Shown here: in pieces, positions 1-64,000 of the stretch
Numbering within the stretch: position 1 is the stretch's first letter
Layout of the letters: every line of letters begins with the position of its first letter
Source: Granulosicoccus sp.
Lineage (GTDB): Bacteria > Pseudomonadota > Gammaproteobacteria > Granulosicoccales > Granulosicoccaceae
Reading direction: 5' to 3'
Length of the DNA: 64,000 nt
NCBI GenBank assembly: GCA_013002205.1
Contig: JABDKN010000156.1
Span: 32,417 to 96,416, forward strand
Made by a program: the position numbers and the translations under genes
Notes under the pieces: generated by a model
What the model was told of the DNA's origin: nothing
Database searches by the model: none
The model's input: only the letters and a program-made list of their open reading frames with translations

Positions 1-29
1 GGCGGCCCACCCTCAACTCAGTTGTCATC

Positions 30-1160
30 ATGAAAAAGAGAATTGCCTTTTCCATTCTGGGGCTATTGATCCTGGTTGGTGTCCTGGGTGGCGTGAAGGC
101 GCTGCAGATCAGGGATCTGATTGCGGCAGGTGCATCCATGCAAGCGCCACCCACGGTGGTAACCGCTGCCGTGGTCCAGGCGGCCGACTGGGAAATGACC
201 ATCCAGGCAATCGGCACCCTGGAGGCTGCCCAGGGAGTGGTCATCACCGCCGACCTGCCAGGTCGCGTGTCAAAGCTGCACTTCGATGGAGGTGAACGCG
301 TGGCGGCGGGCGAGTTGCTGCTGGAACAGGAGACCAGTACCGAGAAGGCACAATTGAGTGCGGCAGAATCGGATCTCGGACTGGCACAGAGCAACCTGGA
401 CAGAGTATCCAGACTGTACCGCAGCAAGGTCGTCTCGCGTGCCGAACTGGACGCGGCGCGCTCTCAGGCCAGTGCCGCGCAGGCGCAGATGGACAACATC
501 ACGGCGAGCCTGACAAAGAAGAAGATCATCGCGCCATTCGACGGTCGACTCGGCCTGCGTCTGGTCGACATCGGCCAGGACCTCTCGCAGGGTGTGGCCA
601 TCGTTTCCCTGCAGGCATTCGATCCGATGCGAATCAATTTCTCCCTGCCGCAACAGGCGCTGGCCAGGGTCACGCAAGGACTGGATGTACGGGTGACCAC
701 AGACGCGGTACCCGGTCGCCAGTTCACCGGCAGTATCACCGCCATCAATACCGAGATCGATACCACCACGAGAACGGTCCGCACCCAGGCCACGCTCGAC
801 GTCACCGCCGATGACGGCAGTGCTGCGCCGGTGTTGCTTCCGGGCATGTTTGCCAGCGCCGAGGTGATCCTCCCGGAATCCAGGCCGGTACTGATGATTC
901 CACTGACAGCCGTCAGCTTTGCCTCTTACGGTGATTCCGTCTTTGTCCTCGAGAACAATGAGAACGATCAGCTCAGCGCACGCCAGCAGTTTGTTCAGCT
1001 CGGTGAGCGACGCGGCGATTTCGTGGAAGTCAGCAAAGGCCTGGACGAGGGCCAGACGGTGGCCAATGACGGCCTGTTCAAACTGCGCAGCGGTGCTACG
1101 GTGGTGGTCAATGACGGGGGCTCAGAGCCAAGCCTGACGCCGCAACCCGATAATTCCTGA
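30..1160 (+). CDS. RND efflux periplasmic adaptor subunit (HlyD/AcrA family)
   Basis: N-terminal membrane anchor, biotinyl-lipoyl-like region (GVVITADLPGRVSKLHFDGGERVAAGELLLEQ), coiled-coil hairpin; directly upstream of RND permease. Confidence 0.95.
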   Translation: MKKRIAFSILGLLILVGVLGGVKALQIRDLIAAGASMQAPPTVVTAAVVQAADWEMTIQAIGTLEAAQGVVITADLPGRVSKLHFDGGERVAAGELLLEQETSTEKAQLSAAESDLGLAQSNLDRVSRLYRSKVVSRAELDAARSQASAAQAQMDNITASLTKKKIIAPFDGRLGLRLVDIGQDLSQGVAIVSLQAFDPMRINFSLPQQALARVTQGLDVRVTTDAVPGRQFTGSITAINTEIDTTTRTVRTQATLDVTADDGSAAPVLLPGMFASAEVILPESRPVLMIPLTAVSFASYGDSVFVLENNENDQLSARQQFVQLGERRGDFVEVSKGLDEGQTVANDGLFKLRSGATVVVNDGGSEPSLTPQPDNS

Positions 1161-1168
1161 GGCCGGCC

Positions 1169-4100
1169 ATGCAATTCACCGACATCTTTGTCAAACGCCC
1201 GGTCCTGGCTGTCGTCGTCAGCCTGCTGATCCTGATTGCCGGTGTACAGGCGATCAGCAGTCTGAGCATTCGCCAGTATCCGCGTAATGACAACGCGGTA
1301 GTCACCATCAATACTGCCTATATCGGTGCCAGTGCAGAACTGGTTCGGGGGTTTATATCGACTCCGCTGGAGCGTGCGGTGTCAGGTGCAGACGGTGTCG
1401 ACTATGTCGAGTCGTCCAGCCAGCTGGGGCTGTCAACCGTCAAGGTTCGCCTGGAGCTCAACTACGATCCGATCAAGGCACTCTCGGAAATCAGTTCCAA
1501 GGTGAATCAGGTGCGTGGCGATCTGCCGCCTGAGGCGGAAATCCCGGTGATCAATGTCGAGTCCGCTGACAGCACCGTAGCCTCTGCCTACCTCAGTTTC
1601 ACCTCGGACATACTGGAGCCGAACCAGATCACGGATTTCCTGACGCGCGTGGTTCAGCCAAGACTGGCCGCACAGGATGGCGTCCAGCGTGCCGAGATTC
1701 TCGGCGGACGCAATTTCGCCATGCGCATCTGGCTGAATACCAGGCTGCTGGCCGCCCACAACATCACACCGCTGGAAGTGCGCCAGGCACTGAGTGCCAA
1801 TAATTACCTGTCCGCACTGGGAAAGACAAAAGGCGCGCTGATCGAGGTGAACCTGGCAGCCAATACCGATCTGAAGACAGTCGAGGAGTTCGAGAACCTG
1901 ACCTTGAAGTCGGCCGATGGTGCGCTGGTTCGCATCAGGGATGTCGCCACTGTCGAGCTGGGAGCTGACGCCTACGATGTCGAGGTGCGTTACAACGGGG
2001 ACGAGGCGATCTTCATGGGTATCTGGCCGTTACCCAACGCCAATACGCTGGACGTCATCAAAGGCGTGCGAGATGAGCTCGACACAATCAAGAGCACCCT
2101 GCCCACCGGCATGACGGCCGATGTCGCCTACGATGCCTCCGAGTACATTGCCAGTTCGATACGGGAGGTCATCACCACGCTGACGGAAACCCTGATCATC
2201 GTCATGCTGGTGATCTTCCTGTTCATGGGCTCGATACGCTCCGTGATCGTACCGATCATGGCCATTCCGATCTCACTGATCGGCGCTGTATTCCTGATGC
2301 AGGTGTTCGGCTTCAGCATCAACCTGCTCACCTTGCTGGCCGTCGTGTTGTCAGTGGGTCTGGTGGTGGATGACGCCATCGTGGTCGTCGAGAATGTCGA
2401 ACGGCACATCAGCGAAGGGCAGTCGCGACTGGAGGCGGCGCTGCTGGGCGCACGTGAACTGCTCGGTCCGGTCATCGCCATGACCATGACACTGGTCGCC
2501 GTGTATCTGCCTATCGGGCTCCAGGGTGGGCTCACCGGCTCACTGTTTCGCGAGTTTGCCTTTACGCTGGCGGGCGCCGTCACCATCTCCGGCATCGTGG
2601 CGCTGACACTCTCCCCGATGATGTCGGCCACACTCCTCCGGGAAGGTGATGGCGAGAAAGGTTTCCAGAAGAAGGTCAATGACGCGTTCGACCGGGTCAG
2701 GCGTCGTTACTCGAGCCTGCTGAACGGCACCCTCAAGGCACGACCCGCAGTCTATCTCGTCTGGGTCGTGATCACCCTGCTGTGCGTGCCCATGTTCATC
2801 ATGTCGGCCAAGGAACTGGCACCCACCGAAGACCAGGGCATCATTTTCGGTATCGTCGATGGCTCCGGTAATGCGACCATCGAAAGCGCTACGCGGTACG
2901 CGGCGCAGGCTGACGATGCCTTCAGGAGTGTGGAAGAAACTGCCTTTACCTTCCAGTTGACCTTCCCCTCATCCGGGTTCGGTGGCATGGTGCTCGACGA
3001 CTGGGACGATCGCGAGCGTTCCGTATTCGAGGTGAAACCGGAAATCGCGCAGAAGCTGAACAACATTGCCGGCATCAGCATGTTTCCGGTCACTCCGCCG
3101 GCCTTGCCTGGCGGGGGCGATTTCCCGGTCGAGTTCGTGATCGCGTCGACGGCTGAGCCCCGGGACATTCTGGAATTTGCCCAGCAGATTCAGATGCAGG
3201 CCATGCAGTCGGGCATGTTCGCCTTTCCACCGATTATCGATACCAAGATCGACAAAGCCCAGTCCGAACTTGTGCTGGACCGGGATCGGGTAGCGGACCT
3301 GGGGTTGACCATGCAGCAGGTCGGCGCCGATGTGGGCATCCTGCTGAGTGGCGGTTTCGTCAACCGCTTCAATATCGATGGGCGCAGTTACAAGGTCATT
3401 CCGCAGGCCCTGCGGGTCGAGCGGCTGAACCCGCAACAGCTCGAGGAGCTTTACGTCACCGGCCCTGAGGGGGAAATGATCCAGCTCGGCTCGATTGCCT
3501 CCATCAAAGACAGCACGGTGCCGCGTTCCCTGAACCGCTTCCAGCAACTCAATGCAGTGAAACTCAGCGGAGTCTCGATCCGGCCATTGGACGAAGCGCT
3601 GAGCTTTCTGGAAACGGCGGCCGCCGAGATACTGCCGGCGGGCTATTCCCTGGACTACACCGGTGAGTCACGACAACTGCGCCGGGAGGGCAACAAGTTC
3701 CTTCCTGCATTTGCCCTGGCAGTCGTCCTGATCTACCTGACCCTGGCAGCGCAGTTCAACAGCTTTCGGGATCCGCTGGTGATTCTGGCAGGCTCGGTTC
3801 CACTGGCCATGTTCGGTGCCATGATCTTCACATTCCTGCGTATGCCCAATCCGGAACTGCCTCACTGGACCAACAGTTTCACGACCACCCTCAATATCTA
3901 CTCGCAGGTGGGGCTGGTGACATTGATTGGACTCGTCGCCAAGAACGGTATCCTGGTGGTCGAATTCGCCAAACAGATGCAGCAACAGGGGCTGAGCAAG
4001 CTGGCGGCCATCAAGGCTGCGTCCACGACACGATTCAGACCGATCCTGATGACCAGTGTGGCCACGGTAGCCGGTCATTTCCCCCTCACGCTGGTCAGCG

Positions 4101-4417
4101 GCCCGGGTGCCGAAGCGCGAAATTCGATTGGTCTGGTACTGGTTGGAGGCATGGCCATCGGCACCTTGTTCACGCTGTTCATCATTCCATCCATCTACAT
4201 GCTGATCGCCCGCGATTTGGGTGGGCAGCTGGATGAACTGCCCGAGGCGGCAGATCCTGCGCGCGGTGGCCCGGGTGGCAGTGCAGGCCCTCAGGTCGGT
4301 CGCTTACCGGTGACAGAGGAGCCGGCAGCGCCACGTCAAGCTGGCGAGAACCGGTCGGACAATGGACGAGTCGACCAGCCCAGACCGGCTGCCGCCATGC
4401 GACTGGATACTCCATAG
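1169..4417 (+). CDS. RND efflux transporter permease (AcrB/MexF-like, HAE1 family)
   Basis: 1082 aa, FVKRPVLAVVVSLLILIAGVQAI N-terminus, GLVVDDAIVVVENVERH motif, duplicated TM/porter architecture. Confidence 0.97.
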   Translation: MQFTDIFVKRPVLAVVVSLLILIAGVQAISSLSIRQYPRNDNAVVTINTAYIGASAELVRGFISTPLERAVSGADGVDYVESSSQLGLSTVKVRLELNYDPIKALSEISSKVNQVRGDLPPEAEIPVINVESADSTVASAYLSFTSDILEPNQITDFLTRVVQPRLAAQDGVQRAEILGGRNFAMRIWLNTRLLAAHNITPLEVRQALSANNYLSALGKTKGALIEVNLAANTDLKTVEEFENLTLKSADGALVRIRDVATVELGADAYDVEVRYNGDEAIFMGIWPLPNANTLDVIKGVRDELDTIKSTLPTGMTADVAYDASEYIASSIREVITTLTETLIIVMLVIFLFMGSIRSVIVPIMAIPISLIGAVFLMQVFGFSINLLTLLAVVLSVGLVVDDAIVVVENVERHISEGQSRLEAALLGARELLGPVIAMTMTLVAVYLPIGLQGGLTGSLFREFAFTLAGAVTISGIVALTLSPMMSATLLREGDGEKGFQKKVNDAFDRVRRRYSSLLNGTLKARPAVYLVWVVITLLCVPMFIMSAKELAPTEDQGIIFGIVDGSGNATIESATRYAAQADDAFRSVEETAFTFQLTFPSSGFGGMVLDDWDDRERSVFEVKPEIAQKLNNIAGISMFPVTPPALPGGGDFPVEFVIASTAEPRDILEFAQQIQMQAMQSGMFAFPPIIDTKIDKAQSELVLDRDRVADLGLTMQQVGADVGILLSGGFVNRFNIDGRSYKVIPQALRVERLNPQQLEELYVTGPEGEMIQLGSIASIKDSTVPRSLNRFQQLNAVKLSGVSIRPLDEALSFLETAAAEILPAGYSLDYTGESRQLRREGNKFLPAFALAVVLIYLTLAAQFNSFRDPLVILAGSVPLAMFGAMIFTFLRMPNPELPHWTNSFTTTLNIYSQVGLVTLIGLVAKNGILVVEFAKQMQQQGLSKLAAIKAASTTRFRPILMTSVATVAGHFPLTLVSGPGAEARNSIGLVLVGGMAIGTLFTLFIIPSIYMLIARDLGGQLDELPEAADPARGGPGGSAGPQVGRLPVTEEPAAPRQAGENRSDNGRVDQPRPAAAMRLDTP

Positions 4418-4420
4418 ACC

Positions 4421-4441
4421 TGCCCTCACCAGGTGAGGGCA
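4421..4441. terminator. Perfect 21-bp palindrome between convergent genes, possible bidirectional terminator
   Basis: tgccctcacc-a-ggtgagggca just after the RND permease stop and before the convergent lipoprotein stop; no clear T-tract. Confidence 0.5.
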
Positions 4442-4476
4442 TAAGCAAGCGTGGCCAGTCAGGCCGGCGGTGAGCA

Positions 4477-5199
4477 TTACTGCCGGTCGGTAAAATCGAA
4501 CAACCCGGTGTAATGGCCTTCGGCCAGTTGCCCGTTTTCCAGCAGCACACTGAAATGCAACTCGATGTCGGGCAGTAAACCGCTGAAATCGATGGTGCCG
4601 CCGACTACCGGCAGCCGCTCGTCGGCGTCTACCTCACCGCTGTCGTCGGTATCCACACCGATATAGGCCTGGTCGAAATAGGCGGTACCCGCCAGCACGC
4701 CACCACCTGCACCAAATGCCGAATGGCTGTAGGTGACAAAGGAAAACTGCTTGCCGGGGCTGTGCATTTCCGCGTAGAAAATGGCCGTGGCCGCTACCGG
4801 TGTCAACAGGTTGAAATACTGGTCATCGATCTGTGTGGGGGTGACCACGAACTTGCCGTTGGTGACGGTGAAATTCACGTTGTAATGATCTTCTCGATAA
4901 CCCCAGATATCGCCCAGTGCCGAGTCCAGCGGAAAACTGCGACCCGCCAGCGACACGTGACTGTCTCCCTCCGGCCCGATGGCGGTAAACTCGTCGGTAT
5001 CTTCCAGGGGAGGATGCACCAGCACGGGTGCGGTGCCCTCACCGGGCTGGACCCCGTCCCCGTCCGCTGGCTGAACGGGCTCACCGTGGCCACTCAAGGG
5101 CTGGCGATCAGCCGGGTCCGCAGGCGTGGAATTGCCACAACCGTGCAATGCCACTGCACAGAGCGCCAACGCCAGGTACTGCTCGATACTTCTTGACAC
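4477..5199 (-). CDS. Hypothetical lipoprotein
   Basis: 240 aa, signal peptide with lipobox-like ALHGC, acidic linker; no recognised domain. Confidence 0.75.
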   Translation of the reverse strand: MSRSIEQYLALALCAVALHGCGNSTPADPADRQPLSGHGEPVQPADGDGVQPGEGTAPVLVHPPLEDTDEFTAIGPEGDSHVSLAGRSFPLDSALGDIWGYREDHYNVNFTVTNGKFVVTPTQIDDQYFNLLTPVAATAIFYAEMHSPGKQFSFVTYSHSAFGAGGGVLAGTAYFDQAYIGVDTDDSGEVDADERLPVVGGTIDFSGLLPDIELHFSVLLENGQLAEGHYTGLFDFTDRQ

Positions 5200-5303
5200 G
5201 CAGGGAACCCATACAACGGACAGAATTGTTAACTTACCGGAACGGGATCAGTGCCGCCACCACTGAAATGGGACTTTGCGATGCCTGCCGCTTCCACAGG
5301 TAC

Positions 5304-5909
5304 CTACCTGAGCGTACGGTAACCGGAATAGATGCGATTGGTGGCAGTTATCAGGCACACGAAGGCAAATACCCAGGCAATCACAGGAAAATAGCCGGGC
5401 AGCAGGCACATCAGTGCGAAGAAAAAGACGGTCTCGACTCCTTCGGCCAGGCCATCCAGGTAATACAGGCTCTTGTAGGCAAAATCCGGGCTGACGATGG
5501 CGCGTTTCCCGGCTTGTGTGGCGAAGGCCAGGAAACTGGCACCGGTACCCACGAAACTGGCAATGAGCACGGCCGCCGGCAAGGCATTTACCGACGGGTC
5601 CGCCAGGGCAAAGCCAAGGGGAAACACCGCATAGAATACGAAGTCGAGGGTGATATCGAGATACCCCCCGGCATCGCTGGGTGTACCCAGTCTGGCCACC
5701 TCACCATCCAGGCCGTCGGCAAGTCTGTTGAGCAACAGGCAGCACAGGGCCAGCCACTCGTGTCCCACCGCCACCAGGGGTACGGTGGCAATGCCCAGGA
5801 TGAAGCCGGTGACGGTCAACTGATCGGCAGAACACCCCTGGCGATGCAATCGGGTGGCGATGGAATGCAAAGCGGGTCTGAGCAGGGGAACGAGGTGTCT
5901 GTCCAGCAT
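5304..5909 (-). CDS. CDP-alcohol phosphatidyltransferase family protein (YnjF-like)
   Basis: NRLADGLDGEVARLGTPSDAGGYLDITLDF matches the CDP-alcohol phosphotransferase signature DG..AR....G..LD...D; next to ynjBCD-like genes. Confidence 0.88.
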   Translation of the reverse strand: MLDRHLVPLLRPALHSIATRLHRQGCSADQLTVTGFILGIATVPLVAVGHEWLALCCLLLNRLADGLDGEVARLGTPSDAGGYLDITLDFVFYAVFPLGFALADPSVNALPAAVLIASFVGTGASFLAFATQAGKRAIVSPDFAYKSLYYLDGLAEGVETVFFFALMCLLPGYFPVIAWVFAFVCLITATNRIYSGYRTLR

Positions 5910-5993
5910 CTGGTCACTCCGGTCGATGACAAGAACGGTCGTGGCTGTGGTTCATGGCCGGCACCGGTGGGTGCCCCGAGCTTGCGGTCCGTC

Positions 5994-6662
5994 TCATATC
6001 GGCTGGGGGTGCATCCCCAATGAATCCGCGGGGCTGGATTCGCCGATACGCAGCACCCTTGCCTGTAGCGGAACGTCCGCCATATCGTGCGTTACCAGCA
6101 GAACCGGCAGGCGCGCAGCACTGTCCCAGGTGAGTCGCCGGATCTGCTCACGCAGTGTGGTATCGAGCGCGGAAAACGGTTCGTCGAGCAACAGCGCGCA
6201 GGGATCCGCAAGCAGTGTACGCAGGAGGCTGACGCGTGCCCTCTGCCCACCGGACAAGGTGGCCGGATCGCGTTGTTCAAGGCCCGCCAGCGATGCATCC
6301 TGCAGAACCTGGCGTACCCGTTCGGTACGTTCCCGCCGGGAACCACCACGCAGGCCGAAGCGCAGATTATCGCCCACACTCATGTGCGGGAAGAGATAAT
6401 CCTGCTGCAGCATCAGTCCGAGCCTGCGCTTTTCGGTGGGCAGGCTGGTCAGTTGCCTGGGTCCGAGCCACACCTCACCGGAGGCATGCAGGTGCGAATC
6501 GACCATACCGGTCAACCAGTTCAGAATGCTGGATTTACCGCTGCCGCTCGGCCCCATCAGGGCCACAACCTGTCCGGGTTCCACGGTGAAGGACAGGCCT
6601 TCGACCAGCGATTGCCCGTTGGGCATCCGCAGACACAGGTCCTTGACAGATAATTCGTGCAT
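5994..6662 (-). CDS. ABC transporter ATP-binding protein (YnjD-like)
   Basis: Walker A GPSGSGKS, signature LSGGQRARVSLLR, Walker B LLLDEPFSALD; start trimmed to MHELSVKDL at 6662, overlapping the permease stop (TGATG). Confidence 0.92.
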   Translation of the reverse strand: MHELSVKDLCLRMPNGQSLVEGLSFTVEPGQVVALMGPSGSGKSSILNWLTGMVDSHLHASGEVWLGPRQLTSLPTEKRRLGLMLQQDYLFPHMSVGDNLRFGLRGGSRRERTERVRQVLQDASLAGLEQRDPATLSGGQRARVSLLRTLLADPCALLLDEPFSALDTTLREQIRRLTWDSAARLPVLLVTHDMADVPLQARVLRIGESSPADSLGMHPQPI

Positions 6663-8401
6663 CAGGCCACCGCCGTTCGAGTCAATGAGCGCGTCGACTG
6701 CCGCGCCAGTCGCCGAGATTGCCAGCGCGGAACCATCAAAGCCAGTACAAACGCCAGCAGCGGCAGAATACTCTGCAGTACCGCCAGGGCAGCGACCACC
6801 CGCCGGTCGACCCCGCCGACGCTGGTGACCAGTTCGGTTGCCAGTGTCTGGTGCCGTCCAGCGCCGATGAGCAGTGTCGGCAGGTAGAGCGCCACGCTGA
6901 CGGCGACGGCAACCGCCGCAGCCTGGCTCAACGGGCGGATCAGCATCGGCAGGCGAACACGCCACAACACACGCCAGTCGCCGGCACCCAGGGTATGTGC
7001 CGCATGACCCCACTCGGGTGCCAGCTCTCGCCAGGGCACCGCAAGTATCAGGATGACATAGGGGAAGGTGTACAGCCAGTGAGTATAGACCACCATCCAC
7101 CAGGTACCATCCAGGCCAGCCCACAATGCCACTGCCTGCCAGCCGAACAGCAGACTTATCTGCGGAACCAGCAAAGGCACGAACCAGATGCCATCCAGGC
7201 GCGGCGCCGCCCCCCTGCGTTCAAGTTCCAGCCAGGCGATGGCGGTCGATATGGCAAGTGCTGCAACGCACATCGCGATGATCAAGGTCGTCAATGCCGG
7301 CTGCATCAGAACGTCGGTGCGTGTCGACCAGTTACTCAGGGTCCATTGAGCTGGAAATGCATCCGGGAAGCGCCACCTGCGGGTGAAACTCCAGACGAGC
7401 AGCAACAGCATCGTGACCAGGCTGGTGGACAGTATCAGCATCACCACCCCTTTGCCGAGCACCCGCAGCGCACTGAAGCCATGGCCACGTACACCACTCT
7501 GCCGTCTGCGCCTGGCGATGCCTGAGACGAAGATTTCCAGCGCGAAGAGCAGCAGAAAACTCAGCCCGACAACCGCCACCAGCAGCAGCGCACCGGCTGA
7601 TGCTGCCGCCCGTGACAAGGGATCATTGACCAGGGTCATCAGCAGAACTGACAGGGTGGGCGGATTGCCGGGGCCGAGCAGAATCGCCATGTCCACGACC
7701 GTGAGATTGAATGCCAGGATGATCAACAGCGTCAGCCGTATCCGCGGATACAGACGCGGTAGAATCAGGCGGCTCCAGCAGCGTGCCGGTGCATACCCCA
7801 GGGTGCGGCCGATACGCAATGAGGCGTCCACATCCAGCGCCGGCAACTGCGCAATGGCGGCCAGTAACAGAAAGGGCGTCTCCTTGATGACCAGCCCGAC
7901 GATCAGTGACCAGCCCTGCGCATCCGGTACGATCCAGTCCAGTGGTGGTCGTTCCCAGCCTGTCAGCGCCGGCGAGACCAGCCGAACCAGCGCGCCACTG
8001 GGCGCGAGCAGAAACACCAGGCCGACAGCCATTGCCGCATGCGGTATCGCCAGCACCGGTGGGATGGCGGCATTCATCCATGACCACCAGCGGGTGTCAT
8101 GGACGCAAACCAGCGCCATTACGGTAATGGCCAGGACCAGAAACGTAGCCAGGAGCCCGGTGAAAGTGCTCAATCCCAACGCCGGTAGCAGCCTGGGATC
8201 GGTGAGTATCTGCGCGAATCCGTCACCCGGTGCAAACGTCGGTGTAAAACCCAGGGCAGGGGCCACGGTCCCGCACAGTCCCAGCAGGACGGGCAGCATG
8301 AACAGACTGACCAGCAGCCAGACCAGGCCTCTATGCCGGAGCATGATGATCGGTTTCATGGCAGTGACTGTGCGGGCAGGCAGGCTCAAGAACGGCCTCA
8401 C
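6662..8401 (-). CDS. ABC transporter permease (YnjC-like, ThiP-type double permease)
   Basis: 579 aa with two BPD_transp halves; true start may be internal (MKPIIMLRHRG). Confidence 0.9.
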   Translation of the reverse strand: MRPFLSLPARTVTAMKPIIMLRHRGLVWLLVSLFMLPVLLGLCGTVAPALGFTPTFAPGDGFAQILTDPRLLPALGLSTFTGLLATFLVLAITVMALVCVHDTRWWSWMNAAIPPVLAIPHAAMAVGLVFLLAPSGALVRLVSPALTGWERPPLDWIVPDAQGWSLIVGLVIKETPFLLLAAIAQLPALDVDASLRIGRTLGYAPARCWSRLILPRLYPRIRLTLLIILAFNLTVVDMAILLGPGNPPTLSVLLMTLVNDPLSRAAASAGALLLVAVVGLSFLLLFALEIFVSGIARRRRQSGVRGHGFSALRVLGKGVVMLILSTSLVTMLLLLVWSFTRRWRFPDAFPAQWTLSNWSTRTDVLMQPALTTLIIAMCVAALAISTAIAWLELERRGAAPRLDGIWFVPLLVPQISLLFGWQAVALWAGLDGTWWMVVYTHWLYTFPYVILILAVPWRELAPEWGHAAHTLGAGDWRVLWRVRLPMLIRPLSQAAAVAVAVSVALYLPTLLIGAGRHQTLATELVTSVGGVDRRVVAALAVLQSILPLLAFVLALMVPRWQSRRLARQSTRSLTRTAVA

Positions 8402-9711
8402 TACTGGCCGTAGCGTTCGACCCAGGCAGCTTCCAATGCCTCTGTCCAGCTCGCATGCGGTTCTGCCAGTACAGAACCGGACCCCGGCGCCAGGGACCAG
8501 ACACCCACATCGATGCCGGCGAACACTGCCTTGTCCGCAGCTCTCAGCCGGGACAAGTCCAGCACCGTGGGATCACCCCAGTGTCGCGGATCCAGTTTAC
8601 GCGCCTGGGCCTCGGGCGAGAGCAGAAAATTCGCCACCACCCTGGCACCGGCCTTGGCCCTGGCGTTCCAGGGTATGGTCACGAAATGCGTATTGCCGAT
8701 CGTGCCCTGGTCGAACACATAGGTGCGTACCGTGTCCGGCAACTGACCATTGGCGACCGCCGCGCTGGCCGCGTTGGGATTAAAGGAGATGGCGATATCC
8801 AGCTCACCATCATCCAGCAACTGTCGCGTCATCTCTCCGCTGACCGGCCAGCTTTCACCGGCACCACGCATCAGCGGATGCAACTCGTCCAGGTAGGCCC
8901 ACAAGGGCGCGGTCACCGCTTCCAGATTCGCCTCAGTCACCGGGTCGTACAAGGCCATGGATGTCGCCTTCCCGGCGTTCAGTTCGATCAGTAACTGCTT
9001 GACGAAGGTGGTGCCATGGAAGGCCGGCGGTGCAGGATAGGCGAATCGTCCGCCATCCCTGACGAACTCCAGCAGTGCGGTGGCCGATCGTGGTGGGGAT
9101 TTCACGGTGGCGGTGTCATGGATGAATACCAGTTGCGCACCGCCCCAGGCGGACTCGAGCCCCTCGACAGGCACCGAGAAGTCCATGGAGATGGATGGCG
9201 ATTCACGCAGCAACGAGGCATTGGGCAGATGCCTGGCGAAGTCGCCCCAGAGAAGCCCGTCATGTTTCAGGGCTGCGAAATTCTCACCGTTGACCCACAT
9301 CAGATCGACATTGCCGCTGTCGTGGCGCCCGACGAGACGGGCGGCCTGTAACTGGCTGACCACCTCGGCAATGTCACCGACCTTGACGTGCCTGAGGGTG
9401 ACGCCGTACTCCTCATCGACACGTTCTGCAACCCAGGCCAGGTAGCGGTTGATTTGTTCGCTGCCGCCCCAGGCGTGGAAATAGACACTCTGGCCACGTG
9501 CCTCCTGCAGAGCCTCCTGCCAGCCAGCATCCGGCTCGATGGCCTGTGATGGCAGCGCAGCGATCAGCATCACTAATCCGACCAGTACGTGCCAATGCAG
9601 CCTCCCCTGACGCGACTGATGCAGGCCCCTGTTCACCAACCTGCCCGGGGGAGAGACTCTGTCGTCAGAACCACACCATGGGTGTGCAATGATACGGCTG
9701 ACAATCGACAT
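8401..9711 (-). CDS. ABC transporter substrate-binding protein (YnjB-like)
   Basis: Signal-like LVGLVMLIAALPSQA; HAWGGSEQINRYLAW, GTTFVKQLL; conserved position with permease and ATPase; start uncertain. Confidence 0.85.
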   Translation of the reverse strand: MSIVSRIIAHPWCGSDDRVSPPGRLVNRGLHQSRQGRLHWHVLVGLVMLIAALPSQAIEPDAGWQEALQEARGQSVYFHAWGGSEQINRYLAWVAERVDEEYGVTLRHVKVGDIAEVVSQLQAARLVGRHDSGNVDLMWVNGENFAALKHDGLLWGDFARHLPNASLLRESPSISMDFSVPVEGLESAWGGAQLVFIHDTATVKSPPRSATALLEFVRDGGRFAYPAPPAFHGTTFVKQLLIELNAGKATSMALYDPVTEANLEAVTAPLWAYLDELHPLMRGAGESWPVSGEMTRQLLDDGELDIAISFNPNAASAAVANGQLPDTVRTYVFDQGTIGNTHFVTIPWNARAKAGARVVANFLLSPEAQARKLDPRHWGDPTVLDLSRLRAADKAVFAGIDVGVWSLAPGSGSVLAEPHASWTEALEAAWVERYGQ

Positions 9712-10048
9712 ACGCTGGAATGCTCCAATAGGCTTGAGGGCGGGACGCCAAGGACATTCTGCGCGAAGGACTGATCCTGGCAGAGGTCTACTGTGCCAAC
9801 ATTCTGGCAACCCTGCGCATGAAAAGTTCCCGGCAATCCGGCACGAACCGGAACCCGGCACAGCTCGTGCTCATCTGCCAGGGTGTATCAACGTTCCGGC
9901 AGTGCGGGTGACGATGAGGCAACGGACTCGACAGGCAAGGTGTCGAATCCGGACAGGCTCCTGTCAACTCCGGGTGCCGGGATCTGCCCTCTCCAGACTG
10001 CTAAACTCGTTCACGGCCTGTCAATCCTGCGGAGGATCCATAGTCGAC

Positions 10049-11929
10049 ATGATCATGCAAGACTGTCTGTTACGACGCGCAACCAGTGTGGCAACTCTGG
10101 TCGGGGCATTGGTCTGCGGCGTGTCAGCCGCCTCCACCGGGAAGCTGCAGGCCGATATGGATGCCGATGGCATTACCAGGTCCTGGAGCATGGCCGAGTT
10201 TGGCGAACCACTCTACGACGAGAGCATGACCCACTGGCCTTATGTCAATCCTGATGCGCCTGTCGGCGGATCCATCGTGCTGGGGGATTTTGGCAGCTTC
10301 GACAGTCTCAACTCCTATATTCTCAAGGGCGAGTGGCCTCGCAGCCTGACCCTGGCCAGTGACACACTGATGGTTGGCTCCGGTGATGAGCTGGCATCGG
10401 CCTACGGTCTGCTGGCAAGCTCTGTGGAATACCCGGCAGACAAGAGCTGGATCATATTCAACATGCGCCCCGAGGCACATTTCGATAACGGGACACCCAT
10501 AACGGCCGCCGACATTGCCTTCAGTTTCGAGACCATTCGCACGCATGGCAGACCCTTCCTCAAATCATTCTACGACGAGGTAGAGGAGGTCGACGTCCTG
10601 GGAGATCACCAGATCCGCTTCACGTTCAATACCACGGACAGCATGAAACCACTGATGAAGGTGGCAGGCATCGCCCCCTTGTCGGTGACGTACTGGAAAG
10701 ATCGGGACATCAGCAAGACCTACCTGACCCCGGCTCCTTCAAGCAGTGGCTATCGGATCGCCAATGTCGATGCAGGCAGATCGCTGACTTACCAACGGGT
10801 GGATAACTACTGGGGCCGGGATCTGCCGGTGAACAGGGGACTCTACACATTCGACACCATCCGCTACGACTATTACCGCGATCTCGAGGTGATGCTCGAG
10901 GCCTTCAAGGCCGGCGAGATCGATTTCCGTGCCGAGAACAGCTCCAAACGATGGGCCACCGGCTATCAGATAGAAGAAGTGGAACAGGGCCAGATCATCC
11001 TGGATACCCCACCGGACAATACGCCAGGCGGCATCCAGGCATTTTTCTTCAATCTGCGGCGCACACCGTTCGATGATCACCGGGTACGCCAGGCCATCAA
11101 CCTGCTGTATGACTTTGAAACCATCAAGCGCACGATACTGTACAACCAGTACGAGCGCATCAACAGCTACTTTCCAAACTCGGAGTACGGCGTGTCCGGT
11201 GCCCCGACCCCGGAAGAGATCGCCGTGCTCGAACCCTTCCGGGAACAACTGCCCGCCGAGGTGTTCAATGAGGAATTTCGCTCACCCGTCACGGATGGCA
11301 GTGGCCGCAACCGGCGCGAGATGCGCCAGGCACTCGCCCTGTTCAATGCAGCCGGCTGGCAGCTGGACGGCGGCAAACTGATGAAGGAGGGCCGGCAGAT
11401 GGCCCTGGAACTGCTGCTGGTGCAGCCCGATGGACAGCGCGTGGCTGCGCCATTCATACAGAACATGAAGAAGGCGGGTATTGCCGCATCGATTCGCATC
11501 GTCGACAGTGCGCAATACCAGGTACGCGTCGATGACTTCGACTTCGACATGATCTCTGCCCGCCTCAACTTCTTCCCGCCGCCGGGTCCGGAGCTCAGAT
11601 CCTACTATGGCAGCGCGGCAGCCGACGTACGAGGTTCTGCCAACATGGCGGGCATCAGGCATCCGGTCGTCGATACGCTTATCGAGCAGATCATCGCTGC
11701 CGAGTCGCTCGAGAAACTGCAGATCACCACGCGCGCTCTGGACAGGGTACTGCTGTGGAATCACTACGTGATTCCGCAGTTCTACAACGCCGAACACAGG
11801 ATTGCCTACTGGAACCGCTTTGGCAAACCCGCGACACTGCCCAAATACATCAGTTTTTCCGGCAGCGGCTTTCCCACGGGCTGGTGGCTGGACAAGGAAC
11901 TCGATGCCAGGCTCGATCTGGATCGCTGA
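10049..11929 (+). CDS. Extracellular solute-binding protein family 5 (YejA-like oligopeptide-binding)
   Basis: ATG at 10049 with GGAGGA upstream; signal peptide; SBP_bac_5 motifs (NPDAPVGGSIVLGDFGSFDSLN..., PDNTPGGIQAFFFNLRRTPFDDHRVRQAI). Confidence 0.93.
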   Translation: MIMQDCLLRRATSVATLVGALVCGVSAASTGKLQADMDADGITRSWSMAEFGEPLYDESMTHWPYVNPDAPVGGSIVLGDFGSFDSLNSYILKGEWPRSLTLASDTLMVGSGDELASAYGLLASSVEYPADKSWIIFNMRPEAHFDNGTPITAADIAFSFETIRTHGRPFLKSFYDEVEEVDVLGDHQIRFTFNTTDSMKPLMKVAGIAPLSVTYWKDRDISKTYLTPAPSSSGYRIANVDAGRSLTYQRVDNYWGRDLPVNRGLYTFDTIRYDYYRDLEVMLEAFKAGEIDFRAENSSKRWATGYQIEEVEQGQIILDTPPDNTPGGIQAFFFNLRRTPFDDHRVRQAINLLYDFETIKRTILYNQYERINSYFPNSEYGVSGAPTPEEIAVLEPFREQLPAEVFNEEFRSPVTDGSGRNRREMRQALALFNAAGWQLDGGKLMKEGRQMALELLLVQPDGQRVAAPFIQNMKKAGIAASIRIVDSAQYQVRVDDFDFDMISARLNFFPPPGPELRSYYGSAAADVRGSANMAGIRHPVVDTLIEQIIAAESLEKLQITTRALDRVLLWNHYVIPQFYNAEHRIAYWNRFGKPATLPKYISFSGSGFPTGWWLDKELDARLDLDR

Positions 11930-12006
11930 TTGACAGTCATTCTCATCAAGCCGATCTACGCTTACCGCCACGCAGGGACATTGCCGATGGATTTCCCTGA
12001 GCGCTG

Positions 12007-13116
12007 ATGCTTGCCTATATCTTCAGGCGCCTGTTACTGATCATCCCCACACTGCTGGGAATCATGGTGATCAATTTCGTGGTCATCCAGTTTGCCCCGG
12101 GTGGACCCGTCGAGCAGGTCCTGGCCGAGCTGCGGGGCAATGCATCGGATGCAACCTCGGCATTCTCCGGACAAGGTGGCGACGTACAGGACAATGCACA
12201 GGCCGGCGGTGCACTGCAGGCAGGCAGTACCAGCAAGTATCGTGGTGCACAGGGTCTTGACCCTGCCATCATCGAGGAAATCGAACGCCAGTTTGGCTTC
12301 GACAAACCGTTGCACGAGCGTTTCTTCACCATGCTCCGGGACTATGCACGCTTCGACTTCGGCAGCAGTTATTTTCGCGACGAGACGGTCATCAACCTGG
12401 TCCTGGACAAGATGCCGGTGTCCATCAGTCTCGGTCTCTGGACGACGCTGTTCGTCTACCTGATCTCCATTCCACTGGGCATTCGCAAGGCGGTCAGGGA
12501 TGGTTCGACATTCGATGTCTGGAGCAGTGGCGTCATCGTCATCGGTTACGCGATTCCCAGTTTTCTGTTTGCCATTCTGTTGATCATCCTGTTTGCCGGT
12601 GGCCGCTATCTGGACATCTTCCCACTGCGCGGGCTGACGTCGCCCGACTGGGATCAACTGGGCTGGGCAGCACGCATCGGTGACTATTTCTGGCACATAA
12701 CCTTACCCGTGACCTCGATGGTCATCAGTGGCTTTGCCAGCCTGACGATGCTGACGAAAAACTCCTTCCTCGACCAGATCGGCATGCAGTATGTCCAGAC
12801 AGCCCGAGCCAAGGGGCTCAATGAACGGCAGGTGCTGTACGGTCATGTCTTCAGGAATGCCATGCTGATCGTGATCGCCGGATTTCCGAGTGCCTTCATC
12901 TCCATCCTGTTTACCGGCTCCATCCTGATCGAGGTTATTTTTTCACTCGACGGACTCGGGCTGCTCGGTTGGGAGGCAACCATCAATCGTGATTACCCGG
13001 TGGTGTTCGCCACGCTGTACTTCTTCACGCTGCTGGGGCTGATACTGCAACTGGTGGGCGACATCATGTATCACCTGATCGATCCGCGTATCGATTTCGA
13101 GAGCCGGAATTTCTAG
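12007..13116 (+). CDS. yejB: ABC transporter permease YejB
   Basis: [43 protein letters not shown]-terminus; position within yejABEF order. Confidence 0.93.
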
Positions 13117-13159
13117 TGGCCCATAGCGTGCGAAAGAATGACACCAGGCGGGTTCTGCC

Positions 13160-14194
13160 GTGCGCTTGAATGCACTCAATCAGCGACGTCTGGCCAATTT
13201 CAAGCGCAACCGGCGCGGCTACTGGGCATTCTGGATCTTTATGGTGATGTTCGTGCTTTCCCTGGGCGCCGAACTGATAGCCAACGACCAGCCACTGGCG
13301 GTGAACTACGACGGTAACTGGTATTTCCCGGTATTCAAGTCCTATTCCGAGACTACCTTCGGTGGGGATCTGGAATTCGATGCCGACTACAGTGACCCCT
13401 ACATCACGGACCTGATCAGTGAGAAAGGTCGTCTGTACTGGCCGCTGATTCCCTTCTCGCACCAGAGCATCGATTTCGAGCTGGCCTCGAGCCCGCCCAG
13501 CCCGCCCTCGGCCCGTCACTGGCTGGGCACCGATGACCAGGGGCGCGACGTCGTGGCACGCATCATCTACGGCTTTCGGATCTCGGTCAGTTTCGGGTTG
13601 TTGCTGACGCTGTTCAGTACGATCATCGGTGTCGCCGCAGGTGCCGTGCAGGGATACTTTGGTGGCCTGCTGGATCTGCTGGCACAGCGTTTTATCGAGA
13701 TCTGGCAGGGCCTGCCGGTGCTGTACCTGCTGATCATCATGGCCAGCGTCATACAGCCCGGGTTCGTCTCGCTACTGGTGCTGATGACGCTGTTCAGCTG
13801 GACCTCACTGGTGGGCGTGGTACGCGCCGAGTTCCTGCGTGCCCGCAACTTCGAATACATCCGCGCCGCCAAAGCGCTGGGTGTGGGCGACACCGCCATC
13901 ATGCTGCGCCATACCCTGCCCAATGCCATGGTGGCCACCGTTACGTTTCTGCCATTCATTCTCAGCGGCTCGGTCACTACGCTGACCGGGCTGGATTTCC
14001 TGGGTCTTGGGCTACCACCCGGCTCGGCATCGCTTGGCGAGATGCTCAAACAGGGTCGCGATAATCTGCACGCTCCCTGGCTTGGCTTGACAGCGTTCTT
14101 TGTACTGGCACTGATGCTCAGTCTGCTGGTCTTCGTGGGCGAAGCCGTTCGCGATGCGCTGGACCCGCGCAAGACCTTCACCGGCAGTACATGA
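13160..14194 (+). CDS. yejE: ABC transporter permease YejE
   Basis: LNQRRLANFKRNRRGYWAFWIFMVMFVLSLGAELIANDQPL; GTG start. Confidence 0.93.
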   Translation: MRLNALNQRRLANFKRNRRGYWAFWIFMVMFVLSLGAELIANDQPLAVNYDGNWYFPVFKSYSETTFGGDLEFDADYSDPYITDLISEKGRLYWPLIPFSHQSIDFELASSPPSPPSARHWLGTDDQGRDVVARIIYGFRISVSFGLLLTLFSTIIGVAAGAVQGYFGGLLDLLAQRFIEIWQGLPVLYLLIIMASVIQPGFVSLLVLMTLFSWTSLVGVVRAEFLRARNFEYIRAAKALGVGDTAIMLRHTLPNAMVATVTFLPFILSGSVTTLTGLDFLGLGLPPGSASLGEMLKQGRDNLHAPWLGLTAFFVLALMLSLLVFVGEAVRDALDPRKTFTGST

Positions 14195-15810
14195 TGAGCG
14201 AGCGATTACTGACCATCGAGAATCTGCAGGTGGCCTTCGGCCAGGGCACCGGGCAGGTCAATGCAGTGACGGGCGTATCGATCAGTATCGACAAAGGCCA
14301 GTGTGTGGCCCTGGTGGGTGAAAGCGGTTCCGGCAAATCGGTGACGGCCCTGTCGATCATGCAGCTGCTGCCCTACCCCTTCGCTCATCATCCAGCCGGC
14401 AGTATCGACTACCGCGGCATGCAACTCATGTCTGCCGGACCGAGCGTCCTGCGTGCGGTACGGGGTAACGAGATCAGCATGATCTTCCAGGAACCGATGA
14501 CCTCCCTGAATCCACTGCACAGCATCGAAAAACAGGTAGGGGAATCGCTGAAACTGCACAAGGGCCTGACCGGTACTGCGGCACGCGCCCGCATCCTGGA
14601 ACTACTGGAACTGGTCGGTATCGGCGAGGCTGCAAAACGACTGGGCGCCTACCCTCATGAACTCTCCGGAGGACAACGCCAACGGGTGATGATCGCCATG
14701 GCGCTGGCCAATGAACCGGACCTGCTGATTGCTGACGAACCGACCACGGCTCTCGATGTCACCATCCAGGCGCAGATACTCGAACTGTTATCCGATCTGC
14801 AGGCCAGGCTGGGAATGTCGCTGCTGCTGATCACTCATGATCTGGGTATCGTGCGCAAGATGGCCGATCACATTTACGTCATGACCGACGGCGAAGTGGT
14901 CGAACACAATGACACGGTGTCGCTGTTTACCGCACCCGGTCATCCCTATACGCAGCATCTGCTGGCAGCGGAACCCGGCCGGCTGCCCGAGCGCGGCGCG
15001 GCAGGGACAACAGACATTCTCGAAGCGCGCGACATCCAGGTGCGCTTCCCTGTCAAGGGCGGTCTGTTCGGCCGCATACGGCACTATGTAAATGCCTGCG
15101 ATGGCATCGACGTCACGGTGAGATCCGGCAGGACGGTGGGTGTGGTGGGCGAATCCGGCTCCGGAAAGACCACGCTGGGTCTTGCCCTGCTGCGACTGAT
15201 TCCCAGCGAAGGATTCATCCGCTTTCAGGATTCGATCATTCATGACAGGTCGGGCAGCGAATTACGCTCGCTCCGACAGGCCATGCAGATCGTCTTCCAG
15301 GATCCTTTCGGCAGCCTGAGTCCGCGGATGTCGATTCTGCAGATCATCGAAGAAGGCCTGAAAGTTCATCAACCCGGCCTCGGCAGCGAGGAACGCAAGC
15401 AGCAGGTGACACAGGTGCTGCAGGAAGTGGGTATGGATGACACTGCGCTCGACCGCTTCCCGCATGAATTCTCCGGTGGCCAGCGTCAGCGCATCGCCAT
15501 TGCACGGGCCCTGGTACTCAAACCCGCCTTCCTGGTGCTGGACGAACCGACCTCAGCGCTGGACATGTCGGTGCAGGCGCAGATCGTTCAACTGCTTCAG
15601 GATCTTCAGGCTCGCCATGCGCTGGCCTACCTGTTCATCAGTCACGACCTGAAGGTCGTACGTGCACTGAGTGATGACATCCTCGTGATGCGCAATGGCA
15701 AGGTGGTGGAAAGTGGTCCGGCACAGCAGGTCATCAATGAACCGGTTCACCCGTATACCCGGGCACTGATGCGGGCGGCGTTCGACATCGCCACCGAACC
15801 CGGCAATTGA
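14191..15810 (+). CDS. yejF: Dual-domain peptide ABC transporter ATP-binding protein YejF
   Basis: Two complete NBDs (GESGSGKS twice, [18 protein letters not shown]); overlaps yejE by 4 bp. Confidence 0.94.
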
Positions 15811-15911
15811 CCACGGCCAGTGAATACTGCGTTGCGGATCAGGCCTGTACCGGTGTCCGCGCGTGAATTGCCGGGCAGCGCTGTGCCGCTTGGGCTATTG
15901 TCTGCCTGACC

Positions 15912-17438
15912 ATGAAAGACATCATTCTCGCGACCATCAACGCCCGTTATATCCATGCCTCACTCGGGCTTCGCTGTCTGTATGCGAACATGGGCGAGCT
16001 GCAGCAGCGCACGCAGATGCGTGAGTTCACGCTGCAGCAACGAGCCGAGGATATCGTTGAACAGTTACTGAGTACTTCCCCTGCCATCATCGGCTTCGGT
16101 GTCTATATCTGGAATGTCACTGAAACCACCGAGGTGATGCGCCTGCTCAGAATCGTCAGACCCGGGCTCCGCCTCGTCGTGGGTGGGCCCGAAGTCAGTC
16201 ACGAGGTCCATGAGCAGGCCATTTGCGCTCTGGCAGACCACGTCATTACCGGCGCAGCGGACAGGGCCTTTGCCGAACTGTGCCAGGAGCTGCAGCATCG
16301 ACACGTGCCGAACCGCCTGGTCTGCGCCCTGCCGCTGGATCTGGATTCGCTGGCATCACCCTACCCCTACTATGACGATGAAGACGTTGCTCATCGAGTG
16401 ATCTACGTCGAGGCCTCGAGAGGCTGTCCATTCAAATGCGAATTCTGCCTGTCGTCGCTGGACAAGTCTGCTGTGGCTTTCGACCTGCCGGCGTTTCTGT
16501 ACCAGATGCAGCAATTGATCGACCGCGGGGCACGGCAATTCAAGTTCGTCGATCGCACCTTCAACCTGAAAGCAGACACCAGTCGCCAGATACTCGAATT
16601 CTTCCTCGAGCAGATTGACAAGGAATTGTTCCTGCATTTCGAACTGATTCCTGATCGTCTGCCGGACGTCCTGCTGGACCTGCTGCCGCATTTTCCGCCT
16701 GACTCATTGCAGTTCGAGATAGGCATCCAGTCCTTCAACCCCGAGGTCCAGCAACTCATCAGCCGGCGTCAGCATCATGAACGCACCTGCCATAATCTTC
16801 GGTGGCTGCGTGAGAACACCTGCGCGCATGTCCATGCCGACCTGATCTTCGGATTACCTGGTGAAAACCTGCAGAGCTTCGGCAATGGGTTTGACCTGTT
16901 GTACTCGCTGGGCCCTCAGGAAATTCAGGTGGGCATACTCAAACGCCTGCGAGGCACACCGATAACCAGACACACGGCAGAGTTCGACATGCGCTACATG
17001 AGTACGCCTCCCTACCGTATCGTGGCGCACCGTGACGCAGATTTCATGACCGTGCAGCGCGTGCTGCGATTCGCCCGCTACTGGGACCTGATCGGCAATT
17101 CAGGACGATTTCCCGCCACTCTGGGAAAGCTGCTCGATGCCTCTCCCTTCGACCGATTCATGGCACTGAGTGACTGGCTGTATGGGACCACGACGCAGAC
17201 GCACAGGATCGCCCTGCCGCGTCTGTTCAGTCTGTTGCATCGCTACCTGATCGAGGTACTGCAGCTGCCCGGGGACACTGTCCAGCGGTGCCTGCTGGAG
17301 GACTTCAGGCACAATGGCCTGAAAGGCCTGCCTGCCTTTGCACGCCAGGAGATATCAGCGACCGATGGTCCGTCCACTGCGGATGCGCCGCGGGGCAGCG
17401 CCGAGCGAATCGCGCAGCGCCAGCGCCGCCATCACTGA
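15912..17438 (+). CDS. B12-binding-domain radical SAM protein (DUF4080-type C-terminus)
   Basis: N-terminal NARYIHASLGLRCL...VVGGPEVSHE (B12-binding-like), radical SAM cluster GCPFKCEFCLSS (CxxxCxxC). Confidence 0.9.
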   Translation: MKDIILATINARYIHASLGLRCLYANMGELQQRTQMREFTLQQRAEDIVEQLLSTSPAIIGFGVYIWNVTETTEVMRLLRIVRPGLRLVVGGPEVSHEVHEQAICALADHVITGAADRAFAELCQELQHRHVPNRLVCALPLDLDSLASPYPYYDDEDVAHRVIYVEASRGCPFKCEFCLSSLDKSAVAFDLPAFLYQMQQLIDRGARQFKFVDRTFNLKADTSRQILEFFLEQIDKELFLHFELIPDRLPDVLLDLLPHFPPDSLQFEIGIQSFNPEVQQLISRRQHHERTCHNLRWLRENTCAHVHADLIFGLPGENLQSFGNGFDLLYSLGPQEIQVGILKRLRGTPITRHTAEFDMRYMSTPPYRIVAHRDADFMTVQRVLRFARYWDLIGNSGRFPATLGKLLDASPFDRFMALSDWLYGTTTQTHRIALPRLFSLLHRYLIEVLQLPGDTVQRCLLEDFRHNGLKGLPAFARQEISATDGPSTADAPRGSAERIAQRQRRHH

Positions 17439-17455
17439 GGAAGGTGGCGACCGGG

Positions 17456-18838
17456 TTAAAACTGTACGCGGGGGACGATTTCGTCAAAGGTGGGAAAGCG
17501 GTCACTCAGCGGCGTTTCCGGCCAGCGTGTCGGACTGGGATCATCACCCCAGTGGAAGCCGATGCCTTCACCGAGACCGGTAGTAAAACCTGCGTCGACG
17601 TGCGCGAAGCCGCCCGAGCTTTCCATCATCAGCAGAGCTGCAGCGACGATTGCCAGGGCAGCGAGAACTGCCAGGATTATCTTGACCAGACTGTAGGGCC
17701 GCTCTCCGCGCACTTTGCCGGTACGCCCGTTGACCACGAATCGGTACGTCTTGTCACGGAACTGGAAGCCTGCAGTCCAAAGCGGCAGCAGCACATGCTT
17801 GAACGTGGTATTGCTGTGATGCGTATTGAGACTGGTGATGCGTTGCTGGTCACCACCGATGGCGCGCCGCACATCGCCCTGAATGACCTTGTCCATGGTT
17901 TGCTGCGCAATGTTGAAGCCCTCGTCCAGATCGACCTGGTAGACCTCACTGCTGAAGCCTGCAAGGTAGTCCTCGGTGTAGGGCACCAGGTTCTGCAGGT
18001 CCCAGGGAGCCAGCCAGTCAGTGATCTTGCGTGGCAGTGTCCGGGTTGCACCCACCAGCACATCATCGAAATGCCGGGAGGTGCGCCCACTGGCAGGATA
18101 CCAGCGCACCTTGGGCACTTGCCGGGTACGCGTGACCCGTCTGCCCTTTACCGTGGTGGTGTAGCGTTGCCTGACGTAGTAAACCTCGCCACGCTGTCCG
18201 CGATAGGCCGTGACGGTGTCACTGTCGTAGGTCCAGTAGGGAATGTAGACCCCGTTCAGTGACGCATCGCTACGTGCATACTTTTTCAGCGTGCCGGGTG
18301 CGAACCAGCGCTGCCTGAGCCAGCGGCGGTAGGCATCCCGCGCCTGTTCGGCAGTGATGGCAAACGGCAGCAGCCCCTTGGGCTTGAGCGGTTTCGAATG
18401 ACTGGTTTCAGTGACGACACTGGTGCCGCAAAACGGGCATTCGCCTGCATGAAGATGAGCATCCAGGGCAAACTGTGCGGCGCAATTGGGACAGCTGATG
18501 AGTTGGCTTTCGGGCGATATCGTAGCGGAGCTCTGCAATTGCTTCAGGGCCGCATGAAAATCCAGCTCGCGCAAAATCTCGCCACTGTGCTCGATCGTAT
18601 TGGCGTGTCCGCAATACTGGCACTTCAGAGAGCGGGTTCCCACCGCATAGTGCAGCATGGCGCCGCACTGTGCGCACGGAAACCGGGTCTCCGTCAGTGC
18701 ACGAGTCGTGGCTTCACCGATCCGCCTCGCATCGGATTCTTCCTCCGGCCAGTGATATTTCTCCACACCGGGCGCGTCCGCATCACGTTCAGCCAGGCGC
18801 TCATTCAGCATTTCCTGCAGTCGCTCGGCCAGGCTCAT
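17456..18838 (-). CDS. Double zinc-ribbon membrane protein (TFIIB-type zinc-ribbon, YdjG-like)
   Basis: CAQC...CQYC and CPNC...CPFC pairs; C-terminal TM (LVKIILAVLAALAIVAAALLMM); adjacent to SPFH gene. Confidence 0.78.
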   Translation of the reverse strand: MSLAERLQEMLNERLAERDADAPGVEKYHWPEEESDARRIGEATTRALTETRFPCAQCGAMLHYAVGTRSLKCQYCGHANTIEHSGEILRELDFHAALKQLQSSATISPESQLISCPNCAAQFALDAHLHAGECPFCGTSVVTETSHSKPLKPKGLLPFAITAEQARDAYRRWLRQRWFAPGTLKKYARSDASLNGVYIPYWTYDSDTVTAYRGQRGEVYYVRQRYTTTVKGRRVTRTRQVPKVRWYPASGRTSRHFDDVLVGATRTLPRKITDWLAPWDLQNLVPYTEDYLAGFSSEVYQVDLDEGFNIAQQTMDKVIQGDVRRAIGGDQQRITSLNTHHSNTTFKHVLLPLWTAGFQFRDKTYRFVVNGRTGKVRGERPYSLVKIILAVLAALAIVAAALLMMESSGGFAHVDAGFTTGLGEGIGFHWGDDPSPTRWPETPLSDRFPTFDEIVPRVQF

Positions 18839-18902
18839 GATTTACCCAGCCTGCAACCGACGGCACGGACTGGCACTGGTCCCGGCACGCGAGGGGTTGC
18901 CC

Positions 18903-20009
18903 TTACGATCCGGGGATCGGCGGCGGTGACACGCTCGACTTGCTCCAGATACCGGCAAGTGCCTCGACGGTTCCGGCTGCCTCCCATTGACTCATTTGCG
19001 GAGACCAGACCAGGGTATCCTCCTGCAAACGTCCCGATGCAGCCTGCTGCTTCATCGCCTCCACGGTAAACGGCCCATGGGCGGCACCGTCGGCCACCAG
19101 GTGAAAAGCGAGGGGGACATCACCGGGGATCGGCGGTGGAGAAGGGTGTGCACCGGGTGCCAGGCTCTCGTTCATTCGATTGGCCATGGCCAGACCGATA
19201 CCCATGCCAATTCCGTCGGAGGCACCACCTCCGGGATTACCCGCAGCTGCTTCCATGGCGACGCCTGTCTGGTACTGCAGGTAGCGATCCAGATTACCGG
19301 TAATGCCCATGCTGGTGCGTTTGTCCAGTGCCTCGGAGACCGCCGGGGGCAGTGATATATTCTCGACCAGTATGCGTGTCAGCTCCAGTCCATACTCACC
19401 GAACTCCGGTGCGATGCGACGGGTCAGGAATTCACCAAGCTGATCGTAGTTGGCGGCCATGTCCAGCACCGGAATGCCGGCACCGCCGATGATGGTGGCG
19501 AATCGTGAGGTAATGAGATTGCGTAACTGTGCACTGATTTCGTCGGTGGTGAACACGCCATCGGTTCCGACGATCTCGCGGATGAACCTGAGCGCATCGG
19601 TAATGCGTACACCGTAGGTACCAAACGCCCGTATGCGCAGACCGCCGAACTCACTGTCGCGCAGCATCAGTGGCTGCTTGGTGCCCCATTTCATGTCGGT
19701 GAATCGCCGCGCATTGCAGAAATAGACCTCGGCCTTGAACGGACTCTGGAACCCGTGGTGCCAGTTCTGCAGGGTGGTCAGAATCGGCAGGTTCCTGGTC
19801 TCCAGCTCATAGGTACCCGGACCCAGGACATCCGCAACCTGGCCTTCGTTGACGAATACGGCAAACTGCGCTTCCCTGACGATCAGCCTGGCACCGTACT
19901 TGATTTCGTTGCCATAGCGTTCGAAGCGATACACCATGGTGTTGCTGCTGTCGTCCACCCATTCGATGACATCAACGAATTCGTGAAACAGCTTGCTGAA
20001 CAGTCCCAT
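18903..20009 (-). CDS. SPFH-domain protein with C-terminal GYF_2-like domain (YdjI/virion-core-protein-like)
   Basis: MGLFSKLFHEFVDVIEW N-terminus; SPFH core; C-terminal FHLVADGAAHGPFTVEAMKQQAASGRLQEDTLVWSPQMSQW GYF_2 pattern; ATG trimmed to 20009. Confidence 0.87.
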   Translation of the reverse strand: MGLFSKLFHEFVDVIEWVDDSSNTMVYRFERYGNEIKYGARLIVREAQFAVFVNEGQVADVLGPGTYELETRNLPILTTLQNWHHGFQSPFKAEVYFCNARRFTDMKWGTKQPLMLRDSEFGGLRIRAFGTYGVRITDALRFIREIVGTDGVFTTDEISAQLRNLITSRFATIIGGAGIPVLDMAANYDQLGEFLTRRIAPEFGEYGLELTRILVENISLPPAVSEALDKRTSMGITGNLDRYLQYQTGVAMEAAAGNPGGGASDGIGMGIGLAMANRMNESLAPGAHPSPPPIPGDVPLAFHLVADGAAHGPFTVEAMKQQAASGRLQEDTLVWSPQMSQWEAAGTVEALAGIWSKSSVSPPPIPGS

Positions 20010-20010
20010 T

Positions 20011-21180
20011 TCAGGCTCCTGCCACCGGTGCACTGTGCGTGCGCGCAGAGGCGGCCTTCAGTGTCTCCTTCAACTCCTTCTCCATCGCTTCCAGTTGAGT
20101 CTCCGCTTCGGCACGTCGGCGCTTGCCCTCATCGGCAATCTGCAGGCTCTCCTCTACCGTGGCAATGAGGTTCTCGTTGGCGCGGCGCACTGCATTGACA
20201 TCGAATACGCCACGTTCCAGCTCCTCCCTGACCGTCCTGTTGGCCGTGCGCAGGTTCTCGGAGTTCTTTTCCAGCAGTTCGTTGGTCAGATCACTGGCCG
20301 CCTTGACACTCTTGGCTGCTTCGGCAGAGCGGAAGATGGTGACAGCCTGTGCAAGCTGTTGTCGCCACAAGGGAACGGTATTGACCAGCGTGGAATTGAT
20401 CTTGTTCACCAGGCCCTTGTCGTTTTCCTGGATCAGGCGAATGCTGGGCAATCCCTGCATGGCCACCTGACGCGTCAGGCGCAGGTCGTGGATACGCCGC
20501 TCCAGATCATCGCGCCCACCACGCAGATCCCGCAGCTCCTGCGCCAGCAGTACATCGTCCGCTTCGGCAGCCCTGGCCTCGGCGGCAGGGATCATCTCGG
20601 CGTCGATATACTTCAGTTTCTGCTCACCGGCCAGAATATAGGCTTCCAGGTTGTGGAAATAATCCAGGTTCGCTCCGTAGAGCTTGTCCAGTGACTTGAT
20701 GTCGCGCAGCAGCAGGGTCTTGTGCTTTTCAAGATCATCGGTCACCGCATCGACCTGCCGACGCACTCCTTCATATTGCTGTATGAACTTGGCCACCGGT
20801 GTCACACCGCCAAACAGCTTGCGGAGCAACCTGGCCAGAAACCCAGGGCGGTCATTCGGATCGAAATCCTCCACCTCGAAGCCGCGCAATACGGTCACCA
20901 TCTGGTTCAGGGAATTGCCGGCCGAGCCCAGATCCTTGTTGCGCACCCCTTCGAGCATATTGTCCGAAATGCTGGTGAGCTCCTGCTGCGCCTTGCTGCC
21001 GAAGAAGATGACCGAGTTGCTGTCCGTCAGGTCTATCTCGTCCATCAGCCGGTCGATGCGACTGCGCTCGGAAGCATCGACCTTTTCGTAAGGAACGATG
21101 TCCTCCTGTAAATCGGGTAACAGTTCGGTTCCCGGCAACAACTCTGCTTCGATCGCAACGTCTGTAGTGGTTGAGGACAT
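20011..21180 (-). CDS. Toxic anion resistance protein TelA family
   Basis: 389 aa, mostly helical; VIFFGSKAQQELTSISDNMLEGVRNKDLGSAGNSLNQMVTVLRGF is typical of TelA; aaggagaccaccc SD before ATG. Confidence 0.9.
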   Translation of the reverse strand: MSSTTTDVAIEAELLPGTELLPDLQEDIVPYEKVDASERSRIDRLMDEIDLTDSNSVIFFGSKAQQELTSISDNMLEGVRNKDLGSAGNSLNQMVTVLRGFEVEDFDPNDRPGFLARLLRKLFGGVTPVAKFIQQYEGVRRQVDAVTDDLEKHKTLLLRDIKSLDKLYGANLDYFHNLEAYILAGEQKLKYIDAEMIPAAEARAAEADDVLLAQELRDLRGGRDDLERRIHDLRLTRQVAMQGLPSIRLIQENDKGLVNKINSTLVNTVPLWRQQLAQAVTIFRSAEAAKSVKAASDLTNELLEKNSENLRTANRTVREELERGVFDVNAVRRANENLIATVEESLQIADEGKRRRAEAETQLEAMEKELKETLKAASARTHSAPVAGA

Positions 21181-21301
21181 GGGTGGTCTCCTTAATGTAA
21201 GAATCGGGCAATGCGTCTTTCAGGTCTCGTTGACGTATTGCGTAATGATCGGGGTTGGCGGGTTTCCGGGAAACATTCGCAAAAAATGCGTCCGGGCTGA
21301 G

Positions 21302-21353
21302 CGGACAATTCATGAATCACCCGGAGGGATCTGGTGATTTCATGAATTGTCCG
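21302..21353. repeat. Long hairpin between xpaC-like and telA-like genes
   Basis: cggacaattcatgaatcacc - 11-nt loop - ggtgatttcatgaattgtccg: ~20-bp stem with one bulged base; each arm contains the palindrome TTCATGAA. Confidence 0.9.
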
Positions 21354-21355
21354 GG

Positions 21356-22204
21356 TCAGGTAACACCTTCTTTTTCCATTTGCATCTGCAGGACCTCGAT
21401 GGTGACATCGAGATCTGAGAGATTGTTCTCGGCCAGCTTCATCTGCTGTTCCGTAATGACCGTTTCGATGGTAGTCAACACCCGTCTGAAATTGTCCTCG
21501 AGCGCATGCTGCTCACCTTCGGTATGCGTTCTGGCATAGCCTTCAGTCACCTGTTGTGCGCCATCCAGGTACACCTTGAGAAACTTGCGGGCGCGGCGGG
21601 CGTCCACGGGGTCGCGTTCGATGGTGTCCAGGATGTCCCGGGCTTCCTTGACGATGCGGCGCAGTCTGTCCTTGAATTCGATGTTGTGTATCCTGCGGCT
21701 GGAATTTTCGATGGCCAGCAACTTGCCTTCCGCCTCGTCCAGCAATTCGACGAGTTCTTCAGTGGTGATGCCGATGGCCGCAATGTCCGGCCCCTTGCTG
21801 TCGGAGTCGAAATCATAATACAAGTAGCACCCTACCAGGACGGCTATGGCCCACAGGACACTGTCGAACAGGTCGTACTGGTTGGGCAGCCCCAGCCAGG
21901 CCACCAGGAATATACCCGCCGCGACCAGGACGGCTCCAACCAGACGATAGCGCACGGTGCTGGCACGACGACGCAATCGACGCTTGCGCGCCTCGTTGTC
22001 CAGGCGGATGCCCTTGCGGATCAGGGTGGCGGCCGCCATGCACAGGATGAAACCGGCACCGCGTGCCATGGCTTCGACAGTGCGCCCATCCATCAATGCC
22101 AGAAAGGTTGCCGGTAGCAGCGGGAATGCCAGCAGGTAGAGCAGGAACCCACGCCACAGCACGGCTGGCCTGGACTCGGAGTCGATGCGCGTGACGGCAG
22201 CCAT
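21356..22204 (-). CDS. XpaC-like protein (5-bromo-4-chloroindolyl phosphate hydrolysis family)
   Basis: N-terminal TM segments, conserved helical C-terminal half (LRRIVKEARDILDTIERDPVDARRARKFLKVYLDGAQQVTEGYA); upstream of telA-like gene. Confidence 0.85.
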   Translation of the reverse strand: MAAVTRIDSESRPAVLWRGFLLYLLAFPLLPATFLALMDGRTVEAMARGAGFILCMAAATLIRKGIRLDNEARKRRLRRRASTVRYRLVGAVLVAAGIFLVAWLGLPNQYDLFDSVLWAIAVLVGCYLYYDFDSDSKGPDIAAIGITTEELVELLDEAEGKLLAIENSSRRIHNIEFKDRLRRIVKEARDILDTIERDPVDARRARKFLKVYLDGAQQVTEGYARTHTEGEQHALEDNFRRVLTTIETVITEQQMKLAENNLSDLDVTIEVLQMQMEKEGVT

Positions 22205-22206
22205 GT

Positions 22207-22293
22207 TCAGCCCATGACAGCCTGGCAGGAGATCATGCCCACGGATATCAGCAGAATGAAGAATCCGATGACGCGTTGCAGTGCTTTAGGCAT
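22207..22293 (-). CDS. Candidate 28-aa hydrophobic microprotein (MPKALQRVIGFFILLISVGMISCQAVMG)
   Basis: Manually translated ORF, below the ORF-track length cut-off; stop lies 2 bp before the xpaC-like ATG; single TM or lipobox-like segment; SD weak. Confidence 0.4.
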   Translation of the reverse strand: MPKALQRVIGFFILLISVGMISCQAVMG

Positions 22294-22320
22294 AGTGGCC
22301 AGCTCAATTAATTGAAAATG

Positions 22321-22992
22321 CTAGGATTTGCGTGTCAAGAGATAGACCCGTTCATCGAGTGTTTCAAGTCCTCGATCGGCCAGATTGCCCACATGTCGCG
22401 GACCACTGTAGTACGCCAGCTCCTCGATCCGGAAATCGTTACTCAGTAATTCACGCGCATTGTCATCGCTCACGGAAAACGGTGGACCCTGCATGCGCGC
22501 CTGATCGTAGCTGATCGTCAGCAACAGCGCCCGGGTATCGGCGACCAGCAGGGCGCCCAGATGGTGGGCATAGGCGTTGCGCAGCTCGCCATCCAGGGCA
22601 ATCATCGCCGCGCGATCGTAGACCCCCTGGCAGTGCGCCACCTGGGCAGGCGTGAGCGCAAAGAAGTCGCCAATCAGCAGTTCTATCCCCTGTGCCGGAC
22701 CCTGGCCACTCAGTCGCAGGAAATCACCCTCGACCGATCGTGTGCAGTCGAGGTCGTTTTCCCGAAAGAATGCCTCTCCTGCCTTCTCACTGAACTCCAC
22801 ACCCAGCACCGGATGACCTTGTCGGTGCAACCACAGCATATCCAGGGATTTGCCACACAAGGGCACGAATACCGCTGCTCCGGCGGCCAGGTCGAGCTGC
22901 TTCCAGAATTCCTGCAGCCGTTTGTTGACCGAGTCCTGGTGGAATGCGATTCTGTCCCCGGACCATTTTTCGTGCCAGTAATCTGCGTGCAT
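22321..22992 (-). CDS. tpm: Thiopurine S-methyltransferase
   Basis: MHADYWHEKWSGDRIAFHQDSVNKRLQEFW, VFVPLCGKSLDMLWL. Confidence 0.96.
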   Translation of the reverse strand: MHADYWHEKWSGDRIAFHQDSVNKRLQEFWKQLDLAAGAAVFVPLCGKSLDMLWLHRQGHPVLGVEFSEKAGEAFFRENDLDCTRSVEGDFLRLSGQGPAQGIELLIGDFFALTPAQVAHCQGVYDRAAMIALDGELRNAYAHHLGALLVADTRALLLTISYDQARMQGPPFSVSDDNARELLSNDFRIEELAYYSGPRHVGNLADRGLETLDERVYLLTRKS

Positions 22993-23002
22993 TGCCCTCC
23001 CC

Positions 23003-26000
23003 TCAGCGGCCGCCGGTCGCGTCGCCCGTCAGCGGTGGTTCCCACTCCCGCCACCCCTGGAGCAACGGGAAGTACAGTCCGAGCCGAATGGGGCGCTCGT
23101 CCATGTGCCGAATGATATCAGCATAGCGATTGAGCTGATCGGTATAGCGCAGCTGTTCACTGTCAAGAAAGGCGTCAACCTGGCCGCCACGGTGTTCACC
23201 GGTCTTGAAGTCGACGATCCAGCGCACTCCCTGCTCATCCACGAAGGTCCTGTCGATCACGACCTGCTGCACATCCCCTGCAGGATCGGCCGACACCGGA
23301 TTGCCGGCAACGCTCAGCGCCCACTCGGATCGGGCCGCATCATGACCGGCCAGCACCCAGCGACCCCGTTCGTCCGCCAGCGTGTTACGCAGTGCCAGAA
23401 TCACCCTCTGCGTGGCGTCCGCCAGCCGCTCCTTGTGCACCCCCAGATTTTGCAACTGCCTGCTGGCGATGATCGACATCGCGTCCAGATCCACGTCCTG
23501 CAAGGTGTCGGGTGAGGCTGCGAGCATCTGCAGTTGCTGGTGGACGACCGTGCCGATATCCCGGGCCAGTCGCCCGGCCCACGAAAATTCGATTGATCGT
23601 GTGTCAGGCGAGGCCTTGTCCCCGCCCCTTTTCCACTGGAAGGCCGGAAAATGCGGGAAATCGACCTGCACGGGCAATCGTTCCAGCATCGGCGGCTGCA
23701 GGGACGGATCACTCATCTCCAGCGCCATCTGCTCCTGGTGGTGCTCTGTCCCGACGGCAGATGGGTCTGCGGGGCCCTGCGCTGCCACGAACTCTGCCTC
23801 GAACTCTGCCTCGAGCAATGGCCAGAGTGGCCTGAGAAGTGAACCCTTCGCCGGTTCCCGGAGCTGACCGCCGGCATTGTGCGAAGCTCGCGCCAGCAGG
23901 TGCAGATGGTGTCGGGCGCGCGTGCACGCGACATAGAGCAGGCGGAGTTGTTCCTGATCGTCGCAGCGCTCCCGAGCCTTGCGCACCAGGCGATTGATGC
24001 GCTCCCGGCGGCTGATGTGTACACCGGACTGCTCGAGCGGCGCCAGCAGAAGCTGAGGCCGGCCGTCCAGCGTACTCTCAAACCAGTTCAGCAACTGTCC
24101 GGTATCGGTACGTGACTTTCGATCCAGTGCCGGCAGAATCACGGTATCGAACTCGAGACCCTTGGCCTTGTGCAGTGTCATGATCTGAATTCGGCAGTCG
24201 CCCTCCTGGACACCGACCGCGTACAGCGATTTCATGGTCTCGACGAGCACGCTTTTCTCCCACAGCCGCCCCTCTGCCTCCAGTTCACCCAACCGTGCAA
24301 GTGCCTGCTCGGCAGCATGCCGGTCCACTGCATCGCGACACACCACCGGCCCGCCCAGTTGCAGCCAGACCGACTCCACCCAGGGGAGCAAGCGGCTCCT
24401 GGATGCCGAGTACAGCGCAGGCTCGATCACCTGCCGGAAACGAGCCAGGCGAGCCTGCCCGTCGCTCGACAGCCTGGCGACCCGTGCCGGATCACGCAGC
24501 AGCTCGATCAGGGCCGCCTCACGCCCACAGTCATCCATCAGGGTGTGCAGGTCATGCAGCGTCAGTCCGACGAACGGTGCGCGCAACAATGACAGCCAAT
24601 GCAGTCTGTCATGCGGGTAACGCAGGGCCAGGCACAGCGACACCAGGTCCCGCACGACGGCACGCTCGCCCAGCAGGTCCATGTCGATCGCCTCGAAGGC
24701 CAGGTCACGTTCTCGCAGGGCCGCAAAGATCTCGTGTGCCTGGGCACGGGATCGCACGAGTATGGCGACCGTATGCTGCGGCCCCGTGGCCAGTGCGTCG
24801 GCCGCAAGCCGGGCGACACGTGACGCTTCATCGCATTTGTCGGCGTCCACCAGTCCATGCACCTGCACAGCGCCGTCGGTATCCAGGTGTGCCGCAGACG
24901 ACGAATAGGGAACGGCGCCACTGTTGGCATCTGCACGACGCGGAAAGATGGACGAAAACGTCTGGTTGACCCACTCGATAATCACCGGTGCAGCCCTGAA
25001 ATTGACGGTCAGTGTCAGCGATTCCAGCGAAACCGGCCCGATTCCGTGTAACTGCGCTTCCCCGAACAACGCCACATCAGCATCGCGAAACCGGTAGATC
25101 GACTGCATGGGATCCCCCACGGCGAAGAAGGTCCTGCCATCGCCGGCTGTCCAGCCGGCCACCAGCTTGCGAAACAGCGCGAACTGGGTCTGGGATGTAT
25201 CCTGGAACTCATCCACCAGTACATGACGCAGTGACAGATCCATCGCCAGTGCCAGATCGGTTGGCGCATCATCGGTACCCAGGGCCCGCTGCGCCCGTTC
25301 GGACAATTCGACGAAGTCCACCTTGCCCAGCTCCGCAAACACCAGTTGCAGTTCGACCAGCAGGTCCGGCAGGACACCCAGCAGTTGCGCCAGCAACGCC
25401 CATTGATCATCGGCATAGTGCGGGTCAGGCAGATCGCGGACTTCGATCAGCGCATCGACGAAGTCGGGGGCCTCGGCAACCCGCCCGAGCAGGCCCATCA
25501 TCCCCTGTTTGTGGTTTTCCAGAACCTCAGGCGCTACACCCCGTGACTTCGCATGGGACTTCGCCGGGAAACCGAGATCCCTGGTCAATCGCCTGCGAAC
25601 AGTCCGGGGGGAGGTGGCCGTCAGCAGCGCATCGCCGATACTGCGCCAGGCATCCAGTTCATCCGGGGATGGTCCGGGCAAGGCCTGGATATCCAGCCAG
25701 CCCTGCCGCTCAACTGGCAACGCGCCGAGATCACCCTCGGCATCCTGCAGCAGGAATTCGCAGGCCATGCGCAATCGCCCAGGCAGATCTCCGGCCAGCC
25801 CGGCAGGCAGCAGGGCATGCAGATTCTCGAGCCGCGATTCGATCAGTTCGGCCAGCATGCCCTCAAGCATGGCCCGTAACTGCACGTGGCTGCCTGCTTC
25901 CGTGTAGGCAAGTCGTTTCCACTGGTCACGCTTGGCCAGCAGGTTGGCCAGCAGGGACCTGGCCAGTTCCAGGCGGTTACCGACCTGCAGCAGAACGAGG

Positions 26001-26497
26001 CCGAGAGACTGGATATGATTGTCGATGAATCGGGCAGCGACTTCCCGGTAGATGACGGTGGCATCCTCGACCACGCCGGTTGGTGCACCGAGGGCCGAGG
26101 TCACCGGTAGCCGGTGCGCCAGTTGTGTCGCCAGCGCATCGATCGTACGCAGGTTCAACCGCTGAGGGTTGCGAATCAACTGCCACTGCCGCTCGGCATC
26201 GCGCAGCAGGACCGCATGGGCCAGTGCCAGGCCCTGCGCTTCGTACTCATTGTCTGGACTGACGCCGGAGGCGGCACGTTCCAGTGTCTGAATGACGCGC
26301 TGACGCATCTCACTGGCTGCCTTGCGCGTGAAGGTGATGGCGAGTATCTGTTCGGGCTCGTCCACGGTGGCCAGCAGTGTCAGTACCCGCCTTGTCAACA
26401 ATTCGGTCTTGCCGGATCCCGCCGGAGCCTGGACGATGAACGAGGTGGCGGGATCGAGTGCCCGTTCACGAATGGCGGCATCCACCGGTGCGCTCAT
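23003..26497 (-). CDS. UvrD/Rep-family helicase with C-terminal PD-(D/E)XK nuclease (AddA-like)
   Basis: Walker A FIVQAPAGSGKTELLTRR, Walker B VDEFQDTSQ, C-terminal WIVDFKTGE nuclease motif; 1164 aa. Confidence 0.93.
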   Translation of the reverse strand: MSAPVDAAIRERALDPATSFIVQAPAGSGKTELLTRRVLTLLATVDEPEQILAITFTRKAASEMRQRVIQTLERAASGVSPDNEYEAQGLALAHAVLLRDAERQWQLIRNPQRLNLRTIDALATQLAHRLPVTSALGAPTGVVEDATVIYREVAARFIDNHIQSLGLVLLQVGNRLELARSLLANLLAKRDQWKRLAYTEAGSHVQLRAMLEGMLAELIESRLENLHALLPAGLAGDLPGRLRMACEFLLQDAEGDLGALPVERQGWLDIQALPGPSPDELDAWRSIGDALLTATSPRTVRRRLTRDLGFPAKSHAKSRGVAPEVLENHKQGMMGLLGRVAEAPDFVDALIEVRDLPDPHYADDQWALLAQLLGVLPDLLVELQLVFAELGKVDFVELSERAQRALGTDDAPTDLALAMDLSLRHVLVDEFQDTSQTQFALFRKLVAGWTAGDGRTFFAVGDPMQSIYRFRDADVALFGEAQLHGIGPVSLESLTLTVNFRAAPVIIEWVNQTFSSIFPRRADANSGAVPYSSSAAHLDTDGAVQVHGLVDADKCDEASRVARLAADALATGPQHTVAILVRSRAQAHEIFAALRERDLAFEAIDMDLLGERAVVRDLVSLCLALRYPHDRLHWLSLLRAPFVGLTLHDLHTLMDDCGREAALIELLRDPARVARLSSDGQARLARFRQVIEPALYSASRSRLLPWVESVWLQLGGPVVCRDAVDRHAAEQALARLGELEAEGRLWEKSVLVETMKSLYAVGVQEGDCRIQIMTLHKAKGLEFDTVILPALDRKSRTDTGQLLNWFESTLDGRPQLLLAPLEQSGVHISRRERINRLVRKARERCDDQEQLRLLYVACTRARHHLHLLARASHNAGGQLREPAKGSLLRPLWPLLEAEFEAEFVAAQGPADPSAVGTEHHQEQMALEMSDPSLQPPMLERLPVQVDFPHFPAFQWKRGGDKASPDTRSIEFSWAGRLARDIGTVVHQQLQMLAASPDTLQDVDLDAMSIIASRQLQNLGVHKERLADATQRVILALRNTLADERGRWVLAGHDAARSEWALSVAGNPVSADPAGDVQQVVIDRTFVDEQGVRWIVDFKTGEHRGGQVDAFLDSEQLRYTDQLNRYADIIRHMDERPIRLGLYFPLLQGWREWEPPLTGDATGGR

Positions 26498-29226
26498 GAC
26501 ACTTGCTCCACACTATCACCCTGGTCAGTGGATTCCTCATCCGCCTCAGCCTGCGCCACTTCATCGATCCGGCACAATGGCTTGAGTTCGCAATACCGGC
26601 AGGCGCCTGTCATGGGTGTAACCGTGGCCAGGCCCTGGCGCAACTCGGCGGCGACGACATCCAGCGCTTCGCGCCAGTGACGTCGCCAGTCATCCCAGTT
26701 CTCCAGAGCCCGCTCCGTCGCCTGGGCACCACGGGATGTCGTCACACGCGTCTTCACACCGGGGAGCAGGTCGGCGTCGCTGGCCACGCCCTTGAAGCCA
26801 CACTGATTGCGGGCAACCTGGGCAAAGCCTGCACCCTGGATTTCATCATTGGTCAGCACATACAGGGGCAGCTGCGGATTGACGATGCGCGGGTCGGACC
26901 ATGTGTTGACGCTATTGGATGTCCCTGTCTTGTAATCGACCACCACCAATACATCACCGACACGGTCTATCCTGTCGAGCATGACGTTCACGATGACGCC
27001 GCCGTGCTCGATACTCTGCCGCTGCTCCATATCGACCACGTGAAATGGCTGGCGTGGAGCTTCGCACCGTGCCAGCCACTCATGCAGCAACAGGCGGACT
27101 CTGGTGCGTTCCAGTGATTGCAGTTGCACGGGAATCGACAACTCGTCGATAGCCGTGTCGACGGCCTGCCCGATCTCCTGCTCGCATTCCCCGGCATCCA
27201 TATCCACCAGCCTCTGGTGACTGCGCACCGAGCGCCAGAACAGTTCCAGCGCGCGATGCAGCAGCGTGCCATGCTGCCGGGGATCGAGTCCCAGGCCTGC
27301 CTCTTCCAGAGGACGGATCTGCAATCGATGCAGGGCAAAGGCGCGAAACGGGCACAGTGCCTGGCTTTCGAACAATCGGGCTCCGCCGGCAAGCTCGCTG
27401 CCCTCGGGCAGGGTCGGACCATGATCGTCAACGAGTCGCTCAAGCCGCAGCGCCGTCTGCAGTTGCCTGACCGGGTCGATGAGGGGCGGTACGGATTCCA
27501 GGTACTGCAGCCTGCTTGCGGCTGCCAGTCGGTTGCCATCGGAGGTGGGTACCGTCGGCAGAGCTGCCATCGCCAGAGTCTTGCCGTCGCGTAGCTGCGC
27601 ATGGCTGGCGATCAGCAGGGGTGCCTGTGAGCTCCACATCAGGTATTCGCGCTCGGCGAGCTTCAACCTGCCCAGCGCCGAGGCATCAGGAACCCCCTGT
27701 GCCTTCTGCCTGTCGATGGACAGGTAGGGGTTGGGGGAACCGGCTGGCGGCCACTGCTCGGCATCCAGACCGGCGACCCACAGGCAATCGAGGTGAATGC
27801 CATGGCTCTCCAGCCGGCCCATGATCTGAATGGGCGTCGCGGGAGTGTCCACCTGAAAAATGCGTTCGCGGGCCAGCTGCTGCACGATCTGTAATGCCGA
27901 CGCGGCACCGAGTGCCTGGCCATCATCGAGCAGCTCCATGTCGTCAAGGCACTCCAGCCACGCCGATACAGCCTGGTATTCCTCACTGTCCAGGCCTTCG
28001 CCCGGCCAGCCCAGCAGACTCAGCCAGTCACTGAATCGAGAGGCCCAGGTGGACAGCGGCGCACTACCCAGGCGCCGGCGTTTGAGCAACTGGCTGATCG
28101 GGCGGTTGAGCCGGCTGCCCGGGTAGAGTCGGCCCTGGAATTCTTCCAGAGTCAGCGATCTGACCCGTTCGTCACGCAGGCGCCGATCCAGTTGTTCGCG
28201 ACGTCGCGCTTCACTGCCGGCAGCCCGGAGATAGGGAGAAAGCAGTACTGCTGAGAGCTCGCTTCCCTGGATGGAGGTGAGCACAAGCTTGAGCAGGGTC
28301 AAACCCGCCATGACCGCGGCAACATCCTGCAACGGGATACCCAGGGAAAGATCGAAGGGTCGTCCCAGCTTGCGGATCTCCTCCGGCGAGCGACCCGGAA
28401 AGAAAGCCCGATCAAATGCACGCATCACCACCAAACGCATTTTCTGCAAGTCCGGCACCACCAGTCCAAGTGACTGGGAGGCATCACGTTCCAGTTCATG
28501 ACGCATCTGCATGGCAATCGACAACAGCTCCTCGTCATCATCAGCAAAGCTCTGCACATGCACCTGGGCGTCGGCTGGATGACTGGCCCTGTGTACCGCA
28601 ACGCCTGCCGCAGACAGCGACTCGCACAGCAACTCGAGTTGCGGTGGCAGTTCGAGAAAGCCCTCCAGGATGATGCTCGATGGCAACAGCCGCGCTGCAC
28701 CAGGCAGAGTCAAGGTTTCCATAAGATGCTCGGCCAGGGAGGCGTCATCGACACAGGACTCCCGTTGCAGAAACAGCCGGTATCGTGAACACCAGCGTTG
28801 CCAGGTATACTGATCCAGCGACAGGTAGTGCTCTTCCGGGTTGTGGCACTGCCAGGCGCAGGCGAGATCCCAGGCGGATCTGGCCGAGGAGGTGGCGGCC
28901 TCGATGTCCAGCAGTGCCAGATTCGAGTCCTGTTCGATAACACTGCGCCACGCCCTCTGCTGCAGGAGATCGGGCAGTAAGGTGCGCGAAGAGAATCCAG
29001 CTGCCAGGGCTGCCGCATGCAGCGTCCTGAGCCAGGCACGTAATGGCAGAATCGCCGGCGTCTCCCAGCACTGCCGCCCGTTTGCCAGTTGCCAGTCCTG
29101 ATAGCGCATCAGGTGATGCCGCGCCAGCCGCTGATTGACCGTGACCAGAACCGAGCCGTCGGCTACCTGCGCATGAAGATCATTCACTGTCCGATAAAAC
29201 CCGGGGGGTATCTGCAAGGCGGACAT
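26494..29226 (-). CDS. PD-(D/E)XK nuclease family DNA repair protein (AddB-like)
   Basis: VVVDYKTGTS nuclease motif, CRYCELKPLC cysteine cluster, 4-bp overlap with AddA-like gene. Confidence 0.9.
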   Translation of the reverse strand: MSALQIPPGFYRTVNDLHAQVADGSVLVTVNQRLARHHLMRYQDWQLANGRQCWETPAILPLRAWLRTLHAAALAAGFSSRTLLPDLLQQRAWRSVIEQDSNLALLDIEAATSSARSAWDLACAWQCHNPEEHYLSLDQYTWQRWCSRYRLFLQRESCVDDASLAEHLMETLTLPGAARLLPSSIILEGFLELPPQLELLCESLSAAGVAVHRASHPADAQVHVQSFADDDEELLSIAMQMRHELERDASQSLGLVVPDLQKMRLVVMRAFDRAFFPGRSPEEIRKLGRPFDLSLGIPLQDVAAVMAGLTLLKLVLTSIQGSELSAVLLSPYLRAAGSEARRREQLDRRLRDERVRSLTLEEFQGRLYPGSRLNRPISQLLKRRRLGSAPLSTWASRFSDWLSLLGWPGEGLDSEEYQAVSAWLECLDDMELLDDGQALGAASALQIVQQLARERIFQVDTPATPIQIMGRLESHGIHLDCLWVAGLDAEQWPPAGSPNPYLSIDRQKAQGVPDASALGRLKLAEREYLMWSSQAPLLIASHAQLRDGKTLAMAALPTVPTSDGNRLAAASRLQYLESVPPLIDPVRQLQTALRLERLVDDHGPTLPEGSELAGGARLFESQALCPFRAFALHRLQIRPLEEAGLGLDPRQHGTLLHRALELFWRSVRSHQRLVDMDAGECEQEIGQAVDTAIDELSIPVQLQSLERTRVRLLLHEWLARCEAPRQPFHVVDMEQRQSIEHGGVIVNVMLDRIDRVGDVLVVVDYKTGTSNSVNTWSDPRIVNPQLPLYVLTNDEIQGAGFAQVARNQCGFKGVASDADLLPGVKTRVTTSRGAQATERALENWDDWRRHWREALDVVAAELRQGLATVTPMTGACRYCELKPLCRIDEVAQAEADEESTDQGDSVEQVS

Positions 29227-29312
29227 GGTACACGCATGACTGCAATATCCAACACCGAACGATACAATGGTGCCGTTGGCATACCGCCATCCGCAACGGC
29301 AATAGAAAAACA

Positions 29313-30341
29313 GTGCACAACAAGCCCATTCTCGTTACCGGCGGTGCCGGCTACATCGGCAGTCACGTCGTGAAATTGCTTGGTGAGCGAGGTGAGACAG
29401 TCGTCGTGCTGGATGACCTGTCCACCGGCAACGCAGGTGCCGTACTGTATGGCGAACTGGTCGTCGGGAAGAGCGGCGATATGGAGCTGGTCAGCAAGCT
29501 CATCGAAGACCAGGGCATCGACACCGTCATGCATTTTGCCGCACACACCATCGTCCCGGAAAGCGTGGACAATCCGCTCAAGTACTACGCAAGCAATACG
29601 TGCAGCACCCGAAACCTGTTGCAGGTCTGCCAGGAACAGGGGGTGGCCAACTTCATCTTCTCGTCCACGGCTGCCACCTATGGTGTACCCGACCCGAGTA
29701 TCGGCGCCTGTCATGAGGAGTTGCCAACCGCTCCGATCAACCCCTATGGCATGTCGAAGCTGATGTCCGAAACCATGTTGCGCGACCTGAGCGCTGCCAG
29801 CGATCTGAAACACGTCGTGTTGCGTTATTTCAACGTGGCAGGCTCGGACCCCGACGGCCGAATCGGGCAGTCGACACCGGAAGCCACTCTACTGATCAAG
29901 GTCGCAGCCGAAGTGGTGGTCGGCAAACGTGAACAGCTCTTTGTCTTCGGCACGGACTACCCGACCGAGGATGGCACCGGTGTGCGTGACTACATTCATG
30001 TCACCGATCTCGGCACCGCTCACCTGGCCGCGCTGGACTATCTGCGAGCCGGGGGGACATCCACCTTGCTCAACTGTGGCTATGGACATGGATTCAGCGT
30101 CCGCCAGGTAATCGATGCGGTCGAACGCGTCAACGGCGAGTCGCTGAAGGTCGTCGAGATGCCTCGCCGGGCAGGGGATCCACCGTCGCTGGTCGCAGCG
30201 GTCGACAGGATTCACCAGACGCTGGACTGGACGCCCCGCTTCGACGATCTGGATACGATCGTCAGAACCTCCCTGGAATGGGAAAGGAAGCTGAGCAGGC
30301 GTGATCATAACAGTGCTGCAAATGAAGACCTGCCGACCTGA
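29313..30341 (+). CDS. galE: UDP-glucose 4-epimerase
   Basis: VTGGAGYIGSHVVKLL, NPYGMSKLMSE (YxxxK), GTG start. Confidence 0.95.
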   Translation: MHNKPILVTGGAGYIGSHVVKLLGERGETVVVLDDLSTGNAGAVLYGELVVGKSGDMELVSKLIEDQGIDTVMHFAAHTIVPESVDNPLKYYASNTCSTRNLLQVCQEQGVANFIFSSTAATYGVPDPSIGACHEELPTAPINPYGMSKLMSETMLRDLSAASDLKHVVLRYFNVAGSDPDGRIGQSTPEATLLIKVAAEVVVGKREQLFVFGTDYPTEDGTGVRDYIHVTDLGTAHLAALDYLRAGGTSTLLNCGYGHGFSVRQVIDAVERVNGESLKVVEMPRRAGDPPSLVAAVDRIHQTLDWTPRFDDLDTIVRTSLEWERKLSRRDHNSAANEDLPT

Positions 30342-30344
30342 TGT

Positions 30345-31886
30345 CTAAAGCCACAGATCGATCTGCGCGGCACTGGCCATCGATGTGCGAGTCACCAGCA
30401 GTTCAGAGATATGCCGGTAATAATGAAGATGTACCCGAGGTGGCAATTCACCCAGTGCATCGGGTGACAATGCAAGCACCCTGGTATCCGTCAGCGCCAC
30501 CATGTCGTGCAATTCGGCAGTTCCGTTGATGAAGCCTGTCTCGCCAAGGCATTCGCCTTCGGCCAGCAGTCTGACGAACTGGCCATTGCGCTGGACCCTG
30601 ACGACACCGTCGGTCACGATCAGCAATCGCCGCTCCAGGTCGCCCTCGGCGATCAGTTTCTGATGGCGGGAATAGCTGCGCATTTGCACCTTGTCGAGCA
30701 GCTGGGCAATTTCCACATCCGAGAAGGACAGGAAAAACGGTTGTCGCTGCAAGCGACTGATCAGGCGTTGCTGACTGGCAGGACGTCGTGCCACCAGGCC
30801 GAATGATTCGATGAACGGGCGTAATGCCTGCGCCATTTCCCGACCTGTCTTGAACCTGGCCTCTGGCTTCTTCTCCAGTGCCCGTGCCAGTGCATTGGAT
30901 AATTCAATCGGCAGATCCGGTCGTAATTGATGAAGCCGTGGAGCCGGTCGATGCACCACCGTACGAAACAGATCCTTGACCTTGCTGGCCTTGAACAACT
31001 GGCGACCGGTGAGCAGTTCGAACAGCACGGTCGCCAGGGAATAGAAATCGCTGGCTGAGCCAAGTTCGCGTCCAAGTATCTGTTCCGGTGACATATAGTT
31101 GGGCGTACCCAGAGTCGGCCCCTGGCGCTTCAGGCCGCCGTCTTCTTTCAACCCGATCGCAATGCCGAAATCGAGCAGCTTCACCGCTCCGTTTTCCGCC
31201 AGCATGATATTGGCCGGCTTGATGTCCCTGTGAAGAATTCCCTGATCGTGTGAGTAGTCCAGCGCAATACAACACTCCGCAACGATGCGCAGGGCCTCGT
31301 GTACCGGCAGTAAGGTCTTACCCTTGCCATATTCCTTCAGTGACTTACCTTCAACCACCTCCATGACGAGATAGTTCAGCTCTTCGTACTGACCGGCATC
31401 GTGAACGGTGACGATATTGGGGTGTGTGAGTCGACCTGCGGCAATGATCTCGGTCTGGTACGCACGCTGTGCGCCCGGTACTTTTCCGGTTGACACGGAA
31501 GCCTCGCCAATTGGCGACAGTTTGACAGCCACGTCCCGGCCCAGAAGGTTATCCAGCGCCTGATGGACGACGCCACAGGTACCGGAACCGATACGCCGGC
31601 CGATGGTATAGCGGTCGATCTCATCGGGTACCGTAATGTCCAGCGGCTTGATCCTGGGAGCAGGCGTCATTTTACCGTCATGTTCTTTACGGTCAGCCTG
31701 CCTGCGATCGCCACCATTGGCGCGCCTGGTTACACCACCTGACAACACGGGTACTTGGGGAGATTCGGTCGATTTCACATCGTCACCGTCTGCAACGGAC
31801 TGCCCGGCTCTTGGTTCATTGCAGGCAATGGCGCGCCTGGCCAGACGCGCTGGCACTGATGAGCGTTGTCCTACGGTAGCTGACAC
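30345..31886 (-). CDS. Ser/Thr protein kinase with C-terminal cyclic-nucleotide-binding domain
   Basis: IGRRIGSGTCGVVHQA, VAVKLS, HRDIKPANIML, DFGIAIG kinase motifs; C-terminal QKLIAEGDLERRLLIVTDGVVRVQRNG...GECLGETGFINGTAE cNMP fold; start uncertain (31670 is an alternative). Confidence 0.9.
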   Translation of the reverse strand: MSATVGQRSSVPARLARRAIACNEPRAGQSVADGDDVKSTESPQVPVLSGGVTRRANGGDRRQADRKEHDGKMTPAPRIKPLDITVPDEIDRYTIGRRIGSGTCGVVHQALDNLLGRDVAVKLSPIGEASVSTGKVPGAQRAYQTEIIAAGRLTHPNIVTVHDAGQYEELNYLVMEVVEGKSLKEYGKGKTLLPVHEALRIVAECCIALDYSHDQGILHRDIKPANIMLAENGAVKLLDFGIAIGLKEDGGLKRQGPTLGTPNYMSPEQILGRELGSASDFYSLATVLFELLTGRQLFKASKVKDLFRTVVHRPAPRLHQLRPDLPIELSNALARALEKKPEARFKTGREMAQALRPFIESFGLVARRPASQQRLISRLQRQPFFLSFSDVEIAQLLDKVQMRSYSRHQKLIAEGDLERRLLIVTDGVVRVQRNGQFVRLLAEGECLGETGFINGTAELHDMVALTDTRVLALSPDALGELPPRVHLHYYRHISELLVTRTSMASAAQIDLWL

Positions 31887-31979
31887 AGGCTGCGTTTGAG
31901 GCCACTGGCGTGTTGGATGAGTCCCGGATCATATCATTCCAGTGAGTATGCATTCCAACCTTAACTGAGCAGGTGTGCA

Positions 31980-32558
31980 TCAAACGAGCTGCGGCGCTGC
32001 GAACAGGGTATGCACTGGACTGCAGAGCGATGAGAGGGTGTCGATCGCCATGTGCTCAGGCCACAAGCTGGTGATCACGCTTGAAAGAACCAGGAACCCG
32101 ACAAAGGCAAGTACGACACTCAGCGTCATAGCGACATCGAAGGTGTGCCTGATCACATGCGCCAGCAGCGACAGACCCCATACCATCAACACGAAGTTCG
32201 CCAATGCACCCATGGTGGTGGCGCCTGGTTCAGCTGCGTCAGGACGCATCAGGAAGATCGGCAAGGCCGCCAGATTGATGAACATCGACGCACCACAGTA
32301 GCCACCATATGCCTGTTCGAAGCGGCCCGGGTGGCCGGTAAATTTCAATGCAAGGAACAGGACGATGCCGGTCAGGCCCAGATCGAGAACAGCCTGCAGG
32401 AAGGCACGCTCGACGCCGTAGATAATCGACAGGGCCAGCAGGTAAGTCAGCAGCGCCAGACCGACTCCGACTTGCAGTTGCCCGGGCCCCGCAGGAAGAT
32501 CCTGGGGTTTTCCCATCAGGAATGCGATATTGAAATACTGCTTGAGCAATTCGCGCAC
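31980..32558 (-). CDS. Hypothetical integral membrane protein
   Basis: 192 aa, about 4-5 predicted TM segments. Confidence 0.7.
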
Positions 32559-32695
32559 AGCGTAAAAGTGTTGCTTTACTGGAATCCATCGATGGTAACA
32601 CCTGCTCCTGCTGTATGATTCTCCGCTGGGTCAACCGCGTTGCACGCGTCAGGAACCACCATTCACCCCCTCTCGCTCAGGAGCGCCCTGCGTTT

Positions 32696-33358
32696 ATGTA
32701 CCAGCCCGGAAAAGCCTTCCCACTCAATGAGCGTTTCAGAGGCTATTTACCAGTTGTCGTGGATGTGGAGACCGGCGGGTTCAATGAACGTAACGACGCC
32801 CTGCTGGAAATTGCCGCGGTGCTGCTGGACCTGGACGAGCAGGGATGCCTGTGCCCGGTCAAGAGCTATTCGACTCATGTCGTACCCTTTGCCGGCAGTA
32901 ACATCGAGCCCAAATCACTGGAAGTGAATGGTATCGACCCGTATCACCCGCTGCGGGCTGCCAGGGAGGAGCGCGAGGCCCTGTTACACATTTTCAAACC
33001 CGTACGTGAAGCGGTCGCGGCAGCCAACTGCACACGTGCCATTCTGGTGGGACACAATGCCTTTTTCGATCTTAAGTTCGTCAATGCGGCGGCCGACCGG
33101 TCCGGTTTGAAGAGGAATCCCTTTCACCCCTTCAGTTGCTTCGACACCGTGTCATTGTGTGGACTTGCATATGGGCAGACAGTGCTGTCGCGCTCGGCGG
33201 TCGCGGCGGGTATGCAGTGGAATACCGCAGAGGCGCATTCGGCCATTTATGACACGCGCATGACCGCCGAGTTGTTCTGCTCGGTGGTAAATCGCTGGGA
33301 ACAATTGCATGAAGGCGTGGACGCACCGATTGCCGATGGTTCCTGCCTGCCAAGGTAG
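32696..33358 (+). CDS. rnt: Ribonuclease T
   Basis: DEDD exonuclease motifs [40 protein letters not shown] trimmed to [19 protein letters not shown]. Confidence 0.95.
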
Positions 33359-33409
33359 CAGCAAGGCTGCCAGCGTGACACTCGACCAGCAGAAAGCCGG
33401 GCGATTCGC

Positions 33410-33829
33410 ATGCTGACTATCAGGGAGGGTCTGGCCCTGCCACTGGACGAGATCGAGTGGCAGGCCATTCGGTCTCAGGGTGCTGGCGGACAGAACGTCA
33501 ACAAGGTAGCTTCAGCCGTGCATCTTCGCTTCGACATTCATGCCTCGAGCTTACCCGAGCCGGTAAAACTGAAACTGCTGCAAATGAAGGACAAGCGCCT
33601 GACCAGGGGCGGCGTGATCGTGATCAAGGCACAACAGCATCGGCGACAGGAGCAGAATCGCGAGGATGCACTACGCAGGCTGGCAGAGTTACTGCGCGAC
33701 GCCCTGCACGAACCGGCGCGGCGGCGTCCGACGCGACCCAGCCGAGGTTCGGTCTCCCGGCGGCTGGACAGTAAAAGTCGACATTCACGACTCAAGACCA
33801 GCCGCGGTAAAATCGACTTCGACGGGTGA
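33410..33829 (+). CDS. arfB: Alternative ribosome-rescue aminoacyl-tRNA hydrolase (ArfB/YaeJ)
   Basis: GGQ motif SQGAGGQNVNKVASAVHLRFDI and basic C-terminal tail. Confidence 0.94.
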   Translation: MLTIREGLALPLDEIEWQAIRSQGAGGQNVNKVASAVHLRFDIHASSLPEPVKLKLLQMKDKRLTRGGVIVIKAQQHRRQEQNREDALRRLAELLRDALHEPARRRPTRPSRGSVSRRLDSKSRHSRLKTSRGKIDFDG

Positions 33830-33830
33830 A

Positions 33831-34181
33831 TCAGGCGGACTGGCTGGCAGACTGACCAACGGCCTTGTCGATCATCTTCTGCAACTGACCGCTGTCGGCC
33901 AGTTCCATCGTGATGTCACAGCCACCGACCAGCTCACCTTCGATATACAGCTGCGGAAAGGTAGGCCAGTCGGAAACCTGCGGCAGCGTTTCCCTGATGG
34001 CAGGATCGGCGATGATGTTGACGTAGGCGAATTCCCGGTTGCACTGCTTGAGTGCTTCGACAGTACGCATTGAAAAGCCGCACATGGGCAGCTGGGGCGT
34101 ACCTTTCATGTAGAGGATTACCGGGTTCTCAGCAATCTGTTTTTCGATACGGGTACGGACGTCGGCGTCAGGGTCACTCAT
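33831..34181 (-). CDS. grxD: Grx4-family monothiol glutaredoxin
   Basis: YMKGTPQLPMCGFSMRTVEAL with CGFS active site. Confidence 0.96.
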   Translation of the reverse strand: MSDPDADVRTRIEKQIAENPVILYMKGTPQLPMCGFSMRTVEALKQCNREFAYVNIIADPAIRETLPQVSDWPTFPQLYIEGELVGGCDITMELADSGQLQKMIDKAVGQSASQSA

Positions 34182-34263
34182 GATGCTGCTTGCTCACTAT
34201 AGGAATTGAATTTCAGATGCCATAGTGTACTCTTCGCCACCGGCAGAAACACGTGGCACTTCA

Positions 34264-34305
34264 CGCCATCGGCCGATGAGTGAAAGTGCTCATCGACCGA
34301 TGGCG
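34264..34305. repeat. 17-bp stem hairpin downstream of sodB
   Basis: cgccatcggccgatgag-tgaaagtg-ctcatcgaccgatggcg, one mismatch; between sodB stop and grxD start. Confidence 0.85.
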
Positions 34306-34363
34306 CTGCAGATACTTCAGCCGCTGATCGCCAATACCGGTAACCAGGCGACCGTCGACAGTA

Positions 34364-34972
34364 TCAGGCCCTGGCGGATGCGAATCGCTCGGACGTCTGC
34401 GCCCAGTCCACCACTTCCAGCCAGCCATCGATATAATCCGGACGCTTGTTCTGGTACTTCAGGTAGTAGGCATGTTCCCAGACATCCAGCGCCAGAATGG
34501 GCGTACCCTGCAGCTCGGCAACCGGCATCAACGGGTTGTCCTGATTCGGTGTGGAGGTTATCGCCAGCTTGCCCTCCTTGACGATCAGCCAGGCAAAACC
34601 CGAACCGAAGCGTGTTATGCCAGCCTGCTTGAGACCTGCCTTCAGTTCATCCATCGAACCGAAAGCCGAATCGATGGCGGTTGACAGTTCACTGCTGGGT
34701 GCGCTTCCACCGTCGCACATCGAATTCCAGTACAGAATGTGATTGTAATAGCCGCCGCCATTATTGCGGACGGCCGGCGATGTACTGGCGTCTACCTGGG
34801 CCATGACCTCCTCGAGCGTCTTGTCGGCAAGCGGGGTTCCGTCCACCGCCCCGGTAAAGTTGTTGAAATAGGTCCGGTGATGGCGATCGTAGTGAATTTC
34901 CATCGTCCGGGCATCCACGTGAGGCTCCAGTGCGGTGTAATCGTAAGGAAGATCCGGAAATGTGAAAGACAT
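34364..34972 (-). CDS. sodB: Superoxide dismutase (Fe type)
   Basis: MSFTFPDLPYDYTALEPHVDARTMEIHYDRHH, LDVWEHAYYLKYQNKRPDYI; ATG trimmed to 34972. Confidence 0.97.
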   Translation of the reverse strand: MSFTFPDLPYDYTALEPHVDARTMEIHYDRHHRTYFNNFTGAVDGTPLADKTLEEVMAQVDASTSPAVRNNGGGYYNHILYWNSMCDGGSAPSSELSTAIDSAFGSMDELKAGLKQAGITRFGSGFAWLIVKEGKLAITSTPNQDNPLMPVAELQGTPILALDVWEHAYYLKYQNKRPDYIDGWLEVVDWAQTSERFASARA

Positions 34973-35265
34973 GAAAGACTCCTGGTATGTTGAGCAAAAA
35001 GACCCGCGCCATCCATCGGGGATCTGGCGCGTCTGACACATCGTCCTCGCCCCGGCACGAACCGGGCTGTTTACAAAAACAGATGTGCAGCGACCTCGTC
35101 ATGAAGTAGCACCGCTTGAATGACAGGTGTATGGTCGCACCGGAGTTTCTACCTTGGCAAGCGTGGGGATGCATGAACGTAGAATCTGCACACCTCGGCT
35201 TGGCGTGCTGGCATAACTGTAATAGTATCGAGTGTCTGTCCTTCTTATTCCAGGGTCCGACTCCC

Positions 35266-36477
35266 ATGCCTTCACTGATGGCCGCCTATGGCCGCCTGCC
35301 CGTCACCATGCAACGTGGTGAAGGCGTCCACCTGTGGGATGATCAGGGTCGGGAGTACCTGGATGCGCTGAGCGGAATTGCCGTGTGCTCCCTGGGCCAT
35401 GCTGATCCGGCCGTTGCCGATACCATCGCCGCGCAGGCTCGAGAGATGCTGCATGTCAGTAATCTGTACCACATTCCGCAGCAGGAGGCGCTGGGCGATG
35501 AACTTTGCCGCCTGGCTGACATGGACAAGGCGTTTTTCTGTAATTCCGGTGCCGAGGCCAATGAGGCCTGCATCAAGATCGCCCGATTGCACGGTCATTC
35601 CAGGGGTATTGACCGACCTACCATCATCGTCATGGACACCGCTTTCCACGGACGCACGATGGCCACCATCTCTGCCACCGGCAACCAGAAAATCAAGGCC
35701 GGCTTCGGTCCGATGCTCGAAGGCTTTCACATCGTTCCGTACGATGACATCGCGGCCATCGAGGCGGTGGCCCGGGAGCGCGATGACATCGTGGCCATCC
35801 TGGTCGAACCGATACAGGGTGAAGCCGGTATCAGGATCCCCACGGCTGGTTACCTGACATCACTGCGCACACTGTGCGATGAACGCGGCTGGTTGCTGAT
35901 GTGCGATGAGATCCAGAGCGGCATGGGCCGGACGGGTCACTGGTTTGCCCATCAGCACGAAGGTATCAAAGCGGATGTCATGTCGCTGGCCAAGGCGCTG
36001 GGTAACGGTATGCCGATAGGTGCCTGCCTGGCGCGCGGCGCAGCCGCTGAACTGATCCAGCCCGGCAGCCACGGCACTACCTTCGGCGGCAATCCACTGG
36101 CCTGCAGCGTCGGCCTGACCGTGATCCGGGAAATCGAACGCCGGAACCTGGTGAACCGGGTGGCCGAACTGGGTACTCTCATGCTCGACGATTTCAGACA
36201 TTCCCTGCACAACCAGCCGGGCATACGCGCGATTCGCGGTCGTGGCCTGATGCTGGGTATCGAGCTGGACATTCCCTGCGCAGAGCTGGTGGGCAAGGCA
36301 CTGGCCGCCGGCATCCTGCTCAACGTCACGGCCGGCAATGTCATACGCTTGTTGCCACCGTACATACTCACCGATGCCCAGAGCAGTGAACTGGTGCGTC
36401 GAATCAGCGATCTCATCATCGAATTTCTGCAAGAGGCGGATCTATCCGAAGACGATGACAACGCCGCAACCGCCTGA
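35266..36477 (+). CDS. argD: Acetylornithine/succinyldiaminopimelate aminotransferase
   Basis: Class III aminotransferase; [46 protein letters not shown] trimmed to [12 protein letters not shown]. Confidence 0.92.
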
Positions 36478-36491
36478 ACAGCGTTGATACC

Positions 36492-37397
36492 ATGAGACAT
36501 TATCTGACAGAACTGGACCTGACTGCCGAGGAATTCCGGGCAATCATCCAGCGCGGTAGCGAGTTGCGTAAACAGTGGGAGTCAGGCAGTTGCCAGCCGA
36601 CCTTGCCGCAACGTGTTCTGGCCATGATCTTCGAAAAATCGTCGACCCGCACGCGCGTATCGTTCGAGGCAGGCATGACCCAGATGGGCGGACACGCGAT
36701 CTACCTTTCCCCCAATGACACACATCTGGGACGTGGCGAGCCATTGGCCGACACGGCCCGTGTGCTGTCCCAGATGGTCGATGTGATCTCGGTCCGCACT
36801 TACTCTCACGAGGCACTCGAGCGCTTCAGCGAAAATGCCACCGTACCGGTGATCAATGCGCTGACCGACCTGCTCCACCCCTGCCAGCTTTTAGCCGACA
36901 TGCAGACCTACCTGGATCATCGCGGTGATATCCGTGGCAAACGGGTCGCCTTCATCGGCGATGGGAACAACATGTGCAATTCCTACATCAACACGGCCCT
37001 TTTACTGGAATTTCATCTGAGCTTCGCCTGTCCTGACGGGTACGAACCGGATGCACAGATTCTCGCCAGAGCCGGCAGCCATTCCAGCAGGGCCGCTTCG
37101 CCAGCGGAGGCCTGTACAGGCGCAGATCTCGTGGTCACGGACGTCTGGGCCAGTATGGGTCAGGAAGAGGAGCAGAAGGCACGTGAGCTGGATTTTTCCG
37201 GCTATGAGATTACCGCCGACACGATGGCACTGGCCAATGAGGATGCGCTGTTCATGCATTGCCTGCCAGCGCATCGCGGTGAAGAGGTGGCTGCTGAGGT
37301 CATCGACGGGCAGCAAAGTGTCGTCTGGGAGGAGGCAGGTAACCGGCTGCACGCCCAGAAGGCCTTGCTGGAATTCCTGTTGGCACAAGGCAGCTGA
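36492..37397 (+). CDS. argF: Ornithine carbamoyltransferase
   Basis: [36 protein letters not shown]. Confidence 0.97.
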
Positions 37398-37437
37398 TCT
37401 CACCTGACAACCATTACCCAGGCAGAGGGCCAGGTGC

Positions 37438-37977
37438 ATGTCCATCAAGGACGCTTTCAACGACGATGAATGGTTCCTGTTGAGTTCCATGCCCGGACTG
37501 GTCGGCGCTGCCATGAGTACTGCTGCACCCAGCGGCATCATCGGCACCATCAAGGAGATGAGCGCGGCAATGCGTGCATCCGTTCACGGCAGGCAGGCCT
37601 ATCCCGACAGCGAATTGATCGATTCCCTGATCACCAAAGCCGAAAACTGGGAAGAGGCCAGGGAGAAGATCGCAGACTATCGGGAACGCGCCGAGCAACG
37701 GGTCAGGTCAGCGAACGTCAGGTCCCGGGATGAACTGCAGTCACTGGCACTGCAGGATTGTCGGGCAGCGGCCAGGCTCGTCGAGGAACGCTGCAGTGAA
37801 AAGGAATCCCATACGTATAAAATGTGGACTGTCAGCGTCGCGCGCTCCGTGGCCGAAGCTGCCAGGGAAGGCAGTGTGCTTGGCTTTGGTGGTGAACGCT
37901 TCTCCCCGGCGGAACGCGAGTTGCTGCAGCGCATAGAATCGACGCTGGGTATTGCCTCGGGCGAGCTCTACGCCTGA
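37438..37977 (+). CDS. Conserved hypothetical protein
   Basis: 179 aa, helical; good start context; same strand after argF. Confidence 0.7.
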   Translation: MSIKDAFNDDEWFLLSSMPGLVGAAMSTAAPSGIIGTIKEMSAAMRASVHGRQAYPDSELIDSLITKAENWEEAREKIADYRERAEQRVRSANVRSRDELQSLALQDCRAAARLVEERCSEKESHTYKMWTVSVARSVAEAAREGSVLGFGGERFSPAERELLQRIESTLGIASGELYA

Positions 37978-38166
37978 CGCAACTGCCGTGTCAGTCGTTG
38001 CTGCACGGCGCCTCGAACGTGCTGATGCTGAAAGCTGCCGGAAATCTTACGCGCTCCTCAAAACGGATCATGCCCGCATCCCGGATACCCTCCCGGCACC
38101 CCACGGTGGCGTACTGATTGCTTCCCCTACTGGCCTGGTTCAAACGATTTCACGGTAATTCCTGAC

Positions 38167-38970
38167 ATGACTGGCGCGCTTTCCCGGCTGAACATTCGCC
38201 CGACAAGAGGTGTGGCGTTCGGCATTCACCTGGCCCTGAGCCTGCTCGTTTTCTCCTCACTGGTTGCCATGATGCTGCTGTTCTGGTTTCCCGGTGAGCT
38301 GTTCTTCATCGACGGCGGCTGGCAGGGGCTGAAACTGGTTGCCATGGTGGATCTGGTCCTGGGACCGGCACTGACACTGGTACTGTTCAAACCGGGGAAA
38401 CCGAAGCTGCTCATGGACATGGCCATGATCGCCGGACTGCAGATCGCTGCCCTGGCCTACGGCTTCCACACCACTCATCAGCAACGCACCGTGGCCATCG
38501 TGTTTGCCGAAAATGGATTCAACACCCTGTCGGCGCGAGACAAGCTGGAGGCTGACAGGCAGCTTGCAGCCCTGGATCTGCAGCCGCAGAAACTGCCCCC
38601 CGTCACGCTGCTGAAGTTACCGCTGGTGCTCACACCAGACCCCAAACCCGAAGAATACGGACAGCACCTGGAAGACATACTCAATGGCTACCCTGGCCCC
38701 CAGCAGCGCAGCGATCAGTATGTGCCGCTTGCGAGTCACCACGAACTGATGCAGGAGGATGCCCTGAGCGTCCAGCAGCTGGCCGACCGTGGCGCACTGC
38801 GGGCGGTCGAAAAGTCTCTGGTCAAGCGTTCACTGGATGCCGAGGACGTCGAGTTTTACCGCTTCAAGGCCCGCTATGCCGATGGTATTGCGATCTTTGA
38901 CCCGGATGCTGTGCGGATCGTGGATTATGTCACGTATGAATCACCGGTGATCGCAGCCGCATCATCCTGA
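38167..38970 (+). CDS. TfpX/TfpZ-family type IV pilin accessory-like membrane protein
   Basis: FGIHLALSLLVFSSLVAMMLLFWFPGELFFIDGGWQGLKLVAMVDLVLGPALTLVLFKPGKPKL pattern. Confidence 0.75.
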   Translation: MTGALSRLNIRPTRGVAFGIHLALSLLVFSSLVAMMLLFWFPGELFFIDGGWQGLKLVAMVDLVLGPALTLVLFKPGKPKLLMDMAMIAGLQIAALAYGFHTTHQQRTVAIVFAENGFNTLSARDKLEADRQLAALDLQPQKLPPVTLLKLPLVLTPDPKPEEYGQHLEDILNGYPGPQQRSDQYVPLASHHELMQEDALSVQQLADRGALRAVEKSLVKRSLDAEDVEFYRFKARYADGIAIFDPDAVRIVDYVTYESPVIAAASS

Positions 38971-39005
38971 GCACCGGGATAAACACTCGGACATTACCGT
39001 GTAAG

Positions 39006-40520
39006 CTACAGTCCACTGGCCGCGGCGGCATCACGAATCTCCGACGGAGGCGTGTAGGTCAGGGACAACAGGATGGCGTTGCTTTCAGCCGATACCGGAT
39101 CGATCTGGGCCTTCTGTCGTCGATACCGGTAGGCTGCGGCTACCGTCCAGTTGCGCGCAAGCTTCCAGACTATCTTCGGTTCGAAACTGATGAACCGGCG
39201 GGCAAAGCGATCATCACGCAGGGCACCCAGCCGGTCGGGTTCGAAGGCTCGAGCGCGCACCGACAGATTGAGACGAGGTGACAATACCCGGTAGAGCTCA
39301 CCAGTGAGTTCATTGGTCTCCACCTGGGAACCCGAACTGCTCGGCTCCACATCCACGGCGAACTTGCCGGTGTAGCGGGTCACACCGGCGTCATAACTCA
39401 GTGACACGCTGGCAAGCCAGCCATCGGATTCTGACTCGAGGGCATCGAGCCGGTCCTGGGGAATTTCCTCACCGGGGCGATCGTCGGCTCTGAGGGTGTC
39501 GGTATTGTCAGTCGAATTGGTATACACGCCGCCATCGACACCCAGTCGCAATGTTGGCGTCAGGGAACGCTCGAAGCCCACTTTAAACGTGGTGGTCGTT
39601 GATATCGACTCCCGGCGCGGCTTACGCCGAATGTCCTTCTCGGAAGGATCGGATATCAACTGCTCGAAAGGAATGATCGCATAGGGATCCGGCTCGACCT
39701 CGGCGTTGAACCGACTGAACGATGTCGACACGGTCAATGTGGTGATCGGTGAATACTTGAAGCGCAGCCCCATTTCAACTTCAGTCTCGTCAAAATCGTC
39801 CAGCTCCCCGCTCGGTGTGAACACACTGCCGACATCATCGATCGTCACCTCGTTGTAGGACAATGGCACACCGTCGAAACTGCCGTCGGCACGCCGTGGA
39901 AAGGTATCGATATAACGCTGGTAGATGGCATCCTGCGGATCGGGCAGATCATGATCCACCACGGTCAGTGTCGCATCGACACCGAAAACGAGGCGACGGG
40001 TGAGATCGTATTCGAAGTTCGGCGTAAACGTCACTTCCTGTCGCGCCACATTGCTCGACTGCGTGATGTTGAGACCGGTATCGGTGGCCAGATTATCCGG
40101 ATCACTGAGGTCGGCGGCAATGTCCCGACTGGGCGTGTCCTGCTTGAAGGATACGCGGGCGCCATAGCGCGCACGGGCAGAGCGCAGTTTGGCGTCAAAC
40201 GCCAGTATCTGGTTGGAATCCAGGCCTTCGTCGCCGTTGTCATTGGTCGTGGTCAGCAAGCCATCGACACGCACCAGGCCCTTGAAGATGGCCGCCTGGG
40301 ACTCGCGGCTCAGGCCCAGTTCGCCCACCGCGCGCGTGGCGCTCAGGTCCCCATCCCCTGCCGGAATCAGGTAATAGTTATCATCGAAACGCTGATCGAG
40401 TGACAGGGACGGCTCGAGTACCCAGATATCGGCCGACGCTGGCACGCATGACAGCGCAACTGACACTCCCGCAGCTACCGCGCAACTGGCACTGAAGAGT
40501 GCGGATCGGTTGAACCGTGG
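39006..40520 (-). CDS. Outer-membrane beta-barrel protein, exopolysaccharide-locus type
   Basis: Signal peptide, repeated amphipathic strands, paired with export gene; start set at internal MPRFNRSALF, approximate. Confidence 0.72.
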   Translation of the reverse strand, partial: PRFNRSALFSASCAVAAGVSVALSCVPASADIWVLEPSLSLDQRFDDNYYLIPAGDGDLSATRAVGELGLSRESQAAIFKGLVRVDGLLTTTNDNGDEGLDSNQILAFDAKLRSARARYGARVSFKQDTPSRDIAADLSDPDNLATDTGLNITQSSNVARQEVTFTPNFEYDLTRRLVFGVDATLTVVDHDLPDPQDAIYQRYIDTFPRRADGSFDGVPLSYNEVTIDDVGSVFTPSGELDDFDETEVEMGLRFKYSPITTLTVSTSFSRFNAEVEPDPYAIIPFEQLISDPSEKDIRRKPRRESISTTTTFKVGFERSLTPTLRLGVDGGVYTNSTDNTDTLRADDRPGEEIPQDRLDALESESDGWLASVSLSYDAGVTRYTGKFAVDVEPSSSGSQVETNELTGELYRVLSPRLNLSVRARAFEPDRLGALRDDRFARRFISFEPKIVWKLARNWTVAAAYRYRRQKAQIDPVSAESNAILLSLTYTPPSEIRDAAAASGL

Positions 40521-40588
40521 CATGCGCAACATCCCGCTGACTTTCGCTGATGGGTCGAAGGGCTTGTGCCCTGCCAGTTCCATGTAGC

Positions 40589-41179
40589 CTATGGAACGAG
40601 GACGACATCACCACTTTGCAGAATGATGTTCTGTTCCAGGTCGCGGCCGCGCGAGACATCTCGAAAGTCGAACTTGTAAGTCACCTCGCGTCCGTCCTGG
40701 CGGCGCAGTACCTGGATATTGCGATTGTTGGCGTAAGGGGTAAAGCCACCGGCAAGCGTCAATGCCTGAACGACATCGACATAACGTCCAAGTGTGAACT
40801 GACCGGGTGCCTCCACTTCACCGAGAACGAATACCGTGTAGCCGGAGATCTTGTCAACCGAGACCGTGACTTCCGCGTCAGGCACATAGCGCTGCAGCCG
40901 CGAACGGATTTCATCCTGCACCTCCAGGGGTGTACGTCCGGAGACCTGGATATCACCGGCCAGTGGGAAGGAGATACCACCGTCGGGGCGAACCAGGACC
41001 TTCCGATCCAGGTCTTCTTCCTTCCAGACAGAGATATGCAGGACGTCCTCAGGACCGATTCGGTACTCCAGACCGCTGGCAGGCTGTGCGCTGGCAGGGC
41101 CTGAGAGCAGGGTGAGGACGGTCAGCAAGGCACCGACGAACAACGAACAACGGAACGTCAGGTTTGGCGTGGCAGGCAT
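40589..41179 (-). CDS. Polysaccharide biosynthesis/export protein (Wza-like with SLBB)
   Basis: YRIGPEDVLHISVWKEEDLDRKVLVRPDGGISFPLAGDIQVSGRTPLEVQDEI; SLBB-like GEVEAPGQFTLGRYVDVVQALTLAGGF. Confidence 0.93.
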   Translation of the reverse strand: MPATPNLTFRCSLFVGALLTVLTLLSGPASAQPASGLEYRIGPEDVLHISVWKEEDLDRKVLVRPDGGISFPLAGDIQVSGRTPLEVQDEIRSRLQRYVPDAEVTVSVDKISGYTVFVLGEVEAPGQFTLGRYVDVVQALTLAGGFTPYANNRNIQVLRRQDGREVTYKFDFRDVSRGRDLEQNIILQSGDVVLVP

Positions 41180-41297
41180 GTATCGGGGCTCCCGGGGGTG
41201 ACGATGGCATGGGACACAGAACCTGTGCCCTCCGTCAAGGTTTCAATCCCCGCAGTATAGCCGATCACACCTCCGTGCAAGTGGGATGTGCAGCACC

Positions 41298-43172
41298 TTA
41301 CTGCATGACCTGCGTTGCCGTATCGATGACCTCATCACGAAGTGTCGTGCCATCGTAGATGGTGCGAAAATTGTCGACCTGATCGACACGATCGCCCTGT
41401 GTCCAGAGCTTCTGCAGATGCCCGAAACTCAGTGGCTGGTAACGCAGCTCCGCGGATACGGTGTAGACGCCAGGCCCCGGAACACTCACCTGGTAGGTGA
41501 CGGTATCACGCCCATCGTTGAAGTCCGGATCGTCAAACGCCTCACCGAAGGTGCCGAAAGTATCCGGCAGCGTGTTGTCGGCCCGAATGAGCGCCTTGTC
41601 CATACCCGCAGGCGTGAGCCGGTTATCCTTCAGGTAGAAGCTGCCCGAGAGCAGCGAGTGCGTGCGTTCATTGTCTGAATTACCGACGATGGCCTGGTAC
41701 ACCTGAACCTGGGTCTCGGAGGTGATCAGGTCGTAGTGCGGCTCCCACACGGCCGGGTTGACATCCTCGGATACGCCCACGATGCTGCCGTCGGGTCGGA
41801 TCCTGCCACTTTCGAACACCAGCTGCCCAGCGGCATCCAGCACCTGGACATGCAGGTAGACTCGACGCGAATGGTAGCCTGACGGCAGCTTGTGACCGGT
41901 CAGGTTCTCGATGTTCACATCAAAGCTGAGTGTGTCGTCGATGACACCGCCTGCAGGACTGAGCGTCACATCGGCAGAGGTGGTCAGGAATTCGCGGTTG
42001 CGTGCTATGGAACCTGCGAAATCCAGTTCGGGATCGATACCCAGTTCATCACTGAAATTCATCAGCATATCCTGCATGACGGTATTGGCACCGAGAAACG
42101 TGTGCTCGGCAAACCCTTCCCGCTTGTTCGTCGCACCCTGACTGATGTAGACCGCCTGATCGACCTTGGGCATATGACAGCTCTGGCAATTCGCCTCTTT
42201 CGAACCACCTACCGCGTAGTCACTGTTCTGCCATTCGCTGAAGATGGCCTGTTCGGCAAAATGAGCCGCGCCCTCCAGCTTGTTGCCACTCTCGTCGACT
42301 GGCTCGATGTTCAGGTTATGACAGGTGGCACAGCTCTCGGAGGTGCTGAGGTGTGGCCCGTACTGCGCCAGAAAGCCGACGTTGTTGCGCATATAACCAA
42401 CTTCCGGATTACTGTACTGGCCATACGCCGGTCGGTCATTGGGATCACCGGTGGGCGAGCCGAGGATCACGAAGCCACCCGTCATGCCCTCTTCGGTGCC
42501 GAAATTCGCTCCGTCCATCTGGTGGCACAGTGTGCAGGTCACACCATCCATTGCATGGTTGAAAAGCTCATCACTCTCGGTCATGGACAACAGTCCCTGG
42601 CTGACACTACCGTCGACGCTGGACACTTTGTCGAACAGTCGCAGTTCCAGGTTTTCTTTTTTCGCCAGGTCATGCGCCGTGGGCGCATGACAGACGATGC
42701 ACTTGTCATTGATGACGTCTTCCAGTTCCGGAAAGTTGTCAAGTTCAGATGCCACTACCGCATGCCAGTATGGATCACGCGTTGCATTGGCCATGAGACT
42801 GGTCTCCCAGGCCGTACCGATGGATACGTTCCTGCTCTGCCCGGGTATGGGTGTATCGATCGTCATGCCCGGATCGGTATGGCAGGCCGCACAGGCGCCA
42901 CTGCCGGCATGATGTTCCCCTTCGAAGTCCGCCGAGGAGCGTGCCAGGGAAGGCAAGGTGCCACGGGCCGCGGGCACTGGATCCCGGTCAGTGATCTCCA
43001 CACCGCCACTGCTGCCACCGCAGGCGCTCAGCACGGCAAGTCCCAGCAGCAGGCCACTGCTTATAAGCAGTCGCAGGACGGAAGTGTTGAAATGCAGGCC
43101 GATGCACTTGCGCGGCCGTACGTTCAGTACGTGCATTGCCAGGCTCCTTGTAATTGAAATTGACACAGGCAA
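41298..43172 (-). CDS. Pentaheme c-type cytochrome family protein
   Basis: Five CXXCH motifs (CAACH, CIVCH, CTLCH, CATCH, CQSCH); lipobox-like VLSACGG; start may be internal (MHVLNVRPRK). Confidence 0.9.
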   Translation of the reverse strand: MPVSISITRSLAMHVLNVRPRKCIGLHFNTSVLRLLISSGLLLGLAVLSACGGSSGGVEITDRDPVPAARGTLPSLARSSADFEGEHHAGSGACAACHTDPGMTIDTPIPGQSRNVSIGTAWETSLMANATRDPYWHAVVASELDNFPELEDVINDKCIVCHAPTAHDLAKKENLELRLFDKVSSVDGSVSQGLLSMTESDELFNHAMDGVTCTLCHQMDGANFGTEEGMTGGFVILGSPTGDPNDRPAYGQYSNPEVGYMRNNVGFLAQYGPHLSTSESCATCHNLNIEPVDESGNKLEGAAHFAEQAIFSEWQNSDYAVGGSKEANCQSCHMPKVDQAVYISQGATNKREGFAEHTFLGANTVMQDMLMNFSDELGIDPELDFAGSIARNREFLTTSADVTLSPAGGVIDDTLSFDVNIENLTGHKLPSGYHSRRVYLHVQVLDAAGQLVFESGRIRPDGSIVGVSEDVNPAVWEPHYDLITSETQVQVYQAIVGNSDNERTHSLLSGSFYLKDNRLTPAGMDKALIRADNTLPDTFGTFGEAFDDPDFNDGRDTVTYQVSVPGPGVYTVSAELRYQPLSFGHLQKLWTQGDRVDQVDNFRTIYDGTTLRDEVIDTATQVMQ

Positions 43173-43285
43173 TTCATGGGATTCCGATCGAAGCGGTCAC
43201 CCGGTTATAGCGGCAGAAACTGCTTGCTGTTTGAATATCGCCAGGGCGCATCGCCGCTGTTTCGCCACAGTAACGGGACAGGGAA

Positions 43286-45529
43286 TCAATAATCGGACGG
43301 CTCCAGAATGGTGATGACCTTGGCAATATTGTCAGAAATCCAGATAGTGCCAGGAAACACGTCACTGTCGCCCTGAGTCGTCACATCCAGAGGCGTCGTA
43401 CCCAGATTGGCCTTGAGAATAGACTTCGATATTACCTGGGTACCGGTGCTGTTGAGCTGTACCCTGAAGATATTCTTATTGAAGGCCGCAGCAATCAGAT
43501 CGCCCTGCATCGAACCGGCAAAGTTGCTGGCGGTGTATTCATCCAGGCCATTGGTCGATGGGGCATTGACCGTCAATGCACCATCGTCCACACCCGGGGT
43601 CTTGTAGATGCATTCCTCGGGATTGGCCGGTCCTTCGATCGGCGTCTGTCCGCCAAAGGTGTTGGCCTTGTTACCTCGAGTCGGATTGGGATGACCGGCA
43701 TAGTAGCCCTGCGATATCAGGTGCAGTCCGTCATTGTGACGATCACCGCCGTTGTTGATGGCATCGGTGCAGTTGGCATCCGGTTTACCACCCCAGCCGG
43801 TGTTCGGCCCGTTATCCCATACATAGAACCTGCCCGACTGCGTATAGACGATATCAAACGCATTACGCAGACCGGAGGCGAATATCTGCACCGGTCCGTT
43901 CAGCGTCAGCTTCGCCTGGTTCAGCCCGTCGTGCCCGCCAAACGGATCATACTGGTCAGCCGGTCCGTTCAGCGTGGGCAGATCGTACGTCGTGTTACCG
44001 ATGGCCGCCAGATCGATCACCAGCGTTGCCGCAGACAGGGCATATTCCGGCAGCTCGGCAAAATTGTTGGACGGTACGCCCATATTGGTATGACCACCGA
44101 CATTCAGGTAGATCTTGTTGCCCACCTTGACCAGTCCGTTGGAAACGTGGTTTTCCTCGGATCTGGGCAGTCCACGGACCAGGTCCTGCTTCGACCAGGC
44201 ACTCCCCGTCTTGCTCAGCTTGTGCAGAATGCCGGAATTGGTATCCAGATTCGAATCGTTGCCTGAGGGGCCGGCAGCCTGCCGCGGATCGCTAGAGGCG
44301 GCATAGATGACGGGAGCGGCGGCCGTGCCGGTAACATGAATGCCGGTGAGCAGGCGTTTGCTGGCATAGTCGCGGGTACCATCATCATTGTGGTTGGGAA
44401 CGTTCTTGATCAGGTCGATCGACTCGAGAACGGTTCCGGAATAATTATCCTTGCCATTCCGGGTAATGGCAAAGACGTGTATGAGCCCGTCCATTTCGGC
44501 CACGTACAACTTGCCATCCGGCCCAAACTGCAAGGATGTTCCCCGGGTGATGAGCTGGCTGGTGTTCAGTGTACTGGTGGAGAAATTGACCGGCACGGAC
44601 CCCGGCGCAACGACGTTGCCTTCCAGGTCGATTTCAAGTGAACCGTTGTTGCCGTCGTGAAACACTTCAGCCCTGGCGGACTTGAAACCGGTTGTTCCGG
44701 TCTGCAGATCAACCTTGACGTCCAGCGTCTCGCCCGGGTTCAGGGTGACAGGGGTGAAATCCAGGGTAAAGGCATCGGCATTGGTACCACTGAGCTGTAT
44801 GGCAGAGACATTGATCACCGGTGCACCACTCTCACCCTGGTTCGTCAGGATGAAATGTTTCTCGGCGCTACTGTCCTGGATGGCCTGGCCGAAGGTGACT
44901 TTCGCATCGGAGCTGCCCAGGTCGGATGTCAGCGGATAGCGCGCAGATCCGTTGAAAAGTACGACGTAGGGTGTCGTGGCACCGGCGATATTCAGGCGCA
45001 GACCGGCGGCCTTGTCGCCCGGTGTCAGCGGTGCAAAGGTCACGGTCACCTCCATCGTATCCCCCGGGTTCAGTGTCTCGAAGCCGTTGAAACTGGCTGA
45101 GAATTCGCCAACACTCTTGCCGAAAAGTACCGCTTCCTCGATTTGTATCGCCGGCGATTCGGGCGAACCGCCATGAATGAGTGTAAACGTGCTGGTCGTG
45201 GACTTGCCTACTTCTAACAGCTCGGTGACGATCTGGTTCGGTGTGACCGCCAGATCGCTGATGCGATTCACCGTGGCTGTGCCCGACAGCGGCACCAGGA
45301 TTCGACCTGAACCATTGCCTGCACCGTCTTCGGTCATCTCGGCGGGCGTCCCTGCATCGTCGCCCCCTGTCTCCTGGGCCACGGACATCGACATGGACAA
45401 TGAGGCAAGCATCACCAGGATGCTTGCAAACAGCGCGTTGCGGAACCTAAACAGGAAACTGACTACCATCAGAAATAGATCCTTTTGCTCGTTGGTCATC
45501 TGCAGCACACACACGGGCGTGACCAGCAA
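43286..45529 (-). CDS. Choice-of-anchor D / PQQ-dependent sugar dehydrogenase-like secreted protein
   Basis: Two ASPM/SPD-2/Hydin-like Ig repeats followed by beta-propeller-like LQFGPDGKLYVAEMDGLIHVFAI...IYLNVGGHTNMG...GLRNAFDIVY; signal peptide. Confidence 0.82.
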   Translation of the reverse strand: MLVTPVCVLQMTNEQKDLFLMVVSFLFRFRNALFASILVMLASLSMSMSVAQETGGDDAGTPAEMTEDGAGNGSGRILVPLSGTATVNRISDLAVTPNQIVTELLEVGKSTTSTFTLIHGGSPESPAIQIEEAVLFGKSVGEFSASFNGFETLNPGDTMEVTVTFAPLTPGDKAAGLRLNIAGATTPYVVLFNGSARYPLTSDLGSSDAKVTFGQAIQDSSAEKHFILTNQGESGAPVINVSAIQLSGTNADAFTLDFTPVTLNPGETLDVKVDLQTGTTGFKSARAEVFHDGNNGSLEIDLEGNVVAPGSVPVNFSTSTLNTSQLITRGTSLQFGPDGKLYVAEMDGLIHVFAITRNGKDNYSGTVLESIDLIKNVPNHNDDGTRDYASKRLLTGIHVTGTAAAPVIYAASSDPRQAAGPSGNDSNLDTNSGILHKLSKTGSAWSKQDLVRGLPRSEENHVSNGLVKVGNKIYLNVGGHTNMGVPSNNFAELPEYALSAATLVIDLAAIGNTTYDLPTLNGPADQYDPFGGHDGLNQAKLTLNGPVQIFASGLRNAFDIVYTQSGRFYVWDNGPNTGWGGKPDANCTDAINNGGDRHNDGLHLISQGYYAGHPNPTRGNKANTFGGQTPIEGPANPEECIYKTPGVDDGALTVNAPSTNGLDEYTASNFAGSMQGDLIAAAFNKNIFRVQLNSTGTQVISKSILKANLGTTPLDVTTQGDSDVFPGTIWISDNIAKVITILEPSDY

Positions 45530-45656
45530 TGGATAGCAATTTTCGTGACAGGATCGATATTTTCCAACTCATTCCGTTTCCCGTGGCAGAATCACGAGTC
45601 ACTGTGGCCCGAATTAGCCATAATCGAGCGTCGACCCGGATGCCCAGTCATTAGTC

Positions 45657-46157
45657 ATGCAATTTACGTCCATTATTTTCCTATCCCTGTGCATTTCCCT
45701 GTCTACGCTGCCTGCCGGCGCACTGGCAAGCGATGTCGACAGCGGCCCACTGGATCGTCCACTGCCGTTCTCCAGCGGTGACAAACCTGGCAAGCCTGGT
45801 GTCACGACGACCAGTCTCGGGCCCCTGCCGGTGCGGGTGAACAATCCTGCCCAGGCGCTGGCTCAGTTGCGGGCAGCCGTGGCCAGTGAACGCAAGGAGC
45901 TGGAGCGACTGCCCCGTGCCGCCTTGCTGCAGCGCGCCCGCAAAGGCGAACGAGCTGCGCAAGTGGTTCTCGGTGCAGACTTCGCCAGGGAAGCGAGCTT
46001 GCTGGCATTTGCACCGGCAGCTGCCAACGCTGCGCTGAGCGATGCAGTGCGCTGGTACTCACTGGCCGCCAGCCGTGGTTTTCCCGGCGCGCCATCACTC
46101 GATCTGGCGGGCGTAAGATACTACCCGGTGCGTATCCAGCGGAACGCACGCCGCTGA
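45657..46157 (+). CDS. Small secreted protein, possibly Sel1-like
   Basis: Signal peptide ISLSTLPAGALAS; ALSDAVRWYSLAASRGFPGAPSLDLA resembles one Sel1 unit. Confidence 0.6.
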   Translation: MQFTSIIFLSLCISLSTLPAGALASDVDSGPLDRPLPFSSGDKPGKPGVTTTSLGPLPVRVNNPAQALAQLRAAVASERKELERLPRAALLQRARKGERAAQVVLGADFAREASLLAFAPAAANAALSDAVRWYSLAASRGFPGAPSLDLAGVRYYPVRIQRNARR

Positions 46158-46211
46158 GTCGGCACTGAGCCGCTCACCTGACCCGCTCAACCCGGCCGGG
46201 AGATGTCGGGA

Positions 46212-47288
46212 TCACCCGTCGGCCTGGGCGAAAGAATCCTGCCACGTCGGCAAGGTGTCGCCCGGCGCTGCCTCGGCGTGATAGACACCACGGGCGATGG
46301 CCCGTGACAGGCACACGGCGGCAGCATGGCCGAGCCGCATGGAATCCTCGACCGGTGCCCGCATGGGCGCCTCGCCTGTCGACAGGGTGAATACCAGGTC
46401 ACCATCGAAGGGGGTGTGCGATGGCACGATCGCTCGCGCCAGGCCATCCTGTGCAGCCACCGCCATCCGATACAGTTGCGCCTTGCTCATGACGGCATTC
46501 GTGGCGACGATGGCAATCGTGGTGTTCATACCCGGCGGCACCGGTCTGTGCATCCCGGGTTGGCCCGTCAGCGCTTCATAGGCCCGTAGTTTCTCGTTAC
46601 GTGGCAAGGCGAACGGATCAGGTGCAGAGGCCATTCCGGCGTCGCCGAATTCACCGTTCATCTCGAACGGTGCCGCCCAGAACGAGCAGCTGCCGGGCAC
46701 CACGACACTGCCATGAGGATTCACCACCACCAGGGCACCGACCACCATGCCGTCGGGCATGACGATGGACGCTGAGCCCAGGCCACCCTTGAGAACCGCG
46801 GTGGTGGCACCGGTGCCCGCACCACAGCTACCCAGCGAAAAATCCTCCGATGCCGAGTCGAATGCCGCCTGACCGAGCTGTGGGTAGGGATTCTGCTGCC
46901 AGCCCGAGTCTCCCCCGTTCAGCAGATCGAAAATGATCGCTGCCGGCACGATCGGCACACGTACCGGGCCAATGGCAAAGCCCTGTTCCTGTTCACGAAG
47001 TGCGGCAACCACGCCCGAAGCAGCCTCCAGCCCGAATGCCGAACCGCCCGAAAGCACCAGTGCATCGACCTGCTCGACCAGTTTGTCGGCAGCCAGGCAA
47101 TCGGTATCGCGAGTGCCCGGCGCACCACCCATCACATCGACGCTGGCGATAAACGGTTTATCCGCACGCACGATGGTCACACCCGACTTCACCTGATGAT
47201 CAGCCGCATTGCCTACCATCAGCCCGGGCACGTCGGTGATCAGGTTCCGCCGACCGGCACACCATCGCAGATCAAGATCGCTGTTCAT
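46212..47288 (-). CDS. P1-family peptidase (DmpA/BapA-like aminopeptidase)
   Basis: NLITDVPGLMVGNAADHQVKSGVTIV, GGSAFGLEAASGV, GAGTGATTAVLKGGLGSAS. Confidence 0.93.
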   Translation of the reverse strand: MNSDLDLRWCAGRRNLITDVPGLMVGNAADHQVKSGVTIVRADKPFIASVDVMGGAPGTRDTDCLAADKLVEQVDALVLSGGSAFGLEAASGVVAALREQEQGFAIGPVRVPIVPAAIIFDLLNGGDSGWQQNPYPQLGQAAFDSASEDFSLGSCGAGTGATTAVLKGGLGSASIVMPDGMVVGALVVVNPHGSVVVPGSCSFWAAPFEMNGEFGDAGMASAPDPFALPRNEKLRAYEALTGQPGMHRPVPPGMNTTIAIVATNAVMSKAQLYRMAVAAQDGLARAIVPSHTPFDGDLVFTLSTGEAPMRAPVEDSMRLGHAAAVCLSRAIARGVYHAEAAPGDTLPTWQDSFAQADG

Positions 47289-48943
47289 GCAGTACTCTCG
47301 CCAAAGTCGTTGAGTCGGGGCGCCGCAGCAAGCAGTTGCCGCGTGTACTCATGCGCTGGATTGTCGAACACCGAACGGGTACTCCCCTGCTCCACGATGC
47401 GGCCATGGCGCATGACCAGTACTTGATCACTGATACGCTGCACGACGGACAGATCATGCGAGATGAACAGATAGGCCAGCCCCTGTCCACGGGCCAGGTC
47501 ATCAAGCAATTGCAGCACCTGCGCACGCACGGATACATCCAGAGCCGACACGGCCTCATCCAGAATGATCAGCGAGGGCTCTATGATCAGTGCCCGTGCT
47601 ATGGCGATTCGCTGTCGCTGCCCACCAGAGAATTCGTGAATGTATTTGTCTGCGTCTGTCGCCTGCAGTCCAACGCTTTCCAGAACACTTGACACCCTTG
47701 CCCGTCTGTCGGTGCGACTCGGCCGATGGGGCAGCACATGCAGGGGTTCACTGACCAGTCGCAGAACGCGGTGGCGTGGATTGAATGAGCCATAGGGATC
47801 CTGAAAGACGACCTGCATTTGCCGTCGAGCCTGTCGTGAGACTTCACGCGCGGCACTGACTGACTCTCCATCGAGCTCGATGCGGCCGGCGTGCAGTTTC
47901 ATCAACCCCAGGAGCGCGCGCGTCAGGGTCGACTTGCCACAACCGCTCTCGCCCACCAGAGCGACGCTCTCACCATGAGCAATCGAGAAAGTTACATCAT
48001 CGACTGCGCGGAATCCCGGACCGTGCCGAAACAGACCCCGACGGGAACCCGGGTATTCGCACACCAGGTTTTCCACACGTAGAAGCGGAGTCGCGCGGCC
48101 ACCGCGACCCCTGTGCGCTCTGCGTGCACGAGCATCATCATGCCGCGGCACCTGGGTCAGAGCCGAGGCCTCGAACAGCGTGCGGGTATAGGGATGCGCC
48201 GGCTGGCTGAAAACCCTGGACATGACTCCCGACTCGACGACCCGACCATTGCGCATGACGACTATGTCGTCGGCCATGTTGGACACCACCGCCAGATCGT
48301 GCGTTATCAGTATCAATGCCAGCCCTTCTTCCTGCTGCAGGGACCTCAGCAGTTCGAGTATGCCAGCCTGCGTCGTGACATCCAGTGCCGTGGTGGGCTC
48401 ATCGGCAATCAGCAATGCCGGCTGGCAGGCAATCGCGATGGCGATGACCACACGTTGCCGCTGACCACCGGATAGTTCATGCGGATAGCGATCCAGCGGG
48501 AAAGCCGGATTGGGCAGTCCGACCCGCTCAAGCGTGTGCGCCGTCATCTCCAGCGACTCGTCGCGCGTGACCCGGCGATGCAGGCGAATACTCTCGCTGA
48601 CCTGATCCCCGATGCTCTTCACCGGATTGAGTGCTGTCATAGGTTCCTGAAAGATCATGCCGATGTCACTGCCTCGCAAGTCGCACAGCCGCTGTTCACT
48701 GAGTTGCTGCAGCTGCTGGCCGGCGAAACGGATGCCGCCACTCAGATGCGCACCGCGAGGCAGCAACTGCATGATGGACAAGGCTGTCATGGATTTACCC
48801 GATCCACTTTCACCGATGATACCCAGGGTCTGGCCCGTATCCACGGACAGCGATATTTCGTGCAGTATCGGTGTGTCATGAATCGCCAGGCTGACCCTGT
48901 CGAGCTGCAGCAGCGGGCACCCCGGGGCGTGTTTCGCATTCAT
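47285..48943 (-). CDS. Dual-domain dipeptide/oligopeptide ABC transporter ATP-binding protein
   Basis: Two NBDs with [16 protein letters not shown] and [20 protein letters not shown]. Confidence 0.94.
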
Positions 48944-49012
48944 GGCAGGCGCAACGGACCGTCGCTGCAGGTGAGCTCGGTCAGGCAGGTAGTCGGCCGT
49001 TCTTCCGGCGAA

Positions 49013-49828
49013 TCAGCGTTCACGTCGCATTCTCGGATCAAGCCAGTCACGCAGACCATCACCAAGCAGGTTCAGCCCCAGCACGGTCATGACGATGGCA
49101 AGACCGGGAAACAGCGCAAGCTGTGGTGCCAGCGAGATCAGTGTCTGGCTCTCGGCGAGCATACGGCCCCAGCTGGGTACCGGTGGCTGGGCCCCGAGCC
49201 CCACGTAGGACAAACCCGCCTCCGCCAGGATACCCAGTGAAAACTGAATGGTCCCCTGCACGATCAGCAGGTTGGTGATGTTGGGCAGCAGGTGCTCGGC
49301 AGAGATCCGCAGGGCACCCTTGCCGGCAACCCGTGCGGCGAGTACGAATTCCCGGGTCCACAGGCTCAACGCCGCTCCCCGGGTCAGGCGTGCGAAGACG
49401 GGAATGTTGAAAATGCCAATGGCGATGATCGCGTTGACGGCGCCGGGACCGAACACGGCTGTAATCATGATGGCGATCAGCAATGAAGGAAAGGCAAACA
49501 CCAGATCGTTTCCACGCATGATCAGTTCATCGACCCACGACTGCCCTCTGGCGGCTGCCAGCAGGCCCAGTGGCACACCGATGCCCATGCCGATGCCCAC
49601 GGCAACCAGCGCAACAGCAATGGAGGTGCGCGCGCCAACCATCAGCATGGACAGAATGTCGCGGCCGAGGTGGTCGGTACCCAGCCAGTGCTCGGCGCCA
49701 GGTGCGGTAAACCTGTGGCGGATGTCCAGCGTGGCAACATCGAACGGTGTCCACAGATAACTGAGCAATGCTGCGCTCACCACGATCAGTACCAGCGATG
49801 CGCCGGGAACTATGGAACGCCACTTCAT
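49013..49828 (-). CDS. Oligopeptide ABC transporter permease (DppC-like)
   Basis: EHWLGTDHLGRDILSMLMVGARTSIAVALVAV; BPD_transp_1 EAA-like region. Confidence 0.93.
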   Translation of the reverse strand: MKWRSIVPGASLVLIVVSAALLSYLWTPFDVATLDIRHRFTAPGAEHWLGTDHLGRDILSMLMVGARTSIAVALVAVGIGMGIGVPLGLLAAARGQSWVDELIMRGNDLVFAFPSLLIAIMITAVFGPGAVNAIIAIGIFNIPVFARLTRGAALSLWTREFVLAARVAGKGALRISAEHLLPNITNLLIVQGTIQFSLGILAEAGLSYVGLGAQPPVPSWGRMLAESQTLISLAPQLALFPGLAIVMTVLGLNLLGDGLRDWLDPRMRRER

Positions 49829-50775
49829 CGCCGCTGGTGCCGCAGGCGCGGATCGACCCAGGCGTAGGCGACATCCACCAGAAAAGTGACCATCACCACG
49901 GCGAAGACCAGCAACATCACCACACTCTCCACCACGATCAGATCGCGTTGCGCAATGCTCTGGAAAATCAGGCGCCCGAGACCGGGCAGAAAGAAGACGT
50001 TCTCGATGATGATGGCACCGGCGATCAGGAACGAGAACTGCAGCCCCATGATGGTCAGTACCGGAATCATGGCGTTGCGCAGGGCGTGACGCAGCAGTGC
50101 CTGCCGGGCACTCAGGCCTTTGGCGCGAGCTGTGCGCATGAAATCATCGTGCAGCACGTCCAGCAGCGAGGATCGCATGACCCGCGTGAGGATGGCCGCC
50201 TGTGGCAAGGCCAGCGACACGGCCGGCAGGGTGAGTGATTTCAGTGAGGCCAGAACACCGGAATCCCAGCCCGCAAAGCCTCCTGCGGAGAACCACCCGA
50301 GCTGGATGGCAAACAGCATGACGAGCAGCAACGCAAACCAGAAGTTGGGCACCGCAATACCAAGCTGGGTGAAACCCATGACCGCCGAGTCGGCCAGTCT
50401 GCCGCGCCGGCTGGCGGCCCAGATACCGGCCGGAAAGGCAATCAGCGTGGACAGCGTCAGCGCGTAGATGGCCAGTGGCAACGATACCCACAGACGATCC
50501 GCGACCATGTCGGCCACCGGTGTGCGGTAGGTATAGGAGCGACCGAAATCACCGTGCAACATGCCGCTCACCCAGTGCAGGTAACGCAGTGTTCTGGACT
50601 GGTCAAGACCCAGTTCGGCACGCAGCGCGGCGACCGTGTCCGGCTGTGCGTTCATGCCGAGCATGTACGAGGCCGGATCGCCGGGAACCACTTCGATGAC
50701 CAGGAAAACGATCAGGCTGGCTACCACCAGGGTGGCCAGCAGCGCAACCGATCGCCTGAACAGGTAATGCAGCAT
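49825..50775 (-). CDS. Oligopeptide ABC transporter permease (DppB-like)
   Basis: MLHYLFRRSVALLATLVVASLIVFLVIEVVPGDPASYMLG. Confidence 0.94.
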   Translation of the reverse strand: MLHYLFRRSVALLATLVVASLIVFLVIEVVPGDPASYMLGMNAQPDTVAALRAELGLDQSRTLRYLHWVSGMLHGDFGRSYTYRTPVADMVADRLWVSLPLAIYALTLSTLIAFPAGIWAASRRGRLADSAVMGFTQLGIAVPNFWFALLLVMLFAIQLGWFSAGGFAGWDSGVLASLKSLTLPAVSLALPQAAILTRVMRSSLLDVLHDDFMRTARAKGLSARQALLRHALRNAMIPVLTIMGLQFSFLIAGAIIIENVFFLPGLGRLIFQSIAQRDLIVVESVVMLLVFAVVMVTFLVDVAYAWVDPRLRHQRR

Positions 50776-50835
50776 CAGCCAGCTTGCGTGCCTGGCATTA
50801 CCGCCGGCCCGGGTCGTGTCGTCTACAGGCGCTGG

Positions 50836-52317
50836 CTACTCATCCCAGTAGACCGCCGTCAGGTCATTGGCCTGTGTAGGCGAGTTCTCCCAAAGACCCT
50901 TGAGCTTGCTGGCAGCCACACCCGTCTTTGCCAGCTGGAACAGGAAGCCGTTGACATGGTCGTCAGCGATCATCTGCTGTGCCTGCTGCAGCATGCCGGT
51001 ACGCTTCTCCGGATCGGTCTCGCTGCCGAAATCCGTCATCAATGCCTGCAGTTCCGGGTTGTCGTACTGAAAATAATAATCCGGGTTGGCGTAGATGCCG
51101 ATATCCATGGGTTCGGTATGAGACACGATGGTCAGGTTGAAGTCCTTGGCCTTGAAGACCTGTTCCAGCCACTGCGCCCACTCCAGGTTTTCGATCTCGG
51201 TCGCGATGCCGACGTCGCGGAGCTGGGCTGCGATGATTTCCCCACCGCGCCGGGCATAGGCCGGGGGCGGCAGCTTGAGCGAAAGCGACAGTCCGGTTTC
51301 ATGACCAGCCTCCTTGAGCAAGGCCCGGGCGGCATCCGGATCGTGGGCGTTTTTCGAGGTCAGGTCGAGGTAGGCGGGATTGTGCGGTGCGAAGTGCGTG
51401 CCGATCGGCGTGCCGTAGCCATACATGGCACCGTCGATGATCTCATCCCTGTTGATGGCGTGGGCCACTGCCTGCCTGACCCGAATATCATCCAGTGGCG
51501 GTACTGCATTATTCATCGCCAGGATGGTCTCGCCCTCGGTGGAGCCCAGCACCACCGAGAAGCGTGGATCAGCATCCAGCTGAGCAAGGTTTTCCGGCGC
51601 CGGATAATTGGGAAATGCATCCACATCACCTGCCAGGATGGCTGAATAGGCAGCCGTCGGCTCACTGATGAACTTGAAAACCGCCTTGTCCAGTTTGACC
51701 GGTTTGCCCCAGTAATCGTCGTAACGGACCATCTCGATCCGATCTCCCTGCACCCATTTGTCGAAGCGGAAGGGACCCGTTCCAATCGGATTGGTCGCCG
51801 CATCACCGGCGGATGCCTCGTCCAGCATCACTGCATCTCCCCAGGCCAGGTTGAACAGCAGATTGCCATCCGCCTGCTTCAGATTGATGGCAACCTTCTC
51901 GGGGTTGATGATCTCGACATTGTCGATATTGGCGAACAGTCCTTTCTGGGCGTTGGTGGAACCTTCTGCCATGGCCCGGTCGATCGAGAACTTCACATCG
52001 TCCGCCGTGAAGTCGCTGCCATCGTGAAAAGTGACGTCCGGGTGCAGACTGAAGACATACCGGACACCCTCATCCTCTATTTCCCAACCATCGGCCAGTG
52101 CCGGCCTGACACTGCCATCGGGGCCGAATCGGGTCAGCCCTTCAAAGATGTTGGCATAGACCACTTCATCTATGGCCGCCGCTGCACCGCCGGTAGGGTC
52201 GAGATTGGGAGGCTCCAGCACCATGCCGACGGTGATATCGGTTCTGGCAGCCAACGCACTGCCCGCAACGCACATCAGGAGCAGCAGCGTGGGGTTGCAG
52301 TATCGGTAGTTCATCAT
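50836..52317 (-). CDS. Oligopeptide ABC transporter substrate-binding protein (family 5)
   Basis: Signal peptide; DITVGMVLEPPNLDPTGGAAAAIDEVVYANIFEGLTRF. Confidence 0.94.
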   Translation of the reverse strand: MMNYRYCNPTLLLLMCVAGSALAARTDITVGMVLEPPNLDPTGGAAAAIDEVVYANIFEGLTRFGPDGSVRPALADGWEIEDEGVRYVFSLHPDVTFHDGSDFTADDVKFSIDRAMAEGSTNAQKGLFANIDNVEIINPEKVAINLKQADGNLLFNLAWGDAVMLDEASAGDAATNPIGTGPFRFDKWVQGDRIEMVRYDDYWGKPVKLDKAVFKFISEPTAAYSAILAGDVDAFPNYPAPENLAQLDADPRFSVVLGSTEGETILAMNNAVPPLDDIRVRQAVAHAINRDEIIDGAMYGYGTPIGTHFAPHNPAYLDLTSKNAHDPDAARALLKEAGHETGLSLSLKLPPPAYARRGGEIIAAQLRDVGIATEIENLEWAQWLEQVFKAKDFNLTIVSHTEPMDIGIYANPDYYFQYDNPELQALMTDFGSETDPEKRTGMLQQAQQMIADDHVNGFLFQLAKTGVAASKLKGLWENSPTQANDLTAVYWDE

Positions 52318-52323
52318 GTTTCC

Positions 52324-53700
52324 TCAGTCAGAATCCTTCAGCAGCAGGGCCTGTAGCGTACGGCCCATGACCTGCGCCGATACAATCATATCCTGTATTT
52401 CCACAAACTCGTCAGCTTGGTGGGCCAGGTCCAGTATCCCGGGGCCGTACGCAATACAATTTTGCAGTCGTCCTATGCGATCGATGTGTTTCTGGTCATA
52501 CGTGCCTGGAGATACCACGTAGTCAGGTTCCACGCCCAGACGTTGGCGAATGGCATCGGCGACCGCTCGAACCACCGGAGCGTCTCGTGAGGTCATGGTC
52601 GGCAGTACCGAAAACAGCTCTTTCAGCTGGTAATCGAAACTGTCACGACTCGTCTTCACCTGTTCGAGCAGCTGGTGAAGCTCATCCTGCACATCGCTGA
52701 GTGACTCCTCGACCAGAAAGCGGCGATCGATGACCATGCGACAGCGATCCGGCACCAGCGCCACCGGCAAGCCGGTGTAACCGGCGTCGGGTTCGGCGAG
52801 ACCGCCATGAATGGAATTGATATTCAGCGTCGACTGGCGGGCGCCATCCGGGACCACCGGCATGGCACTGCGCCGGCCTCGCAGGCGTGGCATCAGAGAC
52901 GTTTCGAATGCCTGGATCACTGCCCCCATATGGCGTACCGCACAGTCCCCGAGAAATGGCATGGAACCGTGGGCCATATGCCCCCTGGTTTCTATCTCGG
53001 CCCACCACACGCCCCGATGCCCCAGACAGATACGTTCCTTGTTCAGCGGTTCCGGAATGATCACATGCTGTACCCGAGACGGATCGAACCAGCCATGTTC
53101 AGCCAGGTAGGCCACCCCGGCGTAACCACCGGACTCTTCATCGCAGGTTGCCGAGATTTCGACTGCACCGCAGTACTCGGGGTGTTCGGTCATGAAGCAG
53201 ATGACAGCGATCACAGAGCTTGCCAGACCACCTTTCATGTCGCAGGCACCACGACCATAGACTCGCCCATCCCTCACCTGGGCGGCAAACGGATCCACCG
53301 TCCAGCCTTCCCCGGCCTCCACGACATCAGTATGTGAGTTGAAATGCACACACTCGCCCGAGCGCCGTCCTTCGTGGCGCGCAATCAGGTTCCACCGAGG
53401 GTATCTGTCGCTGTCACCCAGAGCCGCCCTGGCGCGCACGCGTTGCACGGAAAATCCGTATCCGTCCAGATAGTGCTCCAGCAGATCACAGATGGCGGCA
53501 TAGCCATCGCCCGGGGGGTTGACCGTTGGCAATCTGATCAGTTGCTGCGTCAGTTCTACCAGCTGCTCCTGCGCATCCTCGATCCGCCGATCCAGCGCCG
53601 TGGGCGACTGGCTGGTCTGCAACTCATGCGCCGCTTCCCCTGTCTGTACGCCCTTGCCGGAAACCGGCCCATGCCCTGGCTCATTCACACACATACTCAC
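52324..53700 (-). CDS. M20-family peptidase/deacylase (ArgE/DapE-like)
   Basis: HFNSHTDVVEAGEGWTVDPFAAQVRDGRVYGRGACDMKGGLAS, CDEESGGYAG; start uncertain. Confidence 0.92.
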   Translation of the reverse strand: MSMCVNEPGHGPVSGKGVQTGEAAHELQTSQSPTALDRRIEDAQEQLVELTQQLIRLPTVNPPGDGYAAICDLLEHYLDGYGFSVQRVRARAALGDSDRYPRWNLIARHEGRRSGECVHFNSHTDVVEAGEGWTVDPFAAQVRDGRVYGRGACDMKGGLASSVIAVICFMTEHPEYCGAVEISATCDEESGGYAGVAYLAEHGWFDPSRVQHVIIPEPLNKERICLGHRGVWWAEIETRGHMAHGSMPFLGDCAVRHMGAVIQAFETSLMPRLRGRRSAMPVVPDGARQSTLNINSIHGGLAEPDAGYTGLPVALVPDRCRMVIDRRFLVEESLSDVQDELHQLLEQVKTSRDSFDYQLKELFSVLPTMTSRDAPVVRAVADAIRQRLGVEPDYVVSPGTYDQKHIDRIGRLQNCIAYGPGILDLAHQADEFVEIQDMIVSAQVMGRTLQALLLKDSD

Positions 53701-53742
53701 CGGAGGTTTACCGACCTGCAGATACGTTAGCAGGTGTACGCT

Positions 53743-53782
53743 CAGTGTGTCAGTGAGTCAGTGCGTCAGTGAGTCAATGAGC
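53743..53782. repeat. 8-bp period imperfect tandem repeat
   Basis: CAGTGTGT-CAGTGAGT-CAGTGCGT-CAGTGAGT-CAATGAGC in a divergent intergenic region. Confidence 0.9.
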
Positions 53783-53885
53783 GCCACGCAACTACGCCGG
53801 CATCGGGGTAGAATCCTCTTTCACAGCATCTGCAACTCGTAGCAAGTCGACTTACCGGCATCTGCCTGCGGCCAACGCCTATTTC

Positions 53886-54539
53886 ATGAATCAGAATCTG
53901 CGCGATCAGCTCCCCCAGGCAACACATGCCACACGGTTCTGGTGGGTCCGGCATGCCCGGGTACCGGAGGTGGCGCATCGCATGTATGGCAGCCTGGATG
54001 TCGACTGCGACACCGGTGACTCAGCTCTGTTTCAGGGAATTGCGGCCCGACTGCCAGCGGATGCGCTGTGGATAACCAGTCCATTGAAACGCACGCAGCA
54101 AACCGCCGAGGCACTGCTGGCCGCCGGCGCCGAAGCCGGCACGCTGGTACAGGATGCCGATATCGTCGAGCAGGATTTTGGCGACTTCAATGGCATGACT
54201 CATGAGGAACTCTTCGCACAGCGCGAAGATGCCTACCTGGGTTTCTGGCCTTTGTCACCGGAACAGCAGGCACCCAATGGAGAAAGCTTTTCCATGCTGC
54301 GACGCCGTGTCGAGTCCTTCATCAACCGGATGATCGTCGAACATTGCGGCCGGGATCTGGTCTGCGTCGCCCACCGGGGAACCATCCTCGCTGCCCTGCA
54401 GATTGCCCTGGACCTGCCGCTGCGCAACAGCGTGAGCTTCGACATCGGCAACGTCTCGCTGACCCGCCTGACGCATCACGCCGACGTGCCGGAAGGCGGT
54501 CCGCAGTGGCGGGTCGTGGACGTCAGCTGGTTACCCTAA
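53886..54539 (+). CDS. Histidine phosphatase family protein (phosphoglycerate mutase-like)
   Basis: FWWVRHARVPE (variant RH motif), SPLKRTQQTAEALL, CVAHRGTILAAL. Confidence 0.9.
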   Translation: MNQNLRDQLPQATHATRFWWVRHARVPEVAHRMYGSLDVDCDTGDSALFQGIAARLPADALWITSPLKRTQQTAEALLAAGAEAGTLVQDADIVEQDFGDFNGMTHEELFAQREDAYLGFWPLSPEQQAPNGESFSMLRRRVESFINRMIVEHCGRDLVCVAHRGTILAALQIALDLPLRNSVSFDIGNVSLTRLTHHADVPEGGPQWRVVDVSWLP

Positions 54540-54575
54540 ACGGCACCGGGCCGCACAGAACTGGTCCCGTAAGGC

Positions 54576-57925
<3,350 letters not shown>

Positions 57926-58121
57926 GAGCGAAAGCTCCTACGGTTGTCTGTTTAGTGAGCGGCTCACCGGGTGATCATCGGCAGACGCGACGTGCTTCCA
58001 GGCAGGGGTGACCTGATACCCGCAGTTTACGCTATGAGCGAATGTTTCAGGCCTTCAGCGAAACCGTCCCCTGCACAATTTGAACATGGGCTTTGGCGGA
58101 TCGGCTCACCCGGCCGACGTT

Positions 58122-58943
58122 TCACGACTGTCGGCTGTTCAACAGCGTCTTGAGCGTGTCGATTTCGACCGCGAGTGCCCGTATTTCGTCGCGTGTCTTC
58201 CTGTGTTCAGATTCGATGTGCTGGGCAGTATCCAGATCATGCTCGGCCTGGTTGGCATTGACGATCACGGCAATGAACAGGTTCAGCATGGTAAAAGTCG
58301 TCACCAGGATGAAGATGACGAAAAATACCCAGGCGAATGGATACGCCTCGAGGACGGGCCGGGCAATACCCATCGACCAGCTTTCCAGGGTCATGACCTG
58401 AAACAGCGTGTAAGCCGTTTCTCCCAGATGCCCGAACCACTGCGGAAACTGATCGCCGAACAGACCGGTGGCTACCACCGCAGACACATAGAAAATCAGC
58501 CCCATCAGCATCAACACCGAGCTCAGGCCAGGGATCGCACTGATCAGACCAGTGACCACCCTGCGCATCGAAGGCATCAGCGTGAGTATCCTGAGCACCC
58601 TGAGCACCCGCAGGGTTCGCAGTACGGCCAATGGGCCGCTGGCAGGAACCAGCGCGATGGCAATCACGGTGAAATCGAACAGGCTCCAGGGATCACGAAA
58701 AAAACGCCATCCATGAGCGGTGATGCGCAGTGTCAGCTCCACGATGAATACGCCCAGAATGGCGGCGTCGAGTCCTTTCAACAATCTGCCGTGGCTCTTC
58801 ATCAGTGTCGGGAAGGTTTCCAGACCGAGGATCACGGCGTTGACCAGTATCAGGCCTATCAACGCCTGTTCCACTCCCGGCTTCGCTATCCAGCGTCCGA
58901 GGCGCAAGCGCCAGGGAGTGTGAGATTCAGTATCGGGTTTCAT
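58122..58943 (-). CDS. Bacterial voltage-gated ion channel (NaChBac/NavAb-type)
   Basis: Six TM segments, S4 RTLRVLRVLRIL, selectivity filter TLESWSM, C-terminal coiled coil. Confidence 0.94.
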   Translation of the reverse strand: MKPDTESHTPWRLRLGRWIAKPGVEQALIGLILVNAVILGLETFPTLMKSHGRLLKGLDAAILGVFIVELTLRITAHGWRFFRDPWSLFDFTVIAIALVPASGPLAVLRTLRVLRVLRILTLMPSMRRVVTGLISAIPGLSSVLMLMGLIFYVSAVVATGLFGDQFPQWFGHLGETAYTLFQVMTLESWSMGIARPVLEAYPFAWVFFVIFILVTTFTMLNLFIAVIVNANQAEHDLDTAQHIESEHRKTRDEIRALAVEIDTLKTLLNSRQS

Positions 58944-59341
58944 TCCAGCCAGTCAGTCGGGTTATCGATAATTGGGAGAAGGGTAGTTCAGCCTGGAATC
59001 CTGTGTCAGTTTCAGCGACCTGACAGTCTCTGGCCGGTGCAGGCAAATTGCTGATGCAAAATGCGATCAGGCTGATAATCACGGCGGTCCACCATCATCG
59101 GGTTTTATTTGAGAATCTGCTCACACTATTAAACCCCTTGTGCTGTCAAATAACACAACGTCAACACATCATCTCTAGTACGCTAATACCCACGGCAATG
59201 CACGCTCAAGCGAGCACTATTCAGCCCTCGACAAGGACCTTGCCACCACCGTAGCGTGTATTTCGTGACCGTCCTGACTGACATTTTTTCTGCCTGGATG
59301 AGCATAAGCATGGTGCAGCAACCACTTTCGACTCCACCCCG

Positions 59342-61564
59342 GTGAGGCAGGATTCTACAGATAGCGATGGAGAATCATCCCTGCGCATTCTCATCATTGC
59401 CCCCCAGCCTTTCCACGATGACAGAGGTACGCCTATTGCGGTCGGTCAGGTAGTTTCCGCCCTGGCATCTCTGGGGCACCGGACCGACGTTCTGACCTTC
59501 CCGATAGGCCGGGACCTGCACTGGGAGAATACGCAAATTATACGCTGCGCCAATCCACTGGGTATCCAGAGCGTCAATATCGGATTCTCACTTAAGAAAG
59601 TGGCTCTTGACCTGTCCCTGTGCGTTGCCCTGGTCCGCCGCCTGCGCAGCAAACGGTATGACCTGATTCATGCGGTCGAGGAAATGGCATTGCCAGCGTT
59701 GATGCTTGCCCGGTTTCACGACATACCGGTCATTTACGACATGCAGTCCAGCCTGCCGGAACAACTGGAGAGCCACCCCGTCTTTGGCAGAGACTCCCCA
59801 CAGCAGCTACTCAAGGCGCTCGAGCGATATATGCTGCACAAGGCCCACCTGGTTGCCTGCAGTGCCGGATTGCTCGAGTACATCCGGCGCGTAGCACCCG
59901 GCACGCGAGCAAGCGAGTGGCGTTATGTAGCCGAGCAATTGCAGGTTCCACCACCCATCGAAACGCTGCAGGCACTGCGCAGCAGCCTGGGTATCGACAA
60001 TGACCACCCAGTGGTGCTGTACGCCGGCAACTTCGAGCACTACCAGGGACTGACCCTTCTGGTGAAGGCTATTCCCGAGATGATCTGCTCGATGCCCGAT
60101 GTGAAAGTGGTACTGGTCGGTAAAACTCAGCAAGACCGGCTGGAACCGGTCAGCGACGTCACAGAGCTTGTACGCCAGGGTCACCTGATCATCGTCGACC
60201 GGCAATCCAGAGAACAGGTCTTTGATTACCTGGCCATGGCAGACGTGCTGGTTTCACCAAGGTTGTACGGAAATAACCTGCCACTGAAACTGTTCACCTA
60301 TATGGCCGCGAAAAAGGCCATTGTTGCCACTGACATCGCGGCACACCGTGCCCTGCTGGAGGAGAACAGAGGTCTGCTTGTCGATCTGTCGCCGTCATCG
60401 ATTGCCCGGGGAGTCGTCACATTGCTGCAGCAGGAGGACCTGCGTACTGATTTTGCCGTGGCGGCCCATGACTATGTGACGGTGCACAACAGCGATAGAG
60501 CTTTCGCCACCCGACTGAACTACATGATTCGCCGTGCGCGAGGATCTGGACGGCAATCACGCAGGCATTCCGGTGCACCGGCGATCCCCGGTGACAGCCC
60601 GCCCGCATTCGACACCGTCAGTGTGATCATTCCTGCGCGCAATGAACAGCACATGATCGCGCAGGTCGTGCAGGCCGTTCTGCAACAGTCCACCGCCATC
60701 GAGCATCTGGAAGTACTGGTGGTGGACGACGGTTCGACTGACCAGACCGCGGCCATCGCCGAGGCAAGCGGTGCGAAGGTCATAACCTCATCGGCACCGG
60801 GCGCAACCGGCAATCCGGCAGCAGCCAGGAATCTGGGTGCCGTGCAGTCGACAGGTGATCCCATCGTATTCCTGGACTCCGATTGTGTCGTCGGTGACAA
60901 CTGGCTGCAATGTATCCTGTCGGCGCATGCCAGGGGAGCGACGATAGTCGGTGGCTCGCTGGCCTTGCCTGATGGGCTCGAACTCATCGCTCGCTGCGAT
61001 TTCTACTGCGGCTGGTACCTGATCCACCCCGGCAGCGCAGCCGGGATCGTTCCTCATCACCCACCACCGAATCTGAGTGTGCGCAGGCAGCCATTCAAGG
61101 ATTCCGTCCGCTTCACCACAGAGCCACCCTTTGACTACACCAATGAGGAGCGCTTCTGGCAGGCTGAACTGAGAAAGGCGGGCCACCAGATCCACTTCGA
61201 ACCGTGCGCGCTGGCCTATCATCATAACCGCCCGGGATTCCTCAACCTGCTGAAACGCAACTACCGTTGGGGCTACACGGCAATCGAGGCAAAATCGCTA
61301 TCAGGCGCAGCCCGCATGGCCTGGCTTTACCGGTATCCCTGGCTGCTGATTCCGGCCGCTCCCCTGCTGATCATTGCCCATACAGGCCTGATCATCATTT
61401 GCTGGATGCGTGCCGGCAAGCTTGAACCTCTGGCGATGTTGCCATTGATTCTCATATCCCGCGTAAGCTATGTTGCCGGCATGACCGTAGGCGCGGTTCG
61501 CTGGCTGCGCCATCGCGTGCACAGTCAATCGAATTCCCCGCGCAAGGGGCCCCACTGGCGATGA
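59342..61564 (+). CDS. Bifunctional glycosyltransferase: N-terminal GT4-like, C-terminal GT2-like
   Basis: GT4 N-half (DRGTPIAVGQVVSALASLGH...LYAGNFEHYQGLTLLVKA), then VSVIIPARNEQHMIAQVVQAVLQQ...VLVVDDGSTDQT; GTG start. Confidence 0.9.
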   Translation: MRQDSTDSDGESSLRILIIAPQPFHDDRGTPIAVGQVVSALASLGHRTDVLTFPIGRDLHWENTQIIRCANPLGIQSVNIGFSLKKVALDLSLCVALVRRLRSKRYDLIHAVEEMALPALMLARFHDIPVIYDMQSSLPEQLESHPVFGRDSPQQLLKALERYMLHKAHLVACSAGLLEYIRRVAPGTRASEWRYVAEQLQVPPPIETLQALRSSLGIDNDHPVVLYAGNFEHYQGLTLLVKAIPEMICSMPDVKVVLVGKTQQDRLEPVSDVTELVRQGHLIIVDRQSREQVFDYLAMADVLVSPRLYGNNLPLKLFTYMAAKKAIVATDIAAHRALLEENRGLLVDLSPSSIARGVVTLLQQEDLRTDFAVAAHDYVTVHNSDRAFATRLNYMIRRARGSGRQSRRHSGAPAIPGDSPPAFDTVSVIIPARNEQHMIAQVVQAVLQQSTAIEHLEVLVVDDGSTDQTAAIAEASGAKVITSSAPGATGNPAAARNLGAVQSTGDPIVFLDSDCVVGDNWLQCILSAHARGATIVGGSLALPDGLELIARCDFYCGWYLIHPGSAAGIVPHHPPPNLSVRRQPFKDSVRFTTEPPFDYTNEERFWQAELRKAGHQIHFEPCALAYHHNRPGFLNLLKRNYRWGYTAIEAKSLSGAARMAWLYRYPWLLIPAAPLLIIAHTGLIIICWMRAGKLEPLAMLPLILISRVSYVAGMTVGAVRWLRHRVHSQSNSPRKGPHWR

Positions 61565-61568
61565 GACG

Positions 61569-62573
61569 GTGAGTGAAATCAGCATCTGCGTAGCGGTGTG
61601 CACGCGTAACAGGACGGTGCAGCTCGAACGACTGCTGCACTCACTGGAGGCGCAGACCCGTAGACCGCACCAGGTACTCGTCGTCGACAATGCACCCTCA
61701 TCCAACGATACGCAGCAGCTGCTCGCTGCCCGAGAGGATCAAATCCTTCGCTACGTCTGCGAACCGGTTGCCGGCCTGGACTTTGCCAGAAACCGAGCGC
61801 TGCAGGAAGCAACTACCGACGTCGTGGCCTTCATCGATGATGATGCCGTAGCCGATGCCGGCTGGGTCGCTGCGTTGCACATGGCCTTCAACCGTGATGC
61901 AAACAATGCCCTGTGTACCGGCAAAGTTAAAGCACTGACACAGGCCACTGATGGCCAGCGACTGTTCGAGGCCAATGGGGGTTTTGACAAGGGTTCTGCC
62001 AGGATCACCTTGCCAGGGCAAGATCGTGCGCGATGCTTGCCAGGCAAACGGCCATTGATCGCCTGGGCATTCGGCCTCGGTGTCGGGTGCAATCTTGCCG
62101 TCAGGCGACTTGCCGCACTGCAACTGGGTGGATTCGACGAAGCGCTGGACATGGGTGCAACCATGCCCGGTGGCGGCGACACGGACATGATCTGGCGCAT
62201 GCTGGAAGCGGGACATCAGGTCAGCTACGAACCGGATGCGCTGGTCCTGCACGAGCATCGACACACCCTCGCCGGAGCAGTGGAGCAGATAGTCGGGCAC
62301 AACAAGGCAAGCATGGCGATGCTGGCCAAAGCCTGGAAAATGTCTTCACTGACCGATCGCCTGCCCATTGCCCTGTTCATTTCATGGCGACTGGTCAAAC
62401 CGGGGGTTCGTCTGTTACGAAGATCCGCAGGCGCAGACCCGCTGCCGGTTCCCGTCCTGCTGTGCATCTGGAAGAGTTGCATCGGCGGGCTCTTCAGTTA
62501 CCCTGATGCGCGTCAACTGGCAGACGCCCGGAAGAACAGCGTGCTTACGACCAGCGCTTCAGAACCTGGTTGA
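61569..62573 (+). CDS. Family 2 glycosyltransferase
   Basis: ISICVAVCTRNRTVQLERLLHSLEAQTRRPHQVLVVDNAPSSNDT, AFIDDDAVADAGW. Confidence 0.92.
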   Translation: MSEISICVAVCTRNRTVQLERLLHSLEAQTRRPHQVLVVDNAPSSNDTQQLLAAREDQILRYVCEPVAGLDFARNRALQEATTDVVAFIDDDAVADAGWVAALHMAFNRDANNALCTGKVKALTQATDGQRLFEANGGFDKGSARITLPGQDRARCLPGKRPLIAWAFGLGVGCNLAVRRLAALQLGGFDEALDMGATMPGGGDTDMIWRMLEAGHQVSYEPDALVLHEHRHTLAGAVEQIVGHNKASMAMLAKAWKMSSLTDRLPIALFISWRLVKPGVRLLRRSAGADPLPVPVLLCIWKSCIGGLFSYPDARQLADARKNSVLTTSASEPG

Positions 62574-63480
62574 GCGCTATCCGCACCTTGTCCAGCCACT
62601 GGCTGCCAAACATGGACTCACGTTGTCGGCAGGCTTTCTCAAATGCACGATTTATCCGCTCGTCGTGTACTCCCTGCTCATCCAGGTAGCTGCGTAACCA
62701 GTCAAAATAGAACTTGCGCACCACAGCTTCCGCACCGGAACTGGTGACGCGGTGACAGCAGGACTGCGCGTGCAGTCGATAATTCGTCCAGGTTGAATCT
62801 GACACGTACACATCCGTTGCCAGGTACAGCTTGGACAGAAATGCCTGGTCCTCGTACATCTGGTAATTGCCGGTAAATGCCTCCTCAAACCCGCCAACCT
62901 GGTCCACCACTTCACGCCGCAGCATGATATCCGAAGGACAGGGCGCGCTTGCTCGACCCAGCGGATGACATCGAAGCAGAAGTGCAGGCTTACGATGAAC
63001 CGAGTTTGCCTCCAGACCCAGTCTCGGTATGACATCTTTCGATCCGGCCTGAGTTGTTCCTGCCCAGCTACTCCAGTAACGGGGGGCACCCACAACCAGC
63101 CCGACATCGGGGTGGGCGTGCAGTATGGCCGTCTGTGCTGCAAGCTTGTCAGGCTGCCACACATCATCGGCATCGAGAAAGGCGATGTACTGCCCACTGG
63201 CATGCCTGACGGCCAGGTTGCGTGACGCACACACACCTTTATTGACCAGGTTTTCATGAGTCAGGTAGTACATCCGGTCCGGATGATCGGTCATTATCGC
63301 TTTGACGAGACGCGCACTACGGTCAGTCGAACCATCATCAACCAGAATCAATTCCCAATCGTCCAGTGTCTGCTTGACAACGCTCTGCAGCGTCTCCTCG
63401 ATGAACGCCTCGGCATTGAGAAATGCAATGACCACCGAGACCTGCGGACGTCTGCCTGCGCCTGAATACTGATCCATCAT
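62545..63480 (-). CDS. Family 2 glycosyltransferase
   Basis: VSVVIAFLNAEAFIEETLQSVVKQTLDDWELILVDDGSTDRSA, YIAFLDADDVWQPDKL. Confidence 0.93.
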   Translation of the reverse strand: MMDQYSGAGRRPQVSVVIAFLNAEAFIEETLQSVVKQTLDDWELILVDDGSTDRSARLVKAIMTDHPDRMYYLTHENLVNKGVCASRNLAVRHASGQYIAFLDADDVWQPDKLAAQTAILHAHPDVGLVVGAPRYWSSWAGTTQAGSKDVIPRLGLEANSVHRKPALLLRCHPLGRASAPCPSDIMLRREVVDQVGGFEEAFTGNYQMYEDQAFLSKLYLATDVYVSDSTWTNYRLHAQSCCHRVTSSGAEAVVRKFYFDWLRSYLDEQGVHDERINRAFEKACRQRESMFGSQWLDKVRIALNQVLKRWS

Positions 63481-63995
63481 GCGTCTCCTTCCCCTCGCAC
63501 GTTTGCTGAATCAGGGTGATCGATGAGTTCTCGCACCATCACCATGGATGCACCTGTCAATGCAGTCCGCAGTATGGCCGCTCGTTCGCCCGTGGAGGCA
63601 GTACCCATGGAAACCAGCAATGTCAGTGGATGCATCTCTTTCAGAAGCCTTGCAAACGCACGTATCTGGCGGGGCTTGCGGATGATCCCCCGCTCCAGCT
63701 GCCAGCGGATGACAGGTGGTATGAGCCTCATCAGAGCTACGCAGAACCGGCCTGCACTATCCGCTTTCTTCACCTCGTACAGCCTGCCAGTCAGTATGGT
63801 GTCATCCGGCACGCTCAATCGCAAACGGCTTTTCATGATCGGCCACGACAGTTCCTGGACTATCGCCTGGACCAACAGATTCAGCGGCACACCATCTGCA
63901 CTCGTGCTGAACGCAACCGAACCTGCTTGAATGCCAAGCGTGCTGATGCCCACGACGATTTGCCGAACCTGCTCCGGACAGCTAACGGACTCCAT
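63477..63995 (-). CDS. Hypothetical protein, possibly truncated by the window edge
   Basis: 172-aa ORF overlapping the GT2 start by 4 bp; 5' end lies within 5 bp of the window edge. Confidence 0.5.
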   Translation of the reverse strand: MESVSCPEQVRQIVVGISTLGIQAGSVAFSTSADGVPLNLLVQAIVQELSWPIMKSRLRLSVPDDTILTGRLYEVKKADSAGRFCVALMRLIPPVIRWQLERGIIRKPRQIRAFARLLKEMHPLTLLVSMGTASTGERAAILRTALTGASMVMVRELIDHPDSANVRGEGDA

Positions 63996-64000
63996 GGGAC

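Follow-up and report, generated by a model that had tools for sequence, protein, structure and literature searches.

A TelA gene cluster with XpaC, SPFH and zinc-ribbon partners and a previously unlisted membrane microprotein in Granulosicoccus sp.

The window, a 64,000-nucleotide stretch of Granulosicoccus sp. DNA (contig JABDKN010000156.1), carries four genes on the minus strand which encode, in this order, an XpaC protein, a TelA protein, an SPFH protein and a double zinc-ribbon protein (ZnR). In profile searches, the product of xpaC (22204..21356) matched PF10112 (Halogen_Hydrol) with E=5e-27 and 95.5 bits against a cut-off of 29.8, and the product of telA (21180..20011) matched PF05816 with E=3e-111 and 372 bits, so that a PF10112 gene lies directly before a PF05816 gene. 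The SPFH protein (20009..18903) combines a Band_7_1 domain (E=3e-99) with a C-terminal GYF_2 domain (E=7e-15) and is YdjI-like. The ZnR protein (18838..17456) yielded no Pfam model above its cut-off and is characterized as YdjG-like by its cysteine ribbons, a long beta-strand domain and one transmembrane (TM) segment near the C-terminus. An earlier note on this DNA, made from the sequence alone, had described the same four genes on one strand, and Pfam matches, cysteine conservation and hydropathy bear this description out, including its XpaC, TelA and SPFH assignments and the C-terminal TM segment of ZnR.

The stop codon of telA and the start of the SPFH gene are separated by 1 bp, as already stated in the note, whereas xpaC and telA are 175 bp apart and the SPFH and ZnR genes 64 bp. 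Clear ribosome-binding motifs precede telA (AAGGAG) and the SPFH gene (AGGAG). The xpaC-telA intergenic region contains an inverted repeat (21304..21351) with a hairpin z-score of -6.45. Partial copies of this element occur at many other sites of the genome and identify it as a dispersed repeat, which probably does not belong to the system; thus, the reading of the hairpin as an attenuator was dropped.

The earlier note had placed the end of the cluster at 22293. There is indeed an ATG at this position, but it belongs to a separate gene of 28 codons (22293..22207, minus strand; MPKALQRVIGFFILLISVGMISCQAVMG), the stop codon of which is located 2 nt before the xpaC ATG at 22204. The four genes of the note are therefore real, but a fifth gene was missed, which codes for a previously unlisted 28-residue single-pass membrane microprotein and is part of the same cluster. 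To search for such genes independently of any profile, we considered open reading frames (ORFs) of 20-80 codons with a 17-residue hydropathy above 1.6 and a stop codon between -120 and +25 nt from the start of the following gene. Every one of the 79 xpaC genes (79/79) has a short hydrophobic ORF of this kind directly before it, compared to 2/80 telA, 2/80 SPFH and 10/91 ZnR genes. The microprotein is conserved in Granulosicoccus, and a profile built from the Granulosicoccus sequences detected counterparts directly 5' of xpaC in other gammaproteobacteria, including loci that contain only xpaC and telA. The gammaproteobacterial consensus reads K/R-x-hGhhhLLhh(S/T)hGhhSCQAL; no Pfam family matched the microprotein. 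Pooled pN/pS ratios were 0.26, 0.35 and 0.29 in three groups, these values being rough since pS is near saturation, and the variable columns by codon position that go with the ratio of 0.26 amounted to 17/2/25 of 26, with second positions varying least. The ORF thus evolves as a coding sequence.

A lipobox-like SCQA motif is frequently found at the end of the gammaproteobacterial microprotein. Its cysteine is missing in some cases (L063, L073), which makes a peptide that spans the membrane more likely than an obligate lipoprotein. In rhodobacterial loci the microprotein has a different consensus (G-L/V-Q-K-x-A-F/Y ... G-G) and resembles the gammaproteobacterial one only in place, size and hydrophobicity, which does not imply homology. 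A programmed frameshift that joins the microprotein to XpaC was also considered and rejected: the offset between stop and start codon varies by locus from -101 to +4, with changes of frame, and conservation covers the microprotein frame but not the upstream portion of the frame of XpaC.

Hydropathy analysis predicted 2-3 TM segments within residues 14-130 of the window XpaC, and mostly two or three across its family; the tail behind these segments is presumably helical and cytosolic. No TM segment was found in any of 59 TelA (59/59) or 64 SPFH (64/64) family members tested, and exactly one is present in 73 of 75 ZnR proteins, located at residues 387-405 in the window protein. The soluble TelA and SPFH proteins would thus need anchors, as is the case for YdjI of Bacillus subtilis, which has no membrane anchor and requires YdjG and YdjH for membrane localization (PMC8581546). 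The ZnR protein contains two CxxC...CxxC ribbons (C55, C58, C73, C76 and C116, C119, C134, C137), which are conserved over 44 relatives. Its structure model (pLDDT 83, pTM 0.71) shows very long beta strands at 195-230, 233-263 and 331-360 as well as one C-terminal membrane helix; a Foldseek search against the PDB gave no match at E<=0.001, with TM-scores of about 0.1.

The neighbourhood search showed that the arrangement is not confined to this genome, which supports the merged cluster suggested in the note. Of the 274 gammaproteobacterial genomes sampled, 10, from at least six families, have the order xpaC-telA-SPFH-ZnR (X-T-S-Z) on one strand (G000, G258, G145, G043, G184, G051, G190, G074, G179 and G196). 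Three further genomes of the class carry X-T-S; two of these have the ZnR gene on another contig and the third is represented by a contig of 3.4 kb. When named genomes were scanned with the alignment of the zinc-ribbon protein, 80 named loci were obtained, 58 of which show X-T-S-Z in order on one strand, many of the others being cut by contig ends; these loci include Granulosicoccaceae, Thiotrichaceae, Geminicoccaceae and many Rhodobacterales. Counted by locus, 59 of 88 have this order on one strand, and it occurs in Gamma- and Alphaproteobacteria. The four-gene order is thus shared by many bacteria, both marine and other, from two classes. At genome level, TelA scored above cut-off in 28 of the 274 gammaproteobacterial genomes and ZnR is present in 14, and TelA is found in 13 of the 14 ZnR genomes (Fisher p=8e-14, phylogeny being ignored). 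The association also holds, though less strongly, in a sample spanning the phylum, with TelA in 10 of 21 ZnR genomes (p=6e-5, likewise ignoring phylogeny). Co-occurrence of TelA and ZnR together with the ordered loci shows that the arrangement is beyond chance. One genus (g259; G288, G294, G297, G317, G325, G394, G410, G426) has ZnR and gave no TelA match in these sampled genomes.

The two halves are also found apart. X-T alone occurs at eight loci of the class, G224 has S-Z only, and in G249 the X-T and S-Z halves are 312 kb apart, so that proximity to the other half is not a strict requirement for either. S-Z pairs with no X-T match in the retrieved stretch are present on Vibrio, Comamonas and Tsukamurella plasmids and at loci of Kiritimatiellia and Pontiellaceae. 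In a TelA tree, built by a quick method and with long branches, X-T-only sequences are scattered among X-T-S-Z ones, which suggests more than one gain or loss of S-Z and a link between the halves that was repeatedly made or broken. It might therefore be that the locus comprises two independent and merely co-regulated membrane quality-control modules, namely microprotein-XpaC-TelA and SPFH-ZnR, whereby the latter would act as a chaperone-like platform on which membrane proteins are assembled, a role that has been proposed for band-7 proteins (PMC11237479), and TelA would have some other role. However, the X-T-S-Z order is kept across two classes and the gap between telA and the SPFH gene is often only 1-2 bp in gammaproteobacteria, and we regard such independence as rather unlikely.

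Several variants of the cluster were noticed. In Rhodobacterales, a DUF2927 gene (PF11150) commonly lies between telA and the SPFH gene (about 38 loci); this neighbour clustering excluded most antisense shadow ORFs. The DUF2927 protein has an N-terminus with a lipobox-like motif, and the one at L107:4582-5409 contains an HEE motif, possibly a metal site. The SPFH protein of the Comamonas plasmid (L053:6591-7688) has a C-terminal HTH_17 in place of GYF_2. On a Vibrio coralliilyticus plasmid, genes for a TIR-domain and a TRAFs-binding-domain protein (L051:1626-3870) lie a few kb away from SPFH-ZnR and on the other strand. Regarding the window cluster itself, PADLOC anti-phage models did not match XpaC, TelA or SPFH and gave only weak zinc-ribbon matches for ZnR (E>=0.008).

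XpaC followed by TelA is likewise encoded by B. subtilis xpaC-yaaN, Lactococcus lactis llmg_1115-telA1 and Listeria lmo1966-lmo1967. Compared to these Bacillota loci, SPFH and ZnR genes are joined on in the window, and the microprotein gene that precedes xpaC may be a further difference. B. subtilis pspA-ydjGHI likewise combines a TM-less SPFH protein with a membrane-anchored double zinc-ribbon protein, as found side by side in the window. The assignment of the window pair to the Ydj type, which the note had suggested, is supported through an intermediate rather than through the B. subtilis proteins themselves: an Enterococcus gallinarum plasmid locus (L055) has the order SPFH-ZnR-TPM, the Firmicutes pattern of the ydj operon (PMC11237479), and its ZnR and SPFH proteins match those of the window with single-pair E-values of 2e-34, over nearly the whole length, and 2e-12, respectively. 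In contrast to pspA-ydjGHI, the window cluster has TelA and XpaC instead of PspA and the TPM-domain protein YdjH; no TPM-domain gene was found in or next to it, whereas the Enterococcus operon has one. Moreover, the window SPFH protein has a C-terminal GYF_2 domain where YdjI has a zinc ribbon/zinc finger. PSP-linked band-7/ZnR operons, too, bring band-7 and ZnR partners together at the membrane, but the survey describing them starts from PspA and its main text does not contain the words TelA, XpaC or toxic anion (PMC11237479). A literature search returned no paper that brings TelA or toxic anion resistance together with SPFH, or all three of TelA, XpaC and SPFH, subscription papers being mostly outside its scope.

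As the note had stated, there is no PspA gene in the window; PspA/IM30 (PF04012) had no match in the whole genome either (4.46 Mb, 98.7% complete, with a single TelA), while positive control genomes were matched, and none was found in two sampled members of the same family. From the absence of PspA in the window, the note had considered that TelA may take the PspA-like cytosolic role, with the SPFH protein as membrane scaffold. TelA would then be a membrane-binding helical polymer which stands in for PspA in lineages lacking it. The TelA model is all-helical with helices of up to 80 residues, which would fit, but it is of low confidence (pLDDT 68), and its best 50 Foldseek matches in the PDB include no PspA/ESCRT-III fold and comprise only generic helical bundles and alpha-pore toxins. 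Furthermore, PspA and TelA are positively associated among the 274 gammaproteobacteria (odds ratio 4.6, p=4e-4, ignoring phylogeny), the opposite sign to that of mutual exclusion, which was thus rejected, and 7 of the 13 X-T-S genomes have a PspA match above cut-off, some of them weak or partial. Replacement of PspA by TelA as a rule is not supported, and the stand-in role appears very unlikely.

The name of TelA might also point to a tellurite/selenite (toxic oxyanion) resistance operon. A thiopurine S-methyltransferase gene (TPMT; 22321..22992, minus strand) is located 27 bp upstream of the microprotein gene; its product passes the NCBIfam equivalog TIGR03840 (TMPT_Se_Te), and 11 related loci of the Granulosicoccaceae type, besides the window, have a TPMT as well. 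In addition, KlaB from the KlaABC (kilA) tellurite resistance determinant of IncP plasmids is a TelA-family protein. However, the other lineages examined showed no TPMT close to the cluster. KlaB shares only about 28% identity and has KlaA and KlaC as its neighbours, with no adjacent XpaC, SPFH or ZnR, and the window cluster shows neither these neighbours nor close KlaB similarity; in the TelA tree (quick method, long branches), cluster and X-T-only TelA form a group separate from both plasmid KlaB and a second TelA group of gammaproteobacteria. A Listeria telA mutant, as cited in PMC12791056, was 4-fold more sensitive to nisin and 2-fold more sensitive to tellurite. Oxyanion resistance is thus an improbable function of the cluster. 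The second TelA group (L021-L028) is distant, with long branches, and showed no XpaC, SPFH or ZnR match in the short stretches covered.

The known expression of the relatives points in another direction. Both xpaC-yaaN and pspA-ydjGHI belong to the sigma-W regulon of B. subtilis (PMC3498285), L. lactis xpaC and telA1 are upregulated during membrane-protein overproduction linked to CesSR (PMC3139573), and Listeria lmo1966-1967 is upregulated with the bacteriocin garvicin KS (PMC12791056). Envelope-stress expression is thus a feature of the Gram-positive XpaC-TelA relatives and lends support by analogy to the envelope-stress theme of the note. Upstream of the window cluster no promoter-like site was found and no linked regulator gene was seen, so stress induction here would follow from analogy. 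Taken together, the stress data on these relatives and the anchoring of YdjI suggest an envelope-protection complex with two anchored halves. We consider it somewhat probable that the gene products form a complex which is made either constitutively or upon stress and protects the inner membrane, and that the cluster is a proteobacterial relative of the xpaC-yaaN and pspA-ydjGHI modules that lacks PspA. In such a complex, XpaC would anchor the soluble helical TelA at the membrane, with the microprotein probably being a small membrane subunit of XpaC. ZnR would span the membrane once, expose its ribbons to the cytosol and anchor the TM-less SPFH protein, whose oligomer would form a scaffold. The halves could then meet at the membrane, where TelA would sit on the SPFH scaffold or next to it, and under envelope stress the complex may keep the bilayer intact or maintain membrane-protein assembly. 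The partner assignments, like the inducer and the output, are part of this proposal.

A more far-reaching version, which we put forward tentatively and hold to be possible rather than probable, is that of a widespread, so far undescribed and PspA-independent five-protein membrane guard in Proteobacteria. Here, a single-pass microprotein of about 25-60 residues, obligately paired with XpaC, would sense or transmit the state of the envelope and load TelA onto the ZnR-anchored SPFH scaffold. The TelA and XpaC families are common, bear misleading names and lack a mechanism, and the microprotein is so short that ordinary annotation can miss its gene. The stable linkage to a YdjI/YdjG-type pair and the constant xpaC-adjacent microprotein provide a defined partner set for testing, and the cluster shows that an envelope system centred on SPFH does not require a linked PspA.
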